A DNA stretch of 64,000 bases from Polytrichum commune (Eukaryota; Streptophyta; Polytrichopsida; Polytrichales; Polytrichaceae), in the NCBI GenBank assembly GCA_950295325.1, contig OX485806.1, positions 16,554,001 to 16,618,000 of the forward strand. The letters are read 5' to 3'. This document shows, in pieces, positions 1 to 64,000 of the stretch. The position numbers and the translations under genes were made by a program. Every line of letters starts with the position of its first letter. The first letter of the stretch is position 1. The notes under the pieces were generated by a model. It saw only the letters and a list, made by a program, of their open reading frames with translations. It had not been told where the DNA came from and ran no database searches.

Positions 1-1620
1 TCGTGTACGTAACTAATCCTCAAATGTTTGTTGGTTGGTTGCATGGGCACATGTGAGGCAGGCCCTTCACACTTTCAATACAATGATGTATTATGATTAT
101 GACATTTTATGCATATTTATTGGTTGAAGTTACTAGGAACATTTCCATTGTAAGTACTCCATACATGTGGTGGATTAGCTATATGTGCTTTAAGATGAAG
201 CAAGAAGATAGGTGATTAAACTTCCAAGGTATGGGGCAGTCAAAATCACACATTTGTTGTTGGATACCATTTGATAGCATAAACCCTAAGAAAGGTAAAT
301 ATTCTTGCAAAGCAAAGGAGGTTATAACACAAAATGTCCATGTTGTACAACACACAACTAAGCATGATTGCAAACATCTCTACATGCAAAATGTTATTGT
401 GGTACCAAATAGGAAGATGCAAAAGAAATAGAAAGAGTCTTGTGGAAATTCCCACCCACCCACCCTTGTATTGCAATGAAGAAGAAGTTGAAGGATTTGG
501 CCTCTAAAAAGAGGAAGTTCAAACTTTGTAAAAGTTTTGAAAAGTTAGCTCTCAATGCCATGTCATTAAAACATTTGATGGTAAACTCTTACATTAATCT
601 ACCTAGCAATTGTCTTCTTCGTAAATAAACGACTATATGCTCAAAAGATCCTAAATGTACATACATGGAAAGTGGTCATACTTACCATGATGGAAAGGTA
701 ACTAGGTTGTAGATGAATGAAGCAAAATAACCATAGTTACAACTGTGACCCACGTCTCTAACCCATGGTAAAAATAGGGTTTGAAAAACTTACCATATGT
801 AAGAACTCCAATATAAACCCCTAACCCTAAAGGGAGCCTCTTTTTTACCATTCACGCAAGTGTGAGGTGGGGTTGGCTTTATGTATACTCACTAGAGTAG
901 TAGATACGTGTTAAAAGTGAGAGAAATTAGGGTTAATCACCAAGAGGAGTTTTCTACTTAAAGAGCCCCAATCATGGCCAAGGAACATGTTTGAACACCT
1001 CATATGTCATTATGCAATGAGTGTTGTAATTTGAAACACTACAATGCATTTGATGTAGTTTAAATGTGTGTGACATGGATAACAATTGGGTCATGATGTT
1101 ATTTACCTCGTGTACGTAACCGATTCTCAAATGTTTGTTGGTTGGTTGCATGGGCACATGTGAGGCATGCCCTTCACACTTTCAACACATATCAGTGATG
1201 TATTGTGCTCAATAGCTTCTATACAATGCAATTGGACGAAGTTACTAGGAACTTGTACCCTAGTAAGAACTCCATAGTTGTTAAGGTAATGTTACATATG
1301 TTTCTAGCGAAGCAAAGGGTGTTTGATTGAACTCCCAAGCTACATGACATTCATACTCAAACCCTTGTTGTTAGATGTCATTGAAAGATAGTAACCCTAG
1401 GTATGGTATACATCCTTGCAAAGCAACCTTGCCCAATACACAACTTGTGGATACCTTACCATGCACATACTTAGCTACATTTTAAAACAAACATACTTCA
1501 CCATGCATGGACATACTTCATTACAAGTGTGAATGTTGAAAAAAAAGTTCAAAGAGTCTAGTTGAAATTCTCACCACCTTTGTCATGCAATGAAGAAGAG
1601 TTTGAAAGGATTATTTTGGG
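1..1620. repeat. Direct duplication, offset about 1.1 kb, open at the left edge
   Basis: Bases 1-505 recur at 1108-1620 in the same orientation. The best match starts at tcgtgtacgtaac and runs through the shared ggttggttgcatgggcacatg block. Later blocks also match in order: gttactaggaac, a ccttgcaaagcaa-type block, and gcaatgaagaagaag. The copies differ by many substitutions and indels. Copy 1 begins exactly at the window edge, so more units may lie to the left. The 600 bp between the copies holds no gene I can support. Confidence 0.8.
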
Positions 1621-1622
1621 GA

Positions 1623-1625
<3 letters not shown>

Positions 1626-1660
<35 letters not shown>
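1626..1660. repeat. (CT)n microsatellite
   Basis: An uninterrupted CT dinucleotide run lies just downstream of the second copy of the 1.1-kb duplication. Confidence 0.95.
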
Positions 1661-1818
1661 AGAGTTATAGGTCAACCCATGGATTTAAAGGTTTTGTGGA
1701 TTTGGAAGTGCTGAAAATAAGGCCACAGACCTATCAGCGTGTATGTTTGACAAATCTCGTTCGACGTTCAACTTCAAATCCAAAGTGTCACGTAACATTT
1801 TTCAAAAACGAAAATGAA

Positions 1819-1977
1819 TGTCAATTGACATCTACATTCCACCCTAAAATATCACTTCAATGTCACATGCCTAGTAGCATGTATCATTTCGTTTTCTAAC
1901 ATGTCAATTGACACGTGGTGTTTCTCTTCACAAGTCACACTACATGCCAGAATCTGAATTGTGCGTGTCAATTGACA
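1819..1977. repeat. Three copies of a perfect 12-bp palindrome
   Basis: The self-complementary 12-mer TGTCAATTGACA occurs at 1819-1830, 1902-1913 and 1966-1977, with 83 and 64 bp between starts. No gene is apparent nearby. It could be part of a decayed transposon terminus or a cluster of protein-binding sites; the sequence does not decide. Confidence 0.8.
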
Positions 1978-2477
1978 TGCAATTTATTTTTGTGCAATTA
2001 GTTCTTGCGTGTCAAATATCAAAAACTTGCATTTTTTTTTTTTGGGTCAAAAATACACACCGAGGTCGATCAAGAAGGAGTGTATGTATATAGGTCCACA
2101 TAATAAAGGACCAACGTACCATCGTTCCATTGCCTTGAACGTCAGTGCAGTGGCACTAGCTATGAGTGAGGAAGGTACTAAGGAACGCATTTCTCGGGTC
2201 CCATGTTCTAAGGGATAAGGGTGTGACTTAGAAGCCAGTGTGGAATCCCAAGTACAGCCTGCCACTAATAATGAAGGGCGCCATCCGAATCTTAAGTCAT
2301 TCACCACCTGACTAGTACTCCACCATAGCCGCATCTTCATGAAAAGAAAAAGAAAAAAGAAAAAGTCAAATAAAAGAGAAAGCAAGCGGTGTTTTCACTA
2401 CCGTTTGTTGGCCTTAAGTTGTTCAAGGGTTGCCTCGTGATGCATGATAAGTGGTCTCCTTTTTGGGAGAGAGAGAA

Positions 2478-2530
2478 GAGAGAGAGAGGGAGTTATTGCA
2501 CACGAGCGTACTTTTCATTCATTCAATATT
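2478..2530. mobile_element. MITE arm (GAGAG...ATCCAACATA family)
   Basis: A GAGA run is followed by gggagttattgcacacgagc and a Cattcattcaatatt-like end. This matches the left terminal arm of the full element at 44140-44363. No opposite arm was found nearby, so this is probably a fragment. Confidence 0.5.
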
Positions 2531-5137
2531 AAGGGCTTTGAAATGGTATGCGATTCGAAAGTTGTTTTGAGTTGAGTTGACACCAGAATCAATATCAAAG
2601 ACTTTGGATTAGTCTAGCTAATGCTTAGTAGGAAATCCATTCCTCAAATTCTTCCTCTGTCTCTATTCTCTCTTCATTTTTAATATATGGTATGTAAGCC
2701 TTGTGTGGTCATTTACTAATTTTGAGCACATGTCTTAGAGTGACATATGGCAATGCTTGTAGTTAAGAATGGACATCGTAATACAATGTTACGATGAGAT
2801 TGGACTATGGTCAAAGAAATGACAAAAATCTCTACTCGCAATTGCTTACTAGATGAAACAATCCCTACTTTGATCCAATGGCCAAACTTGCATGTGTAGT
2901 CTAAAGTGTCCGTGATGGAATTCTCGTCAAAAGTCAAGCACGAGGGGTGAAACATAAGAAAGAAATAAACCTAAAGTTTCATAGGAAACTATTTGTGTGG
3001 AGTGTGCCTCTCATGTACTAGGACCTTTAGATAAACACACCTTCAAAGAGTTTTCCCTCCTATTCTCAACCTCGGTAGAGTTTGATTATGAGTTTGATTG
3101 TTTTCTCGTGGCATTATGCAAATTGAACTTGAGAACATCGTTGGTGGGCATGACTTGTCTATATTAAAAACATCAGCTAACACATCAAAGGCAAGATGCA
3201 CCTCCAAACAACGTATGGTTACACCCATCACTTTAGAAACAACTCTAATAAGAGCCAGACGCCTTATAGCTCACAAACATGTGAGTTGCAAGCCTCACGA
3301 GGGTAGAGGGTGCCGGAACCACATCCTAAAACCATGTGCGTGCTTGATTTTGAGAATGTCCACTGCCTCAACATTATGCTCTGCTAACAATGTTGGGTGT
3401 TTATCAATAAAACTATGGACCCTTCTAATATAACATTATTTCGTGGGGCCAAAATTATGCCATGTAAGGTGCTAGAATTGTACCTTATGAATGCTTGTTG
3501 TAAGTAGATTCAGCTTCAAAAATGAGTGATATTCGGGTGAAGCATCGACATTGAATATTATTAGAATGAATCGGTTTACATCAACTCAATAATGTTACAG
3601 ACTTTTGCATACATGGTTCAAAAAAAGCATACTTCAATGCGCCGAAACCGTCTTTCATTTGCTAACAAGAATCACTACACCCACCCACCCACCCACACAC
3701 ACACACACATATATATATATCAAGAGTATATGTACTCGACGCTAAAAATGACATGATGGGCTTTAGCACCACCCGCCACATTAATAAAGTAAGAAGTATG
3801 GGCGCCATCCGAATTTTCCGCCTTTTTGCAGGCCATTTACAACAGGCTCCTGCCACATCTTTACAGGCTCCTACCAGAAAGTAGCGTAGCCCATTGCTCC
3901 AAGTCCTTGAGTCTGTCCCTCCGCCTCTTTTTGTTCTCTCTCTAAGTTAATTTCAGCAGATTGTACTTGGGGTTCGTTNNNNNNNNNNNNNNNNNNNNNN
4001 NNNNNNNNNNNNNNNNNNNNNNNNNNNNNNNNNNNNNNNNNNNNNNNNNNNNNNNNNNNNNNNNNNNNNNNNNNNNNNNNNNNNNNNNNNNNNNNNNNNN
4101 NNNNNNNNNNNNNNNNNNNNNNNNNNNNNNNNNNNNNNNNNNNNNNNNNNNNNNNNNNNNNNNNNNNNNNNNNNNNNNGGTCATTATGAGAGTGAGCTAT
4201 GATTTGGGGGGCTGGGGGGGGGGGGGGGGTATATACATAATCATAATTCATGCACAAAAGGAGACTAGGAACCCTCGACGTTCCCATGGGGTGCACCATG
4301 TTCACTTGCTTTAAGATCGTGGGAACACAATAGGGGTACGAATTATGACTATAGGTTACAATATATACATAAGGCTAAGATTTTTTAAGATTTTTGTATG
4401 TTTTGCAATGTTTTCAAGGTCATCCAATAGGGTTAATGCATCACGAAACATAATAATGTCAAAAGAGCCAAAAGTAATGCAACAACCTAAAATAACGTTT
4501 TCACCATTTCATGTTGGTTTGTGAGTACGATTATCATGGAAATTGACGTGAGGCTAGGAACATACTTCATTTAGACTTTGTGGCACCACGTGTAGTAAGG
4601 TTTTCATGTTTCCCATAAAATATCAAATTTGTAAAGGGTGTTGCATTACTTTTGGAATCATTGTAGGTGTTTGATGAAGATAAATAACCAAATTAGGCAT
4701 GTCTACCTTTAATCACATACTCAACTCAAGAGTCATTTCTCTCATCATATCATTTATGTTGGAAAGAGGGTATTACCACGTACAAATATACATGTCATTC
4801 ATCCAACATAAACGCCTTGAAGTAATGTAGGGTGGTAGCAGGAACGGCGGGACATAATTAAAAAAGAATCAACCCTATATTTGTGGAAATCAATGAGTCA
4901 AATGGCATAAATGGAAGGAAAAATAATCGTGAAATTATCCACCTACAAGGAAACTTGATGTGTTATGAAACGAGTCCAAAGTCAACAACTCACATGTACT
5001 GACAACATTGCCTATCACACACATTCACTTTGACATTCACACCAAGTGAAGTTGGCATTCAAGGGTTCGAAAAGCTTGAGAAAATTGGAGTCTGCTAGAG
5101 AATTGTGGGGAAAACCTAGTTAGGATATGTCATGTTC

Positions 5138-5171
<34 letters not shown>

Positions 5172-7466
5172 TTGCCTATTTTGTTATAAATGCTTTTAAG
5201 GATTGCCGAAGCCTCTTTTACAAAAATAGTTAATTGTTGGGCAAAATTTGCCCATCCTACTATCAACCTAGGATAGTATACATCTTGGATGCTACTACAC
5301 CTTGACCTCCATAGTGTCACCCTCCATATTGTCACTCCCTCTCTTATATCTTGAAACCCTAGGAAATGGATGTGCTCAATTTAAATCTCCCTCCTTGTTG
5401 TCACACTTCCCTCCCATATATCACATGGTTTGACATTAAAATAGTCCACCAAAGAATTCAAACCACGCGCTTGCACACATCACGTTGTCACTACTGCAAT
5501 GTTGACTTTTTGTTATTCCATACTATCACATGCACTTTGGTTGCCACATGTGTGAGATTAGGGAGGAGGTTAGAGTGTATTTTAAAGACGATTTGAAACT
5601 AGAATTAGCTTTGAAGATCCCGAATGACCTAGCTAGCTAGGCTACTTGAAGTCATTGGAGATGAACCGGTCACAAAGCTTTAAAGGGCCAAGTTTTTAAT
5701 GTTGGATGGATGAGAGGTATATATCCTTGTAGTACGTGATAACATAATTCCCTCTCGCCCATTAAGTTATGTTAGCCTTTCCCCCAGTTGCCGTGGCCAA
5801 TGAACGAGCACCCATGCACTTTGGCAGAGGATTTGTACCAACTTTAATTTGCCTTTACTTAAAGAAGCTCCGTCCATCCGTCCCGCCCATTTTGAACTAA
5901 GAAATCAACTACCGTATTGAATAGGCGCCACTCATTTCAAACACATATACCTAGATATACGTAAACACATTTTCAAAATGGTTCTTATTATACACCTCCT
6001 AATCTCACATTGTTAAGAACTAGTAAATGTTTAGGCCCATTGGAGTAGAGGCGTCCATAACCGATCACTCGATACACTTTGTCCCAAATGTGGAGAAGTG
6101 TAAGACATTTTTTGTGTAGGAAGATAGAAATTAGGAGGATCGTAAAAGTTTCACTAAATTTATTCCTTATATTAAGATTATTATGAATTCGTGAAGCCAA
6201 AATTGGGCCGAACACATGATCAATGTCCAGGGTTTGTCAATACCACTCATTCGGAGACGAACTCCTCCTCACTTTAGTACTCAAAACCGGGGACATGTGT
6301 CATGACACTATCAATTTCATGGTGATTCCAAAACTAAAGGTGGGGACTTAGGGTTAGTTTCCATGTAGGTCATTTCACCGACCATATTCTAGCAGAAATG
6401 TAGATTCCATCCGGTGGCATCTACATTCCCACTAAAATCTGGTGGGCAAAGCGACCATACATGGGAACTGTGGAGTGTGGAACCATGTTCTTACCCACCC
6501 ATAGAATGAACTTACCAAAGTTAGTCCCAACTGGATCGAAATTTATGACACCCTATAGACTCCCGATGGGGTCATGATCAAGAATAGGTGGTTTGACTCT
6601 CTAAGTACCACACACGTCCCATCTTGAAACTTGGCAAACCATGATGAAGGCTAAGAACATCGGGCTCCCATTCACGTCAATGTACACAAACATGGATGGA
6701 TGTTGTTTTCCATTCAACTTAAATATACATCAACAAACAACGGATGTCTTCTTCCTTCCACTTGGATAGCAACCTTGTTGGCCTTACAAAACCAATGCGT
6801 CCAAAACCCATCATATTTTAGTTTCGCCCTATTTAAATATGATTTTTTTTATTTTTTTTAGTATGGTACCGATCATTTGCCATGACACTCACTTATTTCT
6901 CGCCCACATAACTTACATGAGGGTTTGGTAGCGGTCGAGACGAAATTCCACACCGTTCGGTTTTGTTAATTAATACTCAGCTTAATTATCACATTGAATG
7001 TCATTGCTTGCTAGCATGATCTGTATAACTATATAACTATATGATCTATATATAGCATCAATGCATTGATGTCGATGCACAGACAATGGCAAGAATAATC
7101 GTCGAACATCACCTCTATCTCCTCACGATGGCCTTTAATTTGGTCGCGTGTGTAAATTAAAATGGCTCTACCAGGAATGACCCGAGTTCCAATGCGGCCA
7201 GCCAACAACTCCAAACCAATGGCCCTTCATTAAGCAACTACACTAAATATCATATTTAGTGTGGCTTACTATTTGGAATTATGCAATGCTATAATTGTCT
7301 ACTGTGCATCTCATTGTTTACCAACCATATTTGAATTGGTTGTTTGGACACTATAGAACGTTAACACCTTTACTTGGTTAAAAGAATACATTAAGAGTAA
7401 AAAGAGATAGGAACATGTAACTCCAAACAGTAAATCACACTAAATATCATATTTTGTGTACTGTAT
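2531..7466. other. Intergenic, no gene seen
   Basis: AT-rich sequence without an open frame that resembles a known protein. It includes (CCCA)n/(CA)n/(TA)n microsatellites near 3676-3720, the assembly gap, a (CA)n run near 5142-5170, and a MITE-like right end near 5697-5755 (ttggatggatgagagg ... ccctctc). Another ACACTAAATAT palindrome sits at 7240-7265. ORFs here are short and compositionally random. Confidence 0.6.
3979..4178. other. Assembly gap of 200 N
   Basis: Exactly 200 Ns, a conventional scaffold-gap size, so the true length is unknown. A G homopolymer follows shortly after at about 4203-4229, which may explain the break. Apparent ORFs crossing this gap are artefacts. Confidence 0.98.
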
Positions 7467-7681
7467 GATCGGGGAGAACTAGCAGTTAGTTGCAGATTAA
7501 CCGGTTGAGTTTGAGAAATAATAAGTGGTTGAAGTTCATCAAGAACGTAGGATAAATCACCGATCCCTTTAGAGGTATCTCATGGAATATACCTCAAATT
7601 AATATAGAAACACCGAAGGATGTCGTCAACATGTGAGCGGTTGGACTTGCAAACACAAGCTAGGATCTCAACCGATCACTG
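7467..7681. mobile_element. CCGGTT-rich MITE, copy 1
   Basis: First of four related about 200-bp copies (others at 8340, 35454 and 36714). All share GATCGGGGAGAAC near the start, an AACCGGTTGAGTTTGAGAAA-type block, CACCGATC in the middle, and GGATGTCAACATG then TAGGATCTCAACCGA near the end. This copy has lost some CCGGTT motifs and its right end is not clear. Confidence 0.7.
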
Positions 7682-8248
7682 TTCCGCAATCTATTGCCAA
7701 GTTATATTTTTAGGAACAGAATGTAGAATGTCGGTAATGAACCGTGTTTTTCATGGACGAAGAAGTTGCAAACACACTCAAAAACAAAATCACAAGATCT
7801 GGACGAGATTGTCGAATGTTATATACAAAGTGTGTACAAATCCAATCAAAATGAGTATGTTCAATCCACGTGTGGATGGTAGATTCATCACTCTGATCAT
7901 TGTAGCCAGCGTTGATTGAGAGAGAGAGAGAGAGAGATTAATTAATACATACACAAATTAAGAAGATGAAGAAGAAGAAGAAGAAGAATCTTGGAATCCT
8001 TGAAAACGGTCTTGTGAGGGAAGCAGTCAACGGCATAATATATAGTGTAGAACATAATTGTAACTGTGGTGTAGATCTACTAGAAGGTTTACCAAATCGT
8101 TCAGAGAAAATGGGCATTAACTCAAACAGCATGCCATGAAGCCCGATGATCAATAATCGCTCGGTACTTAGTCTAATTACTGCTTCTTTAGGGATCTGAG
8201 GCAGAGTTCTATTTATTCAAGCCCCAAAGCCACTTTTCAAATGAAATG

Positions 8249-8325
8249 AAGTTGATTCTCGAGTCCGGGAAGTTAAGCCAGAAGGCTCATTGGGACTAAA
8301 AGTACATCAAGATGGTGTTGAAACC
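8249..8325 (+). repeat. Dispersed segment with faint 5S rRNA resemblance, copy 1
   Basis: About 65 bp (agtccgggaagttaagcc ... aaaagtacatcaag ... ggtgt) recur at 24483-24545. The order CTCCGAAGTTAAGC, then AGTAC, then GATGG-TG is also the order in the middle of plant 5S rRNA. Only that part resembles it, so this could be a 5S-derived element or coincidence. It directly abuts the second CCGGTT MITE. Confidence 0.35.
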
Positions 8326-8339
8326 GGCTAAGAGCCAAT

Positions 8340-8534
8340 GATCGGGGAGAACCGGCAGTTAGTTACAGATGAATTAGTTGAGTTTGAGAAATAACCGGTT
8401 GAAGTTCAATACTTCATGCAAATTACCGATCATACTGGTGGAATTTAATGAAGGAAAATTGGAGGATGTCAACATGTGACTGGTTGGACTTGCAAACACT
8501 AGGATCTCAACCGATTATGCCCAAAAATCTCCCC
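8340..8534. mobile_element. CCGGTT-rich MITE, copy 2
   Basis: The clearest copy for terminus calling. It starts CGGGGAGA and ends TCTCCCC, giving a short imperfect terminal inverted repeat. The interior carries AACCGGTT, TACCGATC and ATGTCAACATG blocks shared with copies at 7467, 35454 and 36714. It has no coding capacity. Confidence 0.75.
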
Positions 8535-8543
8535 AATCACTGC

Positions 8544-9037
8544 TAAGGGCCACTTCACATGCAAGCCAAGAGCCGTGACCATGAAATTGTGAGAGCCCAA
8601 AAGAAAGTGTCCAAAGGCCGTCCCAAGATCATGTAGTGTGGTCAGGGATCCTCAAGTATAGTGTGAAGCCATATGTGAGCAGGCCCTCAACCACATGTTG
8701 TTTCAAGAAATTTCTATTCATGCAGGTCCTCACACATGATAAAATAGAATAAACCAACGGTTGTGAGTGTTCGGAGTGCCATGGTCTCCCGGTTTTGTGT
8801 TAGGCCTACCTCCAAGAGGCGATTTTTGAAAATCGTCCAAGTGACCATGAAACATGATCCGTTTGATGCCACGTAGGAATCCATGTAGACTTTACATCCA
8901 TCTTGCATTCACATACTCCGTTGGTCCCTCAAGCGTGGTGTGAAGCGAACTTGGACCAGCTACACCTCGTCCACCGATGAGAGTGCTTGAAGTGAATTGA
9001 TCATGGGCTCTCAGTCTCGTGTGTGAAGTGGCCCTAA
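8544..9037. mobile_element. Tourist-like MITE (PIF/Harbinger type) with TAA target duplication
   Basis: The element runs from 8547 to 9034 between two TAA trinucleotides. Its termini are GGGCCACTTCACA and the exact reverse complement TGTGAAGTGGCCC, a 13-bp perfect inverted repeat. A 3-bp TAA/TTA target duplication is the hallmark of PIF/Harbinger-mobilised MITEs. The interior has no open frame. The GGGCC..TTCACA ends resemble those of the 13.5-kb and 25.3-kb elements. Confidence 0.85.
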
Positions 9038-9589
9038 CTCCCTAGAGTGGTGTAGTGCGATAGCCTCCGTGAGGTAGAGACAAATTAAAATCCTCGTCGG
9101 GCGCCCGTGTCTACTGACTTCAGTTTCGACTTCACACAATACTAATCTTAGAGAATTATAATGAAGTTGTTCGTTGGATTATGGGAGAGGTATCCAACAT
9201 TTAGAGAAGGCTAAAGGTTCATGGTGTCTACGTAAACTCGTCCATTGCGAAGGTGAGAATGCACTAAATTATGTTATAACATGCAATTGTCTATTCTTAG
9301 CTAATGTGACTACAGAAATAAGCTCAAAGACCCCATATTAGTCTAGTGATGTCAAATTGGAATGTATCGGCCCTCAATCTTGTAACAAACTTCTCTTAAC
9401 GGAGCCCCTTCACCCTTGATGGATGACTTAATGTAGGTGCCACGAATCTCAAGCCTTTAGAGAGTTGTATCTCCATGTACAAATACAATAGGCCTCTTAT
9501 CTTTGTATATGCCATCTCACAAGGGAGTCACGAGGGAAATAACGTAGGTGGAATTTAAATGATTACATTTTCCGATTAACCAATTCCTC

Positions 9590-9850
9590 TTGGGATAGGA
9601 AACATGCGATTAGTACAAGAAGGTTTTTGTGCTCATTAAATGGTCATACAAGTTCCTCCAATTATTACGATTATTGAGCCTAGAATGTTTATCGTATTTT
9701 GAGCATGGAGTTCAATCTCTTCCAATCATGTGTCTTTTTGGTATTTGTTTTTGGAGCCACACCAAACCACACATAATTCAAGTATACGTCTCCTAGTAAG
9801 GAAAATAATTGAATAAGGGTTATCTACCTTGTCACATACAAGCAAACATG
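9590..9850 (+). repeat. Dispersed TTGGAGCCACA-type repeat, copy
   Basis: Ordered blocks (GGAAACATG.GATTAG, GTCATAC..GT, GAGCA..AGTTCAATCTCTT, TTTTTGGTAT.TGTT, TTGGAGCCACA, ACTCAAGTATA-like) recur at 10440-10640, 22925-23220, 27060-27250, 44925-45270 and 49720-50070, and inverted near 40780-41010. I see no protein-coding frame. It looks like a non-autonomous mobile element or a solo terminal repeat. Confidence 0.6.
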
Positions 9851-11482
9851 TCATCCACCCAATGCACAATGTGATAGTTCAAATAGAATGCGCAAGAAAA
9901 TATGACCATTTGTATAGAGTATGAACAACATTTGTTGATGAAAGTGAATACATTGTCAATAAAAAGAAGATAAATTTTGTTTCTAGATGTTTTATCATGC
10001 ATACAACATTATCTTAGTGAAACCTATACTAAATTTGAAACAATATGATACAATCATCAATTTCTATGTAATGTTTACTTCATATCTAAATCATGTTTAT
10101 ATTGATTCAACATTTCATTGTGTTTAATTTTTTTAGTGATTAGAAACAAATGTTCTCAACAAATATTCTTTGAAGAGAAGCACCATTTGAGGATTGAAAG
10201 TCAATGTTTTCTTGAATATAGAATTGCCTTCGGGTAAATTGTTCATTGGTTACAAGAGGTTGGCTATGAGCTCCATAAGTAGAGAGCCATAAGTAGTTTT
10301 GTAAACTTAACTTTACTTCTCAAGATGTTAATGTGAAGTACCATGAACACTCCCTCTCAAAAAAATATTAAAAAAACTCTAGCAAAAAAAAGGAATGATG
10401 TGTCAACCACGACGTGGTCTTGTTAGGGTTAAACATGTGATTAATTACAATTTTTAGCAAATCCTAAAGGAGACCATATTTTTTTTCAAGCTTATGAATA
10501 TATAATTCATTGTCAAAATGAATATGTCCTCTCCTTCTTAGATGATCATATAAGTCACTCGCTTATGTTGATTATTAAACCCACATGAGAGACTAGCTCT
10601 TAAACATGCAATCCAATCTCATTCAGCACGTAAATCCCTAAGTGACCCAAAGTAACCAAAATTTGAGGTTTTTTGCTTGTTTTCCATAGGTGAGGATTCA
10701 TGTTTATATATATTTTTGAGTTCACAACTGGGAATGTAGATGGGAACCTAAGCCATCGTTTTTTTAAAAATCATTGGCTCAAGGAATGCCCCGTAACATT
10801 ACACAACTCCTTGGTTGCGTTTCATGGGCGATGTATCACATGAGCATAAGTCTCTTCTGATTATGGGATTCATCATATATGAAGAACACTCATGTTGTAA
10901 ACTATGAACTTTTCAGCAAACAAATATACAAATATATATATACACAAATATATCAACCTTTTTCTTTGAAAAACGACCATCATGTAGTGCTAGTAATATA
11001 TTATGCCAACTAGGATTCTTGAGTTATGTTTGAGGCCAACCTTCAAAGCACAATTCAAATTCCCTTTTGGAATTTAAAATATCATAGAGTACTTCATCTC
11101 GATCGATTGCTCTTGGAAAAAAAGGCGAGAATTTTTAATCATGTTCCATATTTGACATCTACGAATCTTGAGGTTGTGACTTTGTCATATACAAACGATT
11201 CTCTTGGTTCATCGGGGCAAGTACAAGGCCTCCCAAATAATCCAAATCGAGACAAACGTTCACATGGAAAGCACGGAGTGTACAAAATACACTTCATGAT
11301 GTCAAGCACCGAGTCCCACCTCGTTTGCAGCCCATGCCAATCCATCACCCAAAACATGTGAAACGTGAACCTCGAAAATTTTGAGGATGTTGTCAATGAA
11401 CCTCTCCCCACAAAAACCTTAAAAGCTCGACAACATGAAAATATCAAGGGTTTTTTTTTTGAGGAATAAGGTGATTCAAAAA
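9851..11482. other. Intergenic, no gene seen
   Basis: Very AT-rich sequence with a further degenerate copy of the TTGGAGCCACA-type repeat at about 10440-10640. An ORF of 111 codons at 11026-11361 has an equally long antisense ORF and no motif I recognise, so I do not call it a gene. Confidence 0.5.
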
Positions 11483-11667
11483 ACCATGGTCCTTTGGTAT
11501 GAGATGATCTTAAACTACCGGATGATAGTGGAAAGGTACCTAAACAAAACGGAGTGGTTGGCGGTTCAATTCCTGGCCGGAAACCGTCTCTCTACTTGAC
11601 GGATGAATTAGCTAGATGGTCAAGTGCCTCATGTGTTCCAACAAAGAAAAAGAAAGACCATGGTCCT
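11483..11667 (+). mobile_element. tRNA-derived SINE with 11-bp target-site duplication
   Basis: The 11-mer ACCATGGTCCT flanks a 163-bp insert (11483-11493 and 11657-11667). The insert carries a box-A-like GATAGTGGAAAGG and, about 35 bp later, a box-B-like GGTTCAATTCC. It ends in an A-rich tail (aacaaagaaaaagaaag). A bipartite Pol III promoter, A-rich 3' end and flanking duplication are the defining features of a tRNA-derived SINE. There is no open frame. Confidence 0.8.
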
Positions 11668-13510
11668 CTCATATTACACGTGCCCATAACATAAACTCGT
11701 CCATGTTAGTTTGTTTGACTTGGAAACAAACCGGGTTTATAAATTTAGAACTTCAACACATGTCTTTTTGGTGCGTGTTTGACTACAATCCACACCTAGA
11801 TCCGATGTAGGTGTCCAATTAACATAAGTAACACAATTAGGTCTACTTTTTTTAACGCCCTTTACTGCTGAAGGGTCACCCACATGCTCTATCTCAAAAA
11901 AACAGAAACTACCATAGAGCCAATTCACGTGTTCATCCAATCTCCCACATGACATGGAAATTTTGGTTCGAGAATAGACGTGTGCAAGTCCAGGGGGTGG
12001 ACTTTTCATTGGAAACCTAAATGGCGTGCATGGATCACTATGAAATTACACCCCCTATATACGAGAAGTTTGGAGAAAGAGAGAGAGAGAGATGAATACT
12101 AACTACAAGTTAGAAAATGGACTCAATGTCTCCACTACATATACAAGATATAAATTATGAACAAATTACGCCTTTATTACATATGAAACCCACTTTCACT
12201 TTCTAATGAGAAAATCATTGAGCATTTTTCATCTATAGCATGTAACTCAACAATTGCATCAAACAAACAAAGACTAACGCACAATAATTTAGCCACAACA
12301 TGGATATCAAAACTCACCGAAGCCCATGAGCACTCCGAGCACCTCTAGTTTATAAACACCTAGAACTCCAAATGCAAACCTCAACAAGAATAGACAAGGT
12401 TGTCATCGGGGACTATTGCCATATGACAACAATGGATGAAAACGTGAATTAGATGAAACTAACACATCTATTGTCGTGTTTTTCTCTAAAGCTTAGAACC
12501 CTCTTTTCTACATCTACCCTTACTTCATAAATCTTAGTAACCTTTTTAGATGTACACATTGGACAAAAACAATACCTCTCCATCATGTAATACTATACAT
12601 CCTAATGCCTAAAAACTGACCCATTCTTACACTTGCGTTCGTTCATTCGTGGTATAAAGAGTCCACCCCCTGGGGTGCGAGTCTTGTTCACTTTCATTCT
12701 TAATATGAAGGAGAACGATGCTTTGAGATTTTCTGGAAGCTCGCAGATGGTTGCTCAAACTTGAAGGAGGAAAACATTCTTCACGCCCATAGGTGTTGTC
12801 TGGTGCAATATCAACCACCTTTAGTAGTGTGGGGAACGTCCCGAATCAAGAATATTTCAAAATTGGAGATTCAAATTCTCAAACATGTGTATGCGAAATA
12901 CACACACATGTTCATAGTTCTATTTACCTTCCTCATCCATCCATCATCCAAATTCGGAAACACTTTCATTAGTTCCCCCAACTTGAGAACTTCAACTTTG
13001 CGACTATTGGGAAATTTCAATTATTTCTTCCCATGTCATCATAAATGTATTTCCACATACAAATGGATGTTCATAGAATGTGTTGGTGAGAATGGGCTAA
13101 AGTTCCATGGCCATCAAAAGTGCCAATCTGAGACATAGTATGCACCATGTGACAACAAAGGGTTTTGAACTGAAGCAACAAACAATATGAGATTGTTTTC
13201 TCTCCGCTTCTAGTACTCGCCACATTTGGGGGAAAAAAAAACATCCCATATACTACGGCCAATTGGGTGAAAAACTACTTAAAGTAGACATGTGTAATTC
13301 AAAGGCTTAATTTTATCGTGACACCTATATTTGAGTGATATGTAGTTAAGTGTGGCTCTGAGACCAAATGTTAAAAAGACATGTGTTGAGAAGAAACACG
13401 ATCACTTTGATATTGAATAAGATACTATGAATGTGAATTCTAAAAACCACAAGGAAAGTGGCTACGGCCTCAATTTGGAAATGTTAACCTTCTTGACCTA
13501 AATTGCATCC
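11668..13510. other. Intergenic, no gene seen
   Basis: AT-rich sequence with a TTGGAGCCACA-like fragment near 11750-11850 and a short GA run near 12078-12092. The ORFs at 11737-12009 (-) and 12761-13138 (+) have no recognisable domain or codon signal. Confidence 0.5.
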
Positions 13511-14450
13511 AAGGGCCGGTTCACATGGGGGTCCCAAATCCCATTCATGTTAGCAAGTCCCAACATGGAGGCAAAGTCTCAAGTTTCAAACCTCAAGAAA
13601 CTATTATAGTATTATTATCATCATTAAAGTTACATCTTGATTATTTTATTCAAATACATGTACAAGCCTCGCCTCCATAAAATGTTGCCATGTAGGCATC
13701 CACATCATACTTGGGACACTTAGGACTTGGGACCCAGTGTGAAGTGGTAAGTCTCAACTTCTGTACTCTTGACGGTTGAGATTGCATGGATTGACCTCAA
13801 GTGACTTGGGAACCCACATCCAAGGGCCGGTCCACACGGGAGTCCCAAGTCCCACTCATGTTAGCAAGTCCCAACATGGAGGCAAAATCTCAAGTTTCAA
13901 ACCTCACTAAACCATTCTAATATTATTAATCATCATCAAAGTAAAATCTTGATTATTTGATGCAATCACATTTACAAGCCTCGCCTTCATAAAATGTTGC
14001 CATGTAGGCATCCATGTCATACTCAAGACTCAGGACTTGGGACCTGGTGTGAAGTGGCAAGTCTCAACTTCTGTACTCTTGACGGTTGAGATTGCATGGA
14101 TTGACCTCAAGTGACTTGGGAACCCGCATCCAAGGGCCGTTTCACACGGGAGTCCGAAGTCCCGCTCATGTTAGCAAGTCCCAACATGGAGGCGAAATCT
14201 TAAGTTTCAAACCTCAGGACACCATTATAATATTACTAATCATCATCAAAGTAAAATCTTGATTATTTTATGCAATCACATTCACAAGCCTCGCCTTCAT
14301 AAAATGTTGCCCTGTAGGCATCCATGTCATACTCAAGACTCAAGACTTGGGACCTGGTGTGAAGTGGTAAGTCCCAATTTCTATGCTCTCGACGGCTGAG
14401 ATTGCATGGATCGACCTCAAGTGACTTGGGAACCTGTGTGAACGGGCCTT
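13511..14450 (+). mobile_element. Tandem triplet of one MITE, about 311 bp each
   Basis: Three head-to-tail units start at 13511, 13822 and 14132 (periods 311 and 310 bp). Each begins AAGGGCCGGTTCACACGGG or close to it. The outermost right end is CCTGTGTGAACGGGCCTT, an inverted match to the left end. At the internal junctions the right terminus is shortened to cttgggaacccRcatcc. An inverted single copy lies at 25289-25621. There is no coding capacity. Confidence 0.85.
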
Positions 14451-14999
14451 AACACATATATACACACACACACACACACTGACCCATGAGAAGTGGGGCT
14501 AGTGAGAAAGAAGTAACCATTTAAGACCCCCCCTCCCTCCACTGTATGGGGAGCGGGCCCTGTAACATGAGTAGATGGTGTTATCCTGAGTGGAAGGGTG
14601 GGGGAAACTCCTCATTAAGTTATTCTTCGTGTAGGCAAGGCAAGGTAGCCAGCCGCTTTGTGGAGTGCCGTGCCAACTAGGCAAGGGAAGCAAGGGGACC
14701 ACTTGGAGCCCCTACTACCGACCTCAATAATTTAATCACGCAACGGCATCCTTCAACGGCCTCACCTAGGTACCCCTTCCCCTCCCTAATGCCCACATTA
14801 TTATTGTTATTCACCTCACACCTCTCCAGTCACTGGGCGGCTATAGGGCCCCCATGTCCCACCGCCCCCCTTTCCCTTGGCTGGCTCCCCTACAACTGGG
14901 GATTTTCCCTCCCTAACTTTACAAATGGGGGGAGTCATCGCTTGCATGGCCGTTTGAGAGGGTTACTGTTACACCTTGATTTATGTGAAGAGTCATGAA

Positions 15000-15155
15000 G
15001 CCCCGATCACACCAAACTTCCCGTGCGGTTCCAGTCGTGAAATTGATGGGGATTATGTTCGAAAATAGATGTTGGCCCACCATTTGTAACACTATTGCAG
15101 CTGGAGATCCCAACAGATGGTGTCAGAACTATCCCGTGTGATCAACCCCTTGGTC
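15000..15155 (+). mobile_element. Partial element with GCCCCGATCACACCAA terminus
   Basis: It starts GCCCCGATCACACCAAACTT and is similar for about 100 bp to the left part of the complete element at 34112-34510. The right end is missing or diverged; a weak CGTGTGATCAACCCC at about 15136 may be its remnant. It lies 100 bp left of a SINE. Confidence 0.6.
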
Positions 15156-15250
15156 CACATTGAAGATTGGTGTGTATGACAGTTGTCTTGAAATACTTGT
15201 CCCCTGGAAGTTTGTATTCGACTTCAAGATTTTGGTGGTCATTCCTTTAT

Positions 15251-15643
15251 TGTAATATGACTAAGGCACCACGGGCCTTGGCTTCGTGGTTAGGGCTCAT
15301 GACCCCCAATGAGGAGGTTGTGGGTTCTATTCCCCATGCCGGCGTGGTGCTCACCACCTTAGTCCACCCAACTATGGTGGGGGGTCCTTGGACCTTGTTG
15401 TATGGGTACCTGAAAGCCCTTTGGGGGGATGCCATGTCCGGTATCTTCAAGGCACTAGTGGCTAGCTAGGAACTTGTATAGTGTGTCACTATAGTGTCCA
15501 TCCTCGAAAGGGGAGAGTAGTATTTGTCCCAATGTCCCCTTGTCAGTGGGCATCGGGTCATTGGCATTACGAACGGACACTTTATTCACGCCAGCCCCTT
15601 GCTTGAAAGGGGTTGGAGTTTCTATCTATATGTAATATGACTA
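15251..15643 (+). mobile_element. tRNA-derived SINE with 13-bp target-site duplication
   Basis: A perfect 13-bp direct repeat TGTAATATGACTA (15251-15263 and 15631-15643) flanks a 367-bp insert. Near its left end the insert has box A TGGCTTCGTGG (15279-15289) and box B GGGTTCTATTCC (15322-15333), spaced as in a tRNA. The tail ends in TCTATCTATA rather than poly(A). The body is relatively GC-rich and has no convincing coding frame. It differs in sequence from the SINE at 11483, so at least two SINE families are present. Confidence 0.9.
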
Positions 15644-15821
15644 GAAAACATTTGTGTCATTAATTAGTTCTCATAAACAAATGAGTGTTTGTAAAAATGA
15701 AAGAAGCATGTGTGTGTTTAAAGGATTGGATGGTCCTGGCCACACAATACAACACTAACATTTCAAGGTGATCAAATGAACACTCAAGTTTGATTCGATT
15801 GATTGGGATTACAAGGAAGAG

Positions 15822-15822
<1 letters not shown>

Positions 15823-15873
<51 letters not shown>
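15823..15873. repeat. (GT)n microsatellite, about 25 units
   Basis: An uninterrupted GT run of about 50 bp in intergenic DNA. Confidence 0.97.
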
Positions 15874-15875
<2 letters not shown>

Positions 15876-17167
15876 ATGAGGGACTCTTCACCTTGATCAT
15901 AACCACGAGCTCATTTGTGAACCCCTGGACGGGCTTCATGAGGATTATTGTTGTACAACTTGCTGGAAGAAGGGAAAAAAATTGAAGCCAATTGGTTTGA
16001 AGTTGTGTATCAATGTAATACACTGAACATATTAGTGTGGTGTTGAAGTTGGTGTGCCAAATTGATCAGAGTGGTCTTCACAAGTTGTCAAATGGCAACA
16101 CAAATCACGTGACAATCCTCTTTAGTTGTCACCCAATGACTCCGACAAAACTAACGTGGGTCAATGATGAATAGTACGGATCATGTTAAATCAAATGTTG
16201 AAGTGTAATTCCATGGGAAAACAATAGAAGTTACATAAAACCGCATTAAGCAAAAATACGTTTGATCTTTTCACAATCGACTTGTGGCTTCTTAGAGTGA
16301 GTGTCTTGTGCAAGCAAGGGCCCATACCCTAATTCCTACAACCACAAAAGAGGTGAACTGCACGGGAGGCCAAGTAACAATCCTTCAACCTCAACCTAAC
16401 ATTGTCCAAGATATGATTAGATTGCTTATGTGAGCAATCAAATACTTCTCACACCCAACTTTCAAGATGCTCTTGGAAACCAATTTCATTGTATCTTCGA
16501 GTTCTTCATGGTTTTGTTTTATATATCTATATACGTTGTTAGTCAAGTCGGCCATAATGAACTAAAGTGCTCCCCAACAACAATGATTTCACTGTCCCAC
16601 AAGTTTGGATGTCGTGTGGATTGCAACATCCGATCGAGTGTGGCCCACGACACTCATCATCAACCCACACTAATTGTGTCGCAATCACTATGTGGCAATT
16701 AGAGAGGGCGTCACACCACACTCGATGGTCCATGCCAAATCACATAGACCACTCTAATTAGTAATACACCACATCGATTTCAAAGACACTCTAGTCAAAT
16801 GTTTGCCACACTACATATTGTATTTAGTTTCATATGGCATTTTACGTCGTCGTGGTAACTTTTATAATGACACTTCTTATGAATAACTTCACAAATAATG
16901 TCAGCCTAATTTACTTTCTCTTCATCCACTTTTAGTATATCCCACATCCTAAGATTTCATCAACAAATTATTTGTCACGAACGATCAAAATTTGGATTCA
17001 AAATCACTCAGTACATCACATTAATCGCAACATTATAAATCTATAAAAATGTCCTATTCAAACAAGGAATGACATAGAGTATCATGTTTACAAGTAATGT
17101 TGGTTTACACATTAGTATCGAGCTTGACAAATACAACATAACATTATTAAGCAATGAGAGTATACTG

Positions 17168-17241
17168 TAACCATGGGATGCCCGCCCCGACCCAATGTAA
17201 AGGAGACTCAAATTACACTAGGTTGGGGCATCCCATGGTTA
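17168..17241. mobile_element. Near-perfect 74-bp hairpin, mini foldback element
   Basis: TAACCATGGGATGCCC at the left pairs with GGGCATCCCATGGTTA at the right. Pairing continues weakly to ATGTAA/TTACACT around a loop of about 12 bp. The arms end next to TA on both sides, so a tiny Stowaway-like insertion is possible. The RNA would form a long stem. Confidence 0.75.
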
Positions 17242-18270
17242 TATATATCATGGTTATATATTCCGAGGGCCCACATAGAATGAACGCACACCCTGCTTGC
17301 TTAATGATGTGTATTGAATAGTTGACACTAAATTCAAGTGTGGTAGTTTAGTGTAGGTCAAATGCCAACTAACAAAGTGGCGGGCCATATCCTTGTAAAG
17401 GGACCAGTTGAATTTGCAATGACAACTCATGAGTATAGGTCATCCTCAATATATGCTGGAATCAGGCTTCTGCCCAGCTGGGATCCAGCCGGAACCCCCT
17501 TTTGGCTCGGTTAGCCCAACGTGCCTAGCTTCCTGCAAGGCTCCAACCACCGTCCGATCAGGCTGAATCCACGGCTCTCGATGATCCTTACCCACCAGGG
17601 GCAGCTTGGCAGGCCACTCACGCCGTCATCCTAAGACCGTGACCATGCGCGCCTGTCACCGTCCAGTGCGATAGATCGACGGCCCAGAGAGGTCCATGAT
17701 TCTAAGCCCGCGCTGACTGGTCGGAAGCTAGGGCCGCAGTGGACGACCACAGGGTGTGTAGGGTTCCCAGGGCCAATCGATGTAGGGCGTCGGATACTCG
17801 ATCGGACGGCGAGAACGAGAGGGCGGGTTTCAACAAAGGAGAGGAGCCTGTGGCCGTCTTCCTCGCAAGTTGATATGATCGCGCGCGAACCACCTTGTTT
17901 GAGGAGAGATTTCGAGGACGTTGCTGCGTCCGAGATCCGTGTGTCGGTGAATTGCGTAGTGTTCGTTGCGTAGCTGCTCGCTAGAGCTTGGTGTAGACAT
18001 CTCGGGAGTCGAAATCATAGCCTTTTTGCATTGCGGTTGGAAAGCTTTTACGTTGGGAGCCTTTTTATTAAGTCAGAGCAAGATTGCAATAAGCTAGGCT
18101 ACCAAGTTGATGTGGTCTCACAGTTATCTGCAGATTCTTGCTGCTTCTGCTGCCCCCCTGGTTAATTCAGTCGTTGTAGTTTTCCTCTCTGGAGTTTCTT
18201 TAGCAGACTACACGTCGTGTCTGCTGTAAGCGCGGCGTTCGGCTGAGTTCTTGGGTGGTGTGTCTTCGGA
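17242..18270 (+). promoter_or_regulatory. GC-richer promoter/leader region of the downstream gene
   Basis: From about 17450 the sequence changes from AT-rich repeats to GC- and CpG-richer unique DNA (for example gcgcgcgaacc near 17880). This suggests the promoter and start of the transcript for the gene at 19067. I cannot place a TATA box or transcription start with confidence. Short antisense ORFs here have no recognisable domain. Confidence 0.4.
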
Positions 18271-18860
18271 TGTTACGCCCTCGGTTGTTGATCGGTGCTA
18301 TATTGGATTCGCAGGAGACTCTTGTTGTACTCCGTGCTCTTGAAAACTTCCTGTCATCCTGTTCGTACAGAGGCTGTGGTGAAGCTTGATACTTGTGCCT
18401 TAAAGGAAACGCCTTCATTGGGTTTCAAAGAGAACTTGAGCACTTGGAAGCTTGGTGCATTGCTCTTCCCACTAGGCATATTTTTGAGCCAGTTTTTGGA
18501 TGTTGTGTCCGCGGTGACCAGTGCTATATTGGATTGGAAGGCAACTCTTGTTGCACTACGTGTTCTTCGAAACTTTAGTAATACTGCTCATGTGGGGAGG
18601 GTGTTCGTCAGGTTGATGCTCTTTGCTTCTAGAGGGAACGCCTTCGTTAGGACCTAAAAAGAACTTCAGCATTTTGAAGTTTGGTGCATTGCTCATCCCG
18701 CCAGGTACACTCTCGAGCAATTTTCTTGGACGTTGCACCCGCGGTACCAGTGCTATACTGTATTGGCAGGAGACTATCGTTGCACTGGTTGTTCTTGGAG
18801 ACATTTTCCATGCTGCTCATGTAGTGGCTGTTTCTAAGCTTAGGAAACGTCTTGGTTAGG
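18271..18860 (+). repeat. Three 230-bp tandem repeats in the leader of the downstream gene
   Basis: Units start at 18271, 18501 and 18731 (period 230 bp); the third is partial. Shared landmarks are a TGCTATATTGGATT-like block (18296, 18522, 18751), a GTTGCACT..GTTCTT-like block, GGTGCATTGCTC, and GCGGT.ACCAGTGC. Copies differ by many substitutions, so the duplication is not recent. The array ends about 200 bp before the start codon at 19067, so it probably lies in the 5' leader or a leader intron. Confidence 0.8.
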
Positions 18861-19066
18861 ATTTGTCGAGTGCTATTCCCTTTAAGATTGCATCGACTCT
18901 ATCGAAGATGCATGTTACGCTGACCAGGGAACACCTGAACGTGGATGCGAGGCTATGACAATGATTTGAGAATCTTGTTTCTTGGCTCTGATTGCAATTA
19001 GTACAGTATTTGTGTCACTCCGACTGCTTGAAGCTTTATTTCAAGTTTCAAATAGCATATATATTG

Positions 19067-19903
19067 ATGGCCACCAAAGGTATTAAGGAGGAGGGCTGGT
19101 TCAGCACCATGAACAATGCGGAGACAATGTCAGTTCGAGTTTCCGGTCTTGAACAGGACAACATGAAAAGTCATTTCTCAGAGGCGGATGAGAAATCATC
19201 TAGTTTCTGCTGCTTTCCTAGAGGACGCGCGAGCAATCGTAAAGGAGACTCATTATCGTCGAATCTTATGGAAGCGGGGACGCCTTTCGCAAGGCTGGAT
19301 GCCGAAACGGTGAAAGGAAAGCCGAGGTCTCGCTCCGTCGGGCGAGGAGGATGCTGTTGCTGCGGACCTCGCAGGGGACAAAAGTTCACGGTAGAAGTAC
19401 GGGCAGTAGATCTGAAAGGGAGTGGAGCTGCTTCCGGCGGAGAGCTTAGAACGAAAGGCAGGTGGGAGATCGACGTGAACGAGGAGTATTACAAGCCTCC
19501 GGTATGGAAACAGATTATAAGGAAGGTGAGGGCGCATGCGAAACACGTGCAAACGTCTCGCTGCGAGTGGGTGAATTATGACCCACAGAGCTACGAGAAG
19601 AACTTTGATAATGGAGGATGGAGGGACTCGTTCGCTGTAGTATCTCAGCATTACGATGAGAACGATGATTTGGGAACGAAGGAGAGGGCGTTGCATACAG
19701 CTCTATTGCAGAAGTTTGCTTCGAGTAGGTCACAGCAGTGTGCTGATCAGTTGAGTCCTATTTCATCGCCGTTGCCCGTGAGAGCTATGTCCAAGGAGGA
19801 GATTGACAAGTCGAAGGAAGATTTTGTACCCATATGGCAAAGGAGGGCAGCCACACCTATCAAGCTTGACCTTAGGCAACGCTCCGGCTCGGGAGAGCAG
19901 TAA
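19067..19903 (+). CDS. Plant-specific protein of unknown function (YD..SY..NFD.G family-like)
   Basis: A single-exon frame of 278 codons if translation starts at 19067 (MATKGIKEEG). An upstream in-frame ATG at 18992 adds 25 unlikely residues. The N-terminal third is serine- and charge-rich with two cysteine clusters (SFCCFPRG; GGCCCCGPRRG) that could bind metal or be acylated. The middle has a basic amphipathic stretch, WKQIIRKVRAHAK, followed by YDPQSYEKNFDNG. That pairing recalls small plant-specific proteins that carry a basic WK..RK helix followed by YDP.SY..NFD. I know no biochemical role for them. There is no transmembrane helix or signal peptide. A long leader with triple repeats precedes it. 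Codon use and length support a real gene; the function is unknown. Confidence 0.8.
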   Translation: MATKGIKEEGWFSTMNNAETMSVRVSGLEQDNMKSHFSEADEKSSSFCCFPRGRASNRKGDSLSSNLMEAGTPFARLDAETVKGKPRSRSVGRGGCCCCGPRRGQKFTVEVRAVDLKGSGAASGGELRTKGRWEIDVNEEYYKPPVWKQIIRKVRAHAKHVQTSRCEWVNYDPQSYEKNFDNGGWRDSFAVVSQHYDENDDLGTKERALHTALLQKFASSRSQQCADQLSPISSPLPVRAMSKEEIDKSKEDFVPIWQRRAATPIKLDLRQRSGSGEQ

Positions 19904-21563
19904 GCACAAACAGTTCCCAGGGTTTTGCCGCCTTTGTTATCAAGGAAACATACAAAGCGGTGCCCCTCGCGGTGGGCATTGCAATCAATGCTGTCGTTCA
20001 AACATGACAGCGAAGTTGGACTGTTCCTTAGAGGTTCCTCTGCCCACCATCTTCACGCCTCGAAGAGGCGAATACCTGTGCAACGTCGTCCTTCTGCTAT
20101 TCCGATGTATCTTTATGTCCCAACTGTTGAACTTCGGAAGTTAGGTGCAAGACCAATATATAGGACGAGGAAATATAAGTGCACGGATACTACTGCAAAT
20201 GGCGGGGAAGAGTTAATCTGAAACTGCCTTTGGCATCGGAGGTCGAAGTGCCTGTACCATATGATCTGTTTCACTGATCGGCAGAGAATGTATATTTTGT
20301 TGCTTTTTATTAGAGGAGTAGGCAAAATTTGTTAGAAAAATTTGATGATAGTCGTAGCAAGTAGAGGCCTGAAGCTTCTGCATTTTTCTTGGAAGCCACT
20401 AAATGTCAGGTGGCTCAATTGACAATCTTTCTTCTATTTGGGTTTTGCTTTTGCAGCCCACGGCATGCTCAGTAAAAAGGGTTTAACCTTGTTCAAAATC
20501 CATACGAATTTGTTTCCTTGAGGTAGGAAGTTGGAACCACACCTTGCCGGTTTTGAATGTTTATTCTTAGGTAAATCTTCCGATTAGGAAGACTTAGTGC
20601 AATTTGATGATGGTCAGACTGTTTAACCTTTGGCAATTTCCTGCACGCCTAAATGATATTGCACAGGTAAGTGCGTACGAAGAAAGACTTTTGCAATCAC
20701 CACGTTTTGTTTATCGGGTAGTCAAACCTTGCTACTAGTAGATCACAGTAGCAAAAGTGAATAGCGCTGGTGTTCTTAATGTTCAGCTAATTCTTTAAGT
20801 AATGTATAAAAAAAATGGATTCCATTGACACGGGGGATACAACCATTTCATTCAGAGATTGTTACTATCTCTGTCAAATATGAAGTTCTCTGTGTTGTAG
20901 GTGAGACTGTAGCTATCGACAAAGTTGTAGCGTTAGGAGTTGTGTCACTAATAGCTTTGAGCATCTGGTGCATCTAGTCCATCGGTCCCTTACTCGACCT
21001 CCTCGCAAGAATTCACCATTAACTCTTAATTAATTGATTCTATAGGGCTCCCTGTAACATTGTGCTCTTCCCATTTCCTTTCTGCCTATTAGTTTTGGCA
21101 TTCAAGTGAGGTAGTGAACAAACTCATTTGCATGGTCGGCTATTATTCTAACAGGCTTTCCATATGACGAAACAACAGAGTGGATACTGATGTCCCACGT
21201 CCGATGCAGCTAATTTGGATTTTGATTCGGTAGGTGGATTACGAATTATGTGGTTCAGGAGTATGGTGGTTTGTTAAAGGACTATCCACTTCCAGGTAAT
21301 GTATAACTCATGGCCACTCAACAACAATGCCGAACTTGTAAGTGAATTTAAACGATCTATGTCAATTATAACAAGGTTCAATTGGAGAGAAGATCTTGTA
21401 TTAGCAGTCACCCGAATATCAGCCCCAATAATTATAGGTTGCACTTGTGGTGTGCAAGAGGAATAAGTATAGAAACGCAGATTGGAGCAAGTAGTAGCAT
21501 TGGAGTAACATGAGGTTGGGTGTATTCGGACCCATAGGTATTGGAGGAGATACGAGAAGAAAG
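19904..21563 (+). other. 3' flank of the unknown gene, then intergenic
   Basis: The probable 3' untranslated region extends a few hundred bases past the stop at 19903. After that I see no gene, RNA or clear repeat up to the U6 promoter. ORFs at 19803-20325 overlap the gene or its 3' flank and look incidental. Confidence 0.45.
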
Positions 21564-21573
21564 TTTATATATT
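21564..21573 (+). promoter_or_regulatory. TATA box of the U6 gene
   Basis: TTTATATATT lies about 25 bp upstream of the U6 first base, the standard place for a plant U6 TATA box. A candidate upstream sequence element, GACCCATAGG at 21528-21537, lies about 26 bp further up. It matches the usual plant element RTCCCACATCG only poorly. Confidence 0.7.
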
Positions 21574-21593
21574 GGGAAGGGCTTATCACCAGT

Positions 21594-21613
21594 GTCTCTT
21601 CGGAGACATCTGA

Positions 21614-21645
<32 letters not shown>

Positions 21646-21697
21646 GGCCCCTGCGCAAGGATGACACGCACAAATCGAGAAATGGTCCAAATTTTTT
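21594..21697 (+). ncRNA. U6: U6 spliceosomal snRNA
   Basis: Full-length U6. The 5' stem-loop GTCTCTTCGGAGAC is followed by ATAAAATTGGAACGATACAG, then the ACAGAGA box, AGCATGGCCCC, and GATGACACGCACAAATCGAG, ending AATGGTCCAAA plus a T run (Pol III terminator at 21692-21697). The RNA base-pairs with the 5' splice site and with U2, and forms part of the catalytic core of the major spliceosome. A well-placed TATA box makes this the most likely active copy of the five in the window. Confidence 0.95.
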
Positions 21698-21783
21698 CCC
21701 CCTCCTTGCTTGATTTGCTTCCATCTTTTCGAGCGAACCAATGGACGTCACAATAGAGTTATTCTCTAACTCAACCTGACTTA

Positions 21784-21890
21784 CTTTTAGTTGGGAGTTG
21801 GTTGACAGCATACAGCACTTTTCATGTTCAGTCAGTTTTTGGTCCTTGCTTGCGAGGAAGCGTGGAGGTTTGAACAAATAACATTATGTA
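21784..21890 (+). mobile_element. Foldback MITE, left arm only
   Basis: TTTTAGTTGGGAGTTGGTTG, then CATGTTCAGT and CGTGGAGGTTTGAA, match in order the left arm of the foldback element at 35031-35319. The right arm is not evident; a U6 pseudogene follows 55 bp later. Confidence 0.55.
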
Positions 21891-21944
21891 TTTTGGCATC
21901 CCAAGTGGTCCTAAAACGAGTTTGTTCCTTGATGAATTGGAATA

Positions 21945-22032
21945 GGTTGACATCTGATCAAAAGGGAATGATACAGAGAAGATTAGCATGGCCCTTGCAC
22001 CAGGATGACACGCACAAATTGAGAATCGCTCC
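21945..22032 (+). pseudogene. U6 snRNA pseudogene, 5' end missing
   Basis: It matches U6 from GACATCTGAT through GATACAGAGAAGATTAGCAT, GCACCAGGATGACACGCACA to gagaatcg. It lacks the 5' stem-loop, carries substitutions (AAGGGAATG, CCTTGCACC) and has no T-run terminator. It lies 250 bp downstream of the intact gene in the same orientation, so it may be a degenerate tandem copy or a retroposed fragment. Confidence 0.9.
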
Positions 22033-22642
22033 TTATTGGTTTGCCCTCCTTTTCCTTGCAACTGATCAATCAAGGTAAGAGAATTTCACACCTACAGATG
22101 GGTTTTGATAGTCACATTCCAAGGTGTTTGGAAGCGGTTGATTCTAAATTCTCAAAAAGAGATAGTGCAACAAGGCCGACTTGATAGAGGTTTACCATTC
22201 ACAGATCAATGGAAAGGATGGGCGAGCAACTATGAAGGCATACAATTAATCACTCACTAAAGGTTCAGCCCCATCTGAACATGTGCATGCGTATAATTGC
22301 AGAGATAGGGGGATGCAATGTGAGATGTGGGTTTTTAAGAAAAGGAACTACAGTAGAAGCGGGGAACAAACCAATCTCCTATTGGCCGTAGGCTTATTTA
22401 ACCACACAAACCACGGGGAAGAAGTGCCAGTTACATGTGAACTATAAACCGACACTAGGATAGTTTCCGGCAGCAAGTAGGGGAAACGACTCCCAAGTAG
22501 GTTTTGCAACACCTAAAGTAGACTGGTGTCAATTGGACACTTCTCTTTGTTTGCCCACTTTTCTTGTAGGATACAAAACACGCATGTATAGGTGTCCAGA
22601 TTATTCCTATGTTGGATTAACACAGGTGTACCTCAGGTTTAC

Positions 22643-24192
22643 TTAGGTCTTGAATGTCTCGATGGCCACCTTCTGGCCAGCTTGACAGTGCCCCAATTCA
22701 CCACTAATGAAGTAAACAATGGAGTAGCCTTGCAGATGGAATGCGTGGGGGCCCTCAGTCCATGAAGCCATTGGGTTGTTCACATTGCAGGTCTTGTAGT
22801 CTTCCTTGCTCACCATCAACACACTGTCGCTGCCGCGTGGATACTGAAAGTCTGTAGGATGATCAATCACACCATAAAGTAAGCGGGTCTTAAACAGACA
22901 CATTTCTCTTTGCACCCACTTCTCAGAGGATATGGAACACACAATTAGTGCAAGATGATTAGTGAATTCATGCCGTAGCTGTAGCCACTTTCCTCATGGT
23001 TGTCATAGCTTGTACAAATATCTTAGTTCATTGTCAAAATGAGGCTTCTGAGTTATTGAATTGATCATACAGGTCCCCCAGTTATCTTGACTATTGCGTC
23101 AGCATGCTTAACATGTTCTGAGCACGTAGTTCGATTTCTTTTCAACCCATGATGTCTTGTTGGTGGTTAATCTTAGATCCACACCCCACCATTCACCACT
23201 CAATAATAGGCACCTCTACCTTATATTTATTTTAGAGAATCCATTACAACTCCCTCTCAAGATTTTTCCTCTACTTATAAGTGTGGAATTCTTCATTGTG
23301 GCCCCATCGAATGGAACATGTCCTGTACTTTGATTTTTTGAGGGCCATCTCAACGTCTTTTTAAAAGTTGATTTTGGGTTAAGAAAGTCGAAACACCACT
23401 TACAAGGCACAAAGAACACCTCCATATAGGCACAAACAATCTTCCGTTTAGTGGATGTGCGCTTAACAATCTAACTTTCTGTGATAACAAGTAGCTAGGA
23501 AAGAGTTTGGACATTGATAGTCCTTTAGCATGTACATACTCTACTCAACACGTCAGGAAAATGAGAACACAACGTAAAATGTATCAATGACTTTGCAACG
23601 TAATCGTGACAAAGTTCTTTTAGTATTCAGCACTCTTACAATATGTTTGTATCTTGTAATTCCAAGCGGAACGGGTGGAAGCCTTCATCGACATGAGAAT
23701 TGTCTTAGTATATTGGTACTGGAATTGCATTGTAATATCACTCTAAATAACTTCAAATGGAACAAGCACCTACTCCTCCCATCAGAAGTTCGGATGTTAT
23801 TTCAATCAATTGAAGCTTCACAGTGACATATATATAAGTATAAATCTATTTGTTCACGTGCTACTTGGAGCCAATATACTACGTTACAAGTAGCCTCCAA
23901 GTAAGCAATCTATCTGTACATGTGCAAGTTTATGCAGGTTTGCAGTGGGGACTAAAGAATAAGAAAAAGACTTGAGATCGAATTAAAAGACGGACATTGA
24001 GAGGGACATACCCAGAAAGTCTCCGGTGACGTAAGGGAGGTGGCTGTGGTACCAGTCTGCATAAAACATTTGGTCATGCGGAAAGCCCCAGCCCGATGGG
24101 CCGCCCACGACATAGCTGGTCGCCATGGATCCTTGCAATTGCGTGAGCATCATGATGGCTGCCACCAACAAAGACGATCGAATATAAGCCAT
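22643..24192 (-). CDS. Secreted phytocyanin with a degenerate copper site (early-nodulin-like)
   Basis: Two exons, 24192-24012 and 22851-22643, joined in phase across a 1160-bp intron (donor G|gtatgt, acceptor ctacag|AC), give 129 residues. Residues 1-25 are a signal peptide ending near GSMA|TSY. The mature protein starts YVVGGPSGWG and fits the plastocyanin-like fold of phytocyanins, which are small extracellular or cell-wall proteins. Of the four copper ligands, the first histidine (usual HNV) is aspartate in GSDSV and the cysteine (usual YFIC) is serine in YFIS. The histidine of GHC is kept and the axial position is glutamine, as in stellacyanins. The structural cysteines (KTC and GHC) are kept. 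Copper binding is therefore unlikely, as in early-nodulin-like proteins, but there is no hydrophobic tail for a GPI anchor. Confidence 0.88.
22925..23220 (+). repeat. Dispersed TTGGAGCCACA-type repeat, copy inside phytocyanin intron
   Basis: The same ordered blocks as at 9590, 44925 and 49720 (AATTAGTGCAAGATG.TTAG, TGTAGCCACTTTCCTCAT, TTCATTGTCAAAATGAGG, GAGCACGTAGTTCGAT). It sits in the intron of the phytocyanin gene, antisense to it. Confidence 0.6.
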
Positions 24193-24482
24193 TGAGGACT
24201 TGAAACGCCAAGAAATTGATGCGATTAAAAAATCTGGGTGAAGTCAGACTTGACAGTCGGCCGTTGCGTGCAGATCAGACGGGGGAGTTGTGAAGCTGTG
24301 GAGAGGGAAATATTCACTAGACCTGCAATATTTAAGGTTTTTCATCCTCGGAGCCTCTCGGTAAGATCTTTGTATCTGTGTTCATGTAAACTGGGTAGCT
24401 GAAGGGTTGGTGAGGCTAGAGAATCCTATCAGATTTCGGTACTCCTCCGCTTGTTTCAATTGCAATCCAAGGAAACCGGTTT

Positions 24483-24545
24483 TGAAGTCCGGGAAGCCAA
24501 AGGGCTTATGGAACTAAAAAGTACATCAAGACGGTGTCAAAAGGC
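24483..24545 (+). repeat. Dispersed segment with faint 5S rRNA resemblance, copy 2
   Basis: Shares agtccgggaag, ggaactaaaaagtacatcaa and cggtgtcaaaagg with 8249-8325, in the same order and spacing. See that entry for the possible 5S relation. Confidence 0.35.
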
Positions 24546-24965
24546 TAATTGCTTACAGTAACAGAGTGCAATGCCCCTGGGAGAATGAGGCTAACTGTAC
24601 TCGACTGCCTAAGTGGAAGAAAGACTTGAGATTTCCTAGTACTACATTTTGAAACAGGGAAGTAAACCTATGATCTCTAATGGAGTTACAGAAAGGCACT
24701 CCCATACAAAGTGTGTTAACTACATTGTAAGAGCGAAAGTGGCATGATCTGTTAGTTCAAAATTGGGCTAGTCGACCACCACCGGCTGGTTTCATTGACA
24801 AGTGTATGACTTGACATTGGTAATGCGTTGGGGTGGTGTCAAATGGTTGATTCAAGTACGATTCTGCGCTAGTAATTTTGCTGTAATGTGAATTCCCTGC
24901 TAAGCATGAAATACCTGAACAAGCATGCCTGATCTAGGTTTTGAATATGGTGAGGAAGAAGAAGA

Positions 24966-25017
24966 AAAAAATTTGGACCATTTCTCGATTTGTGCGTGTC
25001 ATCCTTGCGCAGGGGCC

Positions 25018-25049
<32 letters not shown>

Positions 25050-25069
25050 TCAGATGTCTCCGAGGAGAC
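24966..25069 (-). ncRNA. U6: U6 spliceosomal snRNA, second full-length copy
   Basis: A complete U6 sequence on the minus strand from GTCTCCTCGGAGAC to GGTCCAAATTTTTTT. It differs from the copy at 21594 mainly in the tetraloop region of the 5' hairpin, which still pairs. The Pol III terminator is present. Upstream there is only an ATTAATAT about 25-30 bp away and no recognisable upstream element, so activity is less certain than for the first copy. Confidence 0.88.
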
Positions 25070-25288
25070 AACATTGAAGTGAACTTTCTGATATTAATTC
25101 TCGCTCTTCTACTAGACTGCACTCGCTATGGGTTAAATTATATTGGTGCCCAATCTCCCTGCTTGCTCATGTCAGTATTGAATCCACATTTTACTGCAAG
25201 CTATCGCCTGCTTCACAAAACCGGTTAACATTCATCATAGCCACAATGCAATGCACTAAACTAAAGGGAAAATCAACAAGTAACACTC

Positions 25289-25621
25289 AGGACCTATTGA
25301 CATGGGGTCTCGAGTCACTTGAGGTCAATCCGTGCAATCTCAGCTGTTGAGAGCATGGAAGTTGGGACTTACCGCTGTCCACAGGGTCCCAAGTCCCAAG
25401 TGTGACATAGATGTCTAAATGACAATATTTTTTGGAGGTGAGGCTTGGGACTTGTGGTGAGAGTTGGGTGCTGCAAAAAGCTAGACCCAATCCTCAACAC
25501 AAGTCCCGCGAACATTTATTTGCATCAAATAATCAAGGTCTGATTTTGATGGTAATTAATTATATTAATGGCTTCTTGAGGCTCAAAAGTTGGGACTTGG
25601 GACCCCATGTGAACTTGGCCC
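25289..25621 (-). mobile_element. MITE of the 13.5-kb family, single inverted copy
   Basis: Read on the minus strand it starts near TTAGGGCCAAGTTCACATGG and ends GGTCAATAGGTCCT. The interior includes the cgagtcacttgaggtcaatc block of the tandem triplet at 13511-14450. It is diverged from those copies in the middle. Confidence 0.75.
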
Positions 25622-26303
25622 TAAGTGGAATGCTTGCACACATGATAGGTGCCTTACAAATTAGCCCTATTGCATGATTTGCTTGTGTGAGTGCTTTAAT
25701 TTTATGTCGTAAACTAGTACACTAAATATCTAATCAAGTGTGGCATTAAAATTGATGTGCCATTTAGGACTTTCCATGTAGCACCAAGTGTGATGTGACA
25801 CCTTCTCTAGTTGCTATCCAATGATTTCAAGACAATTAATGTGGGTGAGGATGAATAGTGTGGGCCACAATGAATCAAATGTTTAGTGTAGCTGCATATA
25901 CTTGATGGTGTTGATGTAGATTCATTGTTTGGGTGCCCACTTTGAAGAGATGACTTCATATAAGCAACCCATCGATGATGAGTTCAATCACAACTATCCT
26001 TATCTTTGAGTTGAAACCTTGGTGAATTGTTTAAAGTTCACTTAAGGTATGTACACCCAAAACTAACACTTGACCTAAACATTGTACATAGTAGTTGGTT
26101 CAAGGTCACCTACAAATAAATCCTTAAATCCTCGTACATTTTGCACACATAATCCAAATCAAGTGTATTTCATGCGTTGGAATCCACTTGAACTTGCAAA
26201 ATAGAAAATGTAAAAATAGACCACTCTATAATGGAAATTGTGTTTAATGTTTATTTTGTTGGTTTTTAGGTGTCAACCTTAGACCTTGTTTTATAGGGAA
26301 ATC

Positions 26304-26345
26304 AAATTGGATCATTTCTTGACTTATGTGTGTCACTCTACAAGT
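26304..26345 (-). pseudogene. U6 fragment, degenerate 3' part
   Basis: On the minus strand it reads GTGACACACATAAGTCAAG then AAATGATCCAATTT, matching the 3' third of U6 with several changes. There is no promoter and no 5' half. Confidence 0.55.
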
Positions 26346-26891
26346 GATATGTTGAAAGATCCTCACTAGGGTAAGATTAACAAGTAACTTAACACGACAA
26401 CCGTACATTGTGTCCGCAGGGGATTGGGCGAGACTGTCAATAAAAAATAAATCATAAAGCAATGCAGGATCCACCCACCAAACATAAGACAAATACTTGT
26501 CTAGTACAAATGTTTGTTACAACTTGTCCATCGCAACTCATGGCAACGAAATGCATGAATAAAATACAAACTGATTATCTTTACGCATTTTCTCGCCATG
26601 AGTTGCGATGGACAAGTTTTCTTCTAGTGAAAACTGACAAAGAAAACAACAAGATTGATCCTTAGAGGACAAGGCCCATCTCATCACACCCCTAAAACAT
26701 AGGTCCTCTCAATTGTGTTCACTGTTGAGTGTGGAATAGGTAAGAAAATTTGAAGACGAGGCAAAGTTCCTCCTAGGCTTCACATGATTCAGTGTTATTG
26801 GAATTTCATATTGAGACTCAACAACTAAGTAGGTAGGTGGAGATGCTATAACTTGGATTTTTGAATGCTAAAGAAACTGCAAAGGCAGGAA

Positions 26892-26938
26892 AAACTTGGA
26901 CCATTTCTCGATTTGTGCATGTCAACCTTGCACATGGT
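26892..26938 (-). pseudogene. U6 fragment, 3' half
   Basis: On the minus strand it reads GTGCAAGGTTGACATGCACA then AATCGAGAAATGGTCCAAG, nearly identical to the U6 3' half. The 5' half is missing. Confidence 0.85.
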
Positions 26939-27059
26939 AAGGTATAGGAAAAAAAATGAAAATAAGTTGATTTGGCCAAAAAAACTGGCTTGAAATTTGT
27001 GCAATATTTTTCAGAGGAAATGATGAGGAATGCAATTTGTTTCATAATTTATTCTACCT

Positions 27060-27250
27060 AAATAATTAGTGACATTTTCCCACATGAATGATAACCATTA
27101 CCTCAATAATCAACATATTAGAATGGTTATTATGTTTTGAGCACAAAATCCAATCTCTTTTAAACACAATTCTTTTTGGTATCTGTTCTTGGGGCCACGT
27201 ACGGGTGTCAAATTGACATGAGTAACCGAATTGGGCATGTCTAACTTTCA
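27060..27250 (+). repeat. Dispersed TTGGAGCCACA-type repeat, partial copy
   Basis: TTTTGAGCACAAAATCCAATC, CTTTTTGGTATCTGTTCTTG and GGGGCCACGTACGG match the right part of the family. The left half is missing or diverged. Confidence 0.5.
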
Positions 27251-27942
27251 GATATATATATAGACAGAATTTAAAAAACAGCTTCACAAAAAGTGAGATG
27301 AATTGTTGGTAATCTTCAGTTTTCACCAAACAACTAATTGTTTCCGTAAAGAAAACATGAATAGGGTGCATACCTTAAGGAGAGGCAGCTTGTGCACTTT
27401 GTGCGGTATGAAAATCAGATTTTGTAGATTCTGGTAAAGATGCTAGTTATAAAATTGAGACTGGATGGACCAAACATAAGAAACCTAGCAACCAAAGACT
27501 TCCATAGCACATACTGATGTGATAGTACATACAAACACAAGTTTGCAATCATTCGAGAAGTGTGAAGCTAGGTGATAGAATGATCATAATCATTTTTGAG
27601 AAATGAAATTTGGCATTTTCGGGCAAGGTATATCGCTGGACTTCAAAGAAACAAATTTCCATCATTGTGAGATAAAATTGCTTGGCCTTCACCTAACACA
27701 TGACTTTACTGAATGCTCTTCAAATTTACAAAAGACAAGGTGGGCTGGTCTCATTCCCCACCAGCAAATTGACCTACAACAATTGGAGATGACAGATTTT
27801 CGATGAAATAGGATTGCACAATGCAAGGGCCTGCCCCAAAAAATTTGCATAATGATCAATGTTTAATGACACCCACATTGGGTTACCAAAATCTGGTCTA
27901 CTGTGCTCACAGATACAAGCTTGAGTCATGGGCCGTCTTCAG

Positions 27943-30900
27943 TTATCTGATTGTCTTCAATGATCTCTTTTTCCGGCGTCCCCACTTCATTGGATGTTGA
28001 CGTGATGATGGGTTTTCAATGGATTTTCGGTTTCCATTGAATCTTTCCCCAATTGCACCACGGCAGTTTGGAGCCCCACAGTGGCATTTTACATTGGGAC
28101 CAAACTCCACATACCTTCACAAGAACATAGTATTACACTTCCGAGCTTCAAATAAAACCCCAATTTGTTCTGAAGAAGTTCCTTTCACTATGCCAACGTA
28201 CAAAAAACCTAGAGACTAATTGAATCCCCATGACTAGGTGAGATATTACTTGATTGCAGCAAGGATTAATTGATGGAAAAGCAAGGTTAAGAATAATACT
28301 TGTAGTCATAATTTAGCTCTTCACCCGCAAGAATGTCTCGTCCAGCAAAAACGCCCAGTCTGGTTTCACCATCGACACGCCTGCCACATACGTCAAAGTT
28401 ATACAATAGTACACAGTATATTTTGAGTTTCATCAAATTTTACTGATGTTTTCAGAAAACCCCTATCTATGACTACCTACTATTCTGAGGAAGTACCCAG
28501 TCATCAATAGCAAATGCACTCATATATTCATTTATCTTGGAATCCAAATGATGTCAATGATGACAGACATTTCTCCAGACTGCAGTTGGGTTTCAATTTA
28601 ATACAGTAATTTGCAGTATATTTTGAACTTGATTAAATGTTACTGATGCTTTCAGCATAAGTCCATCTACAGTAACTATAAATCTAAGGAAAAGCCCCCT
28701 CATCAACAGCAAATGCACTGATAGATGTGTTAACTTGAAATGTCAAAGGATATTGATGATGTCAGACCATTTTTCAAGCCTGCAGTTGGGTTGACAGCTG
28801 TGGTTAAGGTAGCGGGATGCATTGCCTTTCCTGGTGGCATCAATGATGAAATCTTTTGCAATCTCACACATGTAGAAGTTGCAAATGCTGCGACGTCCCT
28901 TCATCTCCCAAAGTCGTTTTTCGCACATGGCATCATCTATCACTGACAGTTCAGTAGAGGCTCTGTCAAATGACTATTTTATTCAGTTGATAGGTCAAAA
29001 GCTGCATGCGTTCTTTTAAGAATTGAGTGGGAATGCTTGATCTGCTTAGAGTAGAGCTGCTGAGTGTGAACTCTTGCATTCTCAAAGTGATACAGTGCAT
29101 GCAAACATAGTATGTCCACCTCATATGTAAGACTGCAATTCCCTTTTCAGTCTAGGCTTTGTGGATTCTGTGGTTACCTTCTCCTGTGTACTCGATAACA
29201 AACTCGTCTTTTTTTATGGCCTCCACAGCTACTGCACCCCAGCCACAATGCTGTGTCTGGCACCCACAAACTTGACTTAATAAGCATGACATCTGCAGTT
29301 CAAGGTGACTGTCTCCCAACTTTCACTAGCTGATAAATAATTATTAGTTCTCTTCTGGCTATGCATCTCAGTTTTTTAATGATAGAATTCTTTTCATCCT
29401 CCTCACTTTTCAGGCCACATGGTTCCCATACTATAATCCTTTGAGTATCTATGTACTAAAGTTCAGATCCCAAGAAGTAAAAATCAGAGAAGATATTAGG
29501 TCTCGGTCATCCTATTTGAGATGGACAGATAGAAACCTGCACATTCTAAAACGCCATACTCCATTTTGTTCTGATGATTCTAAGTTTCACAGTCCGCCAA
29601 CTTCAACAACAGATCCCAGGTGAGGAATTGCAAATACAACCTACAGCCTTGGAATGGATTGAACAATTAGAGTGTCAAAACATAAAACTCTACTGACCCG
29701 GCCTAGCAGAAAATATGCATATTCAAGTTGGAAGAAAACCTTACCTTGACAACTTTGAGACGTTTGTCTTTCCGGAAGGGTTTGTTGCAGCACTTGTCAG
29801 AGCACTTGCAGGCTTTGGAGCAGCTCATACTCTGCACCCTATCTCGACAACAAGCAGCATGCTCTCACTACCCTGATTCTTTTGATAACTTGGACCATGC
29901 CTTTATTGTCACAACAATCACTGTTGATTTTCATGAGCTAATAACAGCAACTCACCAGTACTCAAAGGGTAATATCTTTTCAATTGTAAGTCATCACAAA
30001 AAATCACAAGAAGTGGCAAACCTGCATTCACAATCATCCCCACACTCGTCTTGTGCTTTGCAAGAGCAACCAACACCATCATCCGCATCATCCCGCTTCT
30101 TCTTTATTAGAAAGACATCTGCATTACTGGTGAAGGATATAAACTCAACAATTCTCAAGTAAACTCTTGAAGATAGATCTCTTGTACAGCATATGGAATT
30201 CACTACAAAAGGATGGATTCTCATTACTACAGTTAAAACTTGAAGTTGTATTGCAGGGCAAGGATACTGCGTCTGATGAGGAAGTATGGAGGGGGCTCTT
30301 TATCATTCTCCATCACCTCCTTAATGAACTCTGTTGTGAGCATGAAATCTTCTTGTTGGTCTGGGACTGGTAGGTGATGAAAAAAATCCTGCTTAATGAG
30401 GCCACATCAGTACATTGGACGTTCTCTTGGAGTTTCCTTGTGCAGAAAGTAAACTTACATAGGATTAAATATTTGATGAAAATCAAGAGGAAGTCCATAC
30501 ATAAAGAGAAGTAACCAATTGGAAACTACAAACACTTTGATATTTGGTCTTTACTCGTTCAATTTCTGAGATCAAATGCATTCACTCAGGTAAACAAACC
30601 TTGAAAACATTCCTCGCAGTACTGAGCATTTATTGAAATCTGTCTTAGATAAGAGGGTTTGCAGAAGCATACCTGACAGTTGCTTGTTGGCGGCCTAAGC
30701 TGTAGAATATGAGAGAGATGCACCCACCACTCTGTGTCAGCACCCCAACCCATGTGCGGGTCAAGACTATCCCTCTTTACTCACATCCACCTATTCCTCC
30801 TCTTGGCAAAAACATGAGGTTTCCTGTGAACATTGCTCAAAATGATATTCTTTGCAACTCATTCTTTCAGTTGACTTCCAACACTTGTGCTCTATACCTC

Positions 30901-31885
30901 AGAGATTTGAGAAAATATGAGAGGAAACTTGTACTTGTTTCACGCAGACGTTTCTATGAAGAGAAATTGCTGTACTTGAATAATTTCAGAGCAAGACAAC
31001 TTGCTAAGGTAGTGCATGCCAAAACCAACACCCTAGAATCTTGCAGAATAGGTACATATTGATATCAGAGACTGTCCACCACCTTAACATCAGGCTCCTG
31101 TGATAGTTTTGGGTCATCTGCCAATAAAACTTCGAACCCTTATAACTTTTGCATACAGTATTCAAATAAGACATACTTTGGTGCAATGGAATCCCCTGTG
31201 AATTGCTATAGAGAACCATTTAATGAATTTTTTGTCTAATTGCTCAACACTTACAATGTCAGGCTTAGCACCATCTACCAATGCTTATATAATTTGTGGC
31301 ACCTTTTTTTAATTTGTCCATAACTTTTTGATGATTTTGCTGCATAAACTGCACTTAGAATGTGCAATGAGGTTGTAGAAGGCAAACCTTATCTTCCACA
31401 CTGTAAGCATGTCGCCAACATATGGCCCAGCCTGGTCTGTTACGGAAGAGAGTAGTGGACTCCAGACAAGGTATGCACTCTTCATGAGTAGCAATAGGGC
31501 ACCTTTCACAGCGCCACAATGGGGATCCTTGGTTTCTTCCACAAGCATAGCAAACCTGTGCCCACAAGTGATCTGTCAGATCATTTTAGTGGGCTATAAA
31601 AATTAACCCATTAAATTGTAATGTATCTGGAGAAAGACATATTGCAAATCAAGCGGATGAATCCTTAGTAGGTGAGCTCTTGATTGAAGATCTGCAAACA
31701 AGTCTTTCTTTATCAAGAGAATCTGATAGGTCACGCAATCTTGCCTTCCCAACAAGCTCATCCCATGCCTTGCAAACCACGCGACTTTGTCTGCATAAGT
31801 CGGGTACTGACAAGAAAGATAGCACATGCTCAATGACATCCAGTGGGAGCTTGCTACAAACAACTCTCCTTGAATCCATGGGTTC
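27943..31885 (-). CDS. ASHR3: ASHR3-type histone lysine methyltransferase (PHD-AWS-SET) with an upstream F-box exon
   Basis: Exons found, in order: 31885-31700 (F-box), 31555-31388, 30388-30268, 30118-30022, 29838-29745, 29256-29178, 28942-28768, 28380-28300 and 28114-27943. All junctions from 31555 on keep phase. The second exon encodes a zinc finger (CYACG..PLWRCERCP..THEEC..GWAICWRH). Next come LPVPDQQEDF, the cysteine-rich AWS region (GVGCSCK..CGDDCECR..SCSKACKC), and SET with the NHSCQPNC and ELNYDY motifs. The post-SET CHCG..NCRG and a basic tail MKWGRRKK close it. This order and spacing match Arabidopsis ASHR3 (SDG4), a nuclear chromatin methyltransferase of the ASH1 class thought to act on H3K36 or H3K4. 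About ten residues after VEDK, present in Arabidopsis, are not seen, so a microexon may be missed. The true N-terminus and any first PHD half are not located. Confidence 0.85.
28398..28798 (-). repeat. 200-bp tandem duplication across a SET exon end and its intron
   Basis: Bases 28398-28598 and 28599-28798 align at an exact 200-bp offset (acagtatattttgag at 28413 and 28613; tgcagttggg at 28581 and 28781). The right copy contains the last codons of the functional SET exon (PNCRLEK). The left copy lies in the following intron and keeps a relic reading PNCSLEK then Cys in place of Trp. The duplication therefore left a dead exon fragment downstream of the live one. Confidence 0.85.
30119..30267 (-). 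other. Likely U12-type (minor spliceosome) intron in the ASHR3-like gene
   Basis: The 149-bp intron starts GTATCCTTG, matching the U12-type donor consensus RTATCCTTT at 8 of 9 positions. Near its 3' end it has ATCCTTCAC, close to the U12 branch site TTCCTTRAC, with the presumed branch A 12 nt before the acceptor ATGCAG|AT, within the U12 spacing of about 10-15 nt. Splicing here joins R-R-A|AT to give RRN-VFLIKKKRDD, which aligns without gaps to the Arabidopsis family sequence. No U2-type GT donor gives that junction. Confidence 0.8.
31700..31885 (-). CDS. F-box exon, probably part of the ASHR3-like transcript
   Basis: A 62-codon phase-0 exon between acceptor tgccacag|GAACCC and a weak donor CTT|gtttgc. 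It reads MDSRRVVCSKLPLDVIEHVL then SFLSVPDLCRQSRVVCKAWDEL, a clear F-box (leucine-proline start, LCR..VCK.W core). F-boxes bind SKP1 and recruit SCF ubiquitin ligase. It lies only 144 bp upstream of the zinc-finger exon, and both are phase 0, so DKERL|VCYACG is a legal join. Alternatives are a separate F-box gene whose later exons are lost, or a first exon starting at 31879. F-boxes are not part of ASHR3 as I know it. Confidence 0.55.
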
Positions 31886-32159
31886 CTGTGGCATTGATAA
31901 AGAATAAATTGAGTCCAATGCCACACTTTTTGAATGTTCAAAGCAACCTCTGAAGAGATGACAAGGAATCAGAACACAGGACACAGAAACTCACTACATG
32001 CTACGAAAACCATGCGCAATGAATGAACAACTTTGGCATATTTGAAAGCTACACTCACACAGATGATTGATCACAATGCAGCTCCAAACAGAACATGTTT
32101 TAAACTGCAGTTTTCACACATTGTGTGCTTCTTTCTTGCTTGACAGTGTTCTTTGCAAG

Positions 32160-33175
32160 AGGTCCCCTGGTTCAGGGTTTAGAGTTTTGCATTTTCACTT
32201 TCAAGTGCAAATTATCTTGACAGTGAGAATCTAGTCCTTATCAAATTGGCACTCAATAAATTTGCATTCAAAGTATAACAACATCCAGAGTTGCTCAACC
32301 TATTTATTTGCTGGCCACTGCTGATGACTCGGCTACTTGGCTACACCAAGACCCTTCATCACCTTGGAATCCCCGGAGTAGCCTGCCATGCTGCATAAAA
32401 TTCGGCTGACTTCCAACCTGCCATGTTCCACCATTTTACGACTGAATGCAAAGTAGGGGGCGCTATGTCGTTATATAAGAAGTAACATTGCGAATCCCTA
32501 TCTCTAAATATAAAGAAATGAGCACCTCTTGTCACTGCCTTTCAAGATGTTAGTCAGCTTGCACATCCACCCTTGAAGTCTATATACAGTATTTTGTTTC
32601 AAAACACGATTTCTGCTAAAAACACTTTGCACAAAGACAAGAAGTGTAAAACTGTGGTGGGCTCAACTGATGGTCACACTCTTTAGACAACCTACATTGA
32701 TCAATTCAGTAATTGAGGATTGTCAAGTTATCCTAATTCTCACGAAAACAGAAAGTTTCTGCCACACCAGGTCCTCCCAGTTCAGAAATTAGGGTTGTGC
32801 GTACTCAGCATTTTCAAGTGCAAATTTAATTTGACAATGAGAGCGAGTCTTGTCCTTATCAAATTTGCACTTCTTAATTGCGAGATCGGCAGAACACATT
32901 GAAAGCTGATCAACCAATTTATTTTTTAACCACTGCTGATCGCTACTTCGCACCCTTGGCTAAACCAAGACTCTTCTTCACCTTGGAATCCCCGGAGTAG
33001 CCTAGCCTGCCAAACTGATTAAAAATTTGGCTGACTTCCGAACTTGCCATTTCCCACCATTTGTAAACTGACTGACTGCAAAGTAGACAGCCTTATACTA
33101 TGTCCCTATATATGATAAGTAGCGCTGAGAAACCCTAGCTCTAAAGAGAACCAATGGACACCTCTTGCATAGAAC
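32160..33175. repeat. Direct repeat pair, about 390 bp each, 5' of the methyltransferase gene
   Basis: Segments 32160-32545 and 32768-33175 align in order. Shared blocks include TTTCAAGTGCAAATT, CACTGCTGAT, ACCTTGGAATCCCCGGAGTA (identical in both) and TTCGGCTGACTTCC-like. The fully conserved 20-plus-bp core around AATCCCCGG is unusual given the divergence elsewhere. No coding frame is shared. The pair lies in the upstream part or a long leader intron of the ASHR3-like gene. Confidence 0.75.
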
Positions 33176-33375
33176 AACATATGTCTTTCAACATATCCCC
33201 TGATGTAATCCAAGTTCTCAGGTCCAGATTTTAAAACAAAGTGCTCTTACAACATGTGTCTCACACAAATTAAACACCAGGAAAAATCAGAGCTCTCAAG
33301 CTTCACTTACATACTTCGGTGCTATCAATGCACCCAGTACCTCGCCAATCGAAAAACCACCTCCTATAAGAAGAA

Positions 33376-33960
33376 AAACTGTTCGAAATTACTCACCTGG
33401 CAGACCCTTCGTCCAAAATAATTCTCGCCAGATTTTTGCCCCAAATTCTGTCACTACCGCATTTCGGAAGAAGAGACAGAGCATCTAAGGCACCATTTCG
33501 TCCCCCATTGACATTGAAGAAACCTGATGTGGTTGTGTTTAACCTCAAAAAATAGAAAATAGAAGAGGTAGCGAGAGTGTAAACAAAAAAATTTAGAAAT
33601 GGGATAGAAATCTCTTAGAAGGGTGGCAACATTGTGCATTGTGCAATCGCAGAGAGAGGAGACCGCGAGGAGAGCCAGCAGGAAACGAGGAAGACGATGA
33701 CGGGCTTGTGACGGGTGGGTTTTCTGGACCAGAACCCGGACCGGACCGGGCGCGGGATTCCAAAACCTAATGCGACCCGGCCCGTGATCAAGCACCCGGG
33801 CCGCGATAAAGGGACGCTTGGTCATTGGACACAACCTGGGCCTATAATAAGTGAAGTGGCATCGAGGCATAAGGTAATGTGGGCCTTTTGTGGTCACTCT
33901 TTCTTTAAAGAGAGGCGATTATCATATACAAGTGTATTTCTCATTCATCCAACATAAAAA
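33376..33960 (-). promoter_or_regulatory. Possible promoter and leader exon of the ASHR3-like gene
   Basis: This is the first GC-richer unique block upstream on the minus strand. It carries accggaccgggcgcggg-like sequence at 33740-33760 and a good donor GCCAG|gtgagt near 33400. A 147-codon ORF through it (33897-33454) looks incidental. It is a reasonable place for the transcription start, but I cannot connect it by splicing to the F-box exon. Confidence 0.35.
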
Positions 33961-34548
33961 CTTGAAAAATTATAGGTTTCATTGTCGAATCATCTCAAAT
34001 AATTTTGAATAGACTAATTCTTGAAGCTAATTCCAGTGTCAAATCAACTATAAAAAAAATTTAAATCTCCAAACGGCATATTGTTACATGTCTCTTATGT
34101 TGGATGGATGATGCCCCGATCACACCAACTTTCCGTCAACTTCCGGATGTGAAATAGTTGGGGATGTGATGACGGCCGGATGCCAAGTTGTTCACACCAA
34201 CATCCCGGTTTGGTCAACATTTTGGCGGCTGGTGGCCACCGTCATGACCGGTCAAATGAGTTGGCATAGACTTTTAAGGTGTAGCAACCGGAATAGAGTG
34301 ACCGGCAGAGGCTAATATTGGAGGGGTTACCGTTTTTGGTGGTGGGACCCACATGTCCGACGGACATCCAAACGTGGATGTCAGATTATAGATGGTGGCC
34401 ATCTCCGTCGCCGTCATACATCATGGACGGCGATGGCCCACCATGAAAATCACTATTAGAGACATATTCATCTACTGAAAATGAACTTTAAGTTTGGTGT
34501 GATCGGGGCACTCGTACACTCGTATACGAGAATTCCCTCTCTTCCTCT
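33909..34548. mobile_element. MITE (ATCCAACATA family) split by a nested element
   Basis: The left arm (agagaggcgattatcatata ... tcattcatccaacata) starts at 33909. The right side (tatgttggatggatga) reaches 34111 and resumes after the nested element with ctcgtatacgagaattccct at 34517-34541. The intact relative is at 44140-44363. The order of events is therefore MITE first, then insertion of the 34112-34510 element. Confidence 0.7.
34112..34510. mobile_element. Terminal-inverted-repeat element, nested in another MITE
   Basis: It begins TGCCCCGATCACACCAA and ends with the exact reverse complement TTGGTGTGATCGGGGCA, a perfect 17-bp inverted repeat around about 365 bp. The interior is GC-richer than its surroundings and rich in CCGG/GGCC and gatggtggccatc-like short palindromes. 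No transposase frame is present, so it is non-autonomous. A partial relative is at 15000. I could not identify a target-site duplication. Confidence 0.85.
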
Positions 34549-35030
34549 TTTTCATAAGCCACCTATATTTGAGTGGTATATGGCAAGGCTCGTACTCTGA
34601 TATGTGTGATTACATTGACCCATGCTAATTTATTGACAGTCCGTATTATTTCAATAATCGTTTCCACAACAATAACAAAATATACCTAAATAAGTGTATT
34701 TGTGGTTGCTATACGGATGACTAAATCAATTTGTAAGTTTTTGTGATTTGGTTTTTGAGCCGAGGTGATTTGTGTGAGTAAAATAATCAACCTATTTGTG
34801 AGGTGAACCTAATTGCACTTGTCAATGTAGTTAAGAACATAGTTTGAAAAATATATGTGTTAAGACAAGATGGATTGTGTGATCAAAATGTACAAAGCAA
34901 CCTTTTAGGTTCATGCCATGGCTATGTTAGACATTAGTGACAAGTTGAACAATTTGACATTATTCATTTTTTGTGAGATTTTTATGTGATTGTCCCAAAG
35001 ACAGTGGAGGAGTCTTTTTATTTGGCACGC

Positions 35031-35319
35031 CTTTTGGTCGGGAGTAGGTTGTTCTACATACAACATTTTCCATGTTCGGTAAGTTTTCGGTGCATGATTG
35101 GAGTCAATGTGGAGGTTTGGATGAAGAGGTTTTTATATCAGTACATTGAGGGTTGAACTCGTTTTGGCTTGTCAAGAGTTGCTAAAATGTGTTCCGCCCT
35201 CATTGAACCAATATGGAATGTTTATTCATTCGCACCTCCACACTAACTCCACGATGCTCTAGAATTTTACCAAACATGGAATATGTTGTACGCAAAAACA
35301 ACCAACTCCCGACTAAAAG
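35031..35319. mobile_element. Foldback MITE with about 90-bp inverted arms
   Basis: The left arm CTTTTGGTCGGGAGTAGGTT and the right arm ending ACCAACTCCCGACTAAAAG pair for the first 23 bp with two mismatches. Pairing continues with gaps through ACAACATTTTCCATGTT / AACATGGAATATGTTGT and on to GTGGAGGT / ACCTCCAC. Arm copies also occur at 21784 and at about 48235-48335. Confidence 0.75.
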
Positions 35320-35453
35320 ATTGATGCATATTGTTGTTGGGCCTCTCTAATTGAAATATATTTCTCGGTTGATTATGAACATGAAAGGTCAATGTCATAT
35401 TAAGGAGGATGTTCCTTGCAATATTGCCCCTAAAGCATGTGTTCACACCTATG

Positions 35454-35673
35454 TCCGGGAAGAACCGGCGGTTAGTTTACAGATGAACCGGTTAAGTTTG
35501 AGAAATAACCGGTTGAAGTTGGAGACTTTAGGAGAATCACCGATCATTTTAGAGGAATATATAGAATATGCCCCAATTTAATAAAGGAAAACCGGAGGAT
35601 GTCAACATGTAACCGACTAGATTTAGAATCACTAGGATCTTGACCCATTATATATGCCCAAAGACCTCCCGGG
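35454..35673. mobile_element. CCGGTT-rich MITE, copy 3
   Basis: It contains agaaccggcggttagttta, AACCGGTTGAAGTTGGAGAC, AATCACCGATCATTTTAGAG and AAACCGGAGGATGTCAACAT, in the family order. The ends here are CCGGGAAGA and CCTCCCGG. It directly abuts the next element. Confidence 0.75.
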
Positions 35674-35675
35674 CG

Positions 35676-36089
35676 TTGGTTCACACCAGTGTTCAAGATT
35701 GAAGCCCTCATATGAGTTTCATTTTGAAGGGCTCTCAAATTTCAACCCTTCAGTGGAAGGGCCGGTTCAAATCCAAGGCGTCAATCCAAAGAATATAAGA
35801 ATGAAATACAAAACTTGTATTAAACTTGTGTATGAATTATACGGTACATGTTTTTAGTACAATGTGAAGAACTAAGAATCAACCATGTAACTCCACTTCT
35901 TGTAGTGACAATACCCTACGCTTGTTAGTTCTTATGGCGGGCAGATTGTATTGAGGACTTCAAGTGATGTCTTCACTTTCAATTTGGGGTTGCGTTTTGA
36001 AGGGCTATTTTGAGAGAGGTATATTTTGAAGGGCCAAATCGCGTTTGAAGGGCATTGAAGACTTCACTCTTGAACACCGGTTCACACCA
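35676..36089. mobile_element. MITE with GTGTTCAAGA..GAAG inverted ends
   Basis: The left end ggttcacaccaGTGTTCAAG then ATTGAAG pairs with the right end CTTCACTCTTGAACACCGG (read inverted: CCGGTGTTCAAGAGTGAAG). The interior carries repeated GAAGGGC. No coding frame is apparent. The ends share a TTCACACC core with several other elements in this window. Confidence 0.6.
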
Positions 36090-36713
36090 TTTACTCTGTT
36101 GGATTAATTGTTGGAAAAACAGACAATTTCTACCATCAAAAACCGAGGAGTCTGAGACACAATTATTTTCGGAAGTGCAATACTTTTCACCCAATAAAAG
36201 CAACTGCTACAAATGGCAAACTCTGTAGTTGATGGATGAAAAGGTTCTAAGGTAGGATGATACTCTTTAGATCACATATGGAGAGCGAGAATTGACATTC
36301 ACAAACACATATCTCACGTCCATCCAAGGCATAAAACTTGACACCCTATACATTTGCAACCAATTCATCTCCAAAATACACATAGATCAATTCAGGGTCT
36401 TTAACCTAAAGCGTCTAACAAGCCCATATCGGGCCTCTCTAACCAAACCCAAAAAAAAAAAATAGCATAATTGAGTTGCATGCTTTCATTTTTAGCTGAT
36501 TGTGTCAAAAGTGACCCTACCTAAAATCAACTTCTTTTTCATATGCATTATTTGATTAAGTTGAACATGTTGATATTATTGAATGTGTAAAGCTCAAATA
36601 TGCAGCTTGAGCTACTCTTGGATGCAAATACATACGTTGTATTTCGATCATCGATATCTAACATGAATATATAGTTTATTTCTCTCCTTGACATAAGACA
36701 ATGTATACCATCG

Positions 36714-36919
36714 AACGGGGAGAACTAACAGCTCGTTCCAGACGAACCGGTGGGTTTTGAGAAATCCACCGGTTCAAGTTGGAGTCTTTAGGAGAATTAC
36801 CGATCACTCGAAAACCATCTACAAAATACACCTCAAATACAGCAAAACCGGAAGATGTCAACATGCAACCAGTTGGATTTACACGTTGACCGACTATATA
36901 CGCCCAAAAACTTTCCGGG
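36714..36919. mobile_element. CCGGTT-rich MITE, copy 4
   Basis: It starts AACGGGGAGAAC, has GAACCGGTGGGTTTTGAGAA, AATTACCGATCACTC and AACCGGAAGATGTCAACATG, and ends CCAAAAACTTTCCGGG. It is the same family as 7467, 8340 and 35454. Confidence 0.75.
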
Positions 36920-39900
36920 CACAAACATAATGTATACAACAACACAATAAGAACCCAAACACACAAACATGTAGAACACATGAAATTCCTTTTGGAACCC
37001 GGTGACCAAAACTCGTATGAAGTATGTATGTGGCCATATATTGAGATGTCGGATGAACGAGAGGTACGATCCAATGAGACAGCGCCAGTTCACATGCGCC
37101 AACTGGGCTAAATCCCCCCCCCCCCCCCCCCCCCCAAATTTGAATGTAGCATGGGGGAGCCTGCAGAATGTTTTGTGTCGGGAGCTGGTCAAAAGGGCCT
37201 CATTGGGTACATAGGGATACGGATGCTTATGTAACTCTCCTCCTTAGTAGCTAGACCCGGTCTCCTCAAACTCTGTGCGGGAAGGGGCAAAATAGTAGTA
37301 TTCTAAAGAGGCTCAAGGTACGCACCTTTGGTGGGGTGGATTAATTGAATGCAATTGAATGCGGGAATTGACTCACCTCACCCCACCCCACCCCACCGGC
37401 AACTAAGTTATGTTGTCTCGGATGGGATGGGATCGGATCGTGCCAAATTGACGTTTCGAATTTCATGCTTCGGAGTTGTTGAGATGCGAAAGCTATGATA
37501 CATGCCACTATTTGGTGTAATTAGTGTGGGTTTGTGTCGTTCGGAGTTGCGTGTTGCTATGACCTTTTTTCGTGAGTGTATCGTTGTTTTTTTTACCTAA
37601 ATAACGCCCCCTCCCCACCTGACTGTAGCGAAGCTTAAAAGTTGGTTCTAAAAACACGGCCTCCACACCATCGACATTATCCAGTGCCGAGCCTAGTTGG
37701 TGAATGATGTGGCATGGCTTAAAAGTGGAGGTTTTAAGCCTCCAGCACCGATCTTCCCATTGGTACCTAGACATGAGGCAAGGATATAGGACTTTTAAAA
37801 GTGTCGCCTCCCGCCCTTGTGATTGGTTGCTTTTTAGTTTTAGCTATGAGGGCACAAGGAGCTCCATTAACAAAAAACCGATGGTAAGACAGATGAGTAG
37901 TAAGGGATTTGGGGATGGGACAAAAAGTATTCAACATTCATTGCTGGGTAGATAAAACCATGAACATGTGTGAAAGCTACTTAACTTAAAACCTACTCAA
38001 AAATCTCCAGAGCAAGTTCTTGTAGGTGCATTGGGATAGCCAGATGCCTCCCCTATAACCGAGGGAACTTTACCCAGGTTTTAGGAAAGACTTTGGTTAT
38101 TTGGTCAAGTCAGGTGGGGAGGGGGCATAACATAAGTACACTAAATATGATATTTAGTGTTTGATTGTATTTAATGTTGTTACCACCCTACCTTGCTCAA
38201 CATGAATTTTCAATTCCTTGACAATTAGGGTTAGACATAAATGTGCCGCTATCTTCCCTATTGTCATCTTCCTTCATGTGAAGCATGGGTTTCATTAGAC
38301 TTGAGATTTTAGGGATGGCGCCCCACCTTCCTACTCACTGATCTCTCATCTGTTGAAGTTGACGGCGTCTTTTTTTCATATCCTTATTAACACTAAATTC
38401 AAACATGTAACTTCCACATATTACCATAGTTAAATTTATTGTTTGAGTTTACATTTAATGTTACTTACTTTCATAAAGTTATTGGCATTTAGTGTATGTG
38501 TTTGTATTTAGAGTATCAAACAATAAATTTGTTTTTTTAGTGTAGTTAGTATGCACACCAAGGAATATAATATAACTTACTTGGTTAAAAAAATGTTGGT
38601 AAAAAGCTACTGCAACATGTACCCTGAATGGTAACCCACACTAATTAGTCAAAACAATGTGAGAGATTGAAGTGAAGATTCTTTTCCTCTTCAAACGGTT
38701 ACAAAAGCCCTGTAAATTGTGGTTGATCATGGAACTTATAGCTGAAAAATATACACTTGCACATCTGATCCAATGTCAATGTAACATGTGTCTTTGAGTC
38801 ACGGGTAGATCACTCCATTGTCAAGTTGAACACCACGTGCGACCAAAAAAAATCTTCTTTTGGTAAGTTGCACCACCAAAATGGGTCAAAATTTTATCAA
38901 ATTTTTTTCATGAGTAGATATACACAATACCTATGACATAGGTAAAAGTGGTAACTAAATTTGATGATTTTTCATAAAACATACCGTTTCTAACTAGAAT
39001 GACATAGAATTGAACTAAAACATTTATTAAAAATATAAAGATGACTAAAAATATAAAAAAGATATAAAAAAGATACTATCAATGGTTATGTATATGTAGA
39101 AAAATTATCATAAATTTTAAAATCATATATGGCATGTAATATAGGGGTAGCAAACTTTGTCCGCACGTTGTGTCAACTTGACAATGAAGTGACCTCCCCG
39201 TGCTTTGAGTTGCTCGTACATAACTACACTAATATGTGCAATTACTATTTCAAAAATCTTTACCATGTTAACACAAAAACATGATTTTCATTTTGTTATG
39301 TTGTGAATGTCGTATGGATGGATAAACAAAGTTATAAAGGACATGATTTGGTTTTGACCCAAAATGATTTGAATCGGCAAAGAGTCAACCTATTTGGGAG
39401 GCCAACCTACTTGCAACATATCATCGTGCAAACCTTGCCATTTACCACTCAAATTTAGGTGTTTTAGAAAAAATAAAATGAAAAGTGACCGCATAAGGTT
39501 TCATACCTTAACGTCATGTTTCCAAAATCTCCACGCCATGTACCTAACTTCAAGCACTTTAGACTTCTCCGTAGACACAATTACGGTAGAGGGTGCTTAA
39601 ACCAACACTTTAAGCTATTGCACATACATATGGCTATGTGGTTGATAAATTTAAACCAAAATCATATTAGCCTTTGAGCTAACAATAGGTACAAAGAAGA
39701 AGAAGAATTTTTTATGAACATTCAAAGTCAAAACCACTAATGTAGCTTCCTTAAACCAATCCTTGGACCCCTTGTATGACGACCTTGCATATGATGAGGA
39801 CCCCCACCTTCATTGCCTAGAGCCAACACAAGACTGTTCAGAACCAGCACAACATAGTTGGGTACTAGACCCAAACGGTGCGCAAAGCCAAATGGCCACC

Positions 39901-40603
39901 TCCAGGATCCCACCCAGTTTGGTTGCAAAACCGTCACCTTGCATCCCATGTATCAACCCCCTTTGTGCTTTGTGGGCCTACCTCCTTGGCTTTGTGAATA
40001 GAATGGCTAGAAACGTCCCCCCTCCCCCCTCGGGCACTTCTACACCATGGAGAACGGTTCATTATTGTCATAATTGTCATTATTGCAATGTTGACTTTGT
40101 GTTTGCTTTACAAACCTCATCAATATCACGTACACTATGGCTGCCACATGCGTGATATAAGGAGGATAGAGTGTAATTTTGGAACATGCCATGGATTGCA
40201 TCGTTGTAGCCAGAGTATCTGTATCTTTAGAATACTTGACTATGCCACTTTTGCTTTTATAATGCAGTTGAAAATTAGGCACAATTCATAGACTTTGCCT
40301 ATCAAGCTTGCAACTTCAGTTCAAAAACCTGCTTGACAGCCTACAAATGTGCCACACTTACTGCAGAAGACTGTCACAAAACAATTGGATTCATCTCTCA
40401 ATAATCAACATGAGAAAACTAGTTTCAATGTCTTTTTAAAAAGACATAGCTCTATTTTTCAAAATTCTAACCAATCTATATAATTGCTCTAGAAGAACCT
40501 TGTGGATTCAACCCTTTCAACAAGAGTCAGGCCATGAATGCGTGTGTATATATGATTCACTCTATTTCAATACAATACAAATCTGGTCAAGCTTTAAACA
40601 CAC
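36920..40603. other. Intergenic, no gene seen
   Basis: It holds a 22-C homopolymer (37114-37135), a CACCC repeat near 37378-37398, and the palindrome ACACTAAATATGATATTTAGTGT near 38138. A short segment at 40077-40190 resembles 5490-5580. The 130-codon ORF at 39763-40155 is proline-rich, has an antisense rival and no domain I recognise. Otherwise the stretch is AT-rich and featureless. Confidence 0.5.
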
Positions 40604-43431
40604 TCAAGATAGCATGGCCTTCTCCAGCACCTCCTTCAACTGCCCGCTTGAGAATGCCTCTGCAAAAAACAGGTATGAGCTTCAACCTACTGGAAAAGCA
40701 ACCAGACAGTCCATTCGTGTACAACAGAGGTGATTGCTTCACATGTCATAAGGTACAAGGGCCTTATTTGGTCACTCTTCTTGATTGAACACCTACATTT
40801 AAATGGTATATCTCAAGTCTTGTAGTCAAGAATGGACACCAAAAAGACACATGTTACAATGGGATTGGACTATGTGCTCACAATATAGCCAACATACTAG
40901 GTTCAATAGTTAATAGAATTGTGAGGGCCCCCATGATCCTTTAAAAAGAACGAGAATCTTCACTTTGTCCTCTCATAACTTTTGCATCTCAACTCCCATT
41001 CCGAAACTTGGAAAGAAATTCTTTGTGACTCACAATTGCTAACCAGATGAGACAATTCCTAATTCGCTCCAACAGTCAATGATTCCATTATATGTGGGGT
41101 TGGAAGTGTCACAATAGGGCCATGTACCTTACTAGTATAAAGACACAAATATGAACAATTCTGAATCTAGAACATCAAACAGCAACACATGAGAAAACTA
41201 TCACAAGATGTGCAGATTGTGATAAAAAGACGATTGCTTGTGTAAGAAAGGCTTGGAGATGCTTACCAAGAGTGATATCACATCCACCAAAAAATTCACC
41301 ATCGATGTATAGTTGTGGGAAGGTAGGCCAATCAGAATATTCCTTCATGCCCTGCCGCAGAGAGTCATCTTCTAGTATATTGACAGTTTCAAAAGGGACG
41401 TTCATCTGATTGAGAATTTGCACACATGTGTTTGAAAAACCACATTGGGGAAACATCTTGTTTCCCTTCATGAACAACACGACCTTGTTCTCACTGAGGT
41501 ACTTGTCTAAGGACTCCTTCAGCTCCGGGGTTAGAGCTGTGAATCCAAACAACCCAATGAACTCAATTGGTCAGACTTGAACTAGGTTCGAACGAATTCA
41601 GGGTAGGAATTTAGCAACAGGATGAAGAAATTGAACAAAGTGCCAGAAGACAGAAAACAAAAAACAACCCCTAAAAGAAATTGGAAACCATGCAGGTCAA
41701 AACTAGGATGTTTGTGAATACGTTCGGACCATATAAAGGGCGCAGAAACAACATTGCACAAGTAGTAGCACCATGGCTAAAAGAAGAGTTCAGATAAGTA
41801 TGTGTCCTAACATATTGACAGAGATTGACATCTAAAATAGGCAGGCAGAAGACAACTTCGGACAGAATCCCACCTCCTGATGGGTGACACGGGACAGAAG
41901 CATTAGAAGTGATTTAGAGACAACCACAAGACCCACATGCATACACTAAGTCCCAGTATGTAAACTTATGTGCAACCCAAAACCTTAAAATCCCCAGAAG
42001 CTCCAGAACAACACTATGTCTTGAAAGGCAGATTTCAGATGATGGTAAAGAAAGCATCTTAAAAAATCTATCTCCTGTCACATTTGCAAAGATCAAAATC
42101 TAAAAAGGCATGTAGAAGGCAGCCAAAATCCCACCTCCTGAAGGGTGACACAGGACAGATTCCTTAGCAGAAAGACAGCTTAAGACAAATCTAACCCTCA
42201 CATCCATTCTCAAAGAATGACGATCAAATAATTCCAGCTTAAAAGTTCGCATAATTGCACAAAACCATTTCCCCCACCCAAAATGCACACACTAAGTGCC
42301 AATCCACAAACCCATGTGCAACCCAACCCTTAATCAATTCCCACAACTTCTAGAACCCACTCCAGAACCACATGAGAAAGATGATCGCCACCTCCAGTAA
42401 CCCACATGTATCATAGAAGTATGGCAGTCCAAGAATCCAGCTCAAAAAATCTGATATTGCACGACACTATTTCCCTCACCCCAAAATGCACAACCATTAA
42501 ATCTACGTGCAACCCCAAACCTTAAAAATTACCAGAACCTCAAGAACCCCATTTCCAGAACCACAAGTAGCAAACACCATATCTCAAAGATACATTTCAG
42601 ATGCTGGCGAAGTAAGAATCTTGGAGCATTTATCTCATATCGTATTCTCAAGGATTGAAATCTCAAAAGGCAGGTAGAAGATAATTTGGAACAAGATTCC
42701 TCGGCAGAAAGCCTGCCAGGTTAAGACAAATGCAACCCCTTCATCCATCATAAAAGAATGACAGTCCAAAATTCCAGCTCAAAAAATTCACACAATCGCA
42801 CTCCACCATCTCCCCCATCCCAAAATTGACAACCATAAACCCATGTGCAACCCCGAACCTTAAAAATTCCCATAACCACAAATAGCACAAACCATGTCTA
42901 AAAGCATAATCTCAAATGATGGTGAAGTAAGAATCTCAAAACCTCGTTATTCCTATCTTATTCTCAAAGATTGGAATCTCAAAAGGCAAGTAGAAGACAA
43001 TTCGGAACAAGATTCCTCGGCAAAAAGCCTGCCAGCTTAAGACAAATGTAACCCCCACATCCATCATACAAAGAGATGACAGTCTAGAACTCCAGCTCGA
43101 AAATTCACGTACGCCCCAATCCACAAACCCATTTGTAACCCCAAACCTTAATCATTCCCAAAACCTTCAGATGCCCAATTCCAGAACCACATGGCAAAAG
43201 AAGGGGATCCTAACCTCCGGTACCGCCCGAGGCTCCGAAGCTGCACCGCGCGGATTTTTTATTATTCCCAAGTTGCGAGGTGGAAGCGGCGAATGCAGGG
43301 ATGCGGACGGCTTTGCCCTTCCAGGCGCAGCGAAGGAAGGTGGATTGTTGTGGAGGTGCGGGGCCAGCGAATGCTTGGGGAGATGTCGCCACGCTGCTGC
43401 TGACGTGCAGGCTGCGCATGGCGGTGGCCAT
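40604..43431 (-). CDS. GRXS14: Chloroplast monothiol (CGFS) glutaredoxin, GrxS14-like
   Basis: Exons 43431-43215, 41536-41267 and 40659-40604 join in phase (GGA G|gttagg; cacag|CT; CTT G|gtaagc; tttgcag|AG) to give 180 residues. Residues 1 to about 70 are serine/alanine-rich and basic, a chloroplast transit peptide. The glutaredoxin fold follows: KVVLFMKGNKMFPQCGFSNT with the single active-site cysteine in CGFS, then the WPTFPQLYIDGEFFGGCDIT glutathione-binding loops. The last exon supplies the C-terminal helix (EAFSSGQLKEVLEKAM). Plastid CGFS glutaredoxins bind a glutathione-ligated 2Fe-2S cluster and pass it to acceptors, and they lack ordinary disulfide reductase activity. A GA run at 43557-43578 lies in the promoter or leader. 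The first intron (1.68 kb) is filled with tandem repeats. Confidence 0.95.
40780..41010 (-). repeat. Dispersed TTGGAGCCACA-type repeat, inverted copy in glutaredoxin intron 2
   Basis: Read on the minus strand it has GTGAGCACATAGTCCAATC, a tgttcattcttgactacaag-like block and TACCATTTAAATGTAGGTGT, matching the family in order. The orientation is opposite to most other copies in the window. Confidence 0.5.
41800..43200 (-). repeat. Intronic tandem array, unit about 280-315 bp
   Basis: Blocks such as AAAAGGCAGGTAGAAGA (landmarks at about 41835, 42103, 42666 and 42981) recur. So do GACAAATGTAACCCCCACAT-like, CCCCCACCCAAAATGCACA-like and AACCCATGTGCAACCC, in the same order. The gap between the second and third landmarks fits one more diverged unit. 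About five imperfect units make up most of glutaredoxin intron 1. Confidence 0.75.
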
Positions 43432-43742
43432 AGCTGCTTCCGATGATTGATTGTTTGTGCGAAGATGAATGTCAAGTTGTGCGTGAACGAAACACAAACA
43501 CAATTGTGTAAAGGATGTGTTTGAGCGGCACCATTGTGTTTTGTCTTCGGAGCCCCTCTCCCCTCTCTCTCTCTCTGATGTTCCTATCCACATTCATCCT
43601 CGTTAATGTCATCTAGAGGTCATCCATGTTGCATCCATACATCCTCAGTGTCTTTCTGGTGCTCCAAGCTGCTTTCATCCTCTATTTATCATCCATTCTC
43701 CTGTGTGCCCTGAATAACAAAAATGGATCCCTCGCACAGAAC

Positions 43743-43766
43743 TACACTAAATATTGTATTTAGTGT
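43743..43766. repeat. ACACTAAATAT..ATTTAGTGT palindrome
   Basis: One of several near-identical palindromes of about 23 bp (others near 7240, 7438 and 38138). They look like the terminus or core of a dispersed element. Confidence 0.5.
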
Positions 43767-44139
43767 CACCAATTCTATTTGTCTTGCTATATACTAATTG
43801 TAAATCATCCATGTAGTGTCACCACCACTAATTGTAAATCTAACATTATTTTTCATTCCTTGAAAAAACTATTTGGGCATTATAGATTTACAATGTTGCA
43901 ATTATTGTTACTTACTAAGTGTCTTTTCATTCAAATCTTAATCATCCATGACGGTATGAGAGAATGTTAGGATGCATAATATAACAAACTTTGTTTCAAT
44001 AACTTGCATGGATTTCATCCAATTTCAATCATCCATGACAATACTTGAAAAATTAATCATAAGAAGTGTCATTAGAAAAGTTACCACAATGACTTGAAAC
44101 ATCATATGACACAAAATACAATATTTAGAATACTTGAAA

Positions 44140-44363
44140 GAGAGGGAATTATTGCATACAAGCGTACCTCTCATCTATCCAACATAGATATTCGACCCTT
44201 ACAAGTTTAGGGTCAATTTATCCCAAATGACTTGGCCTAGGTCTAGAAAGCTAAGTTTGGTGTTAAATTAACTATAAATAATAATTTAGGGGATGCATAC
44301 TATTTCAAGTCCTTTATGTTGGATGAATTAGAAGTATACTCGTGGGTGATAATTTTCTCTCTC
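44140..44363. mobile_element. Complete MITE with about 45-bp inverted arms (ATCCAACATA family)
   Basis: The left arm GAGAGGGAATTATTGC ... CTCTCATCTATCCAACATA pairs with the right arm TATGTTGGATGAATTAG ... GTGATAATTTTCTCTC. The spacer of about 130 bp has no coding capacity. Fragments or interrupted copies occur at 2478, 5697 and 33909. Confidence 0.8.
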
Positions 44364-44924
44364 CCCATAATTAAGGTAGAAACATCTAGATCGAACACTT
44401 TGAGCACTTGAGACCCAAGTTAACATGTATAGAATATTTCACAAAACATTTCAAGAAATTAGCAAATCCATGAGAAGGCTAATGTACTTGAGTTCATCAA
44501 ATTTCAACATCATGCAATTTTGATATGATAGATAAAAAGCTAAGATTCCTTTGTGATCTAAAGTGGACATAGTCCATTCATTGACATTTTGTCTGTTTCA
44601 AACAATGAGCTGCGTTTCTATCCTTAGAATACCATAGAGGGCTCCCTATTTCATCTTTCCATGTGCCGGACCGCAGTTTCCACGTGGGGTGCAAGTGGGT
44701 CATGGGGAATGCAAGCATGACATGTGGCAAGTTTTGAGGGGAAAAAATTGTTTTGAGTCACAATAGAGAGCCCCTACAGTAATACAATTAGTGTTCATGT
44801 TGGTGTTCAATACATAGTTGACCACTTTTAGAGAAAAAATAGGTGTTGGAGTTGGGTGCTTCTACCTTAACCACCATGAAAGACCAACATAACGTAGACA
44901 TGTCTTAAAATGGTTAATTTGTTC

Positions 44925-45270
44925 TGACTAGCCCACTTCTTCTAAAATGTGTAACATGCAATTAGCACAAGATGGTTAGCAAATCCAACTCAAGGTTGTA
45001 GTCACTGTCCTCATAATTTCTGGAGCTCATATAAATATCTTATCATTATCAAAGTGAAGATTCTCATATTCATCAAGTGGTCCTAAAGGTCCCCCCAAAT
45101 TATGTTGATCATTAAACCTAGAATGATCATCAAAATTTGAGCACATAGTCCAATCTCTTCCAAACACATGTTTTTTTTGGTACTCGTTCTTGGAGCCACA
45201 TCTAACCACATACAACTCAAACATAAGCGTCCAATTATGGGAATTAACCAGATTAGGCATATCTAGCTTA
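44925..45270 (+). repeat. Dispersed TTGGAGCCACA-type repeat, near-complete copy
   Basis: Blocks in order: CACTTCTTCTAAAATGTG-like, GCAAATCCAACTCAAGGTTG, GAGCTCATATAAATATC, GAGCACATAGTCCAATCTCT, TTGGAGCCACATCTAACCAC and TTAGGCATATCTAGC. It is best compared with 49720-50070, which matches throughout in the same orientation. Confidence 0.7.
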
Positions 45271-45484
45271 GTGACCAAGTGAGGTGTGCAAGCAACTCAT
45301 GGGATTGATATCATTGCAACTGTGGTCTCCGGCTCCCTCTTCTCGCATTAAGCCATTTGGATTCTTGGAAATGCTTCCATGCTCCACAACGAGCCTGTTA
45401 TGAAGTTTAATGCACACAATCTAGCTTGAAAAGGTGCTCATGGGAAACCATCAAGAGCCTTCATCTGATGGGAATGTTTAGTGT

Positions 45485-45715
45485 GTGCCCACTGCCAAAG
45501 CTTTGCAGGATTCTTCTGAGATACATTTGTCCAAGAGTGATAAATCACAAGGCCAACCTGTAGTTACCAAGCCTACAAGCCTTCTAGGTGATTTGATGAA
45601 AACTAACATTGGGATCTCTATCGGAGCTTTTGAAAGCTCGCAGGTCCCAACAAATGCACTCAGCCAAAGAGATGACCAAATTGTTGGAGCATCTGGGAAA
45701 AACATGTTTGGCTGA
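45485..45715 (+). other. Unrecognised 76-codon open frame
   Basis: It begins MPTAKALQDSSEIHLSKSDK and ends GASGKNMFG, with a composition that looks more protein-like than its neighbours. It has no antisense homologue I know and no domain. Downstream (45900-46340) further short frames (for example DADTLTKELTDNLVALPN) could be remains of a copia-like element, but this is weak. Function unknown. Confidence 0.2.
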
Positions 45716-46380
45716 CAAATGAGTATACCAATTATACACTAAGCTTCTGTCCTACTTAATGGGAAACTTCCTCTTGTCACTTGTGGTACTCATCTATGTG
45801 CATCCCCACCCATTCTTGCACAGAATTCTCATGGATACACATAAGCTTGATAGTAAGATAGATATTACACTTGGGTGCAAACATCTGATCAGAGTATGTG
45901 TGACATCTCACAAAGACACCGAAAGATGCTGACACATTAACTAAAGAATTGACAGACAATCTTGTGGCTTTGCCAAATCTAAGTTGCAACATATGTTATG
46001 CACTGATTTCAGGATTCTTGAAAATACACCAAGAGTGTTTTGATAAATGGGCAGAAGAACTAGGGCAAAGTATTAGATGTCTGTTCCCTGTTCACTTACT
46101 TAGAAGTATCATGTGTTACCTACCCCTGCTACCTTTAATAAGGACAATATTCTCACACTAAAACAAATTGATGAATACACACTTCTTTCACATCAAGGGG
46201 CATTAGATTATCCCTCACTAACATTCATGGTACACTCCAAGTCTGTAAGATTCGCACGTCACCTTCTGGCCTATGTGTTAGCACCACAACACAATCAAAA
46301 CCATGACAAAAAGCCATTCTTCTCTACTCCTAATTAAGCAAAGTGGTGCAGAACTCCACCTACCAACAAGTTCCTTCCTA

Positions 46381-48868
46381 CTACTTCTTTGGACAAAGGT
46401 TCTCAACAGCAGTTACAATTTGGTGGGGTTGCACTACAGTCAGCTCCTCAAGGGGCCCAGAGTATGGAGTGGGGACATCCTGCGATGAAAGACATCCAAT
46501 AGGGGCATCCAATTCGTCCCAGAACGTCTCCATGATGGCAGACCTGAGACTGGCACCAATGCCTCCAGTTCGCATGCACTCCTCAACAATGAGGACTCTA
46601 TGTGTCTTCTTCACCGACTGGCCAATTGTGTACATGTCAAAGGGCTTCAGTGAGCGGATATCAATGATCTCCGGATCATACCCCTTGTTTACCAAAGTCT
46701 TCACAGCCTGCACCAACCAAATGCAGATACAAAAGTAAACACCAGACCACCCTCAATTTTCACTGGAAGTCACAAGAACAGCATAGAGCTGTTTGGCATG
46801 CCACAACATCAGGAACGACAAAAACCTAAAACATATGGTTAATTTATTTTTCAGTACCTCCCGGTTGTGAGTTCATCTTGAGAGGGGACTAGACTTCATC
46901 TATGGAGTCTCTCTTCTAACTCAGAGATGACCTACTTCAAAATGACCAAGTCTGAACTTCAGGAGAAGTAGCAGCAGGAATGCACAACAAATCAAATAGA
47001 ACAACAGATTACATCCAGACACACACTCAATTAACAATCAGCGACAAACTGCTTTGAGTCACAATAAAAGCATATCCTACTGGTTTGAGAGCTTCTTTGG
47101 CATGCCACAGCACCAGGCATGATGATGATCTATGATTTCAAGCTTAAGAAAATCTCCTATTCAAAAGACAGTGGGTGATATAAATTCATCTTGGAAAGGC
47201 CACATGTGTGCAGTAGGGCCATCTACAGGCACTGGACTTCACAACAAAATTTTCTTTTAACTCCGGAAGCCTGTGAGATTATCTCTACTTGGAATTCACC
47301 AATTCTTGAGATTAACTTCGGGAATAGCATCAGCAGCAGAATCAGCGACAAATCAACTAGAACAACATAATAAGAAAGCCCAGCATTTAAGAAAGGAAAA
47401 AACCCACCTGAATTACATGGTACCGCATCCTTGAGTAGGTGAGGATAGTTATGTCAGTGCCAGGTCGCACCATCTCGGCCTCCTCCAAGCAGCAAATGTA
47501 TTCCTCATCAGGGATTGTCTCCTTCATGTTATACAAAAGCACATGCTCATACAGGATAACAGGGTTTTCGCTCCGGATGGCAGCCTTCATCAAGCCCTTG
47601 GCATTGTAAGGCGTGGAGCAAGCAACCATCTGCAATCCTGGAACCGACTGGAAATACGACTCCAGACGTTGAGAGTGCTCTGCTCCCAGCTGCCTACCCA
47701 CTCCTCCAGGACCACGGATAACTACAGGAATCCTGAATTGCCCCCCAGATGTGTAATGGAGCATACCGCAGTTGTTAGAAATCTGGTTATAGGCTAGCAG
47801 AAGAAAGCCCATATTCATGCCCTCAATCACAGGCCGCAAGCCTGTCATTGCAGCTCCAATCGCCATTCCAGTGAATGAGTTCTCGGCAATTGGGGTGTCC
47901 AGAACCCTCCAGGATCCAAACTTCTCTGTAAAACCCTTGGTGACCTTGTAGGAGCCACCATAGTCACCCACGTCCTCACCAATCACACAAACCTTAGCAT
48001 CCCTCTCCATCTCCTCCTCGAGCCCCTCGCGAAGAGCCTCAAACATAAGAAGCTCATGCCTGGATGAAAAACCACACATTCAACGACACTACCACGCAAG
48101 ATTCTAGAAAAAAGAGCCTTCATCACAATTATATTTTGATTCAATGGGAGATTTTGTCATGAATTGGTCCCCTATGATCTCCAACTGGTTGTTTCCAGTA
48201 CAAAGTCAATAATTATTTTCTACTTGTGTTGCATGATGCTCAAACCTCAACACTACCACCAAGCATGGATACAAAACCTTAACATACATGGAAGGTGTTG
48301 TATGCAAAACAACCAAGTCCCGACCAAAAGAGTTGTCTCATTAAACAATAACTGTACTGATTAGAGAAACAAACACCACGTGACACAACAACCTTCCTCC
48401 CTCCCAACCTAACAAAGAACTTCTACACTCCACAGAGTGCATCGAGACGAACTCACCCTCCTTTCGATGTGGATGCACTTGTCGCTGTTTCTTTCGCCTG
48501 CATCATATGACCATACCCAACCGGACTCATTCATTAGACCACCTTATCTCAACCTCGAGAACAACAATCTCGCACCTCAAAAACAACATCAACATTGACG
48601 ATGATGCAAGAGATTTGCATACCGCAACCACATTGGTGGCGACGCTGAGAGGCTCCCGCTTCGGGGGGGTAGGGTTTGACGAGGAAGACAGAGGCCTGTT
48701 GTTCACGGACGCTCTCACAGCTCCAACGCGTTGTGAGCTCGAGACGGGGAAGCGGGCGGCCTCGCCATTGAATCTGGAGCTACTCATGCCTGTTTGTTGC
48801 GGCGCCGCCATCGCCATCGCGGCGGCCTCGCTCAAGCTCCCCGCCATGGCCACGGACATGAGCGCCAT
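46381..48868 (-). CDS. PDH-E1 BETA: Plastid pyruvate dehydrogenase E1 component, beta subunit
   Basis: Exons 48868-48623, 48497-48457 (41 bp), 48059-47408 and 46707-46381 join in phase to give 421 residues. The N-terminus ([10 protein letters not shown]..., Ser/Ala-rich, about 85 residues) is a chloroplast transit peptide. The mature part begins [20 protein letters not shown] and contains [58 protein letters not shown] and [20 protein letters not shown]. It ends in the transketolase C-terminal domain ([33 protein letters not shown]). The closest match is the Arabidopsis plastid E1-beta. With E1-alpha it decarboxylates pyruvate using thiamine diphosphate and supplies acetyl-CoA for fatty acid synthesis. 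A CT repeat lies in the leader. All key motifs are intact. Confidence 0.96.
46760..47380 (-). repeat. Tandem duplication inside PDH intron 3
   Basis: Segments starting near 46760 and 47060 share TTTGGCATGCCACA (offset 304 bp), AGTTCATCTTG-like, AGGAATGCACAACAAATCAA / GCAGAATCAGCGACAAATCAA and TAGAACAACA, in order. The offset grows to about 361 bp at the far end because of indels. Confidence 0.65.
48230..48335 (-). mobile_element. Foldback MITE arm in PDH intron 2
   Basis: ACATGGAAGGTGTTGTATGC, AAAACAACCAAGTCCCGACC and AAAAG match the right arm of the foldback element at 35031-35319. The left arm is not clear. It lies between the 41-bp second exon and the third exon. Confidence 0.5.
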
Positions 48869-48906
48869 CGCTCCGCAGGGATCCCACCAATGCGAGGGGG
48901 GAGTGC

Positions 48907-48938
<32 letters not shown>
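48907..48938. repeat. (GA)n microsatellite in the PDH E1-beta 5' leader
   Basis: A run of about 15 GA units, reading CT on the gene strand, ends 39 bp upstream of the start codon at 48868. CT-rich leaders near the start are common in plant genes. Confidence 0.9.
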
Positions 48939-48944
<6 letters not shown>

Positions 48945-49719
48945 ACTCAACGAAGGGCTTGCTCGCGCAGACAAAGGGCCCTGTCGATCGCATCGTTCGT
49001 AACGATGGATGGCTAGCTCCCATTATTCATCCATCGTTGTGAACGATGATATTATGTCTCACCCCCCATTCACCCACCCACCCACTTTTAATGAAGAGCC
49101 ACAATTTCATGAAACACACACTATTTTGCCAAGTCTCAAAATTAGTGAGGATTGAAAATTCTACTGAGTGATATGAAATTCCTGAATACATGTCCAGAAA
49201 AGTAGTGCATGCTCTAAAGTGCTTGTAGAGTGATAAAAGTATTCATAAGCAAACATATATTTGTCGGTGAACATACTATAATGAATAGTGTCGGTACTTG
49301 TAGGAAATAATGCTACTATGAAGTGTATTTTCAATGAATTAGTGTTGGTGTGAACAATGTCTCTTAGATCTTTGGGTGGCATTAATTTCATATTGTAAAG
49401 AAATGTAGTATCACCTTCACTAATTTCCCACACTCACTATTTACCCTCCCTTGCTAATTGGGGTAATTATTGTAGTAAGGGCACACTTCCGTGTTGCGAG
49501 TCGAATTGGCAAAAACTATCAAGTAGACAAAGTCTTGGAAGTGTGCAAAATTCTTCTTCTTTTTTCATGAGAACGAGAATCAGCCTTTGAGTTTGAGGAC
49601 ACAAATTCAATCACCTCTCTATTCCAAAACTAGAAATCGACTTCCAATCGAGCGTTAGATAAGTTTGATTTGCTTGAGGTAAATGGGTCTCAAATAGTTT
49701 TTTTCTCAACTAGTCCACC

Positions 49720-50070
49720 TCTTCTAGGATATGAAACATGTAATTGGTATGAGATGGTTAGCAAATCCAAATTGAGGTTGTAGTCATTTTCCTCATAATA
49801 TATAGAGCTCATATGAATATTCATTCATTATCAAAGTGAGGATCCTTGTCTTTGTTAAATAGTCATACCATCCTCCCTCCCCCTCCCCCCCCCCCTAAAT
49901 TGTGTTGACCAAGTATCTTATTCTAAGAATGTAGTCCAAGCTCTTTTAAACTCGTGTATTTTTGGTATTAGTTCTTGGAGCCACACACCTAACCACATAC
50001 CACTCAAATGTAGGTGTATGATTAAGACAAGTAACTCAATTAAGGCACGTCCACCTCACAAAGTACAAAC
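49720..50070 (+). repeat. Dispersed TTGGAGCCACA-type repeat, near-complete copy
   Basis: GGTTAGCAAATCCAAATTGA, GGTTGTAGTCATTTTCCTCA, TATCAAAGTGAGGATC, GTCCAAGCTCTTTTAAAC, TTGGAGCCACACACCTAACC and ACTCAAATGTAGGTGT are in family order. A run of C at about 49883-49895 interrupts it. Confidence 0.7.
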
Positions 50071-50559
50071 TTATGTGTTGCCAACCAAGCTGGCGATAAA
50101 CTGCCATATGATGAAATTTGACCCCTACCACATGGAAGTGTGCCAAAAAATAATTTGAAGGGAACAAGAATCGGCGGTTTAGGGAAAGAGTGAGTTTGAG
50201 GACGTTGATTTGATCACCTCTCTATGCATAATTGGAAATTGACTTTGGTTTATGTGGAGAATAATGAAGATTTGCATAAACATGTTGGTTCGCACCCAAG
50301 ATTTGGTTGTCCGTACATGTTTGACAAACCATGTGGATAGGGGATATGTGCTGCCCGCATCTAGCCATGGTGGATGCTAGGAGATGAAATCCCACTCATT
50401 CACTACAAGATAGAAAGCATAACGCCCATGTTATTTACACCAGCATGAATGCGAGCATGTTAGCCTTATATTGATCACGGGTTATCATGATGCAGTATAA
50501 GGTGTTATGCCATCCTTTGGGATGGTGGGCTCAAACGGTGGTAGTATTTGATTTGATAG

Positions 50560-52560
50560 CAAGTATCCTATCTCTGTAAGTGTTAGGGTTGGGGGGGGGG
50601 GGGTGTACCAAGGCTTGCTTCTCTGATTTTTGTTTGTTTGTTTAGTACAAGGTATTCTATAGCATTTTGGTGCATGTTTTTTCATAAAGGTTTTTAACGG
50701 TGTTTTTTTGGAATGAGGAGTTTGTTGAGTTTTTCCATGTTGTGTTCATGTATGGCTCCTTTTGACATAGGTTGTGATGGCGATGAGGAAGTTTACTTTC
50801 CATCCGTCAATTTGGAGTATGGCTATTAATTGGTCATATTTGTGGTGCTTGTGTGCGAGGGCTTGTTCGGGGAATTTTTCATGGCAGTATGTGAATTCAA
50901 TGAGTTGGAGTGTGATGGATGGGGAGGGGGTGATGGGGAGGGAGGTCTGGTTTGGGGCACCTATTACGCGTTGGATGTCCGGTCTTAATCTTGCAGGGCA
51001 TTGGCATGGTGGACGATGATATGTGCATTTTAGTATCCATTTTGGGATTGTGGAGTTGGGTGGTATGTAATTGTGATACCTTGCATTAGTCAAGGTGAAG
51101 TACATGGCAAATGTATTAGTTTGTAGTCTTTGGGAATAAGGTTGATCGCTTTGTTGTGGCGGTCTATTATGACCCCTTTGAGGTTTTGGCCATGTGTCTT
51201 TGGTAATTTGGGGACATAGTGAGCAATCGGGATTTGAGTGTGTGAGGGGCCAAAAAATGTTTTTCCCTATCATTGCACGTGTACTGTGCATAGCAATATT
51301 TCAATGTTTGTGTAATTTGGGCATCAATTATGACTGTGGTTTTCCATAAACAATTCAATAATTTGTGGTTAATTTGGTTGTTTGATAGCCTTTTTTTTTT
51401 TTTTAATGTATGGGTATTTGTTTTTGGCATGGGTGATCTTGCGTTCTTGGTGTTCTTTGTCGAGGATTGTGTGAAGTTGCGGATGGCTCTATTCTTTGTT
51501 GATGAATGTGTGATTGTTGGGTAGTTGGCGAGCTACTGTGGGGGTGGTATGGGCAATGTGTATGTGAGGGACTTGGGGGATGCACTCGGGAGGTTTTAAA
51601 AAGTACCCACAAAAATATAAGGTCCCAAATACAATTTGAACCTAAAAATTATAAAGTAGTTACTTTTATACTAAAGGAATTGTAGAAAGTAACAATAATC
51701 TATGGTAAGTAATGTAGGGCTTGTTATATTAGTTCAAATTAGAAAACATTAGTTATAATATAGCACATAAGTTAGATATAATAATAATAGTTATTATTAT
51801 AATTATATGTAATGTTTAGTATGGTGAGTTGTCAATTTGTACAAATGTGCATCAATGGATGTTGGTATGGTCTGGGAGATTGGTGTAGAATTCATCAATG
51901 AGGTTTGTTGAGGTATACTTGGGGCCACCTTGTCTTGAGATGGTTTTTTGGTTTGTTATGGGGTGGAGGCTAATGTTTTTTTGAATTGGGCCTAGTTGTG
52001 GTTGCCTTAAATTGGATGCATTTTTGCACTGTTTGCTCTTCATATGAGCGAAATATCTCTATTAAATTCATTGGCTAGAATGATTTGGTGGCTAATGTGA
52101 TGGGTTATTAGTATTGGATTTGGTCTTGGATTTTTTTGTAGGAGTTGTACGCCGTCTAGGTGGGTAGGCATGTGTAATATAAGAATGGGTGTGATAGGTT
52201 TCTTGGTGATTTTGAGTGCTTGGAGATATGGTGAGGTTGAAAATGGTGTGGGGGTTTTTGTGATGTATTCATCAGAGCAGATGGTTTTGTGTATCATTCT
52301 AAGTATAACCCCTTTGGGTGATGTGGTGTAGTATGTTGGTTGGCTATGTGTGTGGGGGGGGGGGTGTTGTTAGAGTTGTTGTAGATAATTTTGTAGTCTA
52401 GGAATCTTTGGTCTATATGTGTTGTTGATTTGTTTTTAAGGACTTTGATTTCTTGGACTAGTATGATTTGTGATGCATTGTGGAATGTGAGCATAAGGTC
52501 ATGGATGCCTAGTAGACTGAAATTTATGTGGCATGTGTTCTAGGTGATGAGACTTAAAGA
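50560..52560 (-). mobile_element. Decayed non-LTR retrotransposon (LINE), reverse transcriptase core deleted
   Basis: Read on the minus strand, a 5' part (52540-51850) gives an apurinic-type endonuclease in order: SLIT-stop-NTCHINFSLLG (stop where the family has Trp), IILVQEIKVL, ILILHMPTHLDG, ILANEFNRDISLI (family GDFNRD), then SRQGGPKYTSTNLIDEFY. After an AT-rich break at 51840-51600, a 3' part (51400-50560) gives TLKYCYAQYTCND, a CSLC zinc-knuckle remnant, IPKWILKC, RPDIQRVIG ... LIEFTYCHEKFPEQALAHK and, near the end, HQNAIEYLVLNK. The RPD ... IEF.YC arrangement resembles a restriction-like (PD-D/ExK) endonuclease domain. Stops and frame changes throughout make it dead. No reverse transcriptase motifs remain. 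Related layouts occur in green algal and seed-free plant LINEs, as far as I recall. Confidence 0.75.
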
Positions 52561-54700
52561 TGGCGTTTCATGGTCATTGAGGGTTGGTGGTGGGGCTCAG
52601 GAAAATTTTCGGGAGTCTTTGGAGTGTTGTGGTGAGCGGTCCTGGGTTAGGGAGTATGTCTCCACTTAGTAGGATGAGGGTGCGGGGCCAAATCCCTGGC
52701 TCTCACCGAAAAGGAGCCATGCAAGGACATGATCAAAACTTTATAGGGTGTGTAGTAAGGGGTTGGAGGATGGATGTAGAGCAAGCACTCCCAAAGCCCA
52801 CTTTATCTCTTAGATAACCTTTAAGGATAAATTTTGAACACAAGATGGAAAGTGTGTTGATGGATACCAACTGCACATACTAGCCCATTGCGATGCATGA
52901 GACATGGGATTGATACCCTACTCCAACATCTTCATGCCTCCACACTTTTTTTTAGCAAAGTGTACGTGGCTTTTGCATTTAGTCCAAGTAAAGTTGAATT
53001 TCAAGTTCATAGGGATTGCTTGAACATCTGTTTGTTGGGAATGCTAATTGTTCAATACATGGATGAAATATGCAAATTGGATGATTCATGGGATATTACG
53101 AGCTGCCCCAACTCAAAAAAATGCCAATCAATCTTCGTCGTAGATGTGCATCCGACCATCCAAATCCCTCGGCTATACTTGCATTGTCCCCTTCGGTAGG
53201 ACTCATGGACTTGGGGTGCAAGGTGCAAGCATGGTCAAGTGTACCAAAAAAAGGGTTCTTGTATATTAAAACCATAATTTTCTTGGTCAAACACCTAAAA
53301 AGAATAATAGATTATCGTTTAAATTGGATTTTTTCCATGGAAAATTCTATTGTTGTGTTAAATACTCAAATATCAAGATGAGATCTTAAAGGCTTATCAT
53401 TAAACGTGATGCTCAAAAGCAATGACTATATCTGGTCCCGGACATGAATTTCATAACCTTAAATTTTTTGAGTTGGATTTTCTCATATTGATTAAATTTA
53501 TTAGAAACTTGAGGGCATAATTACAATAGTTTTACAATAATATCAATATTATCATATTCTATCATATTTCAAACAAAGTTTAGACAAGTACTTGTTCAAT
53601 ATCACCTACTTGCACACCACTTGCATTGTCTTCTAAAATATCTAGACTTTTCTTGAAAAAAATTATGGACATAAATTGTTTAGCTTTGTAGATCAATGTT
53701 CTTTTAATTTTTTTATTCTTTTTTCTTAACATAATTCAAAGTTAGTGTACACGTAGTTTTGAATCATTTTCACTTAAACCTATATACATGGTTCAAGAGT
53801 TGTCTTGTAACGTGTATTTACTTATTTATTTACTATTTACTATTTACAACCTCTAGTTCAACTAAACTCCTTTACTAGAAGACTAGAGGTGCCACCCTAG
53901 GTGCTCTAGCAGTTCTAAAGGTAAAGGGAGTCACTACTAGTTGAGACTATGATCTTACCCTAGGTTATCACCTCGTAAGTAATGACCATGAGTTAACTAT
54001 ACTTAGAGTTATCCTAAAGGCATGGAGGGAGAGCTAGTTAAGATATTTGGAACTACTAGTTGAAGGGAGCCTTAACTCATAGTAGTATCTAGTATATAAG
54101 CTCTAAGGTTGGGTGGAACATGTCTCTTGAATCTCATTATTGTGAGCCACTTCACCTTGCTTGCACCTTGTGGCCGTCTATAATCTAAGTGATTGCTTTA
54201 ATGTATTTGGGGTGTTTGTGGTGTGGGAGGGTTAGGACATGGTGGTTATGTATCCAAGGAATGGTGCCATAATAATATTAGTTGTGGTTGGGTAGTGGTA
54301 TGCTGTAGAAGTGTAATGGTAAGTATGAGGTATCTTGATGGGTAGGGTGTTTTTTGTGTGAGTGTATTGTGATAAGTGGTGAGGGATATTATAGATGATG
54401 TTGGTTTGCTATGGAGTTTGAGTTTTGTGAGGGTAGGTGGTGCTACAAATTGTGATTATTATGAAAAGGGTAATTTTGGCTTAATTGTTTTTTAGGTTAT
54501 CACGGAGGTTCTTCGAGGTGGTGGCACAATAATTTTGTGGTATCTTTTCCAATTGTTGCTTGTTTAGTAAGACACATTGTGGGAGGATTGCTATGATTCA
54601 TAAGAACATCTTGGGCTCTCTATTGAACAAAGAATGAGCAATGTAAGCCATTGATAATGTTCTAGGTGGAAGTTATTCATTAAAGCCGTGATAGCCTTGG
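52561..54700. other. AT-rich stretch without a gene
   Basis: It may contain the interval between LINE open frames. The part from about 53820 to 54180 (tagtatctagtatataagct ... cattattgtgagccacttc) has the look of a promoter-containing long terminal repeat, but I could not find a second copy or clean ends. The ORF at 52888-53199 has no recognisable domain. Confidence 0.4.
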
Positions 54701-55280
54701 TGTTGTTGATTTGCAGATGTTGTGGGGAAGCCATGTGGTTCCACTAGGGGAAGTGGAGGGACCGTTTTGTGAGGGCCAAGTGGAATTGGGGGGAGTTGGT
54801 GTGTGTTTGTTGATGCGGGTGGATGTGGATGTGCTTCAGGAAGAGAGCACCGAGGTGTTGGACTATGTTGTGATTATGTTGTTGAGAGAGTTGAAATTCA
54901 TCAGCCATACACTTACCATTGGGTGGACATGGAGGGTGTGGTTCTCGACTGTTTTGGTTCATGCTTCCACTCTCCAATTGGTGTTGAGGTTGATGCTTGA
55001 GGTGAGTGATGCAAGTTGCCCGTCTAGTTTCCCCTCCCTTTCCGACATGGCTTTGTCGAAGGCCTTCTATGTTATGGTTGGGTTGTTGAGTGCAGCATTC
55101 GACATTGCTTCACTCTTCTTCACAATAGCTTTGCATGCCGGAGCTTGGCCTACTTTCGTGTGGCTTGATGGGTCGCCAAAGGTGATGTCGATGATGTTGT
55201 CCTCCCCAAAAAGCTTCTTGATCGATACTTGTGACTCATTGGGGGAGGTTTGTTGGCTACAAGGGTGGCTCATTTACTAC
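54700..55280 (-). mobile_element. Possible LINE ORF1-like remnant
   Basis: On the minus strand a broken frame runs SQVSIKKLFGEDNIIDITFG ... AIVKKSEAMSNAALNNPTIT (55273-55067), continues with lysine/glutamate- and asparagine-rich text, then a histidine/threonine/proline-rich tract (54977-54744). It is upstream of, and in the same orientation as, the LINE at 50560-52560, where ORF1 would be expected. There is no diagnostic motif, so the assignment is a guess from position. The 200-codon plus-strand ORF over the same DNA is probably its shadow. Confidence 0.3.
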
Positions 55281-55434
55281 AAGGTTTACTCTTGCCTTAT
55301 TAGGAACTCTTGAGCCCACCTTCTAAAAGGTTATACACCATATAATGCATCATCTCTGAACATGATCAATATAAAGAGCATAGACTCATATTCACATCGG
55401 TGCTAAAACACCGAAGCTCCTTTTTTGTTCCTTT

Positions 55435-56485
55435 TCAGGAACTCTTGAGGTACCAATACATAGTTGATTTCTTAATCCAAAGTGGTCCAAGAGTGTTACT
55501 TCTACAAAACATCATGTCTTTAGATAACCAAGGTCTAAGCCACTTCATTACTATCAACCCATGTACATGGACTGTGGAAACTATCACGTTTGATATTTGA
55601 GAACCTACTCACAGACACTACCTGACATTAAGAATACCTCTTTTTGGTAAACTCTGATTTATTCCAATAAAATTACATGCCACAGCTTCATCTAATGTCA
55701 TGTTATAAAGTTCATTAGATTTGGCAACTCCGTTACCTTACCTACGTTGCAGCCTCCACTCACTCGTCTTTGACATGGTAGGTTTAACTGTGGACATGCA
55801 ACATGTGCACACACAGGTCATGCTCTGCCTTTCACTTGGTTTTATTTTGTCTAAGAACAGTCAAACATGTTTTCTATGTCCATAATTCCCTTAAGCATAG
55901 GTGTTAATAGTAGGAGACTATCCATTTAAAATTTGGCTACCTTACCATTATCATTGCAAGAACAAGTTTTGAGAGTTGACGCTAATCAGAAGAACATCCT
56001 ATTTCTATCTGGCACACACACAAATGATCATGTATGAAAACAGTGCAAGTAACAAGAAATCATCATGCTCATAAGAGATGTAAGGAGCCTCATCACCCAT
56101 CCCCTCCAAAGACTTCCTCAATCCCCGTGTTTCAAGAGCTGTTTCTCAAGAGAAAGTTGGCATTGGCACATCCAGATGTAATAAGAGTGAAGACCCAGAA
56201 GCCGGATCAGTCACAAGGGTTGGAGAAATTGAGTTAAATAACATAGAAGTACTCTGATGGTCTTTGCACTATGCTTGAGCTAACTAGGTATACTCAGTAT
56301 CAGCCATCCCTTGTCTAATTATAATTCTTTCTATCCTTGCAGGGAAGATACCTCACTGTGTTGAGTGAAGGAATCCAGCACCCTGGAGAAAAACGGCTAT
56401 CGCAAATTGAAGAATCAAAAAAGGGTTGGAATCCCATGCAGCCAACCTCCGTGGATGTCAGTGAAAGGCCCACCAGGTGGTAAAT
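55435..56485 (+). other. Unrecognised plus-strand exon-like segments
   Basis: Three segments look exon-like: tttcag|GAACTCTTGAGG giving ELLRYQYIVDFLIQSGPRVL (55438-55600), IPVFQELFLKRKLALAHPD (about 56120-56180), and ccttgcag|GGAAGATACCTC giving GRYLTVLSEGIQHPGEKR to a TAA at about 56484. I do not recognise them. They could be an undescribed small gene convergent with the deubiquitinase gene, or relics of a transposed gene. Phase continuity between them could not be shown. Confidence 0.25.
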
Positions 56486-56671
56486 CGAAAGAGGTACTGC
56501 ACTGAAGCAACCTTTGTTGTTCTTAAGACATATACCTTAGTATCTTTGTATGTTCTGAAAGACAAAGATAGCCCCACTAGTACAAGATGGATCAATCGCA
56601 GACGCTTGGGATTCGATTATTCCGCCAAGATAGTGAGGTTAAAGATGATGAAGAAGAATATTTAGAACTGC

Positions 56672-59600
56672 TCACACAGTTACTTGCTTGGTAGCTAGAC
56701 CTCCTTTGAGGACACTTGCTTTCCCACAGCACTTCTTCCATTTCTGTTGCGATCCGCAAGCGCAGCTTTCATTTCGACCTTGCTTGAGTTTCGTGCCCCC
56801 AGATCGGTCGACAAGAATGGTGGATGGAACTCCATTTTCTCTTGTACTCTCCAGAGGAACACTTGATTTCTTCATGGACACACTTTTCCCATTGCTATGG
56901 TTTCCATTGCTGGTGATTGGGCTGCTCAATCTGCCATTACCAATACTCATTGTGTCCACCACCTCTTTGACATTTGCAACGATTTCATTTGCAGATTTCC
57001 CAGCTGGACTGTTCCGTTCCGTTTCCTTCCAATGAACTTTGCCATTACTGTCACCAACACCATTAGAGTTTGCAATAGTACTGGAGTTTGAGGATTTGAC
57101 AGACCTAAGTCTTGGGCTTTTGTTCAAAAATCCCTGAGCAAATAATGGCTTTGGAGTTTGTGCCTTAGCCTTGACAGCTGCTGCAGCTGAAGAAAGCTCT
57201 TCCTGTGTGATTTCCTGTGAGCTTTTTTGAGGAGAGTTGACAACACCCAATTTTGCACCAGCAACAGACTCTTCAACAACTTCCTGCAAGCCTGAGGAGT
57301 TCAGCGAAGACTTCACACACAATGAACCTCTGCCAGTTGACACAGCTTCCTCCATATCTGAGGAATTCACCAAAGGCTTCACACTCAATGAACCTCTGCC
57401 ATTTGACACAGCTTCCTCCATATCTGAGGAATTCACCAAAGGCTTCACACTCAATGAACCTCTGCCATTTGACACAGCTTCCTCCATATCTGAGGAATTC
57501 ACCAAAGGCTTCACACTCAATGAACCTCTGCCATTTGACACAGCTTCCTCCATATCTGAGGAATCCTCCAAAGGCTTCACATTTGATGACACAGCTTCCT
57601 CAGTTCGTTTACTGAAAGCTCCCTCCATATCCAAGGAATTCACCAAAGGCTCTACACTTAATGCAGATTCACCAGTGGGTTCACTGTCCATGTCCAAGAA
57701 ATTTGGCGAAGGCTTTACAATTGATAAAGCTCCACCATCATGATCATTACAAGCTTCCTCCATGTCTGAGGAATTCGGCAAAGGCTTCACACGTGATGAA
57801 GTGCCACCATTGGGATCATTGTTGCGAGCTTCCTCCATGTCTGAAATTCTTGAAAACGCCTCCTTTACAGATGCAACAGCATCATCAGCAGGCTCCTCAT
57901 CGATACCTTCCTCCATGTCTGAGACGGATGCTTCAAAATTGTATTCATCTTCTTCACCAAAGAAGTATACTCCAGGCTGTGTAGAGATTGGCTTCACAAC
58001 CACATACGGAGTATCATCGTCCAATAGCACATCATCATATGCCTCCGTGAGATGAATTTGACCATTCTCAATGCCCTCTGTCAACGGCCCGGGAAGTTCT
58101 TCTATGAGTTTCCGGTTCTGATAGAACTCTGACACTGGAAATGATCCTCCTCCTGAGGTGGATTCAGCCAAGAAGGAATCCACACTAACTCTAGGAAACC
58201 TCAGTGACGACGACAAACTTTTCCCTCGTATGAAGTCATTGTCGTGTTGATCGATGCTTGTCGAACACATGGATTCCAACTCCAGGAGAGCTTTTGACGA
58301 AGGGGGAGAATGACTTCCACCATGATAGTTGTCACCTTGAGAGTCCAGTGGTACAGGTACTGACCTTGCAAAATCATCAGGTACCACCTCACAGGCTGTG
58401 TCTGATAACATTATATTATCTACACACTCACTTCCTTCATCAATCTCCATGGTTTCACAGTCTCCTGAACCCACAGGCCCCAACCTCTCAGGAACATTCT
58501 CTATGTGTTGGCGTTTGGCTCGAGCTGAGGGCTCATCTGTCCAGAGATCTGCTTCAGCGGATTGCTGCTGTCCATCGCTCTCTACAGTAGAAAGGTTGGG
58601 GACTGCCAGTTCTTGGCTGGGCACAGAAGAAAAAAATTTGGATGAAACTAGATCTACGTCACCATCAGACCATGCAGCTCGGGATGATGAAGTCCTCCAA
58701 GAATCAAGTACTGGAGACGAACAAGGGGAAGACCTACCGCCACCCTCCTCCAATGGGAACATGGGCAATTGGGCAATATCCAAAGGTCTTGGCAGTGGTA
58801 GAGACAGACAATCATCATGCATGCGTTTCGCTCCTCCCCTATCTGGGCCATCACTTGGTGAGTCCAGAAACAGGTCGTAATCCTCATCATTATTGCCAAG
58901 CAAGGATGATATGGAGCCTCCATTCTGAGAACTAAATGTACAACCAGGCAAGGCAGAGGTGCCACTGAGGGAGTTCAACAATTGTTCATAGGAATTGGAC
59001 TCCACTGACAGTTGGACTTCTTCAGACACATTAGAAGGCTCCATGTCAGTATCCTTAGTTGCAAAAGACCCCCCAACCTTGTAATGTGCTGCATCGGAGC
59101 TATAATCTGGCCTCTGGGGTTGATCTGCCATGTGAACAAAGTGGACTTAGATAGTCTTCTGAGGTCATATGATTCATACTAGAACTCTACGAGGTTATCT
59201 TCATAGGGGGAGATTGCAGTCAGATTCATTAGATCCAGTGAATGAACATTCCAAGAAAGAGATGAGCCAAGAACATAAAAAACCATCTACAAGTTAATCC
59301 TAGTAAGAACACAAGTGGCCAACTCTGAGTTCTGGACCAAAAATCACCATGCACTTTGTACAAACACACCCAAAAACCTAAGTATCCAGAGACAAGCCTT
59401 ACCTTGGTCAATGACTCTGTTCCCCACTCCATTAGCCTCCACAGCCACTAATTCCATATTAGTGGAATGATCTCTGCAAAGGTCAGTAGGTGCAGGTATA
59501 GCTCCTGATTTGGGCAAAATAATTGAGCTCCGTTGAGATTCAAGACTAGATAAGCGGTTCAAATTGCTAAGAGTTGCAATTGCAGCTGACGGCAAAGCAT

Positions 59601-62600
59601 CGGGCTGTTCCTCTGTTAAAGGCGCATTCCGTGCCACTGACCTGCCACACATAGGAAACTAGAGCCATTAGAAAACTTACTACTCTCTGGAACTTTCCTG
59701 CTGTACCATAAATTCATTAAAGCCCATGTAAATGTTATAGGACATTAGGAAAAAAAAAGTAACTAAAAGCAAAATACCACCACCTTGGAATACCAGGTAA
59801 TATGAAAGCTCTATATGTCAGCAAGAGCCCAGTGGAAGAAAACACTACAAGACTAAATATCACACCAACAACTTTGCAGTAACACAAGCAAGGAGATATG
59901 CTAGTGAACAAACGGTCCAAGAACAAGGTCACTTGCTCAAATCCAACCCTGATTCACATGACTACCCAAAGTCAAAAATGACAGAGATAGCACATATACC
60001 TGCTGTAGAAAAGCATGTAAGCTCTTTGCGCCATAACCTTGTCCAACTCTACTTCATTGACCTACATGAGCATATCAAGTGGTGAGTTCTTGTAGGTGTG
60101 AAGCAATGAAAAAAACTGACTCAATCCTCACAGTCCATTTGTGTTGTATCTCCAGAACACAGGTAAACTCATTGAAATTGCAGTAGGTCTGACAATTATT
60201 GCCCTGTCCTTACAGAACACAACGTTTGACTTATAAACTAAGGGATAGGGCAGTTTTCATTCTATCAAACTTCCCAAGTGGTCCGGCCTTATAGGATATC
60301 CATTTCAGCACTCTATGTCATTGATCCCAAAATCTTGAGGCTACTTTTACTGAAGATAAAAATTCTTGGCAATCATCTTCTCACTTGATGATAATTATGC
60401 ATCGTCTACCTTGTTGTCATCGATTTTGTACCACACTCCATTTGAGTCCTTGACGTAGCAGATATAATGCCCAAAGAAGGATGCATTAAGCAAGTCGACA
60501 TGGACAACCACAGCATACAGCTTGTACAGAGGTGGTTTATCACCCTTGCCACTCATGTATGGAGACATGTCCAGAACTTCAGGGTAAGTGACCCGTTTGT
60601 TCAGCTTCCCAAACTTCCCACTCTGTACCCCAAAAAAAACAAGCAAGCTTAAAACATATCAACTACGACGAGCAGATTACTCATACAATTTCTCTCCATG
60701 AGAACACTACAGCATCTACACATCTGCGTAAGATAGCCACTCTGTCACTCAGATACACAACACTGATGCAAAATTGGTTACTTTAGAGTAGTTGCACAAC
60801 TTACTTGGTTGGTAACAAGTTTCTCAACTAAAGAAGTTTAGAAAGGGTGGTGAAATATCCACACTCATCATTGAAAAGGAATAAAACCCCCCTCTTTTGG
60901 AAAACATACAGTCCATAAAATAATGCATCACCAATATTAAGTAATGAGACCAACAGCACCAAAAACATTACATTGCCATGGTCTTTGTTTAACTGCTGCA
61001 ATTAGCTTAAGGCGTTCCAGGGATGAGATAAGACAATTTACAACTAAATGTTTCAGAAAATCAATAATAGAAACATAAAAAGTTCAGGTCCACTTAGAAG
61101 ATGCACAATAATATATGGTTTGAGTTCATCAGATCATTTTGGATATTCAAAGTGCTCAAAAGGATTATCTGTTTAGCATCAAACAGAATAGCAGAGACCT
61201 GAAAACGTTTTAGAGCAATGGTCAGAATGTTTGGCGCTTCATGCACAGTAAGTCGTTTCCGCGCTCTTACATATGCATTACACCTGCAAATAAATACCAG
61301 GGTCTGAGAATCCCATCCATTCTATTGGAAAGCAACTCTATGATGATCAAGGACCAACAAAAACACAAGTGACTGTCGACCATGAACTCTGAGGAAAGTC
61401 ACTAGCATAGTAACCTTTAACCACCTCTCAAATAAACAAGGACTCTACACACAGAAAATGAGACAGGAACCTCTAAAATACACAATACTAGCAAAGCATA
61501 TGCATTTAACCTAGAACCACTTCAAATGAGATATTTATACAATTTGCAAAAGGGTTGTAAAAAAAACCCCCCAACTGAAACAAGGAGATGGTAGGTTGTA
61601 CACACCGATCACACTTATATTTATTTTCTCCATCCAACATTTCAGTGGTTGTGAATTGAGAAATTGCATCTTCTAATGATTCAACAACGCCATGAATCTC
61701 TACAGCAAGATCCATCATACTCTCATAACGGTTTGATTCATGTTGGCACTGCATGCATTTAACCTGCAATTCGAGGGCACCAGAGCACCTTCAGCACTAA
61801 ATGTCCAACGTTAACACTCCATACTCACACTCCTTTGCTAGAGCCATATGGTAAAGTACAAAGCTGACCTTAGTGATAGTGCTTACAAGTTACTAAAATA
61901 GAATGACAAGAAATATTTCACATATATGCAATGCTAAAGAAAAAATCTAAAAACCAGGACAAACCAAGCACAACGTTCTCACCGCAATCTTCAAGTAAAC
62001 AAATCTGTTACATCCTCATAATACAACTCCCATGGAAAGTTGAGAGGAACCTTTACAGAGAGCAACATAGACTATCTGTACCTGAGACTGCAAATAGCCT
62101 CCAAATATATGATGAATAAGGGTGGTCTCTTTAGTTGGAGTATCAAAGGCTTTCTCTCCCCCAACTTCATCCAGGCAAATAGATTGCATTGAATCGATGG
62201 CAAACCTGAAAATTTGGTACATCACTTCATTTTCAAAATCGTACTTAGGTGCAAGACAGAGACGCTAAAGAGCTTTCAAAGACAAGACTTTACCATACAA
62301 AATAATGTAATTTGAGAGAGCATGTACAAGTATGCATGTGAAGAAATCAGACATGAGGCTTTTCAAAGTTATCCTGTGATCCAAGTAAAACATTGTCCAC
62401 CAAAGTAATTAGCATACCTCATAAACTCATGGGCATCTTCTTGCCTGCCATATCCAAGATGATTCCCAATATTTCGTATACGCGAGAGAATGCGAATTGG
62501 TGAAAACGGACTACAACTCTGTCTAACTTTCCACAAATGACTTTGAAGCTCACACATGAAACACCAGTCATCTCTCTTACCTGTTGCAAAACAAACTGGA

Positions 62601-63895
62601 GTTAGAAAAAGCCGGAACAAGGGAAAGTACAGACAAAGAAATTCACAATACCTCTCAACAATTACAGATGCACTAACCCGGAACATCTTTAGCACCCAAA
62701 CACTATAATCAAAGTGAGGACATGACGAGTAAAACCAAATATTACAAAATAAAATTTCTCCAATCGAAATGTTTTGTTGAGAAAGACTTACAATCTTCAC
62801 TGTGACCACCTTCCAGCAGATATGCAGCAACAGGCCGTGTATACGTGAGGCACTGAAGAACCACATTTGCAAAACAGCTGCACAAGAAGTCCAACAAAAG
62901 CGGAGGAGTCAAACCAATGCTCAGGAAGAGGGAGAGTACTCCCAAAACCCGTGAGAATTTCTCTTCAGAATTCAGATGTACATTGCCAACATATGACATG
63001 TAGAAAGAGAATGCCTTAACCAAGAAACATAAAACATATACCTGTTTCCGCAATTGATCAAACCACAGGGCAAGCCCAGAACATCCCAATTGAACAGCTT
63101 AATAAAGTAGTCATAAGGAAATAGAAGCTGTTTCAAGAATCAAACAACCACAGCAAAGAATTAAGAGGTGAAAACATACAAAACTACAATTAAATATGTG
63201 GGTAGTCTAAATAACCAATAAGAATTACATGATGCTAGAACTTTTGGTTGATGAGGTGACTTCTTGTTGATGAGGATGAGTTAGATGGCTTATTTAAAAT
63301 ATGGCTTTGTAAAGATATCATTCACAATAACACACATCCTCAGTCACGTACATTTCACACAACTCTAAATGTTATCCACAATAATTACACATTTTAGTTT
63401 GAAGGGTCAGATTGGTTGACAAACTCTTTAAGGACCAAAACATTCCTAACAATTGTGGCAACCCTCCACTTCTACACATGCAAGAAATTCAGTGATATCT
63501 AACCAATGAGTTCAGTTAACCACCATCCAGCAATGACATAGTTACTGGCAAATTAATCACCTTCACATAACTGTACACATTCAAATCTTACTCTTCTTAT
63601 GAATGAACTCACCTTTTTTGGTCTTGCCAGGCTTCCATCTGAGGTTACATGATTACTTTGAGGCTTGGGTGACTGCTTTGACACTAGATTATCTTCGGAC
63701 AGGTTGTCTGTACCATCACTGCTGGATGCTCCTGAACTTGATCTATCTAGCAACTTTGCACCGTTAACAATTTTTGACTTCTCAGGAAGCTGGCCATTAC
63801 ACATGATTGCAATATCACTGACTGTTGCAGGTTCAGGTGCACGACATTCATTCTTGTGACCCTCTTTCCAATGCCTTGCTTGACATTCTGAAGAG
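56672..63895 (-). CDS. UBP16: MYND-type ubiquitin-specific protease (UBP15/16-like), 5' end beyond the window
   Basis: Eleven exons in phase: 63895-63613, 63127-63042, 62877-62792, 62580-62418, 62205-62082, 61763-61606, 61283-61199, 60622-60410, 60061-60000, 59641-59403, 59124-56672 (about 1316 residues here). The first exon seen holds the second half of a MYND zinc finger ([18 protein letters not shown]); earlier exons lie past 64000. The USP domain has the catalytic Cys box [18 protein letters not shown] (Cys split from its Ser codon by an intron), [20 protein letters not shown], two CxxC zinc-ribbon pairs (VKCMQC; YKCDRC) and the His box [11 protein letters not shown]...WYKIDDNK, ending AYMLFYSR. 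It cleaves ubiquitin from proteins. Then comes a long acidic serine-rich tail with SDMEEA repeats, and at the very end [16 protein letters not shown], a SEC-C zinc motif. The tail is longer than I recall for the Arabidopsis proteins. Confidence 0.93.
57342..57605 (-). repeat. Four 66-bp tandem repeats in the last UBP exon
   Basis: Four nearly identical 66-bp units start at 57342, 57408, 57474 and 57540. Each encodes 22 residues of the pattern [19 protein letters not shown]. They sit inside a longer stretch of degenerate SDMEEA-type repeats (about 57345-57930), so a short block has been recently re-amplified or homogenised. The length keeps the reading frame. Confidence 0.95.
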
Positions 63896-64000
63896 CTGCA
63901 CATTAGATAAGACACAAAACCCTGTCAGGTTGACTAAATGCACCAAGAATTGTTTGCACTAATTCATTTCCTGTGAATTCAAGGTTGTTAATAAAACATG
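63896..64000 (-). other. Intron of the UBP gene, cut by the window edge
   Basis: The acceptor tctaatgtgcag|CTCTTC at 63896-63907 precedes the MYND exon. The first half of the MYND finger and the start codon must lie to the right of the window. Confidence 0.8.

Follow-up and report, generated by a model that had tools for sequence, protein, structure and literature searches.

ASHR3 (SDG4; KMT3 group 3) is a plant H3K36 methyltransferase for which H3K36me1, and possibly H3K36me2, activity has been reported (PMC6986063, PMC6198463). Its clade is marked by a PHD finger near the N-terminus (PMC6986063, PMC3264562), and rice and Brachypodium are reported to have members that depart from this (PMC3264562, PMC6986063). 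F-boxes have been described on plant SET proteins of other classes: in cotton, GrKMT1B;4 combines an F-box with an AWS domain and GrKMT7;1 an F-box with a SET domain (PMC5013442), and KMT1B;4 is placed in the SUVR3 group (PMC3264562). An F-box-like domain has also been reported in JmjC proteins of the JMJD6 group in barley (PMC10178440). In animals, the KDM2 plan brings together an F-box, a PHD finger and a histone-modifying domain, and KDM2B binds a CUL1 ligase via its F-box (PMC7000146).

Here we analysed a 64,000-nucleotide stretch of Polytrichum commune DNA (the window, in whose coordinates all positions are given), in which an F-box exon lies 144 bp upstream of where the exons of an ASHR3-type methyltransferase can first be recognised, with strand and phase (phase 0) in agreement. 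A first-pass annotation had proposed that the two belong to one fusion protein, and its coordinates and strand for the F-box exon, the 144-bp gap (31699-31556) and the phase-0 join were all correct. The locus is best read as one gene for F-box, finger, AWS and SET, with the splicing predicted from the DNA; we give a single minus-strand gene, in which the F-box is joined to the ASHR3-type methyltransferase, a probability of roughly 0.55.

The ASHR3-type methyltransferase exons

In the refined gene model, nine exons make up a single open frame of 390 codons that ends at 27943, and all of the introns are GT-AG. Exon borders were set by alignment to a provisional Arabidopsis ASHR3 sequence; this kept the join of F-box and finger exons from the first-pass annotation and refined several of the borders downstream of it. 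The exons that follow the F-box exon are:

31388..31555, minus strand: zinc-finger exon, CYACGRNQG...CWRH, PHDvar_NSD-like, no Met
30268..30388, minus strand: linker exon, ends IRR(N), non-consensus donor GCA|gtatcc, from alignment to the provisional Arabidopsis ASHR3 sequence
30022..30118, minus strand: AWS exon 1, from alignment, within the stretch matched to NSD structures
29745..29838, minus strand: AWS exon 2, from alignment, within the NSD match
29178..29256, minus strand: SET exon 1, HCGWG
28768..28942, minus strand: SET exon 2, NHSCQPN
28300..28380, minus strand: SET exon 3, ELNYDY
27943..28114, minus strand: post-SET exon, CHCGAPNCRG and the stop codon

When the refined exons were joined, the Pfam SET profile matched at E 4.8e-25. 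The nearest solved relatives were NSD1, NSD2 and NSD3 (E ~1e-45, over residues 78-302 of a first-pass 336-aa model), with which the model shares the AWS-SET-post-SET order and a PHDvar_NSD-like finger. NSD1, NSD2 and NSD3 are larger animal proteins that carry a PWWP domain and several PHD fingers and are not known to have an F-box. An NSD/ASH1-type AWS-SET-post-SET catalytic part is present at the locus, its AWS assigned by alignment only, with no Pfam AWS match at E <=0.1. In the first-pass 336-aa model, the finger matched PHDvar_NSD at E 8.6e-05 and 22.9 bits, below the curated cut-off of 27. Both points, on the AWS and on the finger, are corrections to the first-pass annotation.

From the finger onward, through AWS, SET and post-SET, the model is colinear with the provisional Arabidopsis ASHR3 sequence, the stretch from finger to linker being shorter here, and SET exon 2 is 71% identical to it. 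By eye, NHSC, ELNYDY and the post-SET cysteines are retained, so the enzyme does not look dead. Its assignment to ASHR3, rather than to another ASH1/NSD-type protein, relies on the alignment. As regards the SUVR3 type, the sequence aligns along ASHR3 from the finger onward and its SET part aligns best with NSD structures; a provisional SUVR3 sequence itself gave a weak match to the F-box-like profile (E 0.02, below cut-off). Viral contigs were scanned once with the first-pass 336-aa model, which lacks the F-box, and no relative was confirmed.

Several other features were observed in the window. The intron after SET exon 2 contains a direct duplication with a period of ~200 bp (28393-28792), and by eye the second copy repeats the 3' end of SET exon 2 (PNC.LEK-like, near 28590), where exon and intron meet at a different border. 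A plastocyanin-like coding stretch on the minus strand (Cu_bind_like, E 3e-10; 22673-22849) follows some 5 kb beyond the methyltransferase on its downstream side, the probable first exon of which, by eye, lies within 23983-24243. Three U6 snRNA matches, two strong and one weaker, fall within 3.5 kb: 21594-21696 (+), 21936-22040 (+) and 24967-25069 (-). At 57292-57581, a tandem repeat of 66 bp, a multiple of three, is present in 4.4 copies inside an 824-codon minus-strand open frame that ends in a SEC-C motif.

The F-box exon and the place of the first PHD finger

31700..31885, minus strand: F-box exon, 62 codons, EPMDSRRVVCSKLPLDVIEHVLSFLSVPDLCRQSRVVCKAWDELVGKARLRDLSDSLDKERL, Pfam F-box-like match

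Over its 78-aa open stretch, this exon matched PF12937 (F-box-like) at E 7.2e-08 (32.5 bits, cut-off 24.3) and PF00646 at E 3.5e-05 (24 bits, cut-off 20.5); both Pfam profiles exceed their curated cut-offs, and the exon thereby carries the motif of F-box proteins. When 9.6 kb of the minus strand (31556-41200) were read in three frames, the F-box was still the sole Pfam match at E <=1, with PF12937 at E 3.8e-06 (above cut-off) and PF00646 at 20.2 bits (just under 20.5), so the match is not due to chance. The F-box named in the first-pass annotation is thus real. A PDB sequence search with the F-box exon gave 15 matches at E <=10 (best 0.0098), and 13 of them bear the name of an F-box protein or TIR1. 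The codon score of the exon (4.47) exceeds that of 80 of 82 comparison ORFs, which are presumed, not proven, to be non-coding, and its alternative open frame scored -0.45. An AlphaFold prediction of the F-box stretch alone, made without relatives, was of low quality (mean pLDDT 50.4). Going upstream on the minus strand, the first coding stretch to be recognised beyond the F-box encodes a glutaredoxin (41178-41570).

There is some doubt about the upstream border at 31885, since the frame of the F-box stays open back to 31990 and can also be entered through a pyrimidine-rich acceptor at 31949. From acceptor 31885, the ATG at 31879-31877 is the first in frame; if the exon extends upstream to acceptor 31949, the ATG at 31894-31892 lies inside it.

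At the downstream side, read-through past the donor reaches a stop after 16 codons (48 bases), giving a 76-codon form that ends in DSSA, and an F-box-only peptide made in this way is possible. This continuation of the frame is what would be expected of a separate small gene, or of a fragment of an F-box gene, adjoining an ASHR3 gene that has no 5' end of its own, that end having been lost by rearrangement or through an assembly fault. The missing first PHD finger, described below, is also what 5' end loss would predict. We nevertheless consider this explanation improbable. The first-pass annotation had pointed to an F-box gene with its own downstream exons as one outcome that would speak against fusion, and no partner domain for such a gene (LRR, kelch or other) was found on the minus strand from 31699 down to 22500 at Pfam E <=1, where a three-frame scan returned only SET, PHDvar_NSD and plastocyanin. 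The gap to the finger exon is just 144 bp and, when tested for six poly(A)-like words, contained none of them, a weak test given how loose plant signals are. GC skew has its closest strong change of sign at about 33.5 kb, where it would fit a promoter; this, too, is a weak sign.

The typical first PHD finger of ASHR3 was sought in three ways. By motif, on both strands of the whole window, the full motif matched only the remaining finger. A tblastn search with the provisional Arabidopsis ASHR3 sequence gave, for the first-PHD part, chance matches only, the best of them (E 2.4) on the other strand. Pfam found no PHD in three frames of the minus strand at 31556-41200, a type of scan that could miss a PHD split over short exons and that did not report the AWS either. 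Matches to the short motif CPxH were scattered and were rejected as chance. In the provisional Arabidopsis ASHR3 sequence, the first finger itself falls just under the PHD_NSD cut-off. The finger present at the locus, also below cut-off, would correspond to the second, NSD-variant finger of ASHR3. With the first PHD not found, the F-box occupies its place, and this may represent either a true domain swap or an ASHR3 gene that has lost its old 5' end.

The proposed join to the finger exon and competing first exons

31556..31699, minus strand: proposed intron, 144 bp, CTT|gtttgc ... cacag, A+T 62.5%
33397..33523, minus strand: candidate 5' exon, ends at donor CAG|gtgagt, which scores 7.63 on the matrix

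In composition, the 144-bp gap falls among the eight introns of the model (A+T 59-66%; exons 50-56%). A CTGAC branch-like site lies 21 nt before its acceptor, and by the same rule such a site is present in four of the eight introns.

The donor CTT|gtttgc had already been described as weak, and we agree: it scored -2.51 on an approximate plant matrix, a score that 39% of the minus-strand GTs in the window equal or better, and it is weaker than six of the seven donors downstream in the gene. The alignment fixes the position of six of the seven firmly, that of the finger-exon donor less so. The one weaker donor, GCA|gtatcc of the linker exon (-5.3), is among those firmly placed. Two of the seven also read gtttgc (one firmly placed, the other that of the finger exon), and G at -1 is missing in two of the seven. 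We regard the weak F-box donor as a fair worry that counts against the fusion, though not a decisive one.

The finger exon could not begin a protein by itself. Upstream of 31555 its frame runs into a stop after 10 codons, being open only to 31585, and the first Met after the F-box part sits in the next exon; with no Met in the finger exon and the frame closed upstream, a 5' exon must supply the start. We counted the candidate first exons in 31620-34300 that run from an ATG to a GT, are at least 30 nt long and are in phase with the finger exon; phase 0 has 52 of them and phase 1 has 42. Read from ATG 31894, the F-box frame had the highest codon score of the 52 phase-0 candidates (6.11) and the third-highest sum of codon and donor scores (3.60); read from ATG 31879, it ranked ninth by codon score (4.10) and eighth by the sum (1.59). 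The top sums in phase 0 belong to two candidates of 23-24 codons, at 33050-32982 (6.17) and 32434-32363 (5.47), both ending in GYSGDSK (donors 2.56 and 3.14; codon scores 3.61 and 2.33, respectively). In phase 1, one 21-codon candidate had a codon score of 6.40, and three candidates had sums above the 3.60 of the F-box exon (4.29, 4.17 and 3.71). That rival exons outscore the F-box exon on these sums lowers the odds of the fusion, and alternative first exons for the methyltransferase gene are possible. Scores alone do not single out the F-box exon; its domain does, and the three-frame scan of 31556-41200 detected no Pfam domain in any rival first exon. We consider the fusion protein of the first-pass annotation partly supported.

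Upstream of the F-box exon, a 56-bp direct repeat (89% identical) occupies 32336-32391 and 32955-33010, and each copy encodes GYSGDSK, behind which comes a donor of fair strength whose phase suits the finger exon.

The F-box exon might be skipped, or be a left-over, with the methyltransferase starting elsewhere, and two kinds of route would allow this. An exon at 33484-33397 (MLCLFF...KGLP), ending at CAG|gtgagt, could be joined to an acceptor at 31572 in frame with the finger exon, or a short exon ending in GYSGDSK at 32982 or 32363 could be joined to 31555 in phase 0. All are phase-legal, the first uses the best donor of any candidate (7.63), and the GYSGDSK candidates have sums above that of the F-box exon. 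However, by codon score the MLCLFF frame ranks only 34th of 42 (-3.34), the GYSGDSK stretches are two copies of a repeat, no rival exon encodes a Pfam domain, and an intact F-box frame would be left belonging to nothing. On this balance, skipping seems unlikely, but it is the alternative to which we give the most weight. That alternative splicing or alternative starts yield forms both with and without the F-box, somewhat like the long and short forms of KDM2, appears very improbable; two acceptors (31555 and 31572) enter the finger frame and the F-box donor is weak, as such a scheme would have it.

The possible 5' exon at 33397..33523, which lies close to the sign change of GC skew, could also serve the fusion. 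Its donor, the strongest among the candidates, could be spliced to acceptor 31885 or to 31949, the richer of the two in pyrimidines, and the join to 31949 adds a 41-codon frame that is in phase with the F-box and contains no ATG. The exon may be untranslated, may code in a frame that has no start codon, or may begin a form from which the F-box is skipped; it is probably an untranslated leader.

Relation to known architectures and proposed function

For the single-gene reading, we propose that transcription would begin on the minus strand at about 33.5-33.7 kb and continue past 27.9 kb. In the mRNA, a probably untranslated 5' exon would be joined to the F-box exon, the 144-bp intron removed, and the finger, AWS, SET and post-SET parts would follow. 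The product would be an ASHR3-type H3K36 methyltransferase with an F-box at its N-terminus, where the first PHD finger normally stands. If the join is made and the F-box binds SKP1, the protein could act as an SCF receptor that ubiquitinates chromatin proteins contacted by its finger and SET part, or the F-box could govern turnover of the methyltransferase itself. The likeliest function, should the join be real, would be that of an H3K36 methyltransferase tied to SKP1-CUL1; SCF recruitment by the putative fusion protein is something that we infer. A bolder and rather doubtful proposal is that an F-box has replaced a histone-reading PHD, bringing an H3K36 writer and an SCF ligase to the same nucleosomes as a plant mirror image of KDM2.

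The alignment suggests that the locus belongs to the ASHR3 branch, from which it departs in having an F-box where ASHR3 has its N-terminal PHD. GrKMT1B;4 (SUVR3/SDG20 group) and GrKMT7;1 are, as here, plant SET proteins with an F-box, but they belong to other SET classes, and the passages of PMC5013442 examined name no PHD-type finger for either. The plant JMJD6-group proteins carry an F-box-like domain on a putative chromatin enzyme, which is a JmjC/cupin enzyme and not a SET protein. KDM2A, KDM2B and FBXL19 of animals likewise combine an F-box with a PHD on a chromatin protein; in contrast to this locus, they have a JmjC demethylase domain or none, lack SET, and carry the F-box C-terminally together with CXXC and LRR. 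Pfam scans of the locus found no JmjC, CXXC or LRR, so the model does not qualify as a KDM2 protein.

Among the matches listed in the literature searched (titles and passages), none reported an ASHR3-branch protein with an F-box, and papers that mention both ASHR3 and the F-box refer to the latter in other contexts. The 'new architecture' of the first-pass annotation was nonetheless too strong a term, as an F-box with AWS or with SET is reported in cotton (PMC5013442) and the KDM2 plan is known from animals (PMC7000146). The combination of F-box and SET in plants is already published, and an ASHR3-branch case with a finger would be a new variant of it. If true, a single plant protein would both write H3K36 methylation and recruit a ubiquitin ligase, as a counterpart to the KDM2 eraser proteins of animals, and this would suggest that F-boxes joined plant SET proteins more than once.
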